NCBI RefSeq assembly: GCF_020023995.1
Contig: NZ_NRRD01000013.1
Location: 29,572-93,571 of the forward strand
Source: Rhodobacter sp. TJ_12
GTDB lineage: Bacteria > Pseudomonadota > Alphaproteobacteria > Rhodobacterales > Rhodobacteraceae
Direction of reading: 5' to 3'
DNA: 64,000 nucleotides
The first letter of the stretch is position 1. The number at the start of each line of letters is the position of its first letter. The notes beneath the pieces were generated by a model, which saw only the letters and a program-made list of their open reading frames with translations, searched no databases and had not been told where the DNA came from. Shown here piece after piece: positions 1-64,000 of this stretch. A program made the translations under genes and the position numbers.

Positions 1-742
1 AGACTTCTTTCGTCGGGAATTCCAGAGCCTCTTTTAGAATATTTCTAATTTGCGCGACCCCATCCCATCGCCCTTGGGCCAAATCCGCCGCCGCAGCCTG
101 CGCTGCAGCGCCAAAACCCGCAATTCCTATGAGATTTTCGGTGCCTGCCCGGCGCCCCATCTCTTGACCACCGCCGCGCAACTGCGCTGCAATTTCCGTG
201 CCACGCTTCACCACCAAAGCGCCGATTCCCTTGGGTCCGCCCAATTTATGGGCGGAAATGAAACCGCAAGTGATGCCCAGCCAGTTGAAGGCAAAGGGAA
301 TCTTGCCAAAGCCTTGGGTCAGATCCGCCGCCCAAAGCCCGTCGGGCAGGTTTTGCACCACGCCGGTTTCGGAATTGGCCAGTTGCAACGTGGCGCGCGC
401 GGGGTCCGAAACCGTCACCCGCCCCCAGCCATCGACCGGTAGCGAATTGTCGCACCAAGCCGCAACCGCATCATGTTCGACAGGGGCACAGGCGACCGCG
501 CGCCCGGCCAGCGCCAACGCCGCAGCCTCGGTCGCGCCAGAGGTAAAAATGATATCCGCCCCGTCGGCCCCCAAAGCGGCGGCGATCTGCGCGCGGGCCG
601 TTTCAATCGCCGCTTTCGCCGCGCGCCCTTCGGCATGCACCGAGGACGGGTTGCCGGTGATTTCCATCGCCTGCACCATGGCCGCGCGCGCCTCGGCCCG
701 CAGCGGTGTGGTGGCATTCCAATCCAGATAAAGTCGTGTCAT
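1..742 (-). CDS. iscS: Cysteine desulfurase (aminotransferase class V), cut by the window edge
   Basis: Leftward reading frame open from an ATG at 742 to the first base, giving 247 residues of a protein that normally has about 350-400. It starts MTRLYLDWNATTPL, the usual beginning of NifS/IscS desulfurases, and carries the PLP-lysine motif SAHKLGGPKG (K166) and the GRRAGTEN segment. These enzymes take sulfur from cysteine for Fe-S clusters. The catalytic cysteine loop would lie beyond the window. It follows iscR by 81 bp on the same strand, so the pair is probably the head of an isc/suf operon running off the left edge. IscS rather than SufS is inferred from the iscR neighbour; confidence in the family is high, in the symbol moderate. 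Confidence 0.88.
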   Translation of the reverse strand, partial: MTRLYLDWNATTPLRAEARAAMVQAMEITGNPSSVHAEGRAAKAAIETARAQIAAALGADGADIIFTSGATEAAALALAGRAVACAPVEHDAVAAWCDNSLPVDGWGRVTVSDPARATLQLANSETGVVQNLPDGLWAADLTQGFGKIPFAFNWLGITCGFISAHKLGGPKGIGALVVKRGTEIAAQLRGGGQEMGRRAGTENLIGIAGFGAAAQAAAADLAQGRWDGVAQIRNILKEALEFPTKEV

Positions 743-823
743 CGCACCCGCTGGCGCCCGCCCGGCGCATCAAGGACCTTTCTCTCCTTGTCCGAGAAAT
801 CGCTTACGGTTGCAACCGGGCTG

Positions 824-1282
824 TCACTCGTCCACGACCGAGAACAGGTTGGGCACCGCCGGACAGGGTTTGAGCGTGTTTTTCACCACATCTTCCAGCG
901 TGGTTTGATGCAAAAACACAAAGACCTGCGCCGAAAGGCTTTCCCAAAGCCGGTTCGCCAAAGACTGCGCGCGCGAGCCGGAAATCCCGCCCGAGGCCCC
1001 TGCCCCCACATGCAAAGCGGACACCGTTTCATCCACCGCCTCGAACACCTCGGATATGCGGATATCAACGGGCTCTTTGGCCAGCTTGTAGCCGCCCCCC
1101 GGCCCCCGCACCGAGGCCACAAGCCCCGCGCGCCGCAACCGCACGAACAACTGTTCCAGATAGGGCAGCGAAATATCCTGCCGCTTCGAGATTTCTGCCA
1201 AAGAGGTGCGTTGCCCCGGCCCGATCGTTGCCAGATCGACCAGCGCGACCATCGCGTAACGTCCTTTGGTGGACAGTTTCAT
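824..1282 (-). CDS. iscR: Rrf2-family Fe-S regulator IscR, single-cysteine type
   Basis: 152-residue Rrf2 protein beginning MKLSTKGRYAMVALVDLA, with the winged helix at about residues 1-65 (LPYLEQLFVRLRRAGLVASVRGPGGGY, written here as one motif block of the family). Start chosen at the ATG at 1282, preceded by a purine-rich GGGAGGAACGG; an upstream in-frame ATG would add an unlike tail. The classical IscR holds a 2Fe-2S cluster with three cysteines near residues 92-104. Here that stretch reads HVGAGASGGISGSRAQ and has none; the only cysteine is C140. This is the pattern reported for Rhodobacter sphaeroides IscR. Likely represses its own operon with the downstream desulfurase when clusters are plentiful. 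Confidence 0.93.
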   Translation of the reverse strand: MKLSTKGRYAMVALVDLATIGPGQRTSLAEISKRQDISLPYLEQLFVRLRRAGLVASVRGPGGGYKLAKEPVDIRISEVFEAVDETVSALHVGAGASGGISGSRAQSLANRLWESLSAQVFVFLHQTTLEDVVKNTLKPCPAVPNLFSVVDE

Positions 1283-1528
1283 CCGTTCCTCCCGGCCCAG
1301 CCGATGGCTTGACTTGCCCCCCACTGTAAACGGGCCACAGTCGCACGACACAACGCAGGCGCGAACGCGCAGGCATTGACGGCGCGCCCCGGGCCGCTTA
1401 ACTCGGGGTCATCCGAAACCCGGCATTGTGCCGGGGCGTTTTCGTCCTAGGGTCTTGGGCTTTCAGCGTCAAGCTGGCGCGAGGCCGCAACCCGGGGGCC
1501 GAAACGGCAGAAGCCCAAGCGAGTGAGC

Positions 1529-2188
1529 ATGCCCGAAGTCATTTTTCCCGGTCCCGAAGGTCGCCTTGAAGGTCGCTACCACCCGCAGCCTGCCCCCGAT
1601 GCGCCGATCGCGATTTTTCTGCATCCCGATCCGCAATATGGCGGCACGATGAACAACCGCGTTGTTTACAACCTGCATTACGCCTTTCACAAAATGGGCT
1701 TCACGGTGCTGCGGTTCAACTTCCGCGGCGTGGGGCGCAGCCAAGGCGAATACGATCAAGGTGTGGGCGAATTGTCCGATGCGGCCTCGGCGCTGGATTA
1801 CCTGCAAGCGATGAACCCTAATTCCAAGCATTGCTGGGTGGCGGGCTTTTCCTTTGGCGCGTGGATCGGCATGCAGCTTTTGATGCGCCGCCCCGAGATC
1901 ACTGGCTTCATCTCGGTCGCGCCGCCCGCCAATATGTATGACTTTTCGTTCTTGGCGCCCTGCCCCTCGTCAGGGTTGATCATCAACGGCACCGCCGACC
2001 GGATCGCGCCGCCCAAAGACACGCATACGCTGGTGGGCAAATTGCGCGAGCAAAAGGGCATCACCATCACCCATGAAGAAATCGAAGGCGCCGATCACTT
2101 CTTCAAGGATGACGAGGCGCATATGAAACCGATGATCGAGACGGTGCAGGCTTATGTGAAACGCCGCCTGACCGAGGGATCGCGCTAA
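1529..2188 (+). CDS. Alpha/beta hydrolase
   Basis: 219 residues with an alpha/beta-hydrolase layout: nucleophile elbow GFSFGA (S108), probable acid D157 in NGTADRIAP and H190 in GADHFF. The N-terminal region contains the HPDPQYGGTMNN and FNFRGVGRS motifs typical of the short hydrolases related to dienelactone hydrolase that occur next to proteobacterial housekeeping genes. The substrate is unknown. Start taken at ATG 1529; a GTG six bases earlier is also possible. It is divergent from iscR across about 245 bp, and the next gene follows after one base, so it probably heads a three-gene operon with 2190-2417 and 2414-3010. Confidence 0.85.
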   Translation: MPEVIFPGPEGRLEGRYHPQPAPDAPIAIFLHPDPQYGGTMNNRVVYNLHYAFHKMGFTVLRFNFRGVGRSQGEYDQGVGELSDAASALDYLQAMNPNSKHCWVAGFSFGAWIGMQLLMRRPEITGFISVAPPANMYDFSFLAPCPSSGLIINGTADRIAPPKDTHTLVGKLREQKGITITHEEIEGADHFFKDDEAHMKPMIETVQAYVKRRLTEGSR

Positions 2189-2189
2189 G

Positions 2190-2417
2190 ATGGCGCTGCT
2201 CGATGAACTGGCCGAGGCGCTTGCCACCGAGGTGATGGAGGCCCAAAAGGAACTGGGCCCCAAAGCCGACCGGCTGTTCATGGAGGTGGGCAATCACATC
2301 GGCACCTCGTCGCCTTCGTTCCAAGAGGCCTTCATGACCGCGTGCCGGTTGCATATGGCGGCCGACCGCGGGCGCGAGTTTTTCGAGGCGCGCCTGAAGG
2401 CGCTGAAAGAGACATGA
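2190..2417 (+). CDS. Small conserved-looking hypothetical protein
   Basis: 75 residues, ATG at 2190, one base after the hydrolase stop and overlapping the next start by ATGA. The sequence is mostly predicted helix (LLDELAEALATEVMEAQKEL then FQEAFMTACRLHMAA), acidic at the N end, with no signal peptide, membrane segment or metal motif. I do not recognise the family. Its tight packing between a hydrolase and an HD phosphohydrolase argues that it is translated and co-expressed with them. Confidence 0.7.
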   Translation: MALLDELAEALATEVMEAQKELGPKADRLFMEVGNHIGTSSPSFQEAFMTACRLHMAADRGREFFEARLKALKET

Positions 2418-3010
2418 GCGACCGGCTCGCGCAGCAATTCGCGTTCCTGCGGGAAGTCGAAAAGCTCAAATCGGTGACCCGCGCGACCCCGATCCATGAT
2501 GCCTCGCGCCCCGAAAATTCCGCCGAACATAGCTGGACGCTGGCGCTTTACGCGCTGGTGCTGGCGGATCAAGCAGACCCCGGCGTCGATGCGCTCCGCG
2601 CGGTCAAGATGCTGCTCATCCACGACATTGTCGAAATTGACGTGGGCGATGTGCCGATCCATTCGGCAGGCGGCACCGCGCATAGCTCCGCCGATATTCA
2701 AGCCACCGAACTTGCCGCGGCCAAGCGCATTTTTGGCCTTCTTCCCAAAGACATGGCAGACGAATTTCAAGAACTTTGGGAAGAGTTTGAAGCGGCCGAA
2801 ACCCCGACCGCGATCTATGCCAAATCGCTCGACCGGGCGCAGCCGGTGCTGCTCAACCACCAGTCGGGTGGCGGCTCGTGGATCGATTATGATGTGACAT
2901 GGGACCAGCTAGAGACCCGCGTCGGCTCCAAAATCGCGCGGGGTTTGCCGGGGGTGTGGGATTGGATCAAAGCCCGCATCCGGCCTTGGTTCGCGGATCG
3001 CGGCCTGTAA
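2414..3010 (+). CDS. HD-domain phosphohydrolase (YfbR/HDDC2-like 5'-nucleotidase)
   Basis: 198 residues from the ATG at 2414, chosen because it overlaps the preceding stop (ATGA) and removes an unlike 24-residue extension. Motifs of the HDDC2/YfbR group: ENSAEHSW (H39), LLIHDIVEIDVGD (H70-D71, E74) and a C-terminal aspartate in YAKSLDRAQP. Family members are divalent-metal 5'-deoxynucleotidases acting on (deoxy)nucleoside monophosphates. The substrate here is inferred only. Last gene of the small operon; 86 bp separate it from icd. Confidence 0.86.
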   Translation: MSDRLAQQFAFLREVEKLKSVTRATPIHDASRPENSAEHSWTLALYALVLADQADPGVDALRAVKMLLIHDIVEIDVGDVPIHSAGGTAHSSADIQATELAAAKRIFGLLPKDMADEFQELWEEFEAAETPTAIYAKSLDRAQPVLLNHQSGGGSWIDYDVTWDQLETRVGSKIARGLPGVWDWIKARIRPWFADRGL

Positions 3011-3096
3011 CCGGTATACAACCGCATACAAGACTAGCCAAGCCATCCAGAAGCGGTTAAAAGACGGGCAACGAGTCACCAACCCGTGAGGCCCTT

Positions 3097-4311
3097 ATGA
3101 CCAAGATCAAGGTAGACAATCCCATCGTCGAGATGGACGGCGACGAGATGACCCGGATCATCTGGGATTTCATCAAGAAGAAACTGATCCTGCCCTATCT
3201 CGATGTCGATCTGCTCTACTATGATCTGGGCATCGAAGAGCGTGACCGCACCAACGACCAAATCACCATCGATTCCGCGATGAAGACGAAAGAGGTTGGC
3301 GTTGCGGTGAAATGCGCCACCATCACGCCCGACGAAGCCCGTGTGGAAGAGTTTGGCCTCAAGCAAATGTGGCGCTCGCCCAACGGCACGATCCGCAACA
3401 TCCTTGGCGGCGTGATCTTCCGCGAGCCGATCATCTGCAAAAACGTGCCGCGCCTTGTGCCGGGCTGGACCCAGCCGATTGTTGTGGGCCGTCACGCCTT
3501 TGGCGACCAATATCGCGCCACCGACTTCCTGTTCCCGGGCAAAGGCAAGCTGACGATGAAATTCGTTGGCGAAGATGGCACGGTGATCGAGCGCGACGTG
3601 TTCGACGCGCCCGCCGCCGGTGTGGCGATGGGCATGTATAACCTCGATCAGTCGATCATCGATTTCGCCCGGTCGTCGATGAACTATGGCCTGCTGAAGG
3701 GTTGGCCGGTGTACCTCTCGACCAAGAACACCATCCTCAAAGCCTATGATGGCCGCTTCAAAGACCTGTTCCAAAAGGTCTATGAAGAAGAGTTCGAGGC
3801 CGAGTTCAAAAAAGCCGGTATCCATTACGAGCACCGCCTGATTGATGACATGGTGGCCTCGGCGCTGAAATGGTCGGGTGGCTATATCTGGGCGTGCAAA
3901 AACTACGATGGCGACGTGCAATCCGACACCGTGGCGCAGGGCTTTGGCTCGCTTGGCCTGATGACCTCGGTGCTGATGACGCCCGATGGGAAAACCGTCG
4001 AGGCCGAAGCCGCGCACGGCACCGTGACCCGCCACTACCGCCAGCACCAGGCCGGCAAGGAAACCTCGACCAACTCGATCGCCTCGATCTTTGCCTGGAC
4101 CGGCGGTCTGAAGCATCGCGCGAAACTGGATGGCAACGAGCAACTGGCGAATTTCGCGCAAACGCTGGAAAAAGTCTGCGTGCAGACCGTCGAAGACGGG
4201 TTCATGACCAAAGACCTCGCGCTTTTGGTGGGCCCCGATCAGAAATGGCTCACCACGATGGGCTATCTTGAAAAGGTCGACGAATATCTGAACAAGGCGC
4301 TGGCGGGCTAA
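3097..4311 (+). CDS. icd: NADP-dependent isocitrate dehydrogenase
   Basis: 404 residues, the length of the homodimeric eukaryote-like NADP enzymes common in alphaproteobacteria, not the E. coli type. Visible motifs: [13 protein letters not shown] at the start, the substrate loop [11 protein letters not shown], the metal/catalytic region [12 protein letters not shown], and the NADP-binding [14 protein letters not shown]. It oxidises isocitrate to 2-oxoglutarate and CO2 in the TCA cycle, producing NADPH. It stands alone with its own upstream gap (3011-3096) and a strong terminator right after the stop. Confidence 0.97.
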
Positions 4312-4333
4312 GCTGCCCCGCGCGCACCTGTCG

Positions 4334-4360
4334 AAAGGGCCGGGATTTCCCGGCCCTTTT
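4334..4360 (+). terminator. Rho-independent terminator after icd
   Basis: Perfect 11-bp stem AAAGGGCCGGG / CCCGGCCCTTT around a four-base loop ATTT, ending in a T run, 22 bp after the icd stop. The A/T ends make it usable in both directions, which also suits the convergent gene at 4382. Confidence 0.88.
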
Positions 4361-4381
4361 CAATTTGTTAGAGGCAGAACC

Positions 4382-4618
4382 TCACCAGCCGAAATGGCTC
4401 CAATGCGGCATCGGCGGTGAATGCCCCCGCGGCGGCAAGCCAATGTCGCGCCGCATATGATCATCAAGCTCGGCGAATTGTTCTGCCAAGGGCGGGCGCA
4501 TGCGTGGCCGCACCAAGGCCGCCAAGGCAGCCAACATCACCCGCCGCGCGCCATGCAGCGCGATCAGCGTTTCAAGATGGAGATGGAGCGCAAGCTCCGG
4601 ATCATCGGTCCGTGTCAT
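4382..4618 (-). CDS. DUF1127-like small protein
   Basis: 78 residues read leftward from ATG 4618. The C-terminal half has the DUF1127-type core LAEQFAELDDHMRRDIGL, close to LDARMRRDIGL in the protein at 14838-15068; both end in a short proline- and histidine-containing tail finishing with an aromatic residue. The N-terminal half is leucine/alanine-rich helix. DUF1127 proteins are small, arginine-rich and in some alphaproteobacteria bind RNA. Convergent with icd and sharing its terminator. Assignment is by motif only. Confidence 0.65.
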   Translation of the reverse strand: MTRTDDPELALHLHLETLIALHGARRVMLAALAALVRPRMRPPLAEQFAELDDHMRRDIGLPPRGHSPPMPHWSHFGW

Positions 4619-5017
4619 CGCTTTCCCGGTCGAAACCGGCCTCTGGTTGGGGATAGAACAGACCGGACCCGGCCAAGGGGCCTGCGCGGCGCGCGGGAAA
4701 CTGGGGAAGATCCGGTCAAAGGTCAGACGAATGGTGCAAGCGCACCGGGGTTCTTGCGGGATTACGCGCGGGTCGTCGCGCGCTTGCCTGCTGGGGCCGC
4801 AACGGCCGCCGAAGTCTGGAACCCACCGGTTCGGAGAGTGGTCGCGATGGTCATCATGATCCGCCCTCCTGTCTGAAAATTGCCGGATGTGGGCAGAATG
4901 CACGGCGCCCCGAGTCGTGCCAGAAAAATGAGCACACACCCGGCGCAGCGTCGTCAAGGCGTGGCCCAGCCGCCACAGGCCCTTGCCCGGCCCCCAAACC
5001 CGTGCCAGAAGCCCGCC
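4619..5017. other. 399-bp divergent intergenic region, no gene seen
   Basis: Lies between the leftward DUF1127-like gene and the rightward YitT gene, so it should hold both promoters. I see no convincing -35/-10 pair, terminator, riboswitch or small ORF with a ribosome-binding site. The only local symmetry is the short palindrome ATCATGAT near 4853-4860. Reading frames cross it on both strands but look like extensions of the flanking genes without protein character. Confidence 0.5.
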
Positions 5018-5632
5018 ATGACCGAGATCATCAATGAAAACCCCGCCCGCCATTCCCTGCTTGATGATGTGCAGGGCCTTGCCTATGGCACGACCATGGC
5101 CGCCTTCGGCATCGTGCTGCTAACCCATCTGGGGCTTGTAACGGGGCAAATGGCGGGGCTGTCGGTCTTGATTTCCTATGCGACGGGCTGGGGCTTCGGG
5201 CCGGTGTTTTTTGTTCTGAACCTGCCGTTTTACTGGTTTGGCTACAAACGCATGGGGCTGGTGTTCGTGCTGAAAACCTTTGCTGCCGTCGCGATCTTGT
5301 CGCTGATCGCGGCCTATCTGCCCGATTACATCAGCTTTGCCAATGTGAACCCGATTGTCGGCGCGGTGATCTTTGGGCTGATGACGGGCTCTGCGCTGCT
5401 GGCGCTGTTTCGGCATGGGGCCAGCCTTGGCGGGGTTGGCATCATGGCATTGTATCTGCAAGATAAAACCGGCTTCCGCGCGGGCTGGACGCAGCTTTTG
5501 TTCGACGCTTGCGTGTTTGCCCTCGCCTTTACCTTGCGCGAATGGGATCTGGTGGTGATCTCGGCGCTTGGGGCGCTGGTGGTCAATCTGGTGATCGGGC
5601 TTAACCACCGGCGCGACCGGTATATCGCCTGA
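5018..5632 (+). CDS. YitT-family membrane protein, first of a tandem pair
   Basis: 204 residues from ATG 5018. It has about six hydrophobic segments and the YitT (DUF161) signatures HSLLDDVQGLAYGTTMAAFG at the N end, LISYATGWGFGPVFF and FRHGASLGGVGIMALYLQ in the middle. It lacks the soluble C-terminal domain found in many Firmicute YitT proteins. Function of the family is not established; membrane transport or sensing is assumed. It ends in NHRRDRYIA, almost the same as the NHRRDWYIVS end of the next gene. Confidence 0.85.
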   Translation: MTEIINENPARHSLLDDVQGLAYGTTMAAFGIVLLTHLGLVTGQMAGLSVLISYATGWGFGPVFFVLNLPFYWFGYKRMGLVFVLKTFAAVAILSLIAAYLPDYISFANVNPIVGAVIFGLMTGSALLALFRHGASLGGVGIMALYLQDKTGFRAGWTQLLFDACVFALAFTLREWDLVVISALGALVVNLVIGLNHRRDRYIA

Positions 5633-5708
5633 CTTTGCGCGCAGCTTCGCGCCCGTCCCGGCTGCAATCGGATTTGACGCGACAACCTGTCTGACCTATA
5701 TTTAGGTC

Positions 5709-6317
5709 ATGGAAGCTGACACATCTCGCCGTTACACCTTTTTCGAGGATATCCAAGGCCTCGTGATCGGCTCGGCCCAGGCGGCCTTGGGCATTCATCT
5801 TCTGCGCGCGGCGGGGCTTGTCACCGGCGGCACGGCGGGCATGGCGCTGATCTTGTCTTACGCGACGGGGTGGAATTTCTCGGCGCTGTTCTTTGGGCTG
5901 AACATCCCCTTTTTCGCGCTGGCATGGTGGGCGCGCGGGCCGATCTTTTGCGTCAAATCCTTGGCCACGGTCACGCTGGTTTCGGTCATGGCCGAAGCGC
6001 TTAAACCCTTGGTCGTGCTGCAAAGCATCCATCCGGCGGCGGCGGCGCTGTTGTTTGGCGCCGCGGCGGGGGTGGGGCTTTTGGGCCTGTTTCGGCATTC
6101 GGGGTCTTTGGGCGGGGTCTCGATTGTCGCGCTGATCTTGCAAGACAAGCTGGGCTGGCGCGCGGGCTGGGTGCAACTGGCCCATGATCTGGCCCTATTT
6201 GCGATTGCTGCTTGGCTGTTGCCGCTTGACCGGGTGGGCTGGTCGCTTTTGGGGGCACTGGTTTTGAACTTCGTCATTGCCTTCAACCACCGTCGCGACT
6301 GGTATATCGTGTCGTGA
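5709..6317 (+). CDS. YitT-family membrane protein, second of a tandem pair
   Basis: 202 residues, clearly paralogous to the protein at 5018-5632: FEDIQGLVIGSAQAALG, ILSYATGWNFSALFF, FRHSGSLGGVSIVALILQDK and the closing NHRRDWYI line up in order. Six hydrophobic segments, no signal peptide, no soluble tail. The 76-bp gap to the first copy and the one-base overlap with the SMR gene suggest co-transcription of the three membrane proteins. Role unknown. Confidence 0.85.
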   Translation: MEADTSRRYTFFEDIQGLVIGSAQAALGIHLLRAAGLVTGGTAGMALILSYATGWNFSALFFGLNIPFFALAWWARGPIFCVKSLATVTLVSVMAEALKPLVVLQSIHPAAAALLFGAAAGVGLLGLFRHSGSLGGVSIVALILQDKLGWRAGWVQLAHDLALFAIAAWLLPLDRVGWSLLGALVLNFVIAFNHRRDWYIVS

Positions 6318-6649
6318 TGAAAACCTATCTGTTCCTTTTGATCGCCGTGGTGTTCGAAACCTTCGGCTCCACCTGCCTGCAAGCCTCGCAGCAATTCACC
6401 CGGTTTTGGCCCAGCCTTGGGGTGATTGCGGGCTTTGGCGCGGCCTTTTGGTTCTTTACGCTGGTGTTGCGCGATTTGCCGCTGGGCATCACCTATGCGC
6501 TTTGGTCGGGCGTTGGTATGGTGCTGATTGCACTGTCGGGCTGGCTGATCTTTGGGCAAAAGCTTGATCTGGCGGCCCTTCTTGGCATTTCCCTGATCAT
6601 TGCGGGGATTGCTGTCATCAACCTGTTTTCATCGGCAGGGCATTCGTAA
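6317..6649 (+). CDS. Small multidrug resistance (SMR) family transporter
   Basis: 110 residues from ATG 6317, overlapping the preceding stop by one base (TGATG); a GTG one codon earlier is possible. Four hydrophobic segments. The essential membrane glutamate of SMR pumps is present as E13 in LIAVVFETFGSTCLQAS, and the second-helix region reads DLPLGITYALWSGVGMV as in the EmrE/QacE/SugE group. These are dimeric proton-coupled exporters of cationic compounds or guanidinium. Which substrate cannot be told. Confidence 0.88.
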   Translation: MKTYLFLLIAVVFETFGSTCLQASQQFTRFWPSLGVIAGFGAAFWFFTLVLRDLPLGITYALWSGVGMVLIALSGWLIFGQKLDLAALLGISLIIAGIAVINLFSSAGHS

Positions 6650-6718
6650 CGCGCTTATTGCTGGCCAAACGGGTGCTTTTCGCTTATGCGGCACTCAAAT
6701 CTCGAACAGGCGGACCCC

Positions 6719-8539
6719 ATGGACCTTCGCAACATTGCGATTATTGCACACGTCGACCACGGCAAGACCACTCTTGTCGACAAGCTCCTGAGCCAATCAG
6801 GCGCTTTCCGTGAAAACCAAGCTGTCGCCGAACGGGCGATGGACAGCAACGATATCGAACGCGAACGCGGTATCACCATTTTGGCCAAATGCACCTCGGT
6901 CGAATGGAAAGGCACGCGCATCAATATCGTCGACACCCCCGGCCACGCCGATTTCGGCGGCGAGGTGGAGCGCATCCTAAGCATGGTGGATGGTGTCTGC
7001 CTGCTGGTCGATGCTGCCGAAGGCCCGATGCCGCAAACCAAGTTTGTGACCTCCAAGGCGCTGGCGCTGGGGCTCAAGCCCATCGTCGTGCTGAACAAGG
7101 TCGACAAACCCGCGGCAGACCCGGAAAACGCGCTGAACGAGGTGTTCGACCTCTTTGCCAACCTTGGCGCCAGCGACGAGCAGCTTGATTTCCCGCATGT
7201 CTATGCCTCGGGGATCGGCGGCTGGGCCGATCTGGAGCTGGATGGCCCGCGCCAAGACCTGTCGGCGCTGTTCGACCTGATCTTGAAACATGTCGAGCCG
7301 CCGAAACAGGAATTCCGCGCCGATGAGCCGTTCCAGATGCTGGCGACAACGCTTTCGGCCGATCCGTTCATTGGCCGCATCCTGACCGGCCGCGTCGAAG
7401 CGGGCCGGCTTAAGGTGGGCGATAGCCTCAAGGCGCTGTCGCGCACCGGCGAGCGGGTGGAACAATTCCGCTGCACCAAAATTCTGGCCTTCCGCGGCCT
7501 GACGCAGCAGCCCATCGATGTGGCCGAAGCGGGCGATATTGTGACCGTGGCGGGCATGACCAAGGCGACCGTGGCCGATACGCTGTGCGCGCTGGAAATC
7601 GATGCGCCGATCCCGGCCCAGCCGATTGACCCGCCGACGATCTCGGTCACCTTTGGCATCAATGACAGCCCCTTGGCCGGCAAAGACGGCAATAAGGTGC
7701 AATCGCGTGTGATCCGCGAACGCCTGATGAAAGAGGCCGAGACCAACGTCGCAATCCGCGTCGAAGACACGCCGGGCGGCGAGGCTTTCGTGGTCTCGGG
7801 CCGGGGCGAGCTTCAGATGGGCGTGCTGATCGAAAACATGCGCCGCGAAGGGTTCGAACTGTCGATCTCGCGCCCGCGCGTGATCTTCCGCGAAGAAGAA
7901 GGCGAGCGGCTGGAGCCGATCGAAGAGGTCATCGTCGATGTGGATGATGAATTCTCTGGCGCGGTGATCGAAAAGCTGACCGGGCCGCGCAAGGGCGATT
8001 TGGTTGAAATGCGCCCGGCGGGCCATGGCAAAACCCGGATCGTCGCCCATGTGCCCTCGCGCGGGCTGATCGGCTACCAAGGCGAGTTCATGACCGACAC
8101 GCGCGGCAACGGCGTGCTCAACCGCATCTTCCACGGCTGGGCCCCCTACAAGGGCCCGATTGCGGGCCGTCGCCAAGGCGTGCTGATCTCGATGGAGAAC
8201 GGCGTCTCGGTCGCCTATGCGCTGTGGAACCTTGAAGAACGCGGCAAGCTTTTCATCGGCGCGCAGGAACAGGTTTACACCGGCATGATCATTGGCGAGC
8301 ATTCGCGCGACAACGATCTGGAGGTGAACCCGCTCAAGGGCAAGAAGCTGACCAACGTGCGTGCGTCTGGCACCGATGAAGCGGTGCGGCTGACGCCCCC
8401 GGTGCGAATGAGCCTTGAAGAGGCGATCGCGTACATCGATGACGATGAACTGGTCGAAGTGACGCCGAAAATCGTGCGCCTGCGCAAGCGCTTCCTTGAC
8501 CCGCATGAGCGCAAGCGCGCCGCGCGTTCCGAAGGCTAA
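6719..8539 (+). CDS. typA: Ribosome-associated GTPase TypA/BipA
   Basis: 606 residues from ATG 6719 ([18 protein letters not shown]); an upstream in-frame ATG at 6686 would add 11 residues before the conserved start. G motifs are intact: [22 protein letters not shown] and NKVDK. The switch region has RERGITI. Later parts match the elongation-factor-like beta barrel and the TypA C-terminal domain ([15 protein letters not shown] segment [14 protein letters not shown]). TypA acts in 50S subunit assembly and stress or cold adaptation. Followed by a strong terminator. Confidence 0.96.
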
Positions 8540-8576
8540 GCGGAAAGGGGCGCGGCCCCAGATTGCGAAACAGACA

Positions 8577-8609
8577 CAAAGGGCGCCCGTTTGCGGCGCC
8601 CTTTGTTTT
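8577..8609 (+). terminator. Rho-independent terminator after typA
   Basis: Perfect 11-bp stem CAAAGGGCGCC / GGCGCCCTTTG with a seven-base loop, followed by TTTT, 38 bp after the typA stop. It separates typA from the ArsR cassette. Confidence 0.9.
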
Positions 8610-8614
8610 GCGAA

Positions 8615-8630
8615 ATTGACCCGCGTCAAT
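8615..8630. promoter_or_regulatory. FNR-type palindrome upstream of the ArsR cassette
   Basis: Perfect dyad ATTGAC-CCGC-GTCAAT, matching the Crp/Fnr pattern TTGAY-N4-RTCAA used by FnrL in Rhodobacter. It lies 47 bp before the arsR-like start and just after the typA terminator. TTGACC could equally be a -35 element, so binding by FnrL is inference. Confidence 0.55.
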
Positions 8631-8646
8631 GCACGGCCTTCCGCAT

Positions 8647-8662
8647 ATGCGCTAAAGCGCAT
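8647..8662. promoter_or_regulatory. Palindrome next to the arsR ribosome-binding site, likely ArsR operator
   Basis: Perfect dyad ATGCGCT-AA-AGCGCAT. It abuts the AAGGAGG ribosome-binding site (8664-8670) of the ArsR-family gene, the position expected for autorepression. Confidence 0.6.
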
Positions 8663-8676
8663 GAAGGAGGTGCGCC

Positions 8677-8967
8677 ATGGTGTTGAGCGTTCTTGCCGCC
8701 CTTGCCGAGCCCACGCGGCTTGGCGCGATGCGGCTTTTGGCTGACGGATCAGAGCATTGCGTCTGTGAATTGATGCAAAAGGCGGGCGCGACGCAAAGCC
8801 GGATGTCGCGCCATATGCAGGTCTTGCGTCAAGCCGGGCTGGTGTTGGATCGGCGCGATGCGCAATGGGTCCGCTACCGGCGCAACCCGGACATGGCCCC
8901 CGAAATCGCCGCCGTGGTGGAGGCCGTTTTGGCCGCCGCCGCGCAACCCGAAAGGGAAGTCGCATGA
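8677..8967 (+). CDS. ArsR/SmtB-family metal-type repressor
   Basis: 96 residues, ATG 8677 with a good AAGGAGG site. Winged-helix ArsR fold: ALAEPTRLGAMRLL, then EHCVCELMQ in which C28 and C30 form the alpha-3 CxC metal/metalloid site of ArsR-type sensors, then the recognition helix ATQSRMSRHMQVLRQAGLV. Such proteins leave DNA on binding As(III), Sb(III) or similar. The stop overlaps the permease start by ATGA, so it heads a three-gene cassette and probably represses it through the palindrome at 8647. Confidence 0.9.
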   Translation: MVLSVLAALAEPTRLGAMRLLADGSEHCVCELMQKAGATQSRMSRHMQVLRQAGLVLDRRDAQWVRYRRNPDMAPEIAAVVEAVLAAAAQPEREVA

Positions 8968-10019
8968 GCCTTGCCCCGACCGCGCCCCGCCGCCCCCTGC
9001 CCGGACCGCTTTGGCATCTGGGCCTTGTGCTCGCCTTGGGGATTTGGGTCGCCCTTTACCGCCAATTGGTGCCGCTGTCCGAGGCGCTGACCGCGCTTTT
9101 GCCGGTGGATCGCCACAGCGCCACGGGCGAGGCGGTGGCCTTTTTCCTCTATGATGTGCCAAAGGTGCTGATGCTGCTGGCGCTGATCGTTTTTGCCATG
9201 GGCGTGGTGCGCAGCTTCTTTTCTGCCGAAAAGACCCGCGCGCTGCTGTCGGGCAAACGCAGCGGCATCGGCAATCTGCTGGCCGCGCTTTTGGGGATCG
9301 TGACGCCGTTTTGTTCCTGCTCGGCGGTGCCTTTGTTCATTGGCTTTGTCTCGGCGGGCGTGCCGCTTGGGGTGACCTTTTCCTTTCTGATCGCCGCGCC
9401 GATGGTGAATGAGGTCGCGCTGGTGCTTTTGTTCGGCCTTGTGGGCTGGCAAGTGGCAGCGGCCTACCTTGGCTTTGGGCTCGCCATCGCCATTTGTGCG
9501 GGCTGGGTGATCGGCAAATTGCAGCTAGAGGGCTGGCTGCAAGATTGGGTGCGCGACATCCACACCGGCGCCAGTGCCCCAGAGCTTGGCCAAAACCGCC
9601 TCACGCTGATCGACCGCTACCGCCAAGGCTGGACCGCACTGCGCGAGATTTTCGCGAAAGTCTGGCTTTGGGTGCTGTTGGGCATTGCGATGGGCGCGCT
9701 GATCCATGGCTATGTGCCGCAAGATTTGATGGTGCAGATCATGGGCGCAGGCGCATGGTGGAGCGTGCCCGCCGCCGTGGTGATGGGCATTCCAATGTAT
9801 ACCAATGCCGCAGGCGTGATCCCGATTGTGGAGGCGCTTTTGGGCAAGGGTGCTGCGCTTGGCACCGTGCTGGCCTTTATGATGAGCGTGATCGCGCTGT
9901 CCCTGCCCGAGATGGTGATCTTGCGCCAAGTGCTGACGCTGAAGCTGATCGCCGTTTTCGTTGCCGTGGTGGCCAGCGGCATTCTGGCGGTGGGCTTTTT
10001 GTTCAACCTGATCTTTTGA
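8964..10019 (+). CDS. ArsP-type (DUF318) membrane permease
   Basis: 351 residues from ATG 8964, with about eight hydrophobic segments. The family hallmark TPFCSCSAVPLFIGF carries C117 and C119, followed by the conserved AAPMVNEVALVLLFGLVGW and later GIPMYTNAAGVIPIVEALL. The DUF318 permease family includes ArsP, which exports trivalent organoarsenicals in Campylobacter; many members have no known substrate. The overlap with an ArsR-type gene and the dithiol protein just downstream support metalloid or thiol-reactive compound handling. I would not assign arsP with certainty. Confidence 0.88.
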   Translation: MSLAPTAPRRPLPGPLWHLGLVLALGIWVALYRQLVPLSEALTALLPVDRHSATGEAVAFFLYDVPKVLMLLALIVFAMGVVRSFFSAEKTRALLSGKRSGIGNLLAALLGIVTPFCSCSAVPLFIGFVSAGVPLGVTFSFLIAAPMVNEVALVLLFGLVGWQVAAAYLGFGLAIAICAGWVIGKLQLEGWLQDWVRDIHTGASAPELGQNRLTLIDRYRQGWTALREIFAKVWLWVLLGIAMGALIHGYVPQDLMVQIMGAGAWWSVPAAVVMGIPMYTNAAGVIPIVEALLGKGAALGTVLAFMMSVIALSLPEMVILRQVLTLKLIAVFVAVVASGILAVGFLFNLIF

Positions 10020-10030
10020 AAGGCAAAGCG

Positions 10031-10267
10031 ATGAAACATATCAAAGTCTTCGGCCCTGGTTGCAAACGCTGCGAAACCACCGCCGCGATGGTGACAGAGG
10101 CCGCCCAGAAACTGGGGCTTGAGGTAAGCGTGGAAAAGGTCACCGACCCGCGCGAAATCGCCATGGCGGGTGTGCTGTCCACCCCCGGCATTGCAATTGA
10201 TGGCACCATGGTCCATGCGGGCGGGCTGCCCGAGGCCGCAAAGATCGAGGGCTGGCTGAGCGCCTGA
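10031..10267 (+). CDS. Small thioredoxin-like dithiol protein
   Basis: 78 residues, ATG 10031, 11 bp after the permease stop. It begins MKHIKVFGPGCKRCETT, with a CxxC pair C11/C14 placed as in the redox-active-disulfide protein 2 group, and has the thioredoxin cis-proline region LSTPGIAIDG. No signal peptide, so cytoplasmic. In ArsR-permease cassettes such proteins are thought to deliver or reduce the thiol-reactive substrate; this is inference from context. Confidence 0.87.
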   Translation: MKHIKVFGPGCKRCETTAAMVTEAAQKLGLEVSVEKVTDPREIAMAGVLSTPGIAIDGTMVHAGGLPEAAKIEGWLSA

Positions 10268-10278
10268 GCCCCCTCCTT

Positions 10279-10326
10279 TTTACCGAACAGGCCCTTTACC
10301 GAACCGGCCCCTTACCGAAACAGCAC
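10279..10326. repeat. 16-bp tandem repeat, three units
   Basis: TTTACCGAACAGGCCC (10279-10294) and TTTACCGAACCGGCCC (10295-10310) differ by one base; the third unit CTTACCGAAACAGCAC (10311-10326) is degenerate and contains the stop codon and last residues of the potA-like gene. It fills the convergent junction between the dithiol protein and potA. The repeat may have arisen by duplication of the gene end. Confidence 0.8.
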
Positions 10327-11457
10327 CAGCGCACCGGGTGACCATGCCACCCGCGTGCGCGTGCCCACATCCAGCACCGGACGGCCAAAGACGTTGCGCA
10401 TGGAAATCCGCACCGGCTTTTCGACCCCATCCAGCTTGACGTCGTAATAGGTCATGTCGCCGTAATAAACGACCTCGTCGATCACGCCCGGGGCCTCCCG
10501 ATCTTGGGCGGTCTGGCCTTCATAAAGGATCGTCAGCGTTTCGGGGCGAAAGCCCACTGCCGCCGGCTCGCCCGTGGGGGCGGCCTGTGCCTGATCGGCG
10601 GTCACATCGACCGGACCCAGCCCCGCCACATCCAACTGCACCTGCCCATTGGCCTCGCCCAGCACCGTCGCGGGCAAGAAGTTCATCACGCCGATGAAAT
10701 CCGCCACCCGGCGCGAGGCGGGGCGACGATACAGCGTTTCAGGGTCGGCCAGTTGCGCGATTTCACCCTCGAACATCACGGCAATCCGGTCCGACATCAC
10801 AAGCGCTTCTTCTTGGTCATGGGTCACCAAAACAAAGGTGATGCCCACCTCGCGTTGCAGCTTGATCAGCTCAACCTGCATCTGTTCGCGGATTTTCTTG
10901 TCGAGCGCGGACAGCGGCTCATCCAGCAGCAGCACCTTGGGCTTCAAAATAAGCGCGCGCGCCAAGGCCACGCGTTGGCGTTGCCCGCCCGAAAGCGCAT
11001 GGGCCGCGCGCGCGCCATAGCCCTTCAGCCCCACCATCTCTAGCGCCTGTTCCACCGCTTGCGCCTTTTGTGCCGCCGGGCGCGGGTCACGCCGCAGGCC
11101 AAAGCCGACGTTTTCCCCCACCGTCAAATGCGGAAAGATCGCATAGGATTGAAACACCATATTGGTGGGGCGTTTGTTCGGCGGCACATCTTCCATATGC
11201 TTGCCGTCAATCAGCACCGCGCCCGAGGAAATATCTTCAAACCCTGCAATCGTGCGCAAAAGCGTGGTTTTCCCACAGCCAGAGGGGCCAAGAAGCGAAA
11301 AGAACTCGCCCTCGCGGATCACCGCAGAAATACCGCGCAAGGCATGGTAATCGCCGTAATATTTGTGCACCTGATCGAATTCGATCATCTTGCGGCGGTT
11401 TTCAAGCGGCGGCGCGGCGGGCTTGGTGGGCGCGGCTTTCGGGGCGGGTTGGTTCAC
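10312..11457 (-). CDS. potA: Spermidine/putrescine-type ABC importer ATPase
   Basis: 381 residues. Walker A GPSGCGKTT, signature LSGGQRQRVALARAL, Walker B LLLDEPLSALDKK, switch His in LVTHDQEEAL, and a C-terminal TOBE-type beta domain from about residue 270. Start taken at the GTG at 11457, which overlaps the potC stop (GTGA); a later ATG (MIEFDQVHKYYG) is an alternative, because the first 24 residues are a proline/alanine-rich tail. It would energise import through PotB and PotC. Substrate (polyamine, or another small cation or organic acid) cannot be fixed from the ATPase. Confidence 0.92.
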   Translation of the reverse strand: MNQPAPKAAPTKPAAPPLENRRKMIEFDQVHKYYGDYHALRGISAVIREGEFFSLLGPSGCGKTTLLRTIAGFEDISSGAVLIDGKHMEDVPPNKRPTNMVFQSYAIFPHLTVGENVGFGLRRDPRPAAQKAQAVEQALEMVGLKGYGARAAHALSGGQRQRVALARALILKPKVLLLDEPLSALDKKIREQMQVELIKLQREVGITFVLVTHDQEEALVMSDRIAVMFEGEIAQLADPETLYRRPASRRVADFIGVMNFLPATVLGEANGQVQLDVAGLGPVDVTADQAQAAPTGEPAAVGFRPETLTILYEGQTAQDREAPGVIDEVVYYGDMTYYDVKLDGVEKPVRISMRNVFGRPVLDVGTRTRVAWSPGALVLFR

Positions 11458-12260
11458 AGGAAACCTCCGGTATCTTTGGCGCCGGTTTTGGCAAGGCCAC
11501 GGCGGCGGAAATATTCGGCCAAGGTCAGCAAGATGATGGAGGCCAGCACCAAGACCGTGCCAAGCGCCATGATCATCGGGATCTGTTTCGGAAAGCGCAG
11601 CTGCGAATAGATATAGGTGGGCAGCGTCACCTGTTCGCCCGCCAAGAAAAAGGCTATGATGAATTCATCCAAAGAGATGGTGAAGGCCATCAGCGCCGAA
11701 GAAATCAGCCCCGGCGTCACCAGCGGCAAGATGATCAGCCGAAAGGTCGACCATTTGGTTTCGCCCAGATCATAGGCGGCTTCTTCAAGCGATTGATCCA
11801 GCGTGGAAAAGGCCGCGTTCAGCACCGCAATCGCATAGGGTGTGGCAATCAGCACATGGCCCAAGATCACGGTAAAGATCGAAAGCTGCACCCCCATGCC
11901 CAACAGCACCACCAAAAGCGAAACCGCCACGATGATCTCGGGCAGGACCAAGGGCAGCATGATCAGCCCCAATACCCCCGCCTTGCCACGGTAGGCATAG
12001 CGCGTGCCAGATCGCGCGGCAAAAACCCCCAAAGTGGTGGACAAAATCGCGGTCGACAGCGCGATGATCAGCGAATTGACCAAGGCCGCGCCCAAAGTGT
12101 CATTCGACAGCATCTGCCCGAACCATTCGAGCGTGAGGCCGCGCAGCGGAAATGCGATCACCGTGCCGTCATTGAAAGCAAAGACCGGCAACAGCAAGAT
12201 CGGCGCGTAGAGGAACAGCAGATACAGCAGCGCGTAAAGCCGCAGGCCCGACAGCTTCAT
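11454..12260 (-). CDS. potC: ABC importer inner-membrane permease, PotC type
   Basis: 268 residues from ATG 12260, overlapping the potB-like gene by four bases. Six hydrophobic segments. The cytoplasmic EAA loop is AYDLGETKWSTFRLI. PotC-like opening LYLLFLYAPILLLPVFAFND. It forms the translocation pore with the PotB-like subunit. Confidence 0.9.
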   Translation of the reverse strand: MKLSGLRLYALLYLLFLYAPILLLPVFAFNDGTVIAFPLRGLTLEWFGQMLSNDTLGAALVNSLIIALSTAILSTTLGVFAARSGTRYAYRGKAGVLGLIMLPLVLPEIIVAVSLLVVLLGMGVQLSIFTVILGHVLIATPYAIAVLNAAFSTLDQSLEEAAYDLGETKWSTFRLIILPLVTPGLISSALMAFTISLDEFIIAFFLAGEQVTLPTYIYSQLRFPKQIPMIMALGTVLVLASIILLTLAEYFRRRGLAKTGAKDTGGFL

Positions 12261-13138
12261 TTCGGCCCCCTCAGGAAGCGACGGTTCAGAAACAGGAAGG
12301 TCAGCGCAATCGCCGCCACCACCAGCATCGACGAGACCGCAATAGCCGAGCCCAAGGGCTTGTTGTCGATCTTCAGCATATCCATCTGGATCATATTCGC
12401 CACCATCGGCAGCTTGCCGCCGCCGATGATGACCGGGGTGACGTAATCGCCGATCGTCGGGATGAAAACGATCATCACCGCGCCGATCACGCCGGGCATC
12501 GCCAAAGGCAGCGTCACCCGCCAAAAGGTCATCAACCGGCTTTCGCCCAGGTCCTGCCCCGCCTCCAGAAGCGAGCGATCGATCTTTTCCAAACTTACGA
12601 AAATCGGCAAGATCGCAAAGGGTGCATAGGCATGGGCCAATGTCACCGCAATCGCGCCGATGGAATTGAGCATTTGCAGCGGCTCATCAATGATCCCCGC
12701 GCCCATCAAAAGCGAATTGATCACCCCGTTGTAGCTTAGGATCACCTTCCACTGAAACACCCGGATCAGGTAAGAGGTCCAAAACGGGATGGTGATCAAA
12801 AAAAGCCAGCGCGCCTTGTGCGCGGGCGCCAGATTGAACGAGATGAAATAGGCAATCGGAAAGGCCAGCACGACGGTGACAAAGGTCACCAGCCCCGACA
12901 CGATGACCGAGCGCAGCAAGATCGCACGAAAGATCGGGTCGCTCCATGCCTCGACATAGTTCGACAAGGTGAATTCGTGGATCACCTCCAGATAGCCGTC
13001 CTTGAAAAAGGAATAGGCAAAGATGGTGATCAGTGGCGCGGCCAGAAGCAGCATCGCGTAAAGCAGCGTCGGGCTGACCATCAGATAGCCATTCGCCGTT
13101 TCCGAACGCGCCAACCGCCGCAAGGGGGATGCCGACAT
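12257..13138 (-). CDS. potB: ABC importer inner-membrane permease, PotB type
   Basis: 293 residues from ATG 13138, which has a GAGGGAGAA ribosome-binding site. Six hydrophobic segments, EAA loop GQDLGESRLMTFWRVTLP, and the TIGDYVTP motif shared by PotB/PotH proteins. First gene of potB-potC-potA, with four-base overlaps throughout. The 191 bp upstream (13139-13329) hold no gene, and no periplasmic binding protein lies on either side. Confidence 0.9.
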   Translation of the reverse strand: MSASPLRRLARSETANGYLMVSPTLLYAMLLLAAPLITIFAYSFFKDGYLEVIHEFTLSNYVEAWSDPIFRAILLRSVIVSGLVTFVTVVLAFPIAYFISFNLAPAHKARWLFLITIPFWTSYLIRVFQWKVILSYNGVINSLLMGAGIIDEPLQMLNSIGAIAVTLAHAYAPFAILPIFVSLEKIDRSLLEAGQDLGESRLMTFWRVTLPLAMPGVIGAVMIVFIPTIGDYVTPVIIGGGKLPMVANMIQMDMLKIDNKPLGSAIAVSSMLVVAAIALTFLFLNRRFLRGPK

Positions 13139-13329
13139 GATATTCTCCCTCTGCCCGAAGGCGCCCGCCGCGCCACCCACCGCGCGGCTTGGGTCAAATT
13201 CGCACAAGGCTTCGGCAGAGAAAAGGGGGCGCACCGCCTGCACCGGCGCGCAAACGCCAGAGCAAGCGGCAAATGCCGAAATTTTGAGCGCCCCGCCCGA
13301 GACGCACAACCTAGGCGTGCATCACGCGG

Positions 13330-14739
13330 TCAGACAGGCAAATCCTGCGGCGGGTCGTCCAGCAGGGCGCGCAGCTTGGCAATGGCGCGCATCAGCCGAT
13401 CTTCGGGCACACCGCCCGACAGCGCCAAACGCACCGCATTGGGCGCATGGCCATCGGCCAGCACATATTCATCGGCCGAGCGCACCAGAACGCCTTCGGC
13501 CTCGGCCACCCGCGCAAAGGTCGAACCGCGCCACCCCACCGGCAGGCGCAGCCAGACGAAACTTAGCCCCGGTTGCCACGCGATATCGTGATCGCCCATG
13601 GCCTGCACCACCATTTGCAACCGGCGCGCCATCACCTCTTGCGCGTCATGGCGCAGCCGCATCGCCTCGCCACTGGTGAATAGCCGGGTGATGATATCGG
13701 TCACCGGGCGCGGCAGGCCGAAATAGCTGTGCTGCGCGGTCAGCCGCCCGGCCTCGCCCATCCCCTCGGGCGCGATGACAATGCCAAAGCGCATCCCCGC
13801 CGAAATGGTCTTGGACAGCGAGGTAACATGCCATGTGCGTTCGGGGGCGATGGCGCGCAAGGCCTCCAGCCCCGAGACCGGCGCGGTATAACAATCGTCC
13901 TCGATGATTTGCAGATCGTGGCGGCGCGCCACCTCGGCCAGCGCGCGGCGCCGCTCGTTCGACATTCGCCCCGTGGTCGGGTTTTGCGCATCGGGGGTGA
14001 CACAGACCACCTGCCCGCCATGGCGCCGACAGGCCGCATCCAGCGCCTCGGGGATCATGCCTTCCTCATCCAGCTTGACCGGCACCACCTCGGCCCGCGC
14101 AAGCCGCGCCGCATGGCGAAAGCCCGGATAGGCCAGTTCTTCACACAACACCACCGGACGGTCGCCGCGCAGGCAGCATTGCAACACCACATTGATCCCG
14201 TTCTGCCCGCCATGGGTCAGCACCAGATCATCGGCATCGATCATATGTTCCAAAGAACAGCCCGAAAACCAATCCAGCGCCGCAACCCGGCAATAGCGGT
14301 CGCGCCGCAGGCCGGGGTATTCAAGGTAATGCTCCCCCAAAGCCCCCGCCGCATCGACCATCGCCTGAGACAAAGCCTGCGATTGTCCCACATCGGGCAA
14401 TTGCGGCGAGCGCAGATCAATCACCCCATCGCCCGCCGGATCCGACAGCGGCTGTTGATACAGCGACTCGGTCGGGCCGAATCGACGCGATTGTTTTGAT
14501 ACAAATGTTCCACGTCCGACGGCGGCTTCCAAAAGCCCCTCTTGCGTGGCCAATTGATAGGCGCGCGCCACGGTTCCGGGCGTAACCCCCAGTTTCCAAG
14601 CCAAATCTCGCACTGTTGGCAGGCGTGACCCGGGCGCCAGATCGCCACGACGGACCCCGTCGCGCAGGGCGCGCACCAGCGCAAGATATTTCGGACCCGA
14701 TTGGACAGGCAGGTCCGGTTGCCAACTTGTATCAGTCAC
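13330..14739 (-). CDS. MocR/PdxR-type regulator (GntR HTH fused to aminotransferase domain)
   Basis: 469 residues starting at a GTG (14739). Residues 15-80 are a GntR winged helix (SRLPTVRDLAWKLGVTPGTVARAYQLA is the recognition region); from about 110 the protein is a class I aminotransferase fold with TPDAQNPTTGR and the PLP lysine K310 in HVTSLSKT. MocR regulators use PLP or PLP-amino acid adducts as ligands and usually bind direct repeats in the gap to a divergent target. The divergent gene here is a DUF1127 micro-protein (14838). It could also act on the potBCA operon downstream. Confidence 0.92.
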   Translation of the reverse strand: MTDTSWQPDLPVQSGPKYLALVRALRDGVRRGDLAPGSRLPTVRDLAWKLGVTPGTVARAYQLATQEGLLEAAVGRGTFVSKQSRRFGPTESLYQQPLSDPAGDGVIDLRSPQLPDVGQSQALSQAMVDAAGALGEHYLEYPGLRRDRYCRVAALDWFSGCSLEHMIDADDLVLTHGGQNGINVVLQCCLRGDRPVVLCEELAYPGFRHAARLARAEVVPVKLDEEGMIPEALDAACRRHGGQVVCVTPDAQNPTTGRMSNERRRALAEVARRHDLQIIEDDCYTAPVSGLEALRAIAPERTWHVTSLSKTISAGMRFGIVIAPEGMGEAGRLTAQHSYFGLPRPVTDIITRLFTSGEAMRLRHDAQEVMARRLQMVVQAMGDHDIAWQPGLSFVWLRLPVGWRGSTFARVAEAEGVLVRSADEYVLADGHAPNAVRLALSGGVPEDRLMRAIAKLRALLDDPPQDLPV

Positions 14740-14777
14740 AATGTTTCTCTCGCGCCGATTGTGTGCTTTTTGTAGGG

Positions 14778-14813
14778 TGTCAATACCAGCAAAGGCTGGA
14801 TTGTATCAATACA
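14778..14813. promoter_or_regulatory. Direct repeats in the MocR/DUF1127 gap, candidate MocR operator
   Basis: TGTCAATACC (14778-14787) and TATCAATACA (14804-14813) repeat eight of ten bases with a 26-bp period. A third related word, TATCAGTCAC, begins at 14730 over the regulator start. Paired direct repeats are the usual MocR site layout. Binding is inferred. Confidence 0.45.
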
Positions 14814-14837
14814 GAACTTCGTCCTGAAAGGTGTCCC

Positions 14838-15068
14838 ATGTCGGGTCTGTCCACTACCGCCGCCCTGTCGTATCCGAGCCTCACGCTGTCGCACCGCCCT
14901 GCCGCGCTGCGCCCCGGTGCTGCTGTTGTGCGTCTGGTTATGGACTGGATGACCCTGCGCACCACGGCCCGCGCGATGGACCGTCTGGATGCGCGCATGC
15001 GCCGTGACATCGGGCTGGACGAACGGCTTGATCCGCCGGCCCTGCCGCATACGTTCGCGGGCTTTTGA
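14838..15068 (+). CDS. DUF1127 small protein divergent from MocR
   Basis: 76 residues from ATG 14838. The C-terminal half holds the DUF1127 pattern MDWMTLRTTARAMDRLDARM followed by RRDIGLDERLD, ending PHTFAGF. The N-terminal half is a low-complexity serine/alanine/leucine stretch. It has its own strong terminator 47 bp after the stop, so it is a monocistronic unit, presumably controlled by the divergent MocR protein. Family members can bind RNA in Rhodobacter. Confidence 0.8.
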   Translation: MSGLSTTAALSYPSLTLSHRPAALRPGAAVVRLVMDWMTLRTTARAMDRLDARMRRDIGLDERLDPPALPHTFAGF

Positions 15069-15114
15069 TCCCTTTTCCCGAGCGCCGCTTCCCCCTGTCG
15101 CGGCCTCTTCCTTG

Positions 15115-15142
15115 GGCCGGATGCATGCATCCGGCCTTTTTT
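15115..15142 (+). terminator. Rho-independent terminator after the DUF1127 gene
   Basis: A 22-base perfect palindrome (15115-15136, arms GGCCGGATG / CATCCGGCC) followed by six T residues, 46 bp after the stop at 15068. Confidence 0.9.
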
Positions 15143-15172
15143 CACATTTGGGGTTTGGGCCGTCTGTAAAGA

Positions 15173-15424
15173 TTAGCCCGCGATCGCCTCGATCGCGATC
15201 GAGCGCTTGCGCAATTCGGCATAAAGCGCGGGCAAAACCCGCAATTCACGCCGTGCCGAGGCCAGCGCCGCGCTGAGGCTGTGATCGCTTGCCCCGCCCT
15301 GCACCCGCCAGACCATACGCCGCGCCACGCCATCGTCATAGACGATCTCTGTTGCGCCCGCGCGTCGGCGCAACGCAAGACTATCAAACCCGCCGTCAAG
15401 GCGGGACAAACCGGAATATGCCAT
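15173..15424 (-). CDS. Small hypothetical protein
   Basis: 83 residues from ATG 15424 on the left-going strand. The first half looks like a short beta sheet (FDSLALRRRAGATEIVYDDG then RMVWRVQGG), the second half a helix ending RKRSIAIEAIAG. No signal, membrane segment or known motif, and only a weak ribosome-binding site. It sits between the DUF1127 terminator and the RTX gene. Probably real by composition; function unknown. Confidence 0.5.
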   Translation of the reverse strand: MAYSGLSRLDGGFDSLALRRRAGATEIVYDDGVARRMVWRVQGGASDHSLSAALASARRELRVLPALYAELRKRSIAIEAIAG

Positions 15425-15565
15425 GATACTGCCCGAGATTTTTGTTTGGTTTCGGTGCTTTCCGCATGCGCCGAAAGCCGCGCCCGGTCAAGACACGCGC
15501 GTGTGAACGCACTTTTGCGCACGCGCCTTCGCCAAAGATCACGGGCCCAAAATCAGGCCTTAAGG

Positions 15566-17731
15566 TCAGGCAGCCAATAGCACCCGCACTTCATGTGGTT
15601 TCAGCGACAGCCGCGCTGCCGCCCAACGCCCGCCCCGCCGCGCCTGACGCAAATCGGGAAAAAGCGCAAAAAGCTCGTCGCGTTGCGCTGCCTCCAGCGC
15701 AGAAAGGGTATGGTCGCCGGGTTGGAAGCTTTCGGTCCAAGCGCCATCGGCGCGGATAATCTCATGCGCGTCAAACATCAAATGCAGATAGGTGACCGCA
15801 TTCACTGCCTCGCGGGTGATGCCGGGCTGGCCCACCATATGCAGCGCCGCGGCCAGCACTTCGCCTTCGCCAAACAGCAATTCGGCGCGCGGCCCGGAAA
15901 TCAGCATCCGGTGCTGCGGGCTGACGACCATATCTGTTTCAGGCAGCCCCGCCCCCAGCGCGCCCCGCGCGATCCGCACCGGCTGCAATTGCGGCCCCGC
16001 GGCCAATTCCGCCGCGCCAAGGCTGCGCCGCCCGATCCAGCGGATACGCTGGTAGCCATTGTCGCGCGTCAGCACCTTGTCGCCACGTTTCAGACGTTCC
16101 ACCGCGACAAGGCCGCGTTTCGTTTCCACCCGCGTGCCCGGCGTAAAACAAGGCACATATTGCACATTCTCGATATTGGAAAAGTTGGTGGTGGTGCCAT
16201 TGGCCCACAAGATCGTGCCCGATTCCGGGTCATCTTCACGATAGGTGATGGTCGCGCCGGTGTTGCGCTCTAGGATCAAAACATCGGTATCGGTGTCGCC
16301 GGGATCTTCCGACCCGATGATCGTGCTGTCTTCATTGGCATGGACATAGATCGTATCCGAGCCCGTGCCGCCATCAATCGTCGCGGCGCCAGAGCCCGCA
16401 TCGAGATAATCATCCCCCGCGCCGCCCCATAGCGTGTCATCGCCGGCGCCCCCCAGCACCGTGTCATTGCCATCGCCGCCATCAAGGCTGTCATTGCCGG
16501 TGCCGCCATCGACCAGATCATTGCCCGCCCCCCCCAGAACGGTGTCATCGTCGGCGCAGCCATAAAGGCTATCATCGGCCCCGGCCCCGTCGATATAGTC
16601 ATCGCCGCCATTGCCGTAAAAGACGTTGGTGAACGCAGTTTCACTGTCGGAATAATCGGCGAGGTCAAAGCCGATCAGCGTATCGGCATAGGCCGAGCCA
16701 TAAATCCCGTCGATCCCGCCCAGCCGGTCGCCCTCGGCATCGCCGCCGGTGCCGGTGCCGCTGGCCAGATTGACATTCACCCCGGCGTCACTGTCGGCAT
16801 AATCGGCGTAATCCATACCGGTGCCGCCGTTCAGTTGGTCCGCCCCCGCCCCGCCATGCAGCGTGTCATCGCCCGCGCCACCATCAAGCGTGTCATCGCC
16901 GGTGCCGCCATCGAGGCTGTCCGCATCGGCATCGCCGTAAAGCAGGTCGTTCTCGGCCCCGCCAGACAGGGTGTCATTGCCATCGCCCCCGGCCAGCGTA
17001 TCGCTGCCCGCATCGCCGGTCAGCAGATCCGCCCCGGTGCCGCCGATCACGGAATCATCGCCCGCGCCGCCATAAAGGCTGTCATCACCCGCATTGCCCG
17101 ACAGCGTGTCATTGCCCAGACCGCCATCAAGCATATTGGCCGCGGAATTGCCCGTCAGCGCATTGTTACCATCATTGCCGATGACATTTTCAAACCCGCT
17201 GACCACAGAGCCAAAGCCGCTGGTGGTTGCCGCGCCGGTATCATTGAGCGTGATGCCAAGGTCATAGGCGCCGGGGATATTTTCAAGCGACAGCGTGTCA
17301 TTGCCGGTGCCCGCATCAATCGTATCGGGCGCGCCCGAGACGAACCAGCCGACATAGGCCAGATCGTCCCCTTCTTCGAGATAGACCGCATCGGTGCCAA
17401 AGGCGAGGCTGTCGCCCCCCAGCCAGACATCATTGCCCGCCCCGCCATAGACCGTGTTCGCGCCCGCCCCGGCAGATAATGTATCATCGCCGGTGCCGCC
17501 ATAAATCTGGTCGTCACCCGCGCCGCCATCGATCACATCATTGTCTTCATTGCCGATCAGCGTGTCATTGCCGGTGCCCCCCGACAGCACATCATTGCCG
17601 GTGCCGCCTTCGATCCGGTCATGGCCGCCCTCGCCCGCAAGCGTGTCATCGCCCGCCGCACCGGTGATGCGATCGTCATAGCGGGTGCCAAGAAGGGAAT
17701 CGTTGCCGCTGGTGCCGTAGATATTTGCCAT
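15566..17731 (-). CDS. RTX protein with C-terminal Hint (autoprocessing) domain, 721 residues
   Basis: Starts MANIYGTSGNDSLLGTRYDD with a GGCAGGACG site before ATG 17731. Residues 5 to about 490 are blocks of glycine/aspartate nonapeptides (GGAGDDTL type) that bind calcium, interrupted at about 300-375 by a module with DYADSD, NVNL and GGDAEGD that also occurs in the 1644-residue protein. From C528 a Hint_2 domain begins: PCFTPGT, GDKVLTRDNG, VSPQHRML, and MFDAHEIIRADGAWTESFQP. No Sec signal, which suits type I secretion, although no HlyB/HlyD/TolC genes are in the window. Hint domains cleave or rearrange at their first cysteine; the role here is unknown. A perfect CtrA-type box lies 65 bp upstream. 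Confidence 0.92.
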   Translation of the reverse strand: MANIYGTSGNDSLLGTRYDDRITGAAGDDTLAGEGGHDRIEGGTGNDVLSGGTGNDTLIGNEDNDVIDGGAGDDQIYGGTGDDTLSAGAGANTVYGGAGNDVWLGGDSLAFGTDAVYLEEGDDLAYVGWFVSGAPDTIDAGTGNDTLSLENIPGAYDLGITLNDTGAATTSGFGSVVSGFENVIGNDGNNALTGNSAANMLDGGLGNDTLSGNAGDDSLYGGAGDDSVIGGTGADLLTGDAGSDTLAGGDGNDTLSGGAENDLLYGDADADSLDGGTGDDTLDGGAGDDTLHGGAGADQLNGGTGMDYADYADSDAGVNVNLASGTGTGGDAEGDRLGGIDGIYGSAYADTLIGFDLADYSDSETAFTNVFYGNGGDDYIDGAGADDSLYGCADDDTVLGGAGNDLVDGGTGNDSLDGGDGNDTVLGGAGDDTLWGGAGDDYLDAGSGAATIDGGTGSDTIYVHANEDSTIIGSEDPGDTDTDVLILERNTGATITYREDDPESGTILWANGTTTNFSNIENVQYVPCFTPGTRVETKRGLVAVERLKRGDKVLTRDNGYQRIRWIGRRSLGAAELAAGPQLQPVRIARGALGAGLPETDMVVSPQHRMLISGPRAELLFGEGEVLAAALHMVGQPGITREAVNAVTYLHLMFDAHEIIRADGAWTESFQPGDHTLSALEAAQRDELFALFPDLRQARRGGRWAAARLSLKPHEVRVLLAA

Positions 17732-17795
17732 TGTCGTCCTGCCCGTGCCCTTTGCGGGGCGCCTTGCAGAAACAATGGCCGCGCGGCATGGCAGA

Positions 17796-17810
17796 TTAAG
17801 GTCCTGTTAA
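17796..17810. promoter_or_regulatory. Perfect CtrA-type box upstream of the 721-residue RTX/Hint gene
   Basis: TTAA-GGTCCTG-TTAA matches the CtrA consensus TTAA-N7-TTAA exactly, centred about 72 bp before ATG 17731 in the 132-bp gap after the 252-residue Hint gene. In DNA this GC-rich a chance match is uncommon. CtrA itself is encoded at 38814-39527. Confidence 0.6.
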
Positions 17811-17863
17811 CGGCAATATCCGTGCGACATTGTGTCAAAGACGCGGCTGCGCCGGGCCGCACC

Positions 17864-18622
17864 TTAGGCGGCGGAGCCAACCCCGGCAAAGGGGCGCACA
17901 GGGTCAAAGCCCGGCAGCGCCTGCGCGGCAAGCTCGGGCATGACGCGCGTCAGCCCGTCGCGACCATCGCCATCAAGCGCGGCAAGCCGGTCCGGTGTGG
18001 GCAGGAAGCTTTCAGACCAACATCCATCCGACAGCACAAGCTGGTGCTTGTCGAACAAAATCTGCCAATAATCCACGCCGGTTGCGTGCTCTTGCGTGAC
18101 GCCGTCGCGGCCCAAAAGGTCGCGTGCCATCGTCAGCCGTTCGCTTCCCTCGCCCGCGCCTTGCTTGCGGGTCAGGAAATGGTGGTTGGGCGAGACGATC
18201 ATATCGCGCTCGGGCAACCCGTCGCCCAGCGCGCCCGCGGCAATGCGCACCGGACGCAACAGCGGGTTCAGCCCCAACTCTTGCCAGCCGAACCGGCGGA
18301 TGCCGACCCAGCGCAATTCCTGCATGCCATTGTCGCGGGTGATCACGCGCATGCCGGGGGTCAGAGACCCGACAGGCACAAGACCGGCGCCGGTGGCGAC
18401 AAGCGTTTCGGCGGTAAAGCACGGAATGGCGGCAAGCATCTGGTCGATATCGGCACAAAAAAGCGCCGATCCGGCCGCGTCGCGCCCTTCGAAACGCCCC
18501 TGATGACTGTCGAACCGGTCATAGACCAAGCGCGTTTCAACGAGGGAAGAGACCCCACCCGCCGCCGTCTGCGCGCCGTTCAGACCGCCCGAGGCGGTGA
18601 CGATGTTCTGTTCTGCGGCCAT
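17864..18622 (-). CDS. Hint-domain protein without RTX repeats, 252 residues
   Basis: ATG 18622. Residues 1-67 are a short head with no recognised fold (contains RLVYDRFDSHQGRFEGRDAA). The Hint_2 domain begins at C68 with PCFTAET instead of PCFTPGT and continues GMRVITRDNGMQELRWVG, IVSPNHHFLTR and LFDKHQLVLSDGCWSESFLP. The alignment with the Hint parts of its two neighbours is full length. With no repeats to carry secretion, it may act on the neighbours, act in the cytoplasm, or have a hidden C-terminal signal. Unknown function. Confidence 0.85.
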   Translation of the reverse strand: MAAEQNIVTASGGLNGAQTAAGGVSSLVETRLVYDRFDSHQGRFEGRDAAGSALFCADIDQMLAAIPCFTAETLVATGAGLVPVGSLTPGMRVITRDNGMQELRWVGIRRFGWQELGLNPLLRPVRIAAGALGDGLPERDMIVSPNHHFLTRKQGAGEGSERLTMARDLLGRDGVTQEHATGVDYWQILFDKHQLVLSDGCWSESFLPTPDRLAALDGDGRDGLTRVMPELAAQALPGFDPVRPFAGVGSAA

Positions 18623-18894
18623 TTTCCACGTCCTGCCCGGTTGCCCGGGTCATCAGAACGCCCCCAGGTAAAAGGATAATGCAAAACAGCACTTTAAGAA
18701 AGGTAAACGGCCATCGAATTGTCACAGTTCGGGACAACTGTTCGTTTCTTGCCGTGAAACTGGCGCGGTTTTGCCCGATTGCTGCCACGATCAAGGCCAT
18801 CGGCACGCAGAGCAACGGGTTCGGCGCGATGTGTAAGGCGCCCGAGTTCCCCCGAGCGCCCCACAGCCCCCACTGACTTGCGTCAGCCCCTGAC

Positions 18895-21800
18895 TTAGCC
18901 GCGCAGCAACGCGGCCTCGTGTTTCTTCAGCGTCTTGCGCGCCGCCGTGTAATTTTCGATCCCGGCGCGGCTTTGCAGTTCGGGGAACAGCGCAAAGATC
19001 TCGGCGCGTTGGGCATTGCCCATGCCGCCCAGCGTCTGATCGCCCGGCTGGAAGCTTTCGGTCCAAGCTCCATTGGCCAAAACAACCTCGTGCCGGTCGA
19101 ACATGAAGTGGATGTAGCTGGTGCCCAGCGTTTGAACCGATTGCACACCCTTGTTGTCGACCAGATGTTTGGCCGCCACCAGAACCTCGTGCTCTTCGAA
19201 ATAAAGCGCGGTGCGTTCATTGGCGACCAGCATCCGGTGGTTGGGCGACACCAACATATCCCGCTCGGGCAGGCCATTGCCAAGGCTGCCCGCGCGGATC
19301 AAGACCGGGCGCAGATGCGGCGCGGCGATCAGCTCGTCGCGGGTCATGTCACGCCGACCGACCCAACGAATTTCCTGAATGCCGTTGTCGCGGGTCAGGA
19401 TCTTGTCGCCTTCGCGCAGGTCTTCGACCAAACGCTCGCCGCGCGGGGTGGCCACCACCGTCCCCGGCGTAAAGCAGGGGATGATTTCCTCGATGTTGCG
19501 GAATTCAAGCGAGCCGGTGATATTGCCGCTGGCATCCAAGAAATTGACCGAACCGTTTTCGCTGTTGGTCGGATCATAGATCACGTCAAAGGCACCGGCC
19601 CCGCGCAGATCCAGCGTATCCCAGTCGTCGCCACCTTCGTTACCATCGATCAGATCGTGGTTGCCATCGGCCGCGAGCGGCACTTCGAACCAGTCGCGAT
19701 CATCGCCGCCCAAAAGCGTATCCACCCCGGCGCCGCCGATCAGCGTATCGCTGCCCGCGCCACCCGACAGAAGATCTTGGCCTTGCCCGCCGGTCAGCAG
19801 GTCATCGCCCTCTTCGCCATAGACCCGGTCATCGCCATCGCCGCCATTCAGCGTGTCTTGCCCCGCGCCGCCGTAAAGCGTGTCTTGGCCATTGCCGCCC
19901 TCAAGGCTGTCATCGCCCGCGCCGCCCTCCAGAAGGTCTTCGCCCTCGCTGCCCAAAAGCGTGTCATCGCCCTCACCGCCCGAAAGCGTGTCAGAGGATT
20001 GGCCGCCATCCAGCAGGTCATTGTCGGCGCCACCGTCCAGCGTGTCGTTGCCATCCCCGCCTTCCAGCGTGTCGGCCCCGGCCTCGCCCAGCAGGCTGTC
20101 ATCGCCATTACCGCCCTGCACGGAATCATCGCCCGCGCCAGACCAGACCGTGTCATCGCCCTCGCCGGCAAAAACGGTGTCATCCCCCGCGCCAGCCAGC
20201 ACCCGGTCGTCATTGGGCGCGTCGCCCGGCAAGATCGCATCGGTGTGGTCGATCATGTCGCCTTCGGGATCGCCCGTATAAGCGTAATCGATCAGGTCGG
20301 CGTCCTCGGTGCCTTCGACCCAGCCATCGCCTTCGTCGAAGATGACATTCTCGATATTGGTGAAATCGAGCGTGCCCAGCACGGTGCCATCGGTATCCAA
20401 AAAGCTGACGGTGCCGTTTTCCGGATTCGTCGGATCATAGGCAATGGAAACGGGGCCGGCGCCCGTAAGGTCGAGCGTGTCGTAATCATCGCCCCCCTCG
20501 TTGCCGTCGACCACATCCCCGATACCTTCTTCCGCGGCGCCCACCACGAAAGTATCGCGGTCGTCGCCGCCCATCACATAGTCAGCCCCCGCGCCGCCAA
20601 TGATCGTGTCATTGCCCGCGTCCCCGGCAATCGTGTCTTCGTCGATGCCGCCATCAAGATAGTCGTTGCCCGCACCGCCGGCGATCTGGTCGTCATCATC
20701 TTCGCCATAGACAACGTCATCGCCGTCGCCCGCGAGGATCGTGTCGCGGCCATTGTTTTGCACAAGGTCGGTAGCGTCGGGGATGTTGATCGCATCGGGG
20801 TAGCTCGGCCCAAGGCCACCATAGATGGTGTCATTGCCCGCGCCGCCTTCGATCCAGTCATCGCCTTCGCCAGCGGTGATCAGATCATTGCCCTCGCCCC
20901 CCAGAACGAAGTCGGTATCGACGCCCGCATCAATCACATCATCGCCGTCGCCGCCCATGATGTAATCGGCATCATCGCCGGTAAGGATCGTGTCATTGCC
21001 CGCACCGCCCGCGACCGTGTCCATATCATCGGTCGGATCGGTGTCCGCGGGGTAAAGCCCCGGATAGCCGATATCAGGCGCGGCCGAAGAATTGCGGGTG
21101 TTGATGTAATCATCGCCATCGCCGCCATCGACCGCATCGCTGCCCGCGCCGGTGAGGATCGAGTCATTGCCCGCGCCGCCATAAACGGTGTCATCGCCGC
21201 CAACGCCGCTGATTGTGTCGGCCCCATCGCCGCCCAAAAGGCTGTCATCGCCAAGACCGCCAATCAGGCTGTCGTCGCCAATTCCACCGTCAACCGTGTC
21301 ATTGCCCGCGCCGCCGCGCAGCGTGTCATTGCCCGCCTCGCCCAGCAGGCTGTCATCGCCGGTGCCGCCCTCGACCGAGTCATCGCCCTCGCCCGCCCAG
21401 ACGGTATCATCGCCCTCGCCCGACAGAACGGTATCATTGCCCGCGCCCGCTTCGACGCGGTCATCTTGCGGCGCATCGCCCGGCAAGATCGCATCGCTGT
21501 GGTCGATCATGTCACCTTCGGGGTCGCCCGTGTAATCATAATCGATCAGATCGGCGGTATCGGTGCCCTCGACGATCCCATCGCGCAGATCGGGGCCAAC
21601 CGTCACGGTGACGGTCGCGGTGTCGAAACCGCCGTTGTCATCGGTCACGGTGTAGGTGATCGTCGCATCGCCCGAGAAATCATCCGCCGGGGTGAAGATC
21701 AGCGCGCCCGTGGTCGGATCGACGCTGACCGTGCCATCGGGGCTGCTGGCCGAGATGATGCGCAGCGTGTCGCCATCCACATCGCTATCATTGTCCAGCA

Positions 21801-23829
21801 CCGGGATCGCCACCGCAGTTTCAAAATCGGTGGCGGCGCTGTCATCGATGGCATCGGGCGCATGGTTCACATCATCGCCGCGAATTTCCTCGATCTCGGT
21901 GAAATCGAGCGTGCCGGTCACATTGCCATCAGTATCAAGGAACTCGATCGTGCCGTCGGTGCCGTTGCCATTGCTGTCGGGCGTTTCATTGACCACGCGC
22001 CAATCGCCTTGGCCGGTGATGTCGAGCACGTCCCAATCGTCGCCGCCCGCGCCGCCATCGACATCGTCGCCCGCCGCGCCATAGATCACGTCGCGATCAT
22101 CGCCGCCCGAAAGCGTGTCATTGCCGGTGCCGCCCGCAAGGCTGTCATCGCCCGCGCCACCCTCGATGCTGTCATCGCCCGCATCGCCGGTCACACTGTC
22201 ATCGCCGCCTTGCGCCAAGATCGTGTCGTCGCCCTCGCCGCCCAGGATCGTGTCATCGCCTGCGATGCTCGCGTCCTCGGCCGAGACGGTGGCACAGGTC
22301 AGATCGGTCAGCGTGATCGCCTGATCGGTGTCACCGCCATTGTCATAATCGATCTCGATCCGGGCCACCTCGCCCGAAATCTCGACCAAAACCGAACCGG
22401 TCGCCGTGGTGGGCGCGATCGTGCCGCTGTCGGTATCGTGCCCGGTGACGGTATTGCCCGAAACGGTCTGCCCGCCTTCGAACGTATAGGTCACATCCAG
22501 CAGGTTGCCATCGGCATCATAGGCGCGAACGGTTACGATATCTTGGTGGTAATCGGCGGCGGTGCCGATATCGAGATCGTTGATGCGGAAGGTCACATCG
22601 CTCACCGTTCCGGCATAGGCCGCATCGGTGGCGCCAAAGGTCAGCGTGGTGGTCGAGGTGTTATCGACCCCGCCTTCACCGCCGCAGCCGTAAAGGCGCA
22701 GCCCGCCCGTGCCCTCAAGCCCGTCGCCCGCCTCGACATATTGCGCCCCGGTGTAAGAGGTTGCCGTTGCACCGTAATCTTGCGCGGTAAAGTCAAAGGT
22801 GACCGACACACCGCCCATATCATAGGACGCCCCATCGACGATGGCGCCGCAGTTTTCATTGAACGCTTGCCAATCAACGGTCAGCGCTTTCGCGGGGGTC
22901 GCTGCCGTCAGATCGCCATCGCCCTCGATGTAATCCGCGCCCGCGCCGCCTTCGATATAATCGTTGTCGGCCCCGCCATAGAGGCTGTCATCCGACCCTT
23001 GGCCCAAAATCGTGTCATCGCCGCCCATACCATGGAAGACATTGGTATAGGTGTCGGCGGGGTCGGTGCCTTGATGGTCAAAGCCCACGAGGCTGTCGCC
23101 ATAATCCGAGCCGATGATCCCGTCGATACCGCTGGCAATGGAATCGCCCGTCGCATCGCCGCCTTGCAAAAGCCCGGTGCCAAGGTTGATGTTCAGCGCG
23201 GAGTCCGAGGCCGAATAATCGATGATGTCGAGCCCGGTGCCGCCGGTGAATGTGTCATTGCCCGCGCCACCGATAAAGGTGTCGTCGCCCGCATTGCCGT
23301 AAAGCCGGTCATCGCCCGCGCCGCCATCGATCAGATCATTGCCGTCTTCGCCATAGACCGTGTCATTGCCACTACCCGAAAGGATAGTGTCATCGCCCGC
23401 GCCTGCGGTGACCTTATCCGCATCGGTGCCTTTGTAATCGCCCGCATCGATCATGTCGCCTTCGGGATCGCCCGTATAAGCCACATCGATCAGGTCATCG
23501 CCGGTGGTGCCTTCGACGATGTAATCCAGCGGCGGTTCTTCGACGGTGATGGTGACGGTGGCGGTGTCATAGCCGCCATGGCCATCGGTCACCTTATAGG
23601 TGATCGTCGCGATGCCGGTGTAATCGGCGGAGGGGGTGAAGGTCAGCGTGCCATCGGCATTGACCGTCACGGTGCCATTGCTCGCGGTCGGCGTGCCGTA
23701 AATGCTCAAACTATCGCAATTGGGATCATAATCGTTTGCCAAGACATTAATCGTCACGGCGGTGTTATAAGCGGTTGTCGCACCGTCATTTTTTGCGACC
23801 GGATCGGAATTAAAAAAGTTCCAAGTCAT
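18895..23829 (-). CDS. Giant modular RTX/cadherin-like protein with C-terminal Hint domain, 1644 residues
   Basis: ATG 23829 with a GGAGAGG site; the upstream in-frame start is rejected because its 38-residue tail is basic and unlike the rest. Three successive units. Unit 1 (10-650): cadherin-like domain 10-98, a VEGT/YTGDPEGDMID module at 105-151, RTX repeats, a non-RTX beta-rich insert 310-520, more repeats, then a DxLD...FLD...FxxIEEI module. Unit 2 (655-1163): the same order without the insert. Unit 3 (1170-1450): no cadherin domain. Hint_2 starts at C1452 (PCFTPGT) and runs to the end. Very acidic, few cysteines, no Sec signal: a secreted, calcium-dependent surface or matrix protein by analogy. 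Confidence 0.93.
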   Translation of the reverse strand: MTWNFFNSDPVAKNDGATTAYNTAVTINVLANDYDPNCDSLSIYGTPTASNGTVTVNADGTLTFTPSADYTGIATITYKVTDGHGGYDTATVTITVEEPPLDYIVEGTTGDDLIDVAYTGDPEGDMIDAGDYKGTDADKVTAGAGDDTILSGSGNDTVYGEDGNDLIDGGAGDDRLYGNAGDDTFIGGAGNDTFTGGTGLDIIDYSASDSALNINLGTGLLQGGDATGDSIASGIDGIIGSDYGDSLVGFDHQGTDPADTYTNVFHGMGGDDTILGQGSDDSLYGGADNDYIEGGAGADYIEGDGDLTAATPAKALTVDWQAFNENCGAIVDGASYDMGGVSVTFDFTAQDYGATATSYTGAQYVEAGDGLEGTGGLRLYGCGGEGGVDNTSTTTLTFGATDAAYAGTVSDVTFRINDLDIGTAADYHQDIVTVRAYDADGNLLDVTYTFEGGQTVSGNTVTGHDTDSGTIAPTTATGSVLVEISGEVARIEIDYDNGGDTDQAITLTDLTCATVSAEDASIAGDDTILGGEGDDTILAQGGDDSVTGDAGDDSIEGGAGDDSLAGGTGNDTLSGGDDRDVIYGAAGDDVDGGAGGDDWDVLDITGQGDWRVVNETPDSNGNGTDGTIEFLDTDGNVTGTLDFTEIEEIRGDDVNHAPDAIDDSAATDFETAVAIPVLDNDSDVDGDTLRIISASSPDGTVSVDPTTGALIFTPADDFSGDATITYTVTDDNGGFDTATVTVTVGPDLRDGIVEGTDTADLIDYDYTGDPEGDMIDHSDAILPGDAPQDDRVEAGAGNDTVLSGEGDDTVWAGEGDDSVEGGTGDDSLLGEAGNDTLRGGAGNDTVDGGIGDDSLIGGLGDDSLLGGDGADTISGVGGDDTVYGGAGNDSILTGAGSDAVDGGDGDDYINTRNSSAAPDIGYPGLYPADTDPTDDMDTVAGGAGNDTILTGDDADYIMGGDGDDVIDAGVDTDFVLGGEGNDLITAGEGDDWIEGGAGNDTIYGGLGPSYPDAINIPDATDLVQNNGRDTILAGDGDDVVYGEDDDDQIAGGAGNDYLDGGIDEDTIAGDAGNDTIIGGAGADYVMGGDDRDTFVVGAAEEGIGDVVDGNEGGDDYDTLDLTGAGPVSIAYDPTNPENGTVSFLDTDGTVLGTLDFTNIENVIFDEGDGWVEGTEDADLIDYAYTGDPEGDMIDHTDAILPGDAPNDDRVLAGAGDDTVFAGEGDDTVWSGAGDDSVQGGNGDDSLLGEAGADTLEGGDGNDTLDGGADNDLLDGGQSSDTLSGGEGDDTLLGSEGEDLLEGGAGDDSLEGGNGQDTLYGGAGQDTLNGGDGDDRVYGEEGDDLLTGGQGQDLLSGGAGSDTLIGGAGVDTLLGGDDRDWFEVPLAADGNHDLIDGNEGGDDWDTLDLRGAGAFDVIYDPTNSENGSVNFLDASGNITGSLEFRNIEEIIPCFTPGTVVATPRGERLVEDLREGDKILTRDNGIQEIRWVGRRDMTRDELIAAPHLRPVLIRAGSLGNGLPERDMLVSPNHRMLVANERTALYFEEHEVLVAAKHLVDNKGVQSVQTLGTSYIHFMFDRHEVVLANGAWTESFQPGDQTLGGMGNAQRAEIFALFPELQSRAGIENYTAARKTLKKHEAALLRG

Positions 23830-24686
23830 AGCAGCCTCTCCTTCAACCGCCTGCGGACCGTTGGCCCACGCGCCTTTCTTACGAGCGGCGCGCCTTAGCA
23901 GCGCCAGCGATACACGGCGACAGGTCGTAGACCCGCCGAACAATGATCGTGCCGGTGGCTATCGGATGCATAGGCCAGACTGAGGATGCACGAACCAACC
24001 CGCCCAAAGGCGGTTTTCCCCAAAACGGTTCGTAAACGTGACGAAAGCGCAAATTCTTTCGCCGACGGCAGCACCACTACAACCTTCCCACACATCCTTT
24101 CGGATGGCGCACACACACACGCGACCGCCCCCACGGTCGAAAGCCCCCCAGTCGGGCTATCCTATAGATACCAAGTGACGCACTTTGTTGGAACGGGAAT
24201 TTGCCTCAATCTCGCCAAGATTTTGCCGCGCGCGCTGCGCAACCGTGGCGCGAAGGCCATAATCTCGCCCCGGATCTGGCATGATTGTTTCCCGCGCCAT
24301 ACCAGCGCCCCGCGCCAAGATCGTGCAAATTTTAGCATTTACGGTATGTTAACGAATTATCCGCGCGCAAAACGCGGTGAAACAGTCGCGCGCGGGGCGT
24401 GCATCGTTTCCTTGATCGCAACAATCTTGCGCCCTGCTGGTTTCCGATGCCGCATCACTCTAGCGCCCGGGCGCGAACAATCGGCGCGGCGCGATTGTTC
24501 CGAGATTGCAGCCAAAATGACCTTTTGCGCCCTTTTGTTCGCCAATGCACGGCAAGCGGTCCGAATCACCTTTTTGTTAACTTTGTCCGGAGGATGGCGA
24601 AAACAGCGCCCCCGCGCCGCCGGAGACAAAGCGCCCGAAACGGGCCCCAAAAGACCCGCACACTAAGATTTCGAAAAAGGGAAAGC
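23830..24686. other. 857-bp gene-free region upstream of the giant RTX gene
   Basis: Lower GC than the genes around it in its right half. It holds a dyad with perfect 9-bp arms GAACAATCG (24475-24483) and CGATTGTTC (24492-24500), and two further copies of the AACAATC/GATTGTT word at 24283 and 24420. A near-match to the CtrA box, TTTA-N7-TTAA, lies at 24338-24352. A 226-codon frame crosses it on the plus strand but lacks protein character and a ribosome-binding site. Most likely a long regulatory or leader region for the RTX gene. Confidence 0.5.
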
Positions 24687-24770
24687 TGGTGCCCGAGGCG
24701 AGACTCGAACTCGCACGCCTTGCGGCGGAGGATTTTGAATCCTCTGCGTCTACCATTCCGCCACTCGGGC
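24687..24770 (-). tRNA. tRNA-Leu (anticodon CAA)
   Basis: The complement folds as a class II tRNA: acceptor GCCCGAG / CTCGGGC, anticodon arm GAGGA-TTCAAAA-TCCTC giving anticodon CAA, a long variable arm CGCCGCAAGGCG, and a T arm with GTTCGAGTC. Discriminator A and CCA are encoded (24690 to 24687). It reads UUG codons. Confidence 0.96.
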
Positions 24771-25000
24771 CAGCAAAAGTGCGTTTAGCGGGCTCGCGCG
24801 GCGCTGACAAGAGGCAATCCGGCCCAAAGCGTGCGGAAAATGCCCTTTCGCACGTGCGGGCCCGTTTCACGCAACGCGCTGCCCCCGCTAGGCTCCCGCG
24901 GCACAGGGCGTCACGCGCCTTGACCTGCCTCGCGCAACGGGCGAGACAACCGCTATCGGGCGCAAAAATGCGCGGCCGCAGACCACAGCCGGGGGGCCAG

Positions 25001-25579
25001 ATGATCCGCAAGCTTTATGACTGGACGATGCGGCAGGCGGCGGGGCCGCATGCCTATTGGGTATTGGCGGCGGTGGCCTTTGTCGAAAGCTCGATCTTTC
25101 CGATCCCACCCGATGTGTTGATCATCCCGATGGTGCTGGCGGCGCGCCAGCATGCGTTCCGCATTGCGGCCATCGCCACGCTTGCCTCGGTTGCGGGGGG
25201 GATGCTGGGCTATTTGATTGGCTACGGCTTCATGGATGCGATCGGCCAGCCGATTCTGGAGTTTTACGGCAAGGCCGACAAATTCGACGATCTGGCCGTG
25301 CGGTTCAATGAAATGGGCGGCTGGGCGGTGCTGATCGCCGGGGTCACGCCCTTCCCCTATAAGGTGATCACGATCTTTTCAGGGGCCACGCATCTGGACC
25401 TTTGGCTGTTCATGGGCGTATCGGTTCTGGCGCGCGCTTTGCGCTTTTTCGTGCTGGCGGCGCTGTTGTGGAAATTCGGCGCGCCGATCCGCGCTTTCAT
25501 CGAACGCTGGCTGGGCCTGTTGTTCACCGCTTTCGTCGTGCTGCTGATTGGCGGCTTCTATGCGCTGAGGTTCCTGTGA
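25001..25579 (+). CDS. DedA/YqaA-type membrane protein
   Basis: 192 residues from ATG 25001 (GGGGGG-rich upstream). About four to five hydrophobic segments. The VTT/DedA signatures are FVESSIFPIPPDVLIIPMVL, GGMLGYLIGYGF and the GVTPFPYKVITIFSG loop. The family includes lipid scramblases and transporters for undecaprenyl phosphate or phospholipids. The stop overlaps dsbB by one base, so the two are co-transcribed. Confidence 0.88.
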   Translation: MIRKLYDWTMRQAAGPHAYWVLAAVAFVESSIFPIPPDVLIIPMVLAARQHAFRIAAIATLASVAGGMLGYLIGYGFMDAIGQPILEFYGKADKFDDLAVRFNEMGGWAVLIAGVTPFPYKVITIFSGATHLDLWLFMGVSVLARALRFFVLAALLWKFGAPIRAFIERWLGLLFTAFVVLLIGGFYALRFL

Positions 25580-26061
25580 TGCCCCTTGCTATGCCCCCTC
25601 GCCTGCTGATCGCGCTGGCCGCGCTGGGATCTGCCGCGATTTTGGCCGGGGCGTTTGTCTTTCAGGCGCTGGGCTATGCGCCATGCGATTTGTGCCTGTT
25701 GCAGCGCTGGCCGCATTTGGCGGCTGCGGTTTTGGGCGCGGTCGTGCTGGCTTTGCGCCTGCCCGCCCTCCTGTCGCTTTTGGGGGCGGCGATCATGCTC
25801 GTTTCCGCCGGATTGGGTCTTTATCATTCGGGCGTTGAGCGGGCGATCTTTGCCGGCCCCGACAGTTGCACCTCCAACCCGATCGGGACGCTCTCGGCCA
25901 GTGATCTTTTGGCGCAGATCCAGCAAACCCCGATGGTGCGCTGCGATGAGATCGTGTGGGATTTGTTCGGCGTGACGATGCCGAATTTCAACGCGCTTTT
26001 CTCGCTCGCCTTTGCGGGGCTGTGGCTGATGGCGTTTGTGGCGGCCCGCAAGGCCCGCTAA
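25579..26061 (+). CDS. dsbB: Disulfide bond formation protein B
   Basis: 160 residues, ATG 25579 overlapping the previous stop (TGATG). Four membrane segments. The two redox pairs of DsbB are both present: C36/C39 (CDLC) in the first periplasmic loop and C97/C122 in the second. Reoxidises DsbA using membrane quinone. No dsbA in the window. Confidence 0.92.
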   Translation: MPLAMPPRLLIALAALGSAAILAGAFVFQALGYAPCDLCLLQRWPHLAAAVLGAVVLALRLPALLSLLGAAIMLVSAGLGLYHSGVERAIFAGPDSCTSNPIGTLSASDLLAQIQQTPMVRCDEIVWDLFGVTMPNFNALFSLAFAGLWLMAFVAARKAR

Positions 26062-26135
26062 GCGCCGCTTGGGGCCGTTTTGGGCGGCTTTTGACAGAAA
26101 ACGGCGGTCAGACCAGCCCGCCGCAAGCTTGCCGA

Positions 26136-26165
26136 TTGCACCCCAGCCTTGGGATGCGCTATAAA
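26136..26165 (+). promoter_or_regulatory. Candidate gyrA promoter
   Basis: TTGCAC (26136-26141) and TATAAA (26160-26165) with an 18-bp spacer, 35 bp before the gyrA start. It fits a housekeeping sigma factor, and it is the only clear pair in the 138-bp gap. Confidence 0.45.
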
Positions 26166-26199
26166 GCGGCACAACAAAATCTAGAAGAAGACGACGCGC

Positions 26200-28998
26200 G
26201 TGACCGATACTCCCGACAGCTCGGATACCCTTGGCGAAACCCCGGAACGGCCCAGCCATTCCGGCCCCGTGGTTTCCATCGCCGAGGAGATGAAGACCGC
26301 CTATCTCGATTACGCCATGAGCGTGATCGTGAGCCGCGCGATCCCCGATCTGCGCGATGGGCTCAAGCCTGTGCACCGGCGCATCCTTTATGCGATGAGC
26401 GAAACCGGTAACACGCATGACAAGCCTTATCGCAAATCGGCCCGTCCGGTGGGCGATGTGATGGGGAAATACCACCCGCATGGCGACGCCGCGATCTATG
26501 ACGCGTTGGTGCGGATGGCGCAGGATTTCTCGATGTCGCTGCCGCTTCTGGATGGGCAGGGCAACTTCGGCTCGATGGATGGCGATAGCGCGGCGGCCAT
26601 GCGCTACACCGAGGTGCGGATGGACAAACCCTCTGCCTTCCTGCTGGCCGATATCGACAAGGACACGGTCGATTTCCAAGACAACTATGACGGCAAAGAC
26701 CGCGAACCCACGGTTCTGCCCGCGCGGTTCCCGAACATGCTGGTCAATGGCGCGGGCGGGATTGCCGTTGGCATGGCGACCAACATCCCGCCGCATAACT
26801 TGGGCGAGGTGGTCGATGCCACGCTGGCGCTGATCGACAACCCCGATATGTCGACCGAGGCGCTGATGGACATTGTCCCCGGCCCCGACTTCCCGACCGG
26901 TGCCCAAATCATGGGGCGCGGCGGGGCCCGCAAAGCCTATTTGGAAGGGCGCGGCTCGGTGATCATCCGAGCCAAAACCCGGGTCGAGGAAATCCGCAAG
27001 GATCGCTACGCCATTGTCGTGGATGAAATCCCCTATCAGGTGAACAAGTCCGCGATGATCGAAAAGATCGCCGATCTTGTGCGCGAAAAGCGCCTTGAAG
27101 GGATTTCGGGCATTGCCGATGAATCCGACCGCGTTGGCGTCCGGGTGGTGATTGAGCTTAAGCGCGATGCCACCGCCGATGTCGTATTGAACCAGCTTTA
27201 CCGCTTTACGCAGTTGCAAACCTCGTTTGGCTGCAACATGCTGGCGCTGAACGGGGGCCGTCCCGAGCAGCTGACGTTGCGCGATTTCCTCACGCATTTC
27301 ATCAGCTTCCGCGAAGAAGTTGTGGCGCGCCGCACGGCCTATGAACTGCGCAAGGCGCGCGAACGCAGCCATATTCTGTGTGGTCTGGCCGTCGCCGTTT
27401 CCAACGTCGATGAAGTCGTCGCCACGATCCGCGCCTCGAAAGACCCGGCCGAGGCGCGCGAAAAACTGATGACGCGGCGCTGGCCCGCGCATGACATTTT
27501 GGAATACCTCAAGCTGATCGATGATCCGCTGCATCCGGTGAATGACGACGGGACCTATAACCTGTCGGAAATTCAGGCGCGCGCGATCTTGGATTTGCGT
27601 CTGCAACGGCTCACCGCGATGGGCGTGCAAGAGGTCACCGACGAACTGGGCGAACTGGCGGGCAAGATCCGCGAATATCTGGCCATTCTGGCCTCGCGCG
27701 AGCGGATCATGGCGATCATCTCGGATGAATTGCGCGAGGTGAAAGAGCAATTCGCGGTGCCGCGCCGCACCGAGATTATCGATTGGGCGGGCGATCTGGA
27801 CGATGAAGACCTGATCGAACGCGAAGATATGGTGGTGACGATCACCTCTGGCGGCTACATCAAACGCACGCCTTTGGCCGAATTCCGCGCGCAACGCCGC
27901 GGCGGCAAGGGGCTGTCGTCGATGGCCACCAAAGAAGATGATGTGGTGACCACGCTGTTTGTGGCGAACACCCACACCCAGCTTTTGTTCTTCACCACCG
28001 ATGGCATGGTCTACAGCCTGAAATGCTGGCGGCTGCCGCTGGCGGGCCGAACCTCGAAGGGCAAGGCAATCGTCAATATCCTGCCGATCCCGCAAGGCGT
28101 GTCCATCGCCTCGCTGATGCCCGTCGATGCGCCCGAAGAAGAATGGGAAAACTACCAAGTCTTCTTCGCCACCTCCGAGGGCGACGTGCGCCGTAATGCG
28201 CTGTCGGACTTTGCCAAGGTGATGCGCAATGGCAAACGCGCGATGGAATTGCCCGAGGGCGTAACCTTGGTCGATACCCGCATGTGCACCGAAGAGGATG
28301 ACATCATGCTGGTGATGGCAGGCGGGCGCGCGATCCGCTTTCCGGTCACCGAAGTGCGTGTGTTCAAGGGCCGGTCTTCGACCGGGGTGCGCGGCGTGCG
28401 GCTGGCGCCGGGCGACAAGGTCGTGTCCATGTCCGTCATTCGCCATTTCGAGGCCGAGCCGTGGGAGCGCGAGGCGTTCGTCAAACGGTTCCGGGCCGAA
28501 TTGGGCGGCGAGGAAGAGACAGAGGTCGACACCGATGACGAGGCGGTCGAGGCCGAGGGCACCTTGTCCGAAGCGCGCTATGCCGAAATGCTGCAAGCGC
28601 AGAACCTGATTTTGACGATCACCGCCAAGGGCTTGGGCAAAATCTCGTCTTCGCACAACTATCCGGTGCGCGGCCGCGGTGGTCAGGGCGTCACGGCCTT
28701 TGAAAAATCGATGCGCGGCGGCCCGCTTGTGGCCTCGTTCCCGGTGGAACCCAGCGATCAGATCATGCTGGCCACCTCGACCGGGCAATCGATCCGCTGC
28801 CCGGTGGCGGGGATTTCCTTCCGCTCGCGCGCGGCAGGTGGTGTGAAGGTCTTTACCACCGGCAAGGATGAAGAGGTGGTTTCGGTCGCCCGGGTCGCGG
28901 ACACGGGCGAAGACGAGGGGGCCGAGGCAGCAGAGACCGCCGAGGCCACCGTGCCGGACGCGCCCGACGCGCCGCAAACGCCCGACACCGAGGCATAA
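26200..28998 (+). CDS. gyrA: DNA gyrase subunit A
   Basis: 932 residues starting at a GTG. N-terminal breakage-reunion domain with the active tyrosine Y136 in [11 protein letters not shown]-terminal beta-pinwheel with the GyrA-box region RRGGKGL. Residues around 500-520 form the coiled-coil part. The quinolone-determining segment is [18 protein letters not shown]: alanine (A97) stands where E. coli has S83, while D101 matches D87. Acidic, alanine-rich C-terminal tail. Acts with GyrB (not here) to supercoil DNA. Followed by a terminator. Confidence 0.96.
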
Positions 28999-29003
28999 GA
29001 TTT

Positions 29004-29037
29004 GGGGCGGGGGCCACGGCCCCTGCCCCGTTTCTTT
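29004..29037 (+). terminator. Rho-independent terminator after gyrA
   Basis: GC-rich 12-bp stem (GGGGCGGGGGCC / GGCCCCTGCCCC, one G-T pair) with a tight loop, followed by GTTTCTTT, five bases after the stop codon. Confidence 0.7.
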
Positions 29038-29096
29038 GCAATTAAGGCTTTCTCAAGCCCTTTGTGCTTTCTTGCTGTTACCTGCGGGAGGACAGC

Positions 29097-29447
29097 ATGA
29101 ACCTTTACCACTGCATGATCGAACTCAAGAGCGACGCCAAGGCGCTGGCCTTTGCCGCCTCGGTCGAACAATGGATGGGGGAGCTTAAGGCGCTCAATCT
29201 GATTGGCGGCTGGCGGTTGATGCGGCGCAAGCTCGGGCTGGCCAGCACCATGCACGAAGCGTTTCTGCTGGAGATTGAGGTGAATGACCTTGGCGCGCTG
29301 GAAGATGCCTTTCAGGCGGTGGCCGGGCTCAATGAGACCGAAATGCGCCATTACGAACTGATGCATGGGATGATCGCATCATATCATGTTGGGGTCTATC
29401 GCCCCTTCCCCGACCCCGAACGCCGCGAGCGCGTCGCGCTGATCTAA
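29097..29447 (+). CDS. Conserved-looking hypothetical protein, 116 residues
   Basis: ATG 29097 with GGGAGGA upstream. Predicted mixed alpha/beta: MNLYHCMIELKSDAKALAF, WRLMRRKLGL, FLLEIEVNDLGALEDAFQ, and a histidine-rich HYELMHGMIASYH stretch near the end. Looks like a small ferredoxin-fold (dimeric alpha-beta barrel) protein, but I do not recognise it. Sits alone between the gyrA terminator and trmFO. Confidence 0.7.
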   Translation: MNLYHCMIELKSDAKALAFAASVEQWMGELKALNLIGGWRLMRRKLGLASTMHEAFLLEIEVNDLGALEDAFQAVAGLNETEMRHYELMHGMIASYHVGVYRPFPDPERRERVALI

Positions 29448-29488
29448 GCGGGCTTTCCTTTTGTGACGTGGCACCCTAAATCGGCGCC

Positions 29489-30832
29489 ATGACACAGACA
29501 CTTCATATCATTGGTGCGGGCCTTGCGGGCTCGGAAGCGGCGTGGCAGGCGGCACAGGCGGGCGTGCCCGTGGTGGTGCATGAGATGCGCCCGAAAGTGG
29601 GAACCTTCGCGCATAGCAGCGGTGACTGCGCCGAGATGGTCTGCTCCAACTCTTTCCGCTCAGATGATGACGAGCGCAATGCCGTGGGGCTGTTGCATTG
29701 GGAAATGCGCGCGGCGGGTGGGCTGATCATGGAAATGGCGGACCGCCATGCCCTGCCCGCAGGCGGCGCGCTGGCGGTGGACCGCGAGGCGTTTTCGGGC
29801 GCGGTCACCGCAGCGCTGCGCGCCCATCCGCTGGTGTCTTTTTCCGAAGAAGAAGTGACCGAATTGCCCCAAGACGGGCCTTGGATCGTCGCCACCGGGC
29901 CGTTGACCTCGGGGCGCTTGGCCGACAGCATCCGCAGCGTGACGGGCGCGGAAAGTCTCGCCTTTTTCGATGCGATCGCGCCGATCGTGCATGCCGACAC
30001 AATCGATATGGATATTGCGTGGCGGCAAAGCCGCTACGACAAGGGCGAGACCGAAGAAGAGCGCAAGGCCTATATCAACTGCCCGATGACCCGAGACGAA
30101 TACGAGGCCTTCATCGACGCGCTTTTGGCCGCCGAAAAGACCGAGTTTCACGAGGGCGAGACGGCAGGCTATTTCGATGGCTGCCTGCCGATTGAGGTGA
30201 TGGCGGAACGCGGGCGCGAAACGCTGCGCCACGGGCCGATGAAGCCGGTGGGTCTGACCAATCCGCATGATCCGGCCACCAAATCCTATGCGGTGGTGCA
30301 GCTGCGCCGCGACAATGCCTTGGGCACGCTTTACAACATCGTCGGCTTTCAAACCAAGATGAAGTATGGCGCACAAACCGCTGTTTTTAAAATGATCCCC
30401 GGGCTACAGAATGCGTCTTTCGCGCGACTTGGCGGCATTCACCGCAACACATTCCTGAATTCGCCAACGCTGCTGGATGGTCAGATGCGGCTGCGCCAAC
30501 GCCCGAACCTGCGCTTTGCGGGCCAAGTGACGGGCGTGGAAGGCTATGTCGAAAGCGCGGCGATGGGTTTGCTGGCGGGGCGCATGGCCGCCGCCGAGAT
30601 CAAGGGGCAAAGCCTGCCCCCGCCGGGCTTTGAAACAGCGATGGGCGCGCTGGTCAATCACATCACCGGCGGGGCCGAGGCCAAGACCTTCCAGCCGATG
30701 AATGTGAACTTTGGCCTGTTCCCCCCGCTGGAGGCCGCGCGCGGCGGGCGCAAAGGCCGCAAAGACCGTTACAAAGGCTATACCGACCGCGCCAAAGAGG
30801 TGTTCACCGCTTGGCTTGCCGCGCAGGCATGA
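29489..30832 (+). CDS. trmFO: Folate/FAD-dependent tRNA (uracil-54) methyltransferase TrmFO
   Basis: 447 residues. N-terminal FAD-binding motif [14 protein letters not shown], then the TrmFO-specific [20 protein letters not shown] and [10 protein letters not shown] segments, and the C-terminal [15 protein letters not shown]. It makes ribothymidine at position 54 of tRNA using methylenetetrahydrofolate and FADH2. The stop overlaps gluQ by four bases. Confidence 0.95.
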
Positions 30833-31665
30833 TCACCCGCTTTGCCCCTTCGCCCACCGGCCCGCTGCATCTGGGCCATGCCTATGCTGCGCTTGTGGCG
30901 CATGACATGGCGCGGGCGGCGGGCGGGCACTTTCTGCTGCGGATAGAGGATATCGACCGGGCGCGGTCCAAACCCGAATGGGAAGCGCAGATTTATGATG
31001 ATCTGCGCTGGCTCGGGCTCAGCTGGGATGGCGCGGTGATGCGCCAATCCGACCGTCTGCCCGCCTATCGCGCGACGCTGCAAAAGCTTTGGGACCGGGG
31101 CCTGCTTTACGCCTGCGACTGCACGCGCCGCGATATCGAAGCGGCCGTCGCCGCACCCCAAGAAGGCGCGCCACTTGGCCCCGATGGGATCATTTATCCC
31201 GGCACTTGCCGCGCCAAAGGCGCGCCCAAACCCGGCCAGCCGCTGCCGAAAGCCGCGCTGCGCCTGCGCATGGATCTGGCGGCAAGCGATTGTTCTTTCG
31301 TGGAAACCGGCCCCGCTTTCCACGGCACGCATCCCATCACCCCCGCGCAAATGACAAACAGCGTGGGCGATGTGGTGCTGGCGCGGCGGGAAATGGGCAC
31401 CTCTTACCACCTCGCCGTGGTGCTCGATGATGCCGCCCAAGGCATCACCCATGTCACGCGCGGCGAAGATCTGTTCGACGCCACGGCGATCCATGTCACG
31501 CTGCAAAACCTGCTGGGCCTGCCGGTGCCGGTGTTCCACCACCACGGGCTGATCCGCGATGCGGCGGGCAAGCGGCTGGCCAAACGCGATGACGCGCGCG
31601 CTTTGGCCAAATACCGCGCCGAAGGGGCCAGCCCCGCAGACATCCGCCGCCTTGTGGGTCTTTAA
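30829..31665 (+). CDS. gluQ: Glutamyl-Q tRNA(Asp) synthetase
   Basis: 278 residues, much shorter than a glutamyl-tRNA synthetase because the anticodon-binding domain is missing. Class I signatures [19 protein letters not shown] and [12 protein letters not shown] (KLSK-like). Zinc site: CDC in [10 protein letters not shown] plus YPGTC. It activates glutamate and attaches it to queuosine in tRNA-Asp. Second tRNA-modification gene of the trmFO-gluQ operon. Confidence 0.93.
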
Positions 31666-31712
31666 ACCGTCGCAGCGCTTATGCTTCGACTTTGCGGAAA
31701 TATCCCCAGAGA

Positions 31713-31727
31713 GTCTCCGAAGGAGAC
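31713..31727. repeat. Short hairpin between convergent gluQ and hisI
   Basis: Perfect arms GTCTCC / GGAGAC around GAA, followed by a C/G-rich second inverted repeat. It has no T run. Could stop transcription from both sides or be a REP-like element. Confidence 0.35.
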
Positions 31728-31755
31728 CGGGGGCAGCGGCCCCGCCCCAGCTTGG

Positions 31756-32118
31756 TCACGCCTCCATCGGCTCCATGATTTCGACCTCTTGGCCCTCGCG
31801 CACCGCAGTATAAAAACACGACCGACGGTTGGTGTGGCAGGCGGGCCCGATTTGATCGACCAGCAACAGCAGGCAATCGCGGTCGCAATCGATGCGCAAT
31901 TCGACCAGCTTTTGCACATGGCCCGAGCTTTCGCCCTTGGCCCAGAAGCTTTGGCGCGAGCGGCTCCAATAGGTCACCTGCCCGGTTTCCAGTGTCCGCG
32001 CCAGGCTTTCGGCATTCATCCATGCCATCATCAGCACCGCGCCAGTGGCGTGATCTTGCGCAATCGCGGGGATCAGCCCGTTTGCATCATATTTCAGGCT
32101 GGCAGTCTCGAAACCCAT
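31756..32118 (-). CDS. hisI: Phosphoribosyl-AMP cyclohydrolase
   Basis: 120 residues, stand-alone HisI without the HisE domain. Start set at ATG 32118 because GGAGG lies five bases upstream; the earlier in-frame start would place that site inside the gene. Motifs: [18 protein letters not shown], the metal ligands D77-x-D79-x-D81, and the zinc cysteines C94 and C101 in [13 protein letters not shown]. Third step of histidine synthesis. Other his genes are not in the window. Confidence 0.95.
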
Positions 32119-32186
32119 GCTTTCCTCCACGGCGGCTGCGGTCTATCTACCCCCCTAAACGGCCAAGGAAAACCCCGGGGGATGCG

Positions 32187-32612
32187 ATGAGCGACCTGTT
32201 CAAACTTTACGCCGATCGGGTGCTGGCCTTGGCAGCCGATATTCCGCTGACCGATCCGATTGACGCGCCCAGCCATCACGCCACGGCGCGCGCACCGCTA
32301 TGCGGCTCGAATATCTCCGTGGCGCTGCGGCTGAAGGGCGATAAGATCGCGGCCTTTAGCCAAAGCGTGCATGCCTGCGCCTTGGGGCAGGCCTCGGCGG
32401 CGATCTTTGCGGGTCAGGTGATTGGCCGCACGGCGGAGGAGGTGCAGGCTTTACGCGAAGCTTTGGCCGACATGTTAAAAGGCGGGCCCGTGCCCGGCGC
32501 GCCCTTTGGCGACTATGAAGTGTTACAGGCCGCGCGCGATTATCCCAACCGCCATGCCTCGATTCTGCTGGCCCCGGACGCGACGTTGAAAGCCCTGCGC
32601 GGCACAACCTGA
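32187..32612 (+). CDS. IscU/SufU-like scaffold protein lacking the third cysteine
   Basis: 141 residues from ATG 32187, divergent from hisI. IscU-like fold: [19 protein letters not shown] with C39, then [15 protein letters not shown] with C64. The third scaffold cysteine, expected before the C-terminal helix, is absent ([10 protein letters not shown]). Either a degenerate scaffold or a protein with a different ligand set. No desulfurase adjoins it. Confidence 0.78.
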
Positions 32613-32674
32613 AACGGCTTAACGCTTGCGCAAGGTGGTCATGCCATGGTGACGCAACTTTGCGCGAGCCCTTC

Positions 32675-34084
32675 ATGACCCAGACCGACTCTTACGCTTC
32701 CGATTCTGCCCAGACCGCGGGCCGTGTCGACCGCATCGCCCAAGATGCGCTGCTGCTTGGCCGCGATGTGGCCGAGGTGGCGGGCGCGCTTGATGCGCTT
32801 GAAAAACACATCGATGCGCAAATGCGCCTGTTGCGCGATGCGCAATCCTCTGCCGAAACGGTGCAAGATGCCAATGCCCGGGTGATGGATGGCGCCGAAC
32901 GGGTCAGCCGCTCGGCGGATGTGACGCTGGATCTGGTCGAGGGCACGGTGGCGCAATTGCGCGAAACCAGCACCCATGCCCAGACCATTGCCGCCTGGGT
33001 GCGCGCCGCCATCGCAAGGATGGAGGAAATCAACGCCACGCTGATCAAGGTGCAGGCCGAAAACGCCGAGATCAAATCTGTCTCGAAACAGGTCAACATT
33101 CTGGCGATCAACGCAAAAATCGAGGCCGCCCGGGCCGGCGATTCCGGCAAGGGCTTTGCCGTTGTGGCCGAGGCGATCAATGAGTTGTCTCACAAGACCG
33201 CCGCCGCCGCCGATGGGATCGGCACTGCGGTGGGCGGGCTAAGTGCCTCGGTCGGGGCGCTGCATGACGAGGCCGGGGCCATTTCCAACGATGCCGAAGC
33301 CGTGCTGACCGGGGCTGCGGGCACCGATACCGCGCTGGGGCGCATGGTCGAGGGGCTGAAAATGACGCGCGGAGCGGTGAGCGATATCACCGCGCGCGCA
33401 GGCGAGGTGAACACCGCCAATGCGACCTTTGCCCCCGCCTTCCAGCGCATGGCCGATAGCATGAGCAGCACCTCCACCGAGGTGCATCAGGCCGCCGAAA
33501 AAACCCAAGCGCTGATTCTGGCGGGCGAGACCATCGTGCAAGAGGCGGTTGAGCTGGGTGGCGCCACCACCGATGACACGTTTATCCGCGCCGCACAGGA
33601 GGCCGCGACCGAAATCGCGCAAATTTTCGAACAGGCGATTTCCAGCGGCAAAATCACCACGGGCAAGCTGTTTGACAGCCGCTATGCGCCGATTGCCGGA
33701 ACCGACCCCGAGCAAGTGATGGCCCCCTTCACCGAGTTCACGGATGCGGTTTTGCCCGAGGTGCAAGAACGGATGCTGACGCTCTCGCCCGATATCGTGT
33801 TCTGCGCGGCGGTGGATCGCAACGGCTATCTGCCGACGCACAACCTGAAATTTTCGCAGCCGCAAAGCGCCGATCCGGTCTGGAACGCCGCCAACTGCCG
33901 CAACCGGCGGATCTTCAACGACCGCGTCGGCCTGCGCGCCGGGCAATCGACCGCGCCCTTCTTGTTGCAGATTTACCGGCGCGACATGGGTGGCGGCGAA
34001 TTTGCGCTGATGAAAGACCTGTCGGCCCCGATCTTCGTTGCCGGGCGGCATTGGGGCGGGTTGCGGCTGGCCTATCGAATGTAG
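32675..34084 (+). CDS. Soluble methyl-accepting chemotaxis-type transducer with C-terminal sensor
   Basis: 469 residues from ATG 32675 (a TTG 15 bases upstream is weaker). No membrane segment. Helical throughout 15-325, with the signalling hairpin tip at about 133-172 ([20 protein letters not shown] then [17 protein letters not shown]). The C-terminal 330-469 part is a separate mixed alpha/beta domain with [25 protein letters not shown] and [17 protein letters not shown], which looks like a Cache/PAS-related sensor. A cytoplasmic cluster receptor for an internal signal is the best guess. Confidence 0.88.
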
Positions 34085-34140
34085 CGCCGCGCCCAAACTG
34101 CGCGTGGCGCCCTGCCCCACAGCGGCGCACGTCTTTTATC

Positions 34141-34177
34141 AAAACAAAAAAACGCCGCCATCGCGGGGATGGCGGCG
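34141..34177 (-). terminator. Rho-independent terminator for the leftward ligA-recG-small protein unit
   Basis: Perfect 10-bp stem CGCCGCCATC / GATGGCGGCG with a five-base loop; on the minus strand it is followed by seven T, G and four T. It therefore ends leftward transcription, not the chemotaxis gene on the plus strand. 135 bp beyond the 40-residue gene. Confidence 0.88.
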
Positions 34178-34311
34178 CAGGCATGCGCTTTCGGGTAAAC
34201 CTAGGGACAGGCGCCGCGAGCGTTGGGACAGTCGGCGGCAAAGCGCGAGGCAGTGAACAGGTGGGCCAGAACATCGGCCCGAACAGGCAACTCGTCACAA
34301 AGGCAAAAGGA

Positions 34312-34434
34312 TCAGAAAAGACCGGGCAGATAGAGCACGGCCATAAAGGTGACGCACAGCGACAGCGCCCCCAGCGCATCTTGCACCAATTCGGCGGTGT
34401 TCCGGTCGGCAATCGTGTTCAAGGCGTGGCGCAT
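34312..34434 (-). CDS. 40-residue membrane protein behind a LexA-type box
   Basis: ATG 34434 with a good AAAGGAGAG site, TGA at 34312-34314. The first 18 residues are polar helix (MRHALNTIADRNTAELVQ), the last 20 a single hydrophobic segment containing LSLCVTFMAVLYLPG and ending in GLF, so a one-pass inner-membrane peptide is predicted. It lies 72 bp after recG and before a strong terminator, and an SOS box is centred about 62 bp before its start. In Caulobacter the SOS-induced SidA is likewise a tiny one-pass membrane protein, which blocks division. Homology is not claimed. Confidence 0.72.
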   Translation of the reverse strand: MRHALNTIADRNTAELVQDALGALSLCVTFMAVLYLPGLF

Positions 34435-34488
34435 CTGTCTCTCCTTTCGTGTTGCCCTTTTGTTCTCACTTTATCGCCGCGCCGTCAA

Positions 34489-34503
34489 GAACATTTTGAG
34501 AAC
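34489..34503. promoter_or_regulatory. Alphaproteobacterial LexA (SOS) box
   Basis: Plus strand GAAC-N7-GAAC; on the minus strand this reads ATGTTCT-CAAA-ATGTTCT, a 7-base direct repeat with an 11-bp period. It matches the alphaproteobacterial consensus GTTC-N7-GTTC and sits 55-69 bp before the 40-residue gene, overlapping the recG stop region. LexA binding is inferred. Confidence 0.65.
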
Positions 34504-34506
34504 ATC

Positions 34507-38813
<4,307 letters not shown>

Positions 38814-39527
38814 TCAGGCGCTGGCCGCGATGCGACGATCCATATCGCCCTGATCAGGGTCACGCAGCACATAGCCACGGCCCCAGACGGTTTCGATGTA
38901 GTTTTCGCCGCCGGTGACTTCAGCCAACTTCTTGCGCAACTTACAAATGAACACGTCGATGATTTTCAGTTCCGGCTCATCCATCCCGCCATAAAGGTGG
39001 TTGAGGAACATTTCCTTGGTCAGCGTCGTGCCCTTGCGCAGGCTCAACAGCTCCAACATCTGGTATTCTTTACCGGTCAGATGCACAGGCTTGCCGGCAA
39101 CTTCCACGGTTTTCGCGTCCAGATTGACCGAGATTTTCCCGGTGCGGATGATCGACTGGGAATGGCCTTTGGACCGGCGGATGATCGCATGGATGCGGGC
39201 CACCAGCTCTTCACGATGGAAGGGCTTGGTCATGTAGTCATCGGCCCCAAAGCCAAAGCCTTTGATCTTGTTCTCGGTGTCGTCCGCACCGGTCAGGATC
39301 AGGATCGGCGTATCGATCCGCGCAAGGCGCAACTGGCGCAGCACGTCCAGCCCGTTCATATCGGGCAAGTTCAGATCGAGCAGGATCAGATCGTAATCGT
39401 AGAGCTTTGCAAGATCGATCCCTTCCTCCCCCAAATCTGTGCAATAGACATTGAGGTTGGCATGCGTCAGCATCAGCTCGATGCTGCGCGAGGTGGTTGG
39501 ATCGTCTTCAACCAACAAAATCCGCAT
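38814..39527 (-). CDS. ctrA: Cell-cycle response regulator CtrA
   Basis: 237 residues of the OmpR type. Receiver with acidic pocket VEDD, phosphoacceptor D51 in [10 protein letters not shown], and K in DDYMTKPF; output winged helix with [19 protein letters not shown] and [10 protein letters not shown]. The receiver and the recognition helix match Caulobacter CtrA closely. In Rhodobacterales CtrA is usually non-essential and drives motility, gene-transfer-agent and communication genes. The CtrA-type box at 39581 suggests autoregulation. Confidence 0.96.
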
Positions 39528-39580
39528 CCTGGGTTCTCCGCATTAATCCCTCGATCACGTTTGACCTTGGCAGCAAATGG

Positions 39581-39595
39581 TTAACGCCCAGTTAC
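39581..39595. promoter_or_regulatory. CtrA-type box upstream of ctrA
   Basis: TTAA-CGCCCAG-TTAC, seven of eight consensus bases of TTAA-N7-TTAA, 54-68 bp before the ctrA start. Fits the known autoregulation of ctrA in Caulobacter. Confidence 0.55.
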
Positions 39596-39622
39596 TCTCA
39601 CACGTTTTATCCTATTTGCAAC

Positions 39623-39901
39623 CTAAAGTTGTCTATATTTTTGAATCGCAGTCACCTTTAGACCGGCGATTCCGTGCTTTTTGACCGCATCGGTCCAAAT
39701 GTCGAACTCTTCATCCGACAAACCATAGCGTTCCAGCACCTCAGAGCGCGTGATCAGCCCGAAGGTGACCGCTTGCACGATGGTTGCTTTGCGCGACGCC
39801 ACCCAACGACGCGTTTCTTTCGGCGGCAGATCGGCGCGCGTCAAGATCGTGCCATCGGGCAAGGTCACTGCGCGCGGACCGTCGACTTTTTTCAGATACA
39901 T
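39623..39901 (-). CDS. sciP: SciP-type DUF1153 protein (CtrA co-regulator)
   Basis: 92 residues from ATG 39901. Shares the SciP core LPDGTILTRADLPPKETRRW, then WVASRKATIVQAV, GLITRSEVLERYGLSDEEF and the end GIAGLKVTAIQKYRQL with the 93-residue Caulobacter protein. SciP binds CtrA and limits its activity, and may bind DNA. Placed directly upstream of ctrA on the same strand, 95 bp apart. Confidence 0.88.
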   Translation of the reverse strand: MYLKKVDGPRAVTLPDGTILTRADLPPKETRRWVASRKATIVQAVTFGLITRSEVLERYGLSDEEFDIWTDAVKKHGIAGLKVTAIQKYRQL

Positions 39902-39948
39902 GGGTTCACCCCCGGCTTCTTCGATGGAGGGAGTTTGCCCACAGGGAC

Positions 39949-39963
39949 TTAACGCTGCGTTTA
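39949..39963. promoter_or_regulatory. Near-consensus CtrA box between sciP and mnmA
   Basis: TTAA-CGCTGCG-TTTA, seven of eight consensus bases, 48-62 bp before sciP and 65 bp before mnmA on the other side. SciP is a direct CtrA target in Caulobacter, so the position is sensible. Confidence 0.4.
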
Positions 39964-40027
39964 GCGCGGGGTTGAGAAAGCGTCGCATTTTCCTATATTT
40001 CGTCATTCTGGTTAAAGGACTGCACTC

Positions 40028-41176
40028 ATGCCGCAAGATCTGGAGTTAAACTCGCTGGGCCTGCCCAAGGCCCCGGCTGACACCCGTGTGGTGGTCGCCA
40101 TGTCAGGGGGGGTGGATAGCTCGGTCGTGGCGGCGATGCTGAAGGAAGAAGGCTATGACGTGGTCGGCGTCACCTTGCAGCTTTACGACCATGGCGCGGC
40201 GCTGGCGAAAAAGGGGGCCTGCTGTGCGGGCCAAGATATCCATGATGCGCGGCGCGTCGCCGAAGCCATGGGGTTCCCCCACTATGTCCTTGATTATGAA
40301 AACACTTTCCGCGAAGCCGTGATCGAAGAATTCGCCGATGCCTATTTGGCGGGGGCGACGCCGGTGCCCTGTATCCGCTGCAATGAACGGGTTAAATTCA
40401 AAGACTTGCTGGAGACCGCGCGCGATCTGGATGCCGATTGCATGGCGACGGGACACTATATTCAACGCAAAATCGGCGCGCGCGGGCCAGAGCTGCATTC
40501 GGCCGCCGATGCCGGGCGCGACCAGAGCTATTTCCTGTTCTCGACCACCGCCGAACAGCTTGAATTTTTACGATTCCCGCTTGGCCACCTGCCCTCCAAA
40601 GACGAAACCCGTAAACTTGCAGCGAAATATGGGTTGGTCGTGGCCGACAAGCCCGACAGCCAAGACATCTGTTTCGTGCCTTCGGGCAATTACGCCTCGG
40701 TGATCGAAAAGCTGCGCCCCGGCGCGGCAGAGCCGGGCGAGATCGTCGATCTGTCGGGCAAGGTGCTGGGCACCCATCGCGGGGTGATTCACTACACGAT
40801 CGGGCAGCGCCGGGGTCTGGGCATCGGCGGTCTGGGCGACAGCCCGCTTTATGTCGTGAAGCTGGACCCGGACACCCGGCAGGTGATCGTGGGCCCGAAA
40901 GAGGCGCTGTCGACCGCCATCGTGCCGGTGCGCGAGATCAACTGGCTGGGCGATGCGCCCTTTGACAGCCAGCCCGAATGGCATGTGGCGGTGCGCATCC
41001 GTTCAACCCGCGCGCCGCGCGCCGCTGTGGTGCGCCCGCTGAGCGCGACCGAAGCCGAGGTGGAGTTGATGGAGCCCGAAGAGGGTGTCTCGCCCGGGCA
41101 GGCTTGCGTCTTTTACGATCCGCAAGGCAGCCGAATCTTTGGCGGCGGCTGGATCTGGAAAGGGCATGCGGCCTAA
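40028..41176 (+). CDS. mnmA: tRNA-specific 2-thiouridylase MnmA
   Basis: 382 residues. PP-loop motif [10 protein letters not shown], catalytic cysteines in [14 protein letters not shown] and [21 protein letters not shown] and a C-terminal beta-barrel ending [15 protein letters not shown]. Makes the 2-thio group of U34 in tRNAs for Lys, Glu and Gln. Divergent from sciP over 126 bp. Confidence 0.95.
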
Positions 41177-41212
41177 GCGGCCACGCCCTCCCCTTACGGT
41201 GCCCAAAGGCCC

Positions 41213-41536
41213 TTAGCCCCGCGGGGGCTCGGGCTCTTCGTCGTTGCCGTCTTCTTCATGGGGGCGAAACACATGTGTCTGGACCTGACGCCGCGCCAGA
41301 CCGCGCGCGGCCTGATCCAAGATCACCTCATCGGGGGCAAAGATCGGCGCGGGGGTGAAATCCTCGACCACCGCCGCCGTTTCAAGCCCCAGCGCATGCA
41401 GCGCCTGCACCAGCGCCTCGTCGGCACGAACCAAAAGCCGGTCGCTGTCGATCTGGCAAGGCGCGCGGAACTGCCCCACGCATAAAGCAGCCAGAACCAG
41501 ATCACCGCGCACCTCGGTCAGGGTTACCTGCGTCAT
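41213..41536 (-). CDS. Hypothetical protein, 107 residues
   Basis: ATG 41536 (upstream in-frame starts add an arginine-rich tail). Core of alternating strand and helix (LTEVRGDLVLAALCVGQFRA, LLVRADEALVQALHALGLET), then an acidic tail EEDGNDEEPEPP. No known motif, no signal peptide. Convergent with mnmA. Unknown. Confidence 0.55.
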   Translation of the reverse strand: MTQVTLTEVRGDLVLAALCVGQFRAPCQIDSDRLLVRADEALVQALHALGLETAAVVEDFTPAPIFAPDEVILDQAARGLARRQVQTHVFRPHEEDGNDEEPEPPRG

Positions 41537-41626
41537 TGCCACTCCGCTTGCCGAATTTTTAACCGCAAGCAGTATTGAACCCCGCGCGCGCCAGCGCAAG
41601 CCCCCGCGCGGGCGCCTGTGTCGCAG

Positions 41627-41863
41627 TTAGTAGCAGAATTTGTCGCGGAACACGTGGCTGACGATGTCATCGCGCGTCAGGCCATGCACCGCCAGTTCCG
41701 CATCGGACATCTCTGACAGCCGGACCACTTCGCGCATCCGTTCGCTGGCCTCCATCACCTCAACAAGGCGCGTGCCGATTGCCGCGAGCGCGCGGCCAAG
41801 ATAGGATGCGAAGCCTTTGAACAGGCTGATTTCTTTTTCGATGAACGTTGCTGTGTAAGCCAT
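41627..41863 (-). CDS. DUF1127 small protein
   Basis: 78 residues from ATG 41863, GAGGTTTCC upstream. N-terminal helix MAYTATFIEKEISLF, then VVRLSEMSDAELAVHGLTRD, the DUF1127 core, ending VFRDKFCY. Unlike the two other DUF1127 proteins here it is not RRDIGL type. Stands alone with short gaps. Family members in Rhodobacter and Agrobacterium act in RNA metabolism. Confidence 0.8.
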   Translation of the reverse strand: MAYTATFIEKEISLFKGFASYLGRALAAIGTRLVEVMEASERMREVVRLSEMSDAELAVHGLTRDDIVSHVFRDKFCY

Positions 41864-42008
41864 GGAAACCTCATTTGGGCAGAGCGTTTCCCCCCATGGC
41901 CTCAAGATACGTCAGATTCGTTGCCCCATAAACTGCCGATCCGACAAGCCCGCCTTGCATTTTCTGCAACGCGGCATCGGCGGGCCGCGTCGCCGGGCGC
42001 CTTGGGGT

Positions 42009-42314
42009 TTAGCAATCATAGGCTCGCGCGCGCAATTCTCCGACCGGCAGGTTCGGGTCGACCGGGTCGAACACCACCGTATCTGCGCCATCGGTGCGCG
42101 CGCGTTCCAACATCTTATTGCGCGCGTAAAGCTCGGCTTCCTTGCCGATCACCGGGCCGTAAAGCCCCGGCTCATTGGTGATGATCGACACCGCGCGGCA
42201 CTGCGCCACCTCTTCCGCAGTGGCCACGCGCACCTCTGGCACGCCCCGAAACCCCGGATCGTTACAGCCCAAAAGCGCGAAACCGGCCAGCAAGGGCATG
42301 AACGCTGTCTTCAT
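42009..42314 (-). CDS. Small outer-membrane lipoprotein, unknown family
   Basis: 101 residues from ATG 42314, AAGGAGCAC upstream. Signal peptide with lipobox ALLGC (C17). The mature part has VRVATAEEVAQCRAVS, ERARTDGADTVVFDP and a second cysteine pair ending RAYDC; it resembles the small DUF4156/RcsF-like lipoproteins, but I cannot be sure. Divergent from pyrC. Confidence 0.72.
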   Translation of the reverse strand: MKTAFMPLLAGFALLGCNDPGFRGVPEVRVATAEEVAQCRAVSIITNEPGLYGPVIGKEAELYARNKMLERARTDGADTVVFDPVDPNLPVGELRARAYDC

Positions 42315-42450
42315 CCTGTGCTCCTTTTTTCCGTTTTCGGACACACTGGCGCAAGCCAGCCCCCGCTGTCCAGCGCCCGTGGCACAGGCGCGCCGGTTTG
42401 GCGCGACGCAGCCACTGGAAATGACCCGCGCGAAGGTGTAACCGAACCCC

Positions 42451-43491
42451 ATGACCGAGATCACGCTCCCCCGCCCCGACGATTGGCACCTGCACCTGCG
42501 CGACGGCGCGATGCTGCAAGGTATTTTGCCCGAAAGCACGCATCACTTCGCCCGCGCGATCGTGATGCCGAACCTTGTGCCGCCGGTGGTCACCGCCGCC
42601 GAGGCCACGGCCTATCGTGACCGCATTCTAGCGGCGTTGCCCGAGGGGGCGGAGTTCACCCCGCTGATGACGCTTTATCTGACCGAGGCGACCGACCCGG
42701 CCGATGTGCGCGCGGCGGCACAAAGCGGGCTTGTGAAAGCGGTGAAGCTTTACCCGGCAGGCGCCACCACCAATTCCAACGCGGGCGTGCGTGACTTTGA
42801 TAAGGTCCGCGGTGTGCTGGAAATGATGGCCGAGATCGGCCTGCCGCTGTGTGTGCATGGCGAGGTGGTCACGCCCGAGGTCGATATTTTCGACCGCGAG
42901 GCGGTCTTTATTGAAACGGTTCTTGACCCGATCCGCCGCGCCACACCGGGGCTGCGCGTGGTGATGGAACATATCACCACGAAAGACGGCGTGGAGTACG
43001 CACGCAGCCAAGATGACACTTTGGGCGCGACGATCACCACGCATCACCTGATCATCAACCGCAACCATATCTTGGTTGGGGGCATCAAGCCGCATTACTA
43101 TTGCCTGCCGGTGGCCAAGCGCGAAGTGCACCGCTTGGCGCTGCGCGACGCGGCGACCTCGGGCGATCCGCGTTTCTTCATCGGCACCGATTCCGCACCG
43201 CATATCGACGCGGCGAAAGAAAACGCCTGCGGCTGTGCGGGCTGTTTTACCGCCACGAACACGATGCAGCTTCTGGCCCATGTGTTTGAAGAAGAAGGCA
43301 AGCTGGAAAACCTAGAAGCCTTTGCTTCGCGCAATGGCCCTGCCTTCTACCGCATGCCGGTCAATGAAAAGACGCTGACTTTGGTCAAGACCGACACCCC
43401 TGCCACATGGCCCGAAAAAATCCTGACCGGCGCAGGCCCCGTGACGGTGTTCAATCCGGGCTTCCCGGTCTATTGGCATGTGAAACACTGA
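42451..43491 (+). CDS. pyrC: Dihydroorotase
   Basis: 346 residues, class II PyrC. Metal site HLHLRD in [10 protein letters not shown], the carboxylated-lysine region [42 protein letters not shown] and the aspartate in FIGTDSAPH. Closes carbamoyl-aspartate to dihydroorotate in pyrimidine synthesis. Followed 37 bp later by pyrE. Confidence 0.95.
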
Positions 43492-43528
43492 TCCGCAGCC
43501 CGCGACGCTAGACAACAGGACGACACAG

Positions 43529-44209
43529 ATGATCCCCTCTTCCTATCCCGCGAAAGACGAGATTGCGCGGCTGACCGCGCGGATGCTTTTGGAAATCAAG
43601 GCGGTGCATTTCAATGCCGACGAGCCGTTCACGCTTGCCTCGGGCCTGCCCTCGCCCACCTATATCGATTGCCGCAAGCTGATCTCTTACCCGCGCATCC
43701 GCTCGACCTTGATGGATTTCATGGCCGTGACGGTGCTGCGCGACGCGGGGTTCGAAGCCTTTGACAATATCGCTGGCGGCGAAACGGCGGGCATTCCCTT
43801 TGCCGCCATGGTGGCCGAACGTCTGGCCCTGCCGATGACCTATGTGCGCAAAAAGCCCAAAGGCTATGGCCGCAATGCCCGGATTGAGGGCGCGATGTCA
43901 GAGGGCGAGCGGGTGCTTTTGGTGGAAGATCTGACCACCGATGGCGGCTCAAAACTGAGCTTTGTCGATGCGATCCGCGACACCGGGGCCAGCTGCGCGC
44001 ATACGGCTGTCATCTTTTACTACGGCATCTTCCCCGAGACCGAGCCGAACCTCGAAAAACACGGTGTGAAGCTGCATTACCTGTGCACCTGGTGGGATGT
44101 TCTGGCCGAAGCGCGCGCGCAAGGCGCGTTCAGCGCCGAAACGCTTGACGAGGTCGAAGCGTTTTTGAAAGCGCCGCGCCCGTGGCAGGAAGCCCGTCAA
44201 AAAGGCTGA
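43529..44209 (+). CDS. pyrE: Orotate phosphoribosyltransferase
   Basis: 226 residues. PRPP-binding loop [14 protein letters not shown]; catalytic loop [31 protein letters not shown] near the N end. Makes OMP from orotate. Second gene of pyrC-pyrE, two successive-pathway enzymes. Confidence 0.95.
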
Positions 44210-44218
44210 CCCGATTTC

Positions 44219-44392
44219 TGGGGATAAGCGCTGAATAGGGCTGTGGACAATTTGGGGGCAACCTGGGGCGACTCAGCCTTGGGTTGTTTGCCTCGCAAAT
44301 TCCCCCAATTTGTAGTAGGCTGACGATCGCCAACCACAAGAAATGCTGTAAACTGCAGTCCGACCCGGCGTTTATCCCCAAACTTATCCCGA
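44219..44392. promoter_or_regulatory. Cluster of DnaA-box-like sites upstream of dnaB
   Basis: TGGGGATAA (44219-44227), TGTGGACAA (44242-44250), TTATCCCCA (44372-44380) and TTATCCCGA (44384-44392) match the DnaA box TTATCCACA or its complement at 8, 8, 8 and 7 of 9 bases. All lie between pyrE and dnaB. They may couple dnaB expression to DnaA. Confidence 0.45.
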
Positions 44393-44443
44393 TACCGCGC
44401 CCCCGCGCCAACGGCTATCAGGCGGGATCGAGAAGAGGCACAG

Positions 44444-45934
44444 ATGAACGAAACAACCGCTATTCGTCCCGACGGTGCCCAGGGCACCGAAGAAGAGGCT
44501 TTGCCGCATAACATCGAAGCCGAGCAGCAATTGCTGGGCGCGATTCTGACGAACAACGATATTTTCGACCGCATCGCCTCGGTGGTGCGGGCGGAACATT
44601 TCTACGAGCCGGTGCACCGCACGATCTACGAGGTCGCGGTGGCGCGGATTCAGAAAAACGCGCTCGCCTCGCCCGTCACGCTTAAGGCCTATCTGGAAGA
44701 GGACGAGGGTCTGAAGGCACTGGGCGGCGCGGCCTATCTGGCGCGGCTTGCGGGCGCGGCCATCTCGGCCTATGCGGCGCGCGACTATGCGCAGATGATC
44801 CATGACCTTGCGCTGCGGCGCGAACTGATCCGGCTGGGCAAAGACCTGTCCGCCTCGGCGCAAAAGGTGGAGATCGGGCGCGAACCCGAAGAGCTGATCA
44901 TCGAAACCGAGGGCGCTCTTTACAAGCTGGCCGAAACCGGCACCGCCGAAAAGGGGTTTGTAAGCTTTCTCAAAGCGGTGACAGAGGCCGTGCAATCGGC
45001 CAATGCCGCCTATCAGCGCGAAGGCGGGCTGGCGGGCATTTCCACCGGGTTGCGCGATCTTGATAAAAAGCTGGGCGGTCTGCACCCGTCGGACCTTTTG
45101 ATCTTGGCCGGTCGTCCCTCGATGGGGAAAACCTCGCTTGCCACCAATATCGCCTTCAACATCGCCAAGGCCTACAAACGCGGCCTGCGGCCCGATGGCT
45201 CCGAAGGCGCGGTCGAGGGCGGCGCGGTGGGCTTTTTCTCGCTTGAGATGAGCGCCGAGCAATTGGCCGCCCGCGTGCTGTCGGAAGCCTCCGAGGTGCC
45301 CTCGGAACAGATCCGGCGCGGCGATATGACCGAGGCCGAGTTCCGCCGCTTTGTCGAAGCCGCGAAAGCGCTGGAAACCTGCCCGCTTTACATCGATGAC
45401 ACCCCTGCCCTGCCCATCGCGCAGGTCGCCGCGCGCTGTCGCCGGCTCAAGCGCACGCATGGACTCGATGTCGTCTTTGTCGACTATTTGCAGCTTTTGC
45501 GCGGCTCGGGCCGGACCGACAACCGGGTGCAAGAAATCGCCGAGATTTCGATGGGTCTGAAAGCGCTTGCCAAAGAACTCAACATCCCCGTGGTGGCGCT
45601 GTCGCAGCTTAGCCGGACGGTGGAAAGCCGCGAAGACAAGCGCCCGCAACTGTCGGACCTGCGCGAATCCGGCTCGATTGAGCAAGATGCGGATGTCGTG
45701 ATGTTCGTCTACCGCGATGAATATTACCACGAGCGCATGAAGCCGCCGGAAGACGACCCGAAATTCGCCGAATGGATGCAAAAGGCCGAACGCGTGCATG
45801 GCAAGGCCGAGGTGATCTTGGGCAAGCAGCGCCACGGCCCGATTGGCACCGTCGAAGTGGCCTTCGAATCCCGCTTCACCCGCTTTTCGGATTTGGCCAA
45901 AGCGTGGCAGGGCGACGGCTCGGACGGGTTTTAA
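44444..45934 (+). CDS. dnaB: Replicative DNA helicase DnaB
   Basis: 496 residues. N-terminal helical domain PHNIEAEQQLLGAILTNN, then the RecA-like motor: Walker A GRPSMGKTSLA, FSLEMSAEQLAAR, Walker B VVFVDYLQLL, SQLSRTVESREDKRPQLSDL and the R-finger region. No intein. Hexameric helicase at the fork. Confidence 0.96.
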   Translation: MNETTAIRPDGAQGTEEEALPHNIEAEQQLLGAILTNNDIFDRIASVVRAEHFYEPVHRTIYEVAVARIQKNALASPVTLKAYLEEDEGLKALGGAAYLARLAGAAISAYAARDYAQMIHDLALRRELIRLGKDLSASAQKVEIGREPEELIIETEGALYKLAETGTAEKGFVSFLKAVTEAVQSANAAYQREGGLAGISTGLRDLDKKLGGLHPSDLLILAGRPSMGKTSLATNIAFNIAKAYKRGLRPDGSEGAVEGGAVGFFSLEMSAEQLAARVLSEASEVPSEQIRRGDMTEAEFRRFVEAAKALETCPLYIDDTPALPIAQVAARCRRLKRTHGLDVVFVDYLQLLRGSGRTDNRVQEIAEISMGLKALAKELNIPVVALSQLSRTVESREDKRPQLSDLRESGSIEQDADVVMFVYRDEYYHERMKPPEDDPKFAEWMQKAERVHGKAEVILGKQRHGPIGTVEVAFESRFTRFSDLAKAWQGDGSDGF

Positions 45935-46065
45935 GCGCGCCCCCCGGCGGGCCGTTGAGGGCCACCGCCTGCGGACCGGGCAGCGCCACCTGCCCGATCC
46001 ACCCAAAGGCCCCGATCACGGATGTTTGCGCTTGACGTTGCGGCCCGCGCGCCACAGAAAACCGC

Positions 46066-47115
46066 ATGGCTACTGCATCGCTCCGTATCGACCTCGACGC
46101 CGTGCGCGCCAATTGGCGCGCGCTTGACGCAATGACCACTTCCGCGACCGAATCCGGCGCGGTGGTAAAGGCTGACAGCTATGGCCTTGGCGGCGCGCAG
46201 GTCGCGCGACTTTTGGCCCGCGCAGGCTGCCGCAAGTTCTTCGTCGCCGTCGCCGAGGAAGGCGCGGCGATCCGCCAAGCCTTGGGCGAAGGCCCCGAAA
46301 TCTTTGTCTTTTCCGGCCATATGGCGGGCGACACCGAGATGATCGGCGATCTGGGCCTGATCCCGATGCTCAATTCGGTCGAACAGGTCACCCGCCATCT
46401 GGAGGCGCTGCCCGGTGCGCCCTTTGGTGTGCAGCTTGACACCGGCATGAACCGGCTCGGCATGGAGGCCGCCGAATGGCAGGCCGTCGCGCCGATGCTT
46501 TTGGGCGCAAACCCGAAACTGATCATGAGCCATTTGGCCTGCTCGGATGAGCCCGATCACCCGATGAATGCGCAACAACTGGCCGCCTTCCGCGCGATGA
46601 CAGACGGGATCGCGGTGCCGCGCTCGCTTTCGGCCACGGGCGGCATCTTGCTGGGCCCCGATTATCATTTCGACGTCACCCGCCCCGGTATCGGCATGTA
46701 TGGCGGCGCGCCCTTCACCAAGGCGGCGCCGGTCGTCACCCTGTCGCTGCCGGTGATCCAGATCCGCGATGTCGCGGCGGGTGAAACCGTGGGCTATGGC
46801 AACACCTGGACCGCAGAACAGGAGTGCCGCATCGCCACTGTGGCGGCGGGCTATGCCGATGGCGTGACCCGGCATCTGTCGAATGCCGCGATGCTGTATC
46901 ATGGCGCGACCCACTGCCCGATGCGGGGCCGCGTCTCGATGGATCTGATCACCGCCGATGTCACCCATCTGACCGAGGTGCCCAAAAGCCTTGATCTGAT
47001 TTGCCCGCATCAGGGCATCGATGTGCTGGCCGACATCGCCGGCACGATCGGCTATGAAATTCTCACCTCGCTCGGCCCGCGCTACAGCCGCCACTACACC
47101 GGGGGGCCGGCGTGA
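46066..47115 (+). CDS. alr: Alanine racemase
   Basis: 349 residues. PLP lysine K35 in [23 protein letters not shown] in the middle; the second catalytic tyrosine region [22 protein letters not shown] near the end. Supplies D-alanine for peptidoglycan. Overlaps the mlaE start by four bases. Confidence 0.94.
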
Positions 47116-47891
47116 TCGCTGCCGCCCTTGCCGCGCTGGGGCGTGGCACTTTGGGCGGGCTTGCGGGCACCGGGCGTGTCGCGCTTTACACCGGCGCGGT
47201 GCTGGGGCATTTGCTCCGCCCGCCGTTTTACCGGCGCGAATTCTTTGTGGCGCTGATGCAGATCGGCTGGCTGTCGCTGCCGGTGGTGGGGCTGACCGCG
47301 CTCTTCACCGGCGCGGCGTTGGCTTTGCAAATCTATGCGGGCGGGGCGCGGTTTTCGGCGGAATCCGTGGTGCCCTCGATTGTAGCGATCGGCATGGTGC
47401 GCGAATTGGGCCCGGTGCTGGGCGGGTTGATGGTCGCGGCGCGGGTGGCCAGCTCTATCGCCGCTGAAATCGGCACGATGAAAGTGACCGAACAGATCGA
47501 CGCTTTGGTTACGCTCTCGACCAATCCGCTGAAATATCTGGCCGTGCCGCGCGTGCTGGCCGCCACGCTTTCGGTGCCGATCTTGGTGGCCGTGGGCGAT
47601 GTGATCGGGGTGATGGGCGGCTGGCTGGTTGGCACCGGGCGGCTGGGCTTCAACTCGGCCACCTATCTGCGCAACACTTGGGAATATCTGGAAATTTGGG
47701 ACGTGGGCTCGGGCCTTGTGAAAGGCGCGGCCTTTGGCTTCATCGTGGCGCTGATGGGCTGTTATTACGGCATGAATTCAGGGCGCGGCGCGCAGGGCGT
47801 GGGGCGCGCCACCAAATCCGCCGTGGTCGCCGCCTCGGTCTTGATCTTGGCCGCCAACTATCTGCTGACAGAGGTGTTCTTCTCCGCATGA
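47112..47891 (+). CDS. mlaE: Lipid-transport ABC permease (MlaE)
   Basis: 259 residues from a GTG (47112) overlapping alr. Five to six membrane segments. MlaE signature: [38 protein letters not shown], and [20 protein letters not shown]. Moves phospholipid between inner and outer membranes. The substrate-binding MlaD is not in the window. Confidence 0.93.
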
Positions 47892-48631
47892 TCGAGATTG
47901 AGGGGCTGAAAAAATCCTTTGGCAGCAAGCATGTGCTGCGCGGCGTTGATCTGCATTTGCAGCGCGGCGAAAGCTTGGTGGTGATCGGCGGATCTGGCAC
48001 GGGCAAATCGGTTTTGCTCAAATGTATCCTGGGGCTGGTGCGCCCCGATGCGGGCACGATTGCGGTGAATGGCGCGCCGGTCGATCAAACGCGCGAAGCG
48101 TTCCTGTCGCGCTTTGGCATGCTGTTTCAAGGCGCCGCTTTGTTTGACAGCCTCACCGTTTGGCAAAATGTGGCCTTTCGGCTGTTGCGCGGTCCCGACC
48201 GCCGCCCCAAAGACGCGGCGCGCAAGGTGGCAATCGAAAAGCTGGCTCGTGTCGGGCTTGGCCCCGAGGTGGCGGATCTGTTCCCGGCCGAGCTTTCGGG
48301 CGGCATGCAAAAGCGCGTCGGTCTTGCCCGCGCCATTGCCACCGATCCGACGGTGATCTTTTTTGACGAACCCACCACCGGGCTGGACCCGATCATGGCG
48401 GGCGTGATCAACGATCTGATCAATTCCGTGGTGCGCGAGATGGGCGCAACCGCGATCACCATCACCCATGACATGTCCTCGGTGCGGGCCATCGCTGATC
48501 ATGTGGCGATGCTGCATGACGGCAAAATCCGCTGGCACGGCCCAATTGCGGATATGGACAGGACCGACGACCCCTATGTAAGCCAGTTCATCCATGGCCG
48601 CGCCGAAGGGCCGATTGCCGCGATACGGTGA
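47888..48631 (+). CDS. mlaF: Lipid-transport ABC ATPase (MlaF)
   Basis: 247 residues from ATG 47888. Walker A GGSGTGKSVLLK; MlaF-type LFQGAALFDSLTVWQNV; signature LSGGMQKRVGLARAI; Walker B VIFFDEPTTGLDP. Overlaps mlaE by four bases. Confidence 0.94.
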   Translation: MIEIEGLKKSFGSKHVLRGVDLHLQRGESLVVIGGSGTGKSVLLKCILGLVRPDAGTIAVNGAPVDQTREAFLSRFGMLFQGAALFDSLTVWQNVAFRLLRGPDRRPKDAARKVAIEKLARVGLGPEVADLFPAELSGGMQKRVGLARAIATDPTVIFFDEPTTGLDPIMAGVINDLINSVVREMGATAITITHDMSSVRAIADHVAMLHDGKIRWHGPIADMDRTDDPYVSQFIHGRAEGPIAAIR

Positions 48632-48763
48632 ACGACGCGTTTCCAAAACGCCAACAATGGCGCGGCTAAAGACATTGTTTTCACCACGATTCTGCCCGAG
48701 ACTACTCTGGTTGGGGGCAAATTTTCTTCGCCTGTTTCTTTTGCCTGACTGGGGGGCTGGGCC

Positions 48764-49534
48764 ATGTCTGATCTGACCGCAGGCCGCGCGGCGCAAGCGC
48801 GGCTGCATGAAATGGTGCAAAACCTGCTGTCGGGCACGGTCTTCGTCTTCTCCTGTGCGGCGCTGCTGTTGTTCTTGGCCTCGGCCTTGGGGATCGCGCC
48901 GTGGCTTGTGGTGGATCTGCGCTTTGGCGATACCCCCCTGCCCCATGCCGGCATCTGGCTGGAGGCGGGGCTGGCGCTGCTGGGCATCGCACTTGTGCTT
49001 TATCTGCCCGGTCAACGCCGCGTTTTGGCGCTGGAACGCAGCCACCGCAATTTCCGCATCGGCACCGAAGATGTGACCGCCGCCTATCGCGCGGTCCATG
49101 ACGCCGACCGCAAGGGCGCCTTTGCGCTGTCGGGCGAATTTGACGCGATGCGCGAACGGATGGACTGGCTGCGCCAGCACCCCGATCTGGGCCATCTGGA
49201 GCCCGAGCTTTTGCAACTGGCCGCGCAAATGAGCCTGCAAAGCCGCGACTTGGCGCAAATCTATTCCGATGCCAAGGTGGCGCGGGCACGCGATTTTCTG
49301 CGCGCGCGCCAGCACGAGGTGGACACCGCCAGCGAACGGTTGAAAATCGCCCGGGCCACCTGTGATGAATTGCGCGGATGGCTGACCGATGTGGAAGCCG
49401 AAGAGCGCAAATTATCCGAAGAATTCAAACTTTTGGAGCGCGATCTCAAAGCGGTTCTGCCCGGCCTTGGCTATGAGTTGGAAGATGCATCGGCGCCGGA
49501 CAATGTCGTGTCGCTGCCGAAATCGCAGAAATAA
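48764..49534 (+). CDS. Inner-membrane coiled-coil protein, unknown
   Basis: 256 residues. Two membrane segments (about 22-46 and 64-84), then a long charged helical region from 100 to 235 with heptad-like patterning (SRDLAQIYSDAKVARARDFL, LKIARATCDELRGWL). Ends VVSLPKSQK. No enzymatic motif. The stop overlaps the next gene by one base. A membrane-anchored coiled-coil scaffold is the only description the sequence supports. Confidence 0.75.
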   Translation: MSDLTAGRAAQARLHEMVQNLLSGTVFVFSCAALLLFLASALGIAPWLVVDLRFGDTPLPHAGIWLEAGLALLGIALVLYLPGQRRVLALERSHRNFRIGTEDVTAAYRAVHDADRKGAFALSGEFDAMRERMDWLRQHPDLGHLEPELLQLAAQMSLQSRDLAQIYSDAKVARARDFLRARQHEVDTASERLKIARATCDELRGWLTDVEAEERKLSEEFKLLERDLKAVLPGLGYELEDASAPDNVVSLPKSQK

Positions 49535-49959
49535 TGCTGAAATACGCCAATCTTGCCCTTTTGGTTTTGTTCCCCGTGGCTTGGGTCGCGCCGCTTTTGC
49601 GCGCGGGGCTTTTGCCGTTTTTCGAGCTTGAAGAAATCTCGGTGCTTTCCGGGCTGTCGGTGCTTTGGGGCAAGGATGTGTTTTTGGCGCTTGTCGTGAC
49701 CTTCTTTGCGCTGGTCGCGCCGATGGCCAAGGTGGTGGGGCTGGCCCTGGTGCAGTTTCGCTTGGCCTCGCCGCGCCTTTTGCCCGCGCTGCGGTTTTTG
49801 GGGCGGCTGGCGATGGCCGATATCTTTCTGGTCGCGCTTTACATCGTGCTGGCCAAGGGCACCGGCATCGGGCGGCTGGAAACCGGCTGGGGGCTTTATC
49901 TCTTCACCTTCTGCGTGCTGGCTTCGCTGGCGCTGTCGCATCTGGGGCGGCGGCGCTAG
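49534..49959 (+). CDS. PqiA-like membrane protein
   Basis: 141 residues, four membrane segments, matching one PqiA module: GLSVLWGKDVFLALVVTFFA, APMAKVVGLA, LGRLAMADIFLVALYIV. The E. coli PqiA has two such modules and cysteine motifs; here only one and no CxxC. Family acts with MCE proteins in lipid transport or envelope stress. Near mlaEF, which fits. Confidence 0.82.
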   Translation: MLKYANLALLVLFPVAWVAPLLRAGLLPFFELEEISVLSGLSVLWGKDVFLALVVTFFALVAPMAKVVGLALVQFRLASPRLLPALRFLGRLAMADIFLVALYIVLAKGTGIGRLETGWGLYLFTFCVLASLALSHLGRRR

Positions 49960-50001
49960 CGGCGGCCTTGCCGCGCGCGTGCGGCTCTGCCACAAGGGCG
50001 C

Positions 50002-51372
50002 ATGGCCAAGACATCCGCTTCCTTCACCTGCACCGAATGCGGTGCCGTGCATCGCAAATGGTCGGGGCGCTGCGACGCTTGCGGCGCGTGGAATTCGATT
50101 GTCGAGGAAACGCCGCTGTCAAGCTCCGGCCCCGCCAGCAAAAGCTTGGGCGGCGCCAAGGGCAAGCGCATCGATCTGACGACGCTTGCCACCGAAGAGG
50201 CGCCGCCGCCACGCACGCTGTCGGGGATGGACGAATTCGACCGGGTGCTGGGCGGGGGTCTTGTGCCCGCCTCGGCGATTTTGGTGGGCGGCGATCCCGG
50301 CATCGGCAAATCGACGCTTCTGTTGCAAGCCGTCGCCGCTTTTGCCCGCAAGGGGCTAAAATGCCTGTATATTTCGGGCGAGGAAGCCGCGGCCCAAGTG
50401 CGGATGCGCGCCGCCCGTCTGGGGCTGGCCGATGCGCCGGTGCATCTGGGGGCCGAAACGAACCTGCGCGATATTCTGACCACTTTGGAGGCCGAGCGCC
50501 CCGATCTGGTGGTGATCGATTCCATCCAGACGATGTGGGCCGATATGGTCGAGGCCGCGCCCGGTTCGGTCAGCCAAGTGCGCGCCGCCGCGCATGAATT
50601 GGTGACCTTTGCCAAATCGCGCGGCGTCTCGGTGGTGATTGTCGGTCATGTCACGAAAGAGGGCCAGATCGCCGGCCCCCGCGTGGTCGAACATATGGTC
50701 GACACCGTGCTTTATTTCGAAGGCGAGCGGGGGCACCAGTTCCGCATCCTGCGCGCGGTCAAAAACCGCTTCGGACCGGCCAGCGAAATTGGCGTTTTTG
50801 AAATGACCGGCGGCGGCTTGGCCGAAGTGGCCAACCCCTCGGCACTGTTTCTGAGCGAACGCGGCCAACCCGCCCCCGGCTCTGCCGTTTTTGCGGGGAT
50901 CGAGGGCACGCGCCCTGTGCTGACCGAGATTCAGGCGCTGGTCGCACCTTCGTCGCTGGCCTCGCCGCGGCGCACGGTGGTGGGGCTCGACTCGGGGCGG
51001 GTGTCCACCATCTTGGCGGTGCTGGAAAGCCGCTGCGGCATTCCCTTTGCCGGGTTGGATGTGTTTTTGAACGTGGCAGGCGGGCTCAAGGTGCTTGAAC
51101 CCGCCGCCGATCTGGCCTTGGCCGCCGCTTTATTGAGTGCACGCGAAGACACGGCCTTGCCCGCAGATATGGTCATTTTCGGAGAAATCTCTCTATCTGC
51201 GGCGCTGCGCCCGGTCGGTCAGGCCGAAAACAGGTTGAAAGAAGCCCAGAAACTTGGTTTCTCACAAGCGATCCTGCCCGTCGGCACCAAGGTCGAGGGC
51301 GGCGCGGGAATGGCGGCACGCAAATTGCCCGATCTCGTGACATTCGTTGGGGACATGTTCGGCGCAGGCTAG
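50002..51372 (+). CDS. radA: DNA repair protein RadA (Sms)
   Basis: 456 residues. Zinc finger CTECGAVHRKWSGRCDACG; Walker A GGDPGIGKSTLLLQ; RadA-specific AVKNRFGPASEIGVFEM; Lon-like C-terminal domain from about 290. Processes branched recombination intermediates. Confidence 0.96.
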   Translation: MAKTSASFTCTECGAVHRKWSGRCDACGAWNSIVEETPLSSSGPASKSLGGAKGKRIDLTTLATEEAPPPRTLSGMDEFDRVLGGGLVPASAILVGGDPGIGKSTLLLQAVAAFARKGLKCLYISGEEAAAQVRMRAARLGLADAPVHLGAETNLRDILTTLEAERPDLVVIDSIQTMWADMVEAAPGSVSQVRAAAHELVTFAKSRGVSVVIVGHVTKEGQIAGPRVVEHMVDTVLYFEGERGHQFRILRAVKNRFGPASEIGVFEMTGGGLAEVANPSALFLSERGQPAPGSAVFAGIEGTRPVLTEIQALVAPSSLASPRRTVVGLDSGRVSTILAVLESRCGIPFAGLDVFLNVAGGLKVLEPAADLALAAALLSAREDTALPADMVIFGEISLSAALRPVGQAENRLKEAQKLGFSQAILPVGTKVEGGAGMAARKLPDLVTFVGDMFGAG

Positions 51373-51405
51373 CGCCAAAAGGCACAAAGCAGGGGCAGCA
51401 CGACC

Positions 51406-51978
51406 ATGGAAGGGTTCACCATCATTGACGCCATCGTGGCGGTCACCATCATCTTGTCGGCGATCCTTGCCTACAGCCGTGGCTTCGTGCGCGAGGGGCT
51501 GGCGATTGTCGGCTGGATCGCGGCGGCCGTGGTGGCCTATACGTTTGCCGATGCCGCGCGCCCGCTGATTGCCCAGCTTCCGGTGCTGAACAAATTCCTG
51601 GCCGATAGCTGTGAACTGGCAACGATCGGCGGCTTTGCGGCGGTCTTTGCCTTTGCGCTGGTGGTCTTTTCAATCCTGACGCCGCTGTTTGCCTCGGCGG
51701 TGCAGCGTTCGGCGCTTGGTGGCATCGATCAGGGGCTGGGGTTCCTGTTTGGTGTCTTGCGGGGCGTGATCCTCGTGGGCGTGGCATTTGTCGTCTATGA
51801 TCGGCTGGTCAGCGCCGAGGCGATCCCGCTGGTCGATAATTCGCGCTCGGCCAAGGTGTTCATGAAGCTTTCGGGCCAAATGGATGAAAGCATGCCCGAG
51901 GATGCGCCGGGCTGGATCGTGGCGCGGTATGAAGACCTTGTGTCGAAATGTGCCGCCCCCGCTGCGACCGCGAATTGA
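51406..51978 (+). CDS. cvpA: CvpA-family membrane protein
   Basis: 190 residues, four membrane segments, FTIIDAIVAVTIILSAILAY then SRGFVREGLAIVGWIAAAV as in CvpA. Family linked to colicin V production and bile or envelope stress; true role unclear. A terminator separates it from purF. Confidence 0.9.
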   Translation: MEGFTIIDAIVAVTIILSAILAYSRGFVREGLAIVGWIAAAVVAYTFADAARPLIAQLPVLNKFLADSCELATIGGFAAVFAFALVVFSILTPLFASAVQRSALGGIDQGLGFLFGVLRGVILVGVAFVVYDRLVSAEAIPLVDNSRSAKVFMKLSGQMDESMPEDAPGWIVARYEDLVSKCAAPAATAN

Positions 51979-52021
51979 GCGCCAAGCGCGAAAACGTGAC
52001 GCAGAGATGACGATTTCCGAG

Positions 52022-52048
52022 CGGGAGGGCTTAACAGCCCTCCCGTTT
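52022..52048 (+). terminator. Rho-independent terminator between cvpA and purF
   Basis: Perfect 10-bp stem CGGGAGGGCT / AGCCCTCCCG with loop TAAC, then TTTCG. 45 bp before purF, so it could also attenuate purF. Confidence 0.75.
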
Positions 52049-52092
52049 CGCATTATAGCGCCGCCAAGCCCGCCGGATCTGGAGCCCCTCCC

Positions 52093-53565
52093 ATGACAGC
52101 TGCCGAAAAAACCTTCCTGTCGCATCCGTTCGACGACGACAAGTTGAAGGAGGAATGCGGCGTCTTTGGCGCGATTGGCATGTCCGATGCCGCCAACTTC
52201 GTCGCGCTTGGCCTGCACGCGCTGCAACACCGAGGTCAAGAAGCGGGCGGCATCGTTGCCCATGACCCGGCCAAAGGCTTCAACTCGGCGCACCGCTTTG
52301 GCTATGTGCGCGATAATTTCACCAAAGCCAGCCTGATGGAGCAATTGCCCGGCCCGCTGGCCATCGGCCATGTGCGCTATTCCACGGCGGGCTCCAAAGC
52401 GGCGGTGATCCGCGATATTCAGCCCTTCTTCGGTGAATTTTCGATGGGCGGCTGCGCGATTGCGCATAACGGCAACCTGACGAATGCCGAATCCCTGCGC
52501 CGCGAATTGATCGAACATGGTGCGATCTTCCAATCCGGCTCGGACAGCGAATGCATCATTCACCTGATGGCGCGCTCGTTCCAAAAAACCCATGCCGACC
52601 GCATCGCCGATGCGTTGCGCCGGGTCGAAGGCGCGTTTTCCGTCATCGCCATGACCCGCACCAAGCTGATTGGCGTGCGCGATCCCTTGGGCGTGCGCCC
52701 GCTGGTTCTGGGCCGGATCGGCGACAATGGCTATGTGCTGTCGTCGGAAACCTGTGCGCTGGACATCATTGGCGCCGAATTCGTGCGCGAGGTTGCGCCC
52801 GGTGAAATGGTGATCATCCAAGATGGCGTGATCGAAAGCACCCGCCCCTTCCATGATGCCAAGCCGCGCTTTTGCATCTTTGAACATGTCTATTTCTCGC
52901 GCCCCGACAGCCAGATCGGGGGCCGCTCGGTCTATGAGACGCGCCATCAGATCGGCGTGGAACTTGCGCGCGAAGCGCCAGTGGATGCCGATCTTGTGTG
53001 CCCGGTACCCGACAGCGGCACCCCGGCGGCAATCGGCTATAGTCAGGAATCGGGCATTCCTTTCGCACTGGGCATCACCCGCAACCAATATATGGGCCGC
53101 ACCTTCATTGAACCGACCGAGCACATCCGCAACATGGGTGTGCGGCTCAAGCTCAATGTGAACAAGTCGCTCGTGAAGGGCAAACGCGTGATCTTGGTCG
53201 ATGACTCGGTCGTGCGCGGCACCACCTCGCGCAAGATCAAGGAAATGATCTTGGATGCGGGCGCGGCCGAGGTGCATTTCCGTATCGCCTCCCCGCCGAC
53301 CGCTTGGCCGTGCTTCTATGGTGTCGATACGCCCGACCGCGAAAAGCTTCTGGCCGCGAAGATGACCGAAGAAGAGATGCGCGATTGGATCGGGGTCACC
53401 TCGCTCAAGTTCATCTCGCTCAATGGGCTTTACCGCGCCGCAGGCGAAACGGCGGGCCGCAATGATAGCTGCCCGCAATATTGCGATGCCTGTTTCTCGG
53501 GCGAATATCCGGTCGCGCCCTCTGACCAGATCGGCAAGGGCTTTGAAATGAAGGTGGCCGAATAA
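52093..53565 (+). CDS. purF: Amidophosphoribosyltransferase (Fe-S type, with propeptide)
   Basis: 490 residues. The N-terminal nucleophile C22 follows a 21-residue propeptide (EECGVFGAIG), so self-cleavage is needed. PRPP loop VILVDDSVVRGTT. The four cluster cysteines of the B. subtilis type are all present: C261 in RFCIFEHV, C407 in AWPCFYGVD, and C464/C467 in CPQYCDAC. First step of purine synthesis, oxygen-sensitive cluster. Confidence 0.95.
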   Translation: MTAAEKTFLSHPFDDDKLKEECGVFGAIGMSDAANFVALGLHALQHRGQEAGGIVAHDPAKGFNSAHRFGYVRDNFTKASLMEQLPGPLAIGHVRYSTAGSKAAVIRDIQPFFGEFSMGGCAIAHNGNLTNAESLRRELIEHGAIFQSGSDSECIIHLMARSFQKTHADRIADALRRVEGAFSVIAMTRTKLIGVRDPLGVRPLVLGRIGDNGYVLSSETCALDIIGAEFVREVAPGEMVIIQDGVIESTRPFHDAKPRFCIFEHVYFSRPDSQIGGRSVYETRHQIGVELAREAPVDADLVCPVPDSGTPAAIGYSQESGIPFALGITRNQYMGRTFIEPTEHIRNMGVRLKLNVNKSLVKGKRVILVDDSVVRGTTSRKIKEMILDAGAAEVHFRIASPPTAWPCFYGVDTPDREKLLAAKMTEEEMRDWIGVTSLKFISLNGLYRAAGETAGRNDSCPQYCDACFSGEYPVAPSDQIGKGFEMKVAE

Positions 53566-53660
53566 GCTGCCCAAACCATGGGGGCCGCGTCCTTCGCGCC
53601 CCTTTTGACCGCCCCCGCCCCATGCTAGCGTGATCGGAGCCCCCGGCCCGGACGCCTTGC

Positions 53661-54842
53661 ATGTTTCTTGACATTTCCATTGCCTGCCTTGCGGCCCTGA
53701 TCCTTGGGGCGATGTTCCTGCCGGGCCTGCGCAACCGGGCGCGTTGGCGCGCGATGATCACGCCGCTGGCCTCGATCATCGGGTCAGGCTTTTTGGTCTT
53801 GGGGCCGATTTTGCAGACCCGGTTCGGGATGCTGGCGCCTTTGGTGATGGCGGCGCTATGTGGGCTGGCGTGGACCTTTGGCGCGGCGGTGCGCACCAAT
53901 ATTGCCGCTGAATCCCGGCCCCGCACGCCTGCGGTGGTGCGCTTGCAAGCCGTGGCGCAGGCGACGCTGGCCTTTGCCTATGTGATTTCGGTGGCCTATT
54001 ACCTGAACCTGTTTGGGGCCTTTGCCGTGGCGCTGACGCCATGGCATGGGCCTTTGGCGGGCAATCTCGTCACCACGGCGATGCTGGCGCTGATCGGGGT
54101 CGCGGGCTTTGCGGGGGGCTTCAAGGCGCTGGAGCGGATGGAATATGCCTCTGTCGCGCTTAAACTGGCGATCATCGGCGGGTTGCTTTTGGGGCTGGCC
54201 GCCTATTTCACCCGGCAGGCCGAAGCGGGCGCGCTGATCCTTGCCCCGGCAAGCACCGGACTTTGGGACGGGCTGCGGCTGGGCTTTGGCCTGATTGTCA
54301 CGGTGCAGGGGTTTGAAACCGCGCGCTATTTGTCCAAAAGCTATGAGGCGCCAACCCGGATCGCGGCGATGCGCTGGGCACAGATTCTGTCGACGCTGAT
54401 CTATCTCGCCTATATCGGGCTGCTGTCCTATCTGTTCGCGCCCAACCCCGATGCTTTGGGCGAAACCGCGATCATCGACATGATGCGCGTGGTCTCCCCG
54501 ATCCTGCCCGCAATGCTGGTGGCCGCCGCACTGGCGGCGCAATTGTCGGCGGCGGTGGCCGACACTTCGGGCGCGGGCGGGCTGACGGGTGAGCTAAGCC
54601 AAGGATGGCTCGCGCCGCGCCAAGCCTATCTGGTGCTGGTGGTGGCCGGCATCGCCCTGACATGGAGCGCGGATCTTTACGCGATCATCGCCTATGCCTC
54701 GCGCGCCTTTGCCGCCTATTATGCCGCGCAATCGGCGCTGGCCGCGCGGCACAGCACGGGCGCGCGCCGCGCCGGATATTGGGGGTTGTGCCTGCTGGGG
54801 CTTGCCATCGCCGGTCTGGGCACCCCTGCCGAGGGCAGCTAA
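53661..54842 (+). CDS. APC-type multipass membrane transporter, unknown substrate
   Basis: 393 residues with about ten to eleven membrane segments. Features suggest an amino-acid/polyamine/organocation fold: IIGSGFLVLGPIL early, FGLIVTVQGFETARYLSKSY in the middle (the APC-type conserved helix), and YASRAFAAYYAAQ late. No close family recognised. Confidence 0.72.
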   Translation: MFLDISIACLAALILGAMFLPGLRNRARWRAMITPLASIIGSGFLVLGPILQTRFGMLAPLVMAALCGLAWTFGAAVRTNIAAESRPRTPAVVRLQAVAQATLAFAYVISVAYYLNLFGAFAVALTPWHGPLAGNLVTTAMLALIGVAGFAGGFKALERMEYASVALKLAIIGGLLLGLAAYFTRQAEAGALILAPASTGLWDGLRLGFGLIVTVQGFETARYLSKSYEAPTRIAAMRWAQILSTLIYLAYIGLLSYLFAPNPDALGETAIIDMMRVVSPILPAMLVAAALAAQLSAAVADTSGAGGLTGELSQGWLAPRQAYLVLVVAGIALTWSADLYAIIAYASRAFAAYYAAQSALAARHSTGARRAGYWGLCLLGLAIAGLGTPAEGS

Positions 54843-54847
54843 ACCCC

Positions 54848-55744
54848 TTAGCCCGGCAAGACAAGGCAGGTCGCGCCCAGCTTGTGCAGCACAGCGCCGG
54901 TGCCCATCTTGAACCGCATCAGCCCCGCCCCGGCCTCGGAATTGACATCCCCCAGATCGAACAGGTGCACGCCGCGCTTTTTCAGCCGCAAGGCCATTTG
55001 CCACAAAAGCAGGTTATGCGCGCCGCTGTCGCGCCCGCGCGGATCGCTCCACCCCAGATGATAGCTGGCGACCGGCCCCGCGATCAGCGCCATCACCCCC
55101 GCCACGCGCACGCCTTGCGCATCGCTGGCCGACAGGCACAGAACGCCCCCCGGTTCAGCCCTTTCCCAAGCCGCGACAAACCGGGGCGGCAAGGCGCGGT
55201 AGCCGCGTTCGGCGCGCTGCTTGGCCTCGGCGGCCACCAGCCACGCATGCTCGGCCTCGCTGCGCAGCCGCAACCCGGCTTTTTCCGCCGCCACCAGCCG
55301 ATTGCGCCATTTGCCATGCATCCGCGCGCGCAATTCCGCCTCGGGCGCGGTCAGCGCCCAATGCGCCTGATGGCGCGCAGTGATCAGCGGCACCAGCCCA
55401 AAGCCCGAAACCGGCCCCTCTGGCGTGGCGATGAACAGCCCGCGCAGCCCCCGCGCCAACCGCCGCAACGCAAACCGTTGCACCTCCATCGGCAGATCGG
55501 ACGCGAAGACCGGCCCGCGCGCTGCCAGCCACAACCCGGCCCGGCCCAAAAGCTGCGCCCGGCCAATGCAGGCGCGGCCGTGAAAAATCTCATACCGGCG
55601 CAGCCCGCGCCCCGCTGCCGCGCCAATCTCGCCATAGGCGAAGCTGTTTTGCAGCGCCGCCTCGGGCGACAAGGCGGCCAACCCCGCCGCCCAATCGGCA
55701 GCGGTTCCGGTAAAGGGGGAAAGGGTGAGCGGCTCCATAGGCAT
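54848..55744 (-). CDS. FemAB/GNAT-type acyl or aminoacyl transferase
   Basis: 298 residues from ATG 55744 (ATG 55738 also possible). Double-GNAT layout: N half QNSFAYGEIGAAAG, GRAQLLGRAGLWLAARGP; C half RARMHGKWRNRLVAAEKAGL, GVMALIAGPVASYHLGWSD, AHNLLLWQMALRLKKRGVHL followed by FDLGDVN. These are FemAB-like peptidoglycan/lipid-linked features. Substrate unknown. Confidence 0.78.
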   Translation of the reverse strand: MPMEPLTLSPFTGTAADWAAGLAALSPEAALQNSFAYGEIGAAAGRGLRRYEIFHGRACIGRAQLLGRAGLWLAARGPVFASDLPMEVQRFALRRLARGLRGLFIATPEGPVSGFGLVPLITARHQAHWALTAPEAELRARMHGKWRNRLVAAEKAGLRLRSEAEHAWLVAAEAKQRAERGYRALPPRFVAAWERAEPGGVLCLSASDAQGVRVAGVMALIAGPVASYHLGWSDPRGRDSGAHNLLLWQMALRLKKRGVHLFDLGDVNSEAGAGLMRFKMGTGAVLHKLGATCLVLPG

Positions 55745-55795
55745 GTTAAAACACTTTTTACCATCACAAGGGTTAATGCCGCCAAGGAGACGTCG

Positions 55796-55993
55796 ATGCA
55801 AAATAAAAAGAATCGTGCAGCCCCCCCCTTCCGCGCCACGACAGGCCAAGGCGCGCGCCGCTCCGCGACGGTGGATGTGCCCGCGCCGCGCTACACGCTT
55901 TGGGCCGCGCTTTTGGTGGCGGTGCTTTTGTCCGGCTTTTGGCTGGCCGCGCTGGCCATGTGGCAATTGATCCATGCGCTGGGTCTGGGCTGA
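55796..55993 (+). CDS. 65-residue one-pass membrane protein
   Basis: ATG 55796 with an AAGGAGA site. Residues 1-32 are basic and disordered (MQNKKNRAAPPFRATTGQGA), 34-60 a single hydrophobic segment, TLWAALLVAVLLSGFWLAAL. Too short for a Sec substrate with a mature part. A longer frame reading through it is rejected as shadow. Unknown. Confidence 0.68.
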   Translation: MQNKKNRAAPPFRATTGQGARRSATVDVPAPRYTLWAALLVAVLLSGFWLAALAMWQLIHALGLG

Positions 55994-56075
55994 GACAGGG
56001 GCGCAAAAGCCGCTGGACAGCCCCGCCGCCATGGCGCACAGACAAAGCGCCTGCCCTTTGATGTGACGCCCCGCC

Positions 56076-56987
56076 GTGACCGACAGCCCCAATCTTGCGC
56101 CGCCGCTGCCACCGCTTCCGGGGGCGCATGTGCCGATCTTGCGCGTGGCGCTGTGGATGTGCGGCGCGATTGCGGGCTTTACCACCATGGCCGTCGCAGG
56201 GCGGGCGGCCGCGCCCTATCACGACACTTTCGAAATCATGCTGTGGCGCTCTGTGATTGGGGTTGCTCTGGTGATCCTTGGCGCCACGGTCACCGGGCGG
56301 CTGGGCCAAATCCGGGCCCGCAATCTGGCGCTGCATGGCGCGCGCAACCTGAGCCATTTCATCGGCCAGAACCTATGGTTGGCGGCGCTGCCGCTTATTC
56401 CGCTGGCGCAGGTCTTTGCGCTGGAATTTTCCTCTCCGCTGATCGTAGCGCTGGCCGCGCCTTTCGTGTTGGGCGAGGTTTTAACGGCGCGGCGTATCGG
56501 GGCGGCCAGCTTGGGTTTTGTGGGCGTGGTGATTGTCGCGCAGCCGTGGACCGGGGCCACGTTCAACATCGGCACCTTGCTGGCGCTGGCGGCGGCCTTT
56601 GGCTTTGCGGGCTCCGCCTTGGCCACCAAAGGGCTGACCAAACGCGCGCCCTTGGTCGAAATTCTGTTCTGGCTGACGCTGATGCAGCTGGTCTTTGCGC
56701 TTCTGTGCGTCTTTTGGGATGGCCAAACCCGTCTGCCCACCCTGCACAGCCTTGCCCCCTTGGCGCTGATCGGCGTGGCGGGCTTGGGCGCGCATCTGTG
56801 CCTGACCCGTGCGCTAAGCCTGGCACCCGCCTCGGTTGTGGCGCCCTTCGACTTCGCGCGGCTGCCGGTTTCGGCGCTGGTGGGCACGCTGATCTATGGC
56901 GAGGCGGTCGCCCTGACACTGGTCGCGGGTGGCGCGCTGATCCTATACGCCAACTGGATAAACATAAAATCTAAACCAAACCGTTGA
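56076..56987 (+). CDS. EamA/DMT-family transporter
   Basis: 303 residues from a GTG (56076). Ten membrane segments in two EamA repeats; GALPLIPLAQVFALEFSSPL-like helix in the first (here AALPLIPLAQVFALEFSSPL) and SLAPASVVAPFDFARLPVSA in the second. Metabolite export or uptake; substrate unknown. Confidence 0.87.
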   Translation: MTDSPNLAPPLPPLPGAHVPILRVALWMCGAIAGFTTMAVAGRAAAPYHDTFEIMLWRSVIGVALVILGATVTGRLGQIRARNLALHGARNLSHFIGQNLWLAALPLIPLAQVFALEFSSPLIVALAAPFVLGEVLTARRIGAASLGFVGVVIVAQPWTGATFNIGTLLALAAAFGFAGSALATKGLTKRAPLVEILFWLTLMQLVFALLCVFWDGQTRLPTLHSLAPLALIGVAGLGAHLCLTRALSLAPASVVAPFDFARLPVSALVGTLIYGEAVALTLVAGGALILYANWINIKSKPNR

Positions 56988-57138
56988 GTTTACGTGATTT
57001 TCGTGTCCATTGCGCCACAGAACCGGGGCGCAGCCTCACGCCGACGTGACGTTAAAGCGACGCAGAATTGATTCGCCCCGGCCACATGCTAGGCTCGGGC
57101 GCAGGAGAGAGTTCCATAAACTCTGGGGATAAACAAAG

Positions 57139-58233
57139 ATGAAAAAAGTTCTGATGACGGCGAGCGCGCTGGCGCTTGGCGCGACGACCGCCACTGCCGG
57201 CGGGATCGAACGCTCCAACCAATCGGTCGGGATCTTGTTCGAAGAAGGCAATTATGCCGAGTTCAGCCTGGGCGGCTTTCAACCCGATGTAAGCGGGTCG
57301 GTCGCCGGCGGGCTGGTGGCCTCGGGCGATATGGCGGGCGATTTCGGCACTTATAGCCTGGGCTATAAACACGCGATCACCGAAAAGCTGGATTTCGCCT
57401 TCGTGCTGGACAATGCCTTGGGCGCCAATGTCAATTACCCGACAGGCACCCTTTATCCGATCTCCGGCTCGACGGCGACGATCTCCAACACCTCGCTGAC
57501 GGCGATGCTGCGCTATAAGATGCCGCAAAATGTCTCGGTCATTGGCGGTTTGCGGGCGCTGCGCACCTCGGGCAGAGTGGCCCTGCCCACGGTTGCGGGC
57601 TATGCGATGAATTCCACCACGGAAACCGATTACGGCTATCTGGTCGGCGTGGCGTGGGAAAAACCCGAAATCGCGGCGCGGGTATCGCTGACCTACAATT
57701 CCAAGATCGACCACAATTTCACCTATAGTGAATCGAGTGCGCTGACCGGCGGCGCGGTGCTCAACACCTTTGAAACGGTGACGATCCCGGAATCGGTCAA
57801 TCTTGAATTCCAGACCGGCATTGCCAAAGACACGCTGCTGTTTGGCTCGGTGCGCTGGGTGCACTGGTCGCAATTCGACATCACGCCAAGCCATTACGCC
57901 GTCACGCTGGGTCAGGGGTCGTTGGTGAATTACACCGAAAACACCACCACCTATACGCTGGGTCTGGGCCGTAAGTTCAACGAAAAATGGTCCGGCGCGG
58001 CGATCCTTGGCTATGAAAAGAACACTGGCACGCCGACGGGTAACCTTGGCCCGACCGACGGGTTCCGCTCGATCGCGCTGGCGGCCTCCTATCAGGCAAC
58101 CGAGGCGGTGAAAATCACCGGCGCGGTGCGCTATGTCGATATCGGCAATGCGACCACCAACCCGCCGGTAAGCGGTAATTTCACCGGCAACTCGGGCTGG
58201 GGTGCAGGGCTGCGTGTCGGCATCAGCTTCTGA
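57139..58233 (+). CDS. Outer-membrane FadL/OmpP1-family porin
   Basis: 364 residues. Signal peptide MKKVLMTASALALGATTATA, mature from GGIERS. Alternating beta strands throughout, ending GAGLRVGISF with a C-terminal phenylalanine as in outer-membrane barrels. FadL proteins take up hydrophobic compounds such as long-chain fatty acids. Its own terminator follows. Confidence 0.88.
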   Translation: MKKVLMTASALALGATTATAGGIERSNQSVGILFEEGNYAEFSLGGFQPDVSGSVAGGLVASGDMAGDFGTYSLGYKHAITEKLDFAFVLDNALGANVNYPTGTLYPISGSTATISNTSLTAMLRYKMPQNVSVIGGLRALRTSGRVALPTVAGYAMNSTTETDYGYLVGVAWEKPEIAARVSLTYNSKIDHNFTYSESSALTGGAVLNTFETVTIPESVNLEFQTGIAKDTLLFGSVRWVHWSQFDITPSHYAVTLGQGSLVNYTENTTTYTLGLGRKFNEKWSGAAILGYEKNTGTPTGNLGPTDGFRSIALAASYQATEAVKITGAVRYVDIGNATTNPPVSGNFTGNSGWGAGLRVGISF

Positions 58234-58252
58234 TCCGATCTGACATGAGCGC

Positions 58253-58278
58253 AAGGCCCCGCCCCGGCGGGGCCTTTT
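58253..58278 (+). terminator. Rho-independent terminator after the FadL gene
   Basis: AAGGCCCCGCC and GGCGGGGCCTT, followed by TT, 20 bp after the stop. The innermost pairs probably open to form the loop. Confidence 0.85.
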
Positions 58279-58355
58279 GCCTTTGGCTGCGGCATTGTCC
58301 TTGGCACAAGTTCCGGGTGGCGGGGCGTGGGCCGCTCGTCTAGCGTCGCGCCACC

Positions 58356-59252
58356 ATGACCACGACGCGCCTTACCCCCTTTGTCTGGTTGCTCTTGGGC
58401 GCGCTCGCGCTGATCTGGGGCACCTCATTCTTGTCCAACCGCGCCGCGCTTGAAGGCGCGGGCTTTCTGACCGTGGTCAGCTTTCGCGTCACCGGCGGCG
58501 CGCTGGCGCTTTGGCTTTATGTGGCCGCGCGCCGCCTGCCGCTGCCACCGCATCGCGGCTATTGGGGGCGGTTTCTGGTGATGGGGCTTTTGAACAACGC
58601 GATCCCGTTTTCGCTGATTGTCTGGGGCCAGCAGCATATCGACAGTGCCTTGGCCGCGATCTTGAATGCCTCGACCGCGCTGTTTGGCGTTTTGGTCGCC
58701 GCGGCGGTCTTTGCCGATGAACGGCTGACGCTCGCGCGCGGCGTGGGCGTCGGCATTGGCTTTGCCGGCGTCGTGCTTGCCATCGGGCCAGAAGCGCTTG
58801 GCGGGCTGACCCTGACCGCCGCCGGGCAATGGGCGGTGGTGGGCGCGGCGCTGTCATACGGCTTTGCGGGGGCCTATGCGCGTTATGCAATCAAGGGGCT
58901 GGTGCCCGAGGTCGCAGCGGCGGGTATGCTTAGCGGTGCGATGGTCTGGCTGATCCCGGCGATGCTGCTGATCGAGGGGGTGCCCAGTTTCGCCTATGCC
59001 GCGCCGGTCTGGGCCGGGATCGGCTGGCTGGCCTTTGGCTGTTCGGCGGTGGCCTACCTGATTTATTACCGTATTTTGGCGCTGGCGGGCGCGGGCAACC
59101 TGTCGCTGGTCACCTTGCTGATCCCGCCGGTGGCAATTGTCGCGGGCTGGGCGGTTTATGGCGAGCGGCTTGGGCTGCGGGAGCTTGCAGGCTTTGCCGT
59201 GCTGGCCACCGGGCTGTGGCTGCTCAACCGCGCGCGCCCCAAAACCGCGTGA
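58356..59252 (+). CDS. EamA/DMT-family transporter
   Basis: 298 residues, ten membrane segments in two EamA repeats: LALIWGTSFLSNRAALEG, VWGQQHIDSALAAILNASTA and LVTLLIPPVAIVAGWAVYGE. Different subfamily from the gene at 56076. Substrate unknown. Confidence 0.88.
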   Translation: MTTTRLTPFVWLLLGALALIWGTSFLSNRAALEGAGFLTVVSFRVTGGALALWLYVAARRLPLPPHRGYWGRFLVMGLLNNAIPFSLIVWGQQHIDSALAAILNASTALFGVLVAAAVFADERLTLARGVGVGIGFAGVVLAIGPEALGGLTLTAAGQWAVVGAALSYGFAGAYARYAIKGLVPEVAAAGMLSGAMVWLIPAMLLIEGVPSFAYAAPVWAGIGWLAFGCSAVAYLIYYRILALAGAGNLSLVTLLIPPVAIVAGWAVYGERLGLRELAGFAVLATGLWLLNRARPKTA

Positions 59253-59319
59253 CGCGCCCGGCGCGGCGCGTTACACCTGCCCCAAGGCAGCGACACGAGA
59301 CGGCGAAACGAGGCCCGGC

Positions 59320-60180
59320 ATGATCTATGAAACGCGCGCAGATTGGTTGGCGGCAAGCCGCAAGCGGCTGCTGTTCTTTGGCATGTCGGGGCTGGGCAAA
59401 ACCCATGTGTCTTCGATGCTGCGATCTGCCCCCTCGGGGTGGTTTCACTACTCGGTCGATTACCGCATCGGCACCTGCTACATGGGCGAATATATCGCCG
59501 ATAACTTCAAGCGCGAGGCGATGAAGAACCCGTTCTTGGCGGAATTGCTGCTGACGGATTCGGTCTATATCGCCTCCAACATCACTTTCGACAATCTCAA
59601 ACCGCTGTCGACCTATCTGGGCAAACCCGGCAGCCATTCGAAAGGCGGCCTGCCGTTCGAAGAATATATGCGCCGGCAAAACCAGCACCGTCAGGCCGAG
59701 CAATCGGCGCTGATGGACACGACCTATTTCATCCACCGCTCGCGCGAGATTTATGGCCTGCCGCATTTCGTCTGCGACAGCGGCGGCTCGATCTGCGAGG
59801 TGGTCGATCCCGAAGACCGCGAAGACCCGATCTTGAAGGAACTATCGTCGAACCTGCTGATGGTTTGGATCGAGGGCAATGACGATCACACCGATGAATT
59901 GGTGCGCCGCTTCGACCGCGCGCCAAAGCCGATGTATTATCAGCCGCAATTTCTGGAAAAAGCTTGGCTGAAATACCGCGTCGAACGGGGCTTGAAGGAA
60001 GAGGAGGTCAACCCCGATGACTTTATCCGCTGGACCTATCGCCAAGCGTTGGAACACCGCCAACCCCGCTATGCCGCCATGGCGCGCAATTGGGGCGTGA
60101 AGGTTGCCGCCGCAGATGTCGCACTTGTGCGCGACGAGAAAGACCTTACATCGTTGATAGCCTCGGCTTTGCCTGCCTGA
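59320..60180 (+). CDS. Unassigned P-loop ATPase/kinase-like protein
   Basis: 286 residues from ATG 59320. Walker A GMSGLGKT at 21-28, so a nucleotide-binding fold. Conserved-looking stretches with no family I can name: YRIGTCYMGEYIADNFKREA, FVCDSGGSICEVVDPEDRED and a C-terminal LVRDEKDLTSL. Cytoplasmic. Only 40 bp before metA on the same strand, which suggests co-expression; a role in methionine metabolism is speculation. Confidence 0.78.
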   Translation: MIYETRADWLAASRKRLLFFGMSGLGKTHVSSMLRSAPSGWFHYSVDYRIGTCYMGEYIADNFKREAMKNPFLAELLLTDSVYIASNITFDNLKPLSTYLGKPGSHSKGGLPFEEYMRRQNQHRQAEQSALMDTTYFIHRSREIYGLPHFVCDSGGSICEVVDPEDREDPILKELSSNLLMVWIEGNDDHTDELVRRFDRAPKPMYYQPQFLEKAWLKYRVERGLKEEEVNPDDFIRWTYRQALEHRQPRYAAMARNWGVKVAAADVALVRDEKDLTSLIASALPA

Positions 60181-60220
60181 AGCGGCGCCTTAAGACCGCC
60201 GCATAAGTAACGGAATTCAA

Positions 60221-61141
60221 ATGCCCATTACCCTTCCGGAGAATCTTCCCGCTTTCGATATTCTGTCGAAGGAAGGCGTCATGGTGATGAGCCCGGAACG
60301 CGCCGCTTGGCAAGAAATCCGCCCGCTGCGGATCGCGCTCTTGAACCTGATGCCGAAGAAGATCCAGACCGAAAACCAGTTTGCCCGGCTGATCGGTGCG
60401 ACCCCGATCCAGATCGATTTCCAACTGATCCGGATGACCGAGCATCAGACCAAGAACACCGCCGCCGAGCATATGGAAACCTTTTACCGCCCCTTTGCCG
60501 AGGTCGAGGCGGCGGGCGAAAAATTCGACGGGCTGATCGTGACGGGGGCGCCGATCGAACATCTGCCCTTTGAAGAGGTCACCTATTGGGACGAATTGCA
60601 ACGCGTCTTTGACTGGACCCAGACGCATGTCTTTTCCACCTTCGGCGTGTGCTGGGGCGGCATGGCGATGGCCTATCATTTCCATGGCGTGCAAAAACAC
60701 ATGTTGCCCGCCAAGTCCTTTGGCTGCTTCCGGCAACGCAATCTGGCCCCGACCTCGCCGTTTTTGCGCGGGTTCTCGGACGAGGTTCTGGTGCCAGTAA
60801 GCCGCTGGACCGAGATGAAACAAGACGAGTTGGACGCCGCCGGGCTGACCACGCTGATTGCTTCGCGCCGCACCGGGCCCTGTCTGGTGGAAGACACCTG
60901 CCACCGCGCGCTCTATGTGTTCAACCATTTCGAATATGACAGCACGACGCTGAAAGACGAATACGACCGCGATGTGGCTGCGGGCAAAGCGATCAACGTG
61001 CCCAACAATTATTACCCCGACGACGATCCGACCCGAAAGCCCAAGAACCGCTGGCGCAGCCATGCGCATCTGCTTTACGGCAACTGGGTCAATGCGATCT
61101 ATCAAGAGACGCCCTACGACATCTCTCAGATCGGGCGCTAG
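60221..61141 (+). CDS. metA: Homoserine O-acyltransferase MetA, predicted acetyl-CoA type
   Basis: 306 residues. Nucleophile C144 in [14 protein letters not shown], catalytic RFWQETHIS-type region replaced by the usual [20 protein letters not shown] near the end. The acyl-CoA selectivity position (111 in E. coli numbering) is E113 in [11 protein letters not shown]; glutamate favours acetyl-CoA, glycine succinyl-CoA. So despite the MetA fold this is probably a homoserine acetyltransferase. No SAM riboswitch is visible in the 40-bp leader. Confidence 0.93.
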
Positions 61142-61166
61142 GCTGGGCGGCTCCCCCCTGCCCCGC

Positions 61167-61207
61167 TTGCCCCCAAGGCATGCGCCACTATAGTGAAGGC
61201 ACTTCAC
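61167..61207 (+). promoter_or_regulatory. Promoter of ppk2 with overlapping palindromes
   Basis: TTGCCC (61167-61172), 16 bp, TATAGT (61189-61194). The -10 lies inside the palindrome CACTATAGTG (61186-61195), which overlaps a second dyad GTGAAG-GCA-CTTCAC (61193-61207). A repressor site is likely; the downstream TetR gene is a candidate. Confidence 0.5.
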
Positions 61208-61223
61208 ATCCCCGGAGGATCGC

Positions 61224-62123
61224 ATGGGCAAGCACAAGGGCGCGGCAGAGGAAATCGAGATCCCGCATGTGGGCGAGATCACGCAATTCCTGCGCGAGGA
61301 AGCGCCCGAAGCGGTCCGCAAAGCCATCGAAGACGCCAAAAAGGATGAGATCCTGTCGAAAACCTATCCCTATCGGGAAGAGCTTTCGAAAAAGGATTAC
61401 AAGGCTGCGATGGCGCCTTTGCAGGTTGAGCTTGTGAAAATGAGCTGGGGGCTGCGCCAATCCGGGCGGCGGCTTGTGGTGTTGTTTGAGGGGCGCGACG
61501 CGGCGGGCAAAGGCGGCACGATCGAGCGGCTACGCGAAAACCTCAACCCGCGGCAAGCCAATATCGTCGCCCTGCCCAAACCCACCGAGCGCGAGGCGAC
61601 GCAATGGTATTTCCAGCGGTATGTCGAACGGCTGCCTGCGGCGGGGGAAATCGCGCTTTTTGACCGGTCTTGGTATAACCGGGGCGTGGTCGAACATGTG
61701 TTTGGCTTTTGCACGCCCGAGCAACGCACGCATTTCTTTGCGCAATTGCCCGAATTCGAAAAGATGATCGTGGATGAGGGGATCACGCTGGTGAAGCTGT
61801 GGCTCTCTGTCGACCGGGCCGAGCAATTGAAGCGCTTTTTGGACCGTGAACGCGACCCGCTCAAACAATGGAAGCTCAGTTGGATCGATGTCGAGGGGCT
61901 GCGCAAATGGGATGCCTATACTGGCGCGATTGCCGAGACCCTGCGCCGGTCAGACACGGCTTATGCGCCTTGGACGGTGATCCGCTCCGATGACAAGAAC
62001 CGCGCCCGGATCGCCGCCATTCAAACGGTGCTGATGGCGCTTAATTACCCCGGCAAGGATATGGAGGCCATCGGCACCCCCGATCCGTTGATCTGCGGAG
62101 GCATCGACCATGTCGATGGCTAA
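61224..62123 (+). CDS. ppk2: Polyphosphate kinase 2
   Basis: 299 residues from ATG 61224 (GGAGGATC upstream). Walker [16 protein letters not shown], lid with [17 protein letters not shown], Walker [20 protein letters not shown]. Class I PPK2 phosphorylates ADP or GDP from polyphosphate. The TetR gene follows after eight bases. Confidence 0.94.
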
Positions 62124-62131
62124 ACCCTAAA

Positions 62132-62761
62132 ATGGCGCAGGCAGGCATGGCAAAACAGGGCTATCATCACGGCAATCTGCGCCAAGCGCTGGTAACGGCG
62201 GCGCTTGAATTGATTGCCGCGCGCGGCCCGCAGGGGTTTACGCTGTCCGAGGCGGCCAAGGCCGCAGGCGTGACACCTGCCGCCGTCTATCGCCATTTCG
62301 CGGGCCGCGAAGACCTGATCGCGGAATGCGCGCGTCAGGGCTATGCGATCTTTGCCGATCTGATGGAACATGCCTGGAACAACGGCCAGCCCTCGGCGCT
62401 CGCCGCTTTTGGCGCGACCGGGCGCGCCTATCTTGCCTTTGCGCGCAAATTTCCCGGCCATTACATGGCGATGTTCGAAAGCGGGCTGTCGCCCAACCGC
62501 TCGCCCGATTTGGCTGCGGGCGCGGCGCGGGCCGAGGCGGTCGCGCTGCGCGCGACACAAGCACTTTCGGCCCATATCCCCGAACACCGCCGCCCCCCCG
62601 CAACTATGGTCGCCGCGCATATCCGCGCGCTAAGCCATGGTGTCGTGGAGCTATATGCGCGCGGCGCGCCGGGCGGGCAATCACCCTATTCGCCCGAAGA
62701 ACTGCTGGAAAGCGGGATCGGCGTCTATCTGCGCGGTTTGGGGTTGATCGCCCCGGATTGA
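62132..62761 (+). CDS. TetR-family regulator
   Basis: 209 residues. HTH: GFTLSEAAKAAGVTPAAVYR, then HFAGREDLI. C-terminal ligand domain with a WHG-like ALSHGVVELYARG. Start at ATG 62132 or 62147. Coupled to ppk2, so may control it. Confidence 0.88.
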   Translation: MAQAGMAKQGYHHGNLRQALVTAALELIAARGPQGFTLSEAAKAAGVTPAAVYRHFAGREDLIAECARQGYAIFADLMEHAWNNGQPSALAAFGATGRAYLAFARKFPGHYMAMFESGLSPNRSPDLAAGAARAEAVALRATQALSAHIPEHRRPPATMVAAHIRALSHGVVELYARGAPGGQSPYSPEELLESGIGVYLRGLGLIAPD

Positions 62762-62769
62762 GGGGGCGC

Positions 62770-63396
62770 CTAGCGAAAGGCCGTCGCCAGCGCCCAAATC
62801 CCAAAACCCGCCATGGTCACGCTCGACACCCGCGCTGTCCATAGCCCGAAGGCCGGCGGCAAGCGGTGATGCAGCCCCGCAACCAGCCCGGCCAGAAACG
62901 CCCACCACAGCATCGAGCCCAGAAAGACCCCGATCACCAGCGCGGCCAAAGCAACGGGCGCGGTGCCCTGCGCCAGCCCCAGCGCGGCAAAGATCCCGGC
63001 AAACAGCAAGATCGTCGGCGGGTTGGTGATCGTCAGCCCATAGGTGACCACGGTGGTGCGCAAAAGCCCGCGCGTTTCGGGGACCTTTGCCGCTTTGGGC
63101 GTGTGGCTGTCGCCGCGCGGCCAGCCGCTCCAGGCCAGATACAGCAAAAAGCCGCCCCCGATCAGCCCTAGCGGCAGCGCGATCCGCGCCACCACCCCCT
63201 CGAACACGGCAAAGCCCGTCGCCGCCAGCGTGGCAAAGCTCAGGTCCGCCAAGGCCGTGCCCAAACCGCCCGCCAGCCCCGCCCAAAAGCCGCGCGCCAA
63301 GGTGCGCTGGATGCACAGCGCCGCCATCGGCCCCACCGGCGCGGCAATCGCCAGCCCAATCGCCAAGCCTTTCAAAAACAGCATAAAGACCAGCAT
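62770..63396 (-). CDS. LysE-family exporter
   Basis: 208 residues, six membrane segments, LysE/RhtB start AIAAPVGPMAALCIQRTLAR and TYGLTITNPPTILLFAGIFA. Exports amino acids or small metabolites. One base after the Lrp gene, so one operon. Confidence 0.9.
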   Translation of the reverse strand: MLVFMLFLKGLAIGLAIAAPVGPMAALCIQRTLARGFWAGLAGGLGTALADLSFATLAATGFAVFEGVVARIALPLGLIGGGFLLYLAWSGWPRGDSHTPKAAKVPETRGLLRTTVVTYGLTITNPPTILLFAGIFAALGLAQGTAPVALAALVIGVFLGSMLWWAFLAGLVAGLHHRLPPAFGLWTARVSSVTMAGFGIWALATAFR

Positions 63397-63397
63397 C

Positions 63398-63844
63398 TTA
63401 GCCCCGCAAGCGAAACGGCGGCGCGACCACGGTCGATAGCGCCAATTGCGTTTCAGACCGCGCGATCCAGCCGCCGTCTTTCAGCAGCGCCAGAAAGTCC
63501 TCTACCGCCGCAAGCGACGCCACGCGCACCTGCACCAGATAGGACCACGGCCCCGTCACATGATGGCAGGCGGTGACCTCGGGGCGCGCGGCGATGAAGC
63601 GGCGAAACTCCGCCTCATCGGCCGTTTCGGCCAGCGCCACCCAGACAAAGCCGCTTACCGGCAGGCCCAGCATCTCGGGCGCCAGATCGGCCAGATAGCG
63701 CCGCACCACGCCCCGCTCGCCCAGCCGCCGCAGCCGGTCATTGACCGCCGAACTCGACAGCCCCACCAGCGCGCCGATCTGCGCCATAGAGCGGCGCGCG
63801 TCGTCGCTGAGCAAAGTGCAAATCTTTCTGTCGATCTCATCCAT
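63398..63844 (-). CDS. Lrp/AsnC-family regulator
   Basis: 148 residues from ATG 63844. HTH: LDE-type start MDEIDRKICTLLSDDARRSM, AQIGALVGLSSSAVNDRLRR. C-terminal RAM ligand domain VTACHHVTGPWSYLVQVRV. Probably senses an amino acid and regulates the exporter one base downstream. The last 156 bp of the window hold only its upstream region. Confidence 0.9.
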   Translation of the reverse strand: MDEIDRKICTLLSDDARRSMAQIGALVGLSSSAVNDRLRRLGERGVVRRYLADLAPEMLGLPVSGFVWVALAETADEAEFRRFIAARPEVTACHHVTGPWSYLVQVRVASLAAVEDFLALLKDGGWIARSETQLALSTVVAPPFRLRG

Positions 63845-64000
63845 AGCGGGCCAAGTCCTGCCAATTTCCGGGTTTCTTCGGCTATCTGCCCGTCCTTTTA
63901 TATTTTCAAGCCTATTCTTCCGGCCCCGGCTCTTGTCCGCTGGCAAAGCCCGGATCGCCGCTTTGGGCGCAAATCATCCGCCCACGGCCCCGCCCCGCCC

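What the first reader, a model, noticed from the sequence alone, without database searches (positions are those of the whole stretch)
34312..34503. SOS-box-controlled 40-residue membrane protein: a possible new damage-induced division inhibitor
Seen: a 40-codon gene with a good ribosome-binding site, a single hydrophobic C-terminal segment and a strong own terminator, preceded by GAAC-N7-GAAC (7-base direct repeat ATGTTCT with 11-bp period on its strand). Known: alphaproteobacterial LexA binds GTTC-N7-GTTC, and Caulobacter SidA is a tiny LexA-controlled membrane protein that stops division. Inference: this is a functional counterpart in Rhodobacterales, placed after the repair genes ligA-recG. 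A core match of this kind is expected about twice by chance in 64 kb, so position and the extended repeat carry the argument.
Basis: partly seen in the sequence, partly recalled or inferred. Interest (0 to 1): 0.85.

Follow-up and report, generated by a model that had tools for sequence, protein, structure and literature searches.

The report
Likely DNA-damage-switched tiny membrane protein
A 40-residue protein found in most examined genera of one bacterial family (Rhodobacteraceae and kin) sits behind a DNA control sequence that hardly changes from genus to genus; this switch is likely opened by DNA damage, and the protein is predicted to sit in the cell membrane and would probably hold up cell division until repair is done.

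Summary
The 40-codon ORF (34312-34434, -) has profile matches in 343 of 394 genomes of its family, about one per genus, and in 229 of 244 of its order. No Pfam or NCBIfam family covers it. It evolves as protein (pN/pS 0.34; 1.15 and 2.07 in shifted frames). A GTTC-N7-GTTC box lies within 150 bp upstream in 120 of 122 loci, against 0 of 122 downstream. The box belongs to a rigid promoter with an inverted half-degenerate box 36 bp on, like the recA operator of two relatives. lexA and recA of the same genus carry the same box. Searching only for the promoter in genomes without a profile match turned up eight diverged 38-43-residue hydrophobic ORFs. LexA control is therefore very likely, though inferred. 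The division-inhibitor role is the best analogy (SidA, YneA, SosA) and is untested. The gene lies behind ctrA-ligA-recG in 20 of 20 genomes checked. Verdict: an uncharacterised, nearly family-wide SOS gene; function inferred.

The parts
34312..34434 (-). 40-codon ORF for a predicted single-helix membrane protein (Asp19 and Gly22 in all 104 distinct 40-residue relatives)
34441..34445 (-). AGGAG ribosome-binding site
   Evidence: sequence
34451..34468 (-). second conserved element TGAGAACAAA-NNNN-CAAC; read as a half-degenerate, inverted LexA box (GAAC-N7-CAAC) that would cover the -10 region
   Evidence: LexA reading inferred from the likeness to recA operators
34483..34488 (-). TTGACG, presumed -35 element abutting the box (TTTACA in most relatives)
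   Evidence: sequence; alignment of 112 loci; promoter role inferred
34489..34503 (-). GTTC-N7-GTTC, alphaproteobacterial LexA-type box
34152..34178 (-). intrinsic terminator about 130 nt downstream of the ORF
34507..36600 (-). recG (context, upstream neighbour)
   Evidence: NCBIfam
36597..38720 (-). ligA (context)
   Evidence: NCBIfam
38814..39527 (-). ctrA, cell-cycle response regulator (context)
   Evidence: NCBIfam NF045991 above cut-off

Best explanation
This is a conserved 40-residue protein gene that is likely repressed by LexA and induced by DNA damage, and whose product is predicted to span the inner membrane once and would probably stop septum formation, as SidA does in Caulobacter. 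Steps. (1) Shown: a conserved protein-coding ORF with its own rigid promoter, in which GTTC-N7-GTTC abuts a TTGAC/TTTAC element and an inverted GAAC-N7-CAAC follows 36 bp on. (2) Inferred: LexA occupies both sites and shuts the promoter; RecA-stimulated LexA cleavage opens it. (3) Predicted: the peptide forms one helix whose hydrophobic C-terminal half (residues 20-39) spans the membrane, N-terminus in the cytoplasm, with almost no periplasmic tail. (4) Inferred by analogy, untested: the conserved Asp-Gly-Leu-Pro positions dock on a helix of the septal cell-wall machine (FtsW/FtsI/FtsN) and hold it inactive until repair is complete.
For: Profile match in 343 of 394 family genomes, 229 of 244 in the order, 18 of 18 in the genus by single-sequence search. 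Coding: pN/pS 0.34 in frame against 1.15 and 2.07 in the two shifted frames, 38 pairs. Box in 120 of 122 loci, 0 of 122 downstream, 0 of 62 further upstream; it is there in 19 of the 20 loci where my pattern saw no recG end upstream. Fixed 36-bp spacing: of 119 loci with a box in the gene's direction, 107 have GAGAACAA exactly there, 5 more have 6 or 7 of 8. Second element once per genome in 17 of 18 genus genomes, each at this gene, backward-read control 0. Same box before lexA (13 of 13 starts found, 17 loci examined) and recA (16 of 18). The promoter pattern alone found eight diverged 38-43-residue hydrophobic ORFs and two recA promoters among 35 places examined of 59. Hydrophobic stretch of mean hydropathy 1.6 or more in 121 of 122; one helix 3-39, mean pLDDT 76.9. 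Tiny LexA-controlled one-helix proteins that block FtsW/FtsN are a recurrent solution (passages of PMC4211646, PMC13396833).
Against: No expression, binding or phenotype data. The division step rests on analogy; no sequence likeness to a known inhibitor was shown. 51 of 394 genomes have no profile match although 44 of these have lexA, so the gene is not obligatory where LexA exists. G317 and G360 have promoter and ORF but no lexA match (drafts of 560 and 640 contigs). Helix-face periodicity of conservation is weak (p 0.016 at 100 degrees, 0.22 over any angle). Net charge before the helix is zero or negative in 64 of 122, so the N-in topology is not firmly predicted. No sigma-70 consensus promoter was found by scan; the -10 hexamer is unresolved. 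In the D. shibae in-silico LexA list the main text does not name this gene (passages; supplement not seen).
Confidence: 0.5

Rival explanations
1. An SOS-induced membrane-active peptide of the TisB/DinQ kind: it would lower the membrane potential and ATP and slow the cell, rather than act on the divisome.
For: Same size class, one hydrophobic helix, LexA-type control; DinQ, 27 residues and LexA-controlled, depolarises the membrane (passages of PMC3567139).
Against: DinQ and TisB are checked by antisense RNA on a long processed leader. Here the second element ends only 13 to 60 nt (median 23) before the ATG in the 113 loci measured, and columns beyond it lose conservation within a few bases. 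No Rfam family was seen (one sub-threshold hit). Asp19 and Gly22 in 104 of 104 and Leu26, Leu34, Pro37 in 98 to 102 of 104 suggest a specific partner.
Confidence: 0.2
2. An SOS-induced regulator of another membrane protein, for example the kinase CckA of the CtrA phosphorelay, which would couple DNA damage to the cell-cycle programme.
For: ctrA-ligA-recG-gene order on one strand in 20 of 20 genomes checked and in the window; LexA is reported to control cckA in R. capsulatus (as cited in PMC6473078).
Against: Gene order alone says little about partners; the gene has its own promoter; no co-variation or interaction data. In D. shibae no LexA site was found at cckA.
Confidence: 0.2
3. The GTTC repeats bind a factor other than LexA, and the gene is not damage-controlled.
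For: No binding data; the second element is not a perfect box; lexA was not found in two drafts that keep the promoter.
Against: The same box stands before lexA and recA in the genus, and two relatives' recA promoters match the same 33-base pattern.
Confidence: 0.07
4. A chance ORF behind a chance box.
For: A core box is expected 1.5 times in this window.
Confidence: 0.01

Closest known systems
SidA (Caulobacter crescentus)
   Same: Tiny one-helix inner-membrane protein under LexA control in an alphaproteobacterium; 29 residues, acts through FtsW (passages of PMC4211646).
   Different: 40 residues; no homology shown; this family spans a whole family of bacteria with an unusually conserved promoter; action untested.
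YneA (Bacillus), SosA (Staphylococcus), ChiZ (Mycobacterium)
   Same: SOS-induced small membrane division inhibitors that act late; YneA binds FtsW (passages of PMC13396833).
   Different: YneA and ChiZ carry an extracellular LysM domain and SosA an extended helix; here there is almost no C-terminal tail after the helix.
TisB and DinQ (Escherichia coli)
   Same: LexA-controlled single-helix peptides under 50 residues (passages of PMC3567139).
   Different: Those have antisense RNA and processed leaders; here the leader is short and poorly conserved.
recA operator of Rhodobacteraceae
   Same: GTTC-type half and inverted GAAC-N7-GAAC, matching the same pattern GTTCTT-N19-GAGAACAA with at most one mismatch in two relatives.
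   Different: In this gene one half-site of the second box reads CAAC, and a -35-like element directly follows the first box.

Membership tests
Alphaproteobacterial LexA (SOS) regulon | GTTC-N7-GTTC box in the promoter | tested here: met
   for the window; 120 of 122 relatives
Alphaproteobacterial LexA (SOS) regulon | box conserved with the gene and shared with lexA and recA in the same genomes | tested here: met
   own lexA and its tandem boxes
Alphaproteobacterial LexA (SOS) regulon | LexA binding and induction by DNA damage | not testable with these tools
   needs footprint, expression data
SidA family | sequence homology to SidA | tested here: inconclusive
SidA family | single transmembrane helix, very small size | tested here: met
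   (prediction)
SidA family | inhibition of division through FtsW/FtsN | not testable with these tools
   needs expression, microscopy, suppressor mutants
Type I toxins TisB/DinQ | antisense RNA gene facing a long leader | tested here: inconclusive
   short, poorly conserved leader and no Rfam family argue against it; no transcript data
Type I toxins TisB/DinQ | membrane depolarisation and toxicity | not testable with these tools
   needs expression assay
Any Pfam or NCBIfam family | profile match above cut-off | tested here: not met
   15 members of A1: NCBIfam 0 families; Pfam one chance-level match in 1 member, E 0.18

The most novel reading that the evidence does not exclude
This is the missing SOS checkpoint protein of the Rhodobacterales: a nearly universal, single-copy, independently evolved 40-residue division inhibitor, kept silent by one of the most rigidly conserved LexA promoters known, parked beside the cell-cycle regulator gene ctrA, and acting through a buried Asp-Gly helix face on FtsW.
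Probability: 0.45. Interest if true: 0.85.

Novelty: new member of a known kind. Interest (0 to 1): 0.72.

Why it matters
How Rhodobacterales (marine roseobacters, Rhodobacter, Paracoccus relatives) stop dividing when their DNA is damaged appeared in none of the papers that I saw. This gene is in most of the genera examined, has no family name, and is short enough to be skipped by annotation. R. capsulatus and R. aestuarii, both culturable, carry it, so the question becomes a short experiment. If it is an inhibitor, it adds a case to the idea that tiny one-helix proteins aimed at the septal cell-wall machine arose many times. The promoter pattern also offers a sensitive way to find diverged, otherwise invisible copies.

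Tried and rejected
Chance explanation: rejected. Mobile origin: the window protein has no match in the phage or plasmid collections (E up to 1; that protein only, diverged members not tried). Known families: PHROGs 1 of 40 members at E 0.025, PADLOC 1 of 40 (PycTM, E 0.0028), Pfam 1 of 15 at E 0.18; all read as chance likeness of hydrophobic helices. Solved structures: none up to E 10. Rfam: one hit below its gathering score, mir-1891, E 0.43. Helix-face conservation: peak at 98 degrees, but p 0.22 when any angle is allowed, so not used as proof. Loss of lexA as the reason for missing genes: rejected, 44 of the 51 genomes without a profile match have lexA. Most single-mismatch promoter-pattern hits in those 51 genomes are chance (59 places against 38 for the backward-read control); I examined 35 of the 59 places. 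In one search, 10 of 122 loci fell out before the column counts (3 without a box in the gene's direction, 7 with fewer than 6 of 8 matches at the second element), so invariance of GTTC and GAGAACAA there is partly by selection; TTC-T after the box, and AAC at the far end, were not selected for. The 102 of 122 count of recG ends is a lower bound: the pattern missed at least L014, whose upstream DNA reads like a recG end. Fold search was not run, since a lone helix matches too much.

Literature: ten searches showed no paper on this gene; the library holds open-licence papers only. Two papers that I recalled as relevant (alphaproteobacterial LexA regulons, NAR 2004; LexA in R. capsulatus, J Bacteriol 2016) are not held, so prior mention there cannot be excluded. 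Of PMC6473078, PMC4211646, PMC13396833, PMC3567139 and PMC8116508 I saw passages only.

Full report
What is there. The minus strand carries, after recG (ends at 34507), a box GTTCTCAAAATGTTC (34489-34503), TTGACG (34483-34488), TGAGAACAAAAGGGCAAC (34451-34468), AGGAG (34441-34445) and a 40-codon ORF ending at 34312. A terminator hairpin follows about 130 nt on (34178-34152).

Is it a gene? In the genus, 18 of 18 genomes match the single sequence. A profile of 40 relatives matches 343 of 394 genomes of the family, by the tool's count 342 of 393 genera, and 229 of 244 genomes of the order, 97 of 100 genera (the matched rows shown all belong to the same family). In the class, 9 of 385 genomes match, 5 of them in the own family and 4 with E 0.003 to 0.008, three of these inside frames of 234 to 317 codons and one with an internal stop, which I read as chance. 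The tool does not name the family; named relatives are Rhodobacter, Sinirhodobacter, Paenirhodobacter, Leisingera, Ruegeria, Sulfitobacter and others, so Rhodobacteraceae in the broad sense is inferred. Among 390 database proteins at E up to 0.1, the 120 listed carry either no name or 'hypothetical protein'. Among 105 ORFs of 40 codons, 38 pairs of at least 72% identity give pN/pS 0.34, against 1.15 and 2.07 in the shifted frames: it evolves as protein.

Is the box real? I examined 122 loci from 122 genomes (18, 28 and 76). A GTTC-N7-GTTC box in either direction lies within 150 bp upstream in 120; 119 have it in the gene's direction; none has one within 150 bp downstream, and 0 of 62 has one 850-1000 bp upstream. 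The two misses are near-boxes by eye: L190 has three GTTC at shorter spacing and L213 has GTTG for one half. Of the 20 loci where my pattern saw no recG end upstream, 19 have the box. The relatives are not independent, so these counts are not turned into a probability.

Promoter architecture. In 112 loci (selected as told under tried and rejected) the consensus is GTTC-N6-GTTC-TYAAAAA-GTTC-TTTACA-N11-ATATGAGAACAAA-NNGG-CAAC. The first GTTC (G, T, T, C in 95, 103, 96 and 96 of 112) is absent from the window's own copy. Box and second element stand at a fixed 36 bp, while the distance from the second element to the ATG varies from 13 to 60 nt (113 loci). The second element TGAGAACAAANNNNCAAC occurs once in each of 17 of 18 genus genomes, each time at this gene by comparison of coordinates, with no occurrence of the backward-read control. 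In two relatives, recA is preceded by the same pattern, and there the second element is a full box, GAAC-N7-GAAC (L261, L262). I therefore read the second element as a LexA half-operator that would cover the -10 region. This is inference; a plain -10 role would also conserve it.

Controls. lexA has the box upstream in 13 of 13 loci where the script found the start codon; 17 loci were examined and in 4 the start motif was not found. recA has GAAC-N7-GAAC at the same place in 16 of 18.

A test from the other side. In the 51 family genomes without a profile match I searched only for GTTCTT-N19-GAGAACAA with up to one mismatch. It gave 59 places against 38 for the backward-read control, so most are chance. 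I examined 35 of the 59 (30, five). Eight stand before a 38-43-residue hydrophobic ORF (G167, G264, G074, G072, G040, G317, G093, G360), two before recA. Of the eight exact matches, five stand before such an ORF, one before recA, two before neither. By reading, all eight have GTTC-N7-GTTC, and the residue in the place of Asp19 is Asp in seven and Glu in one. The promoter thus predicts the gene even where the sequence has drifted beyond the profile. Against strict coupling: 44 of these 51 genomes have lexA, and G317 and G360 show no lexA match.

Neighbourhood. ctrA (NF045991 above cut-off), ligA and recG precede the gene on the same strand in the window and in 20 of 20 further genomes, chosen for long contigs. 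The ORF has its own promoter; whether read-through from recG occurs is unknown.

The protein. Asp19 and Gly22 are present in 104 of 104 distinct 40-residue relatives, Leu34 and Pro37 in 102, Leu26 in 98; these were collected by profile, so the strict invariance is partly selected. AlphaFold2 gives one helix, residues 3-39, mean pLDDT 76.9 with 11 sequences. Hydropathy of 1.6 or more over 19 residues holds in 121 of 122. No charge follows the helix in 122 of 122, and the net charge before it is positive in 58 of 122, zero in 41 and negative in 23, so N-in topology is a weak prediction.

Mechanism. Shown: conserved coding gene, conserved rigid promoter with LexA-type boxes. Very likely (I put it near 0.93): LexA repression and damage induction. 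Inferred: inhibition of septum synthesis. Reasons for this choice: tiny SOS-induced membrane proteins that act on FtsW or its partners recur in distant bacteria (SidA, DidA, YneA, ChiZ, SosA; passages; DidA is damage-induced but SOS-independent); a promoter so tightly conserved suits a product that must stay off in healthy cells; conserved positions within the helix suit a specific partner. The main rivals are a TisB/DinQ-like membrane-active peptide and a regulator of another membrane protein such as CckA.

Novelty. It is a new member of a known kind (SOS-controlled tiny membrane proteins), as an unnamed family with no Pfam or NCBIfam model. Ten literature searches in an open-licence library found no account of it; two likely relevant older papers were not held.

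Noticed in passing
window 34507-39527: ctrA, ligA, recG and this gene lie in the same order on one strand; the same holds in 20 of 20 relatives checked.
   Followed up: yes
L261, L262: Two relatives' recA promoters match the same 33-base pattern GTTCTT-N19-GAGAACAA as this gene.
   Followed up: partly
L049 (G000:C3), about 30-60 bp upstream of lexA: lexA carries two overlapping GAAC-N7-GAAC boxes that share a half-site; two related genomes carry three (L123, L126).
   Followed up: partly
window 59839-59853 and 62366-62380: The other two GTTC-N7-GTTC matches of the window lie inside long ORFs and look like chance.
   Followed up: partly
window 32660-34084 (+): Downstream convergent ORF with a long heptad-like region reminiscent of chemotaxis receptors (by eye); the stretch from 32675 on matches no NCBIfam model at E 1e-10.
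   Followed up: no
L238 (G264): The most diverged candidate, 42 residues, keeps only the box, the Asp and a hydrophobic end; it may be a replacement rather than a homologue.
   Followed up: no
112 aligned promoters: A third GTTC ten bases upstream of the main box is common in relatives but absent in the window's own copy.
   Followed up: no
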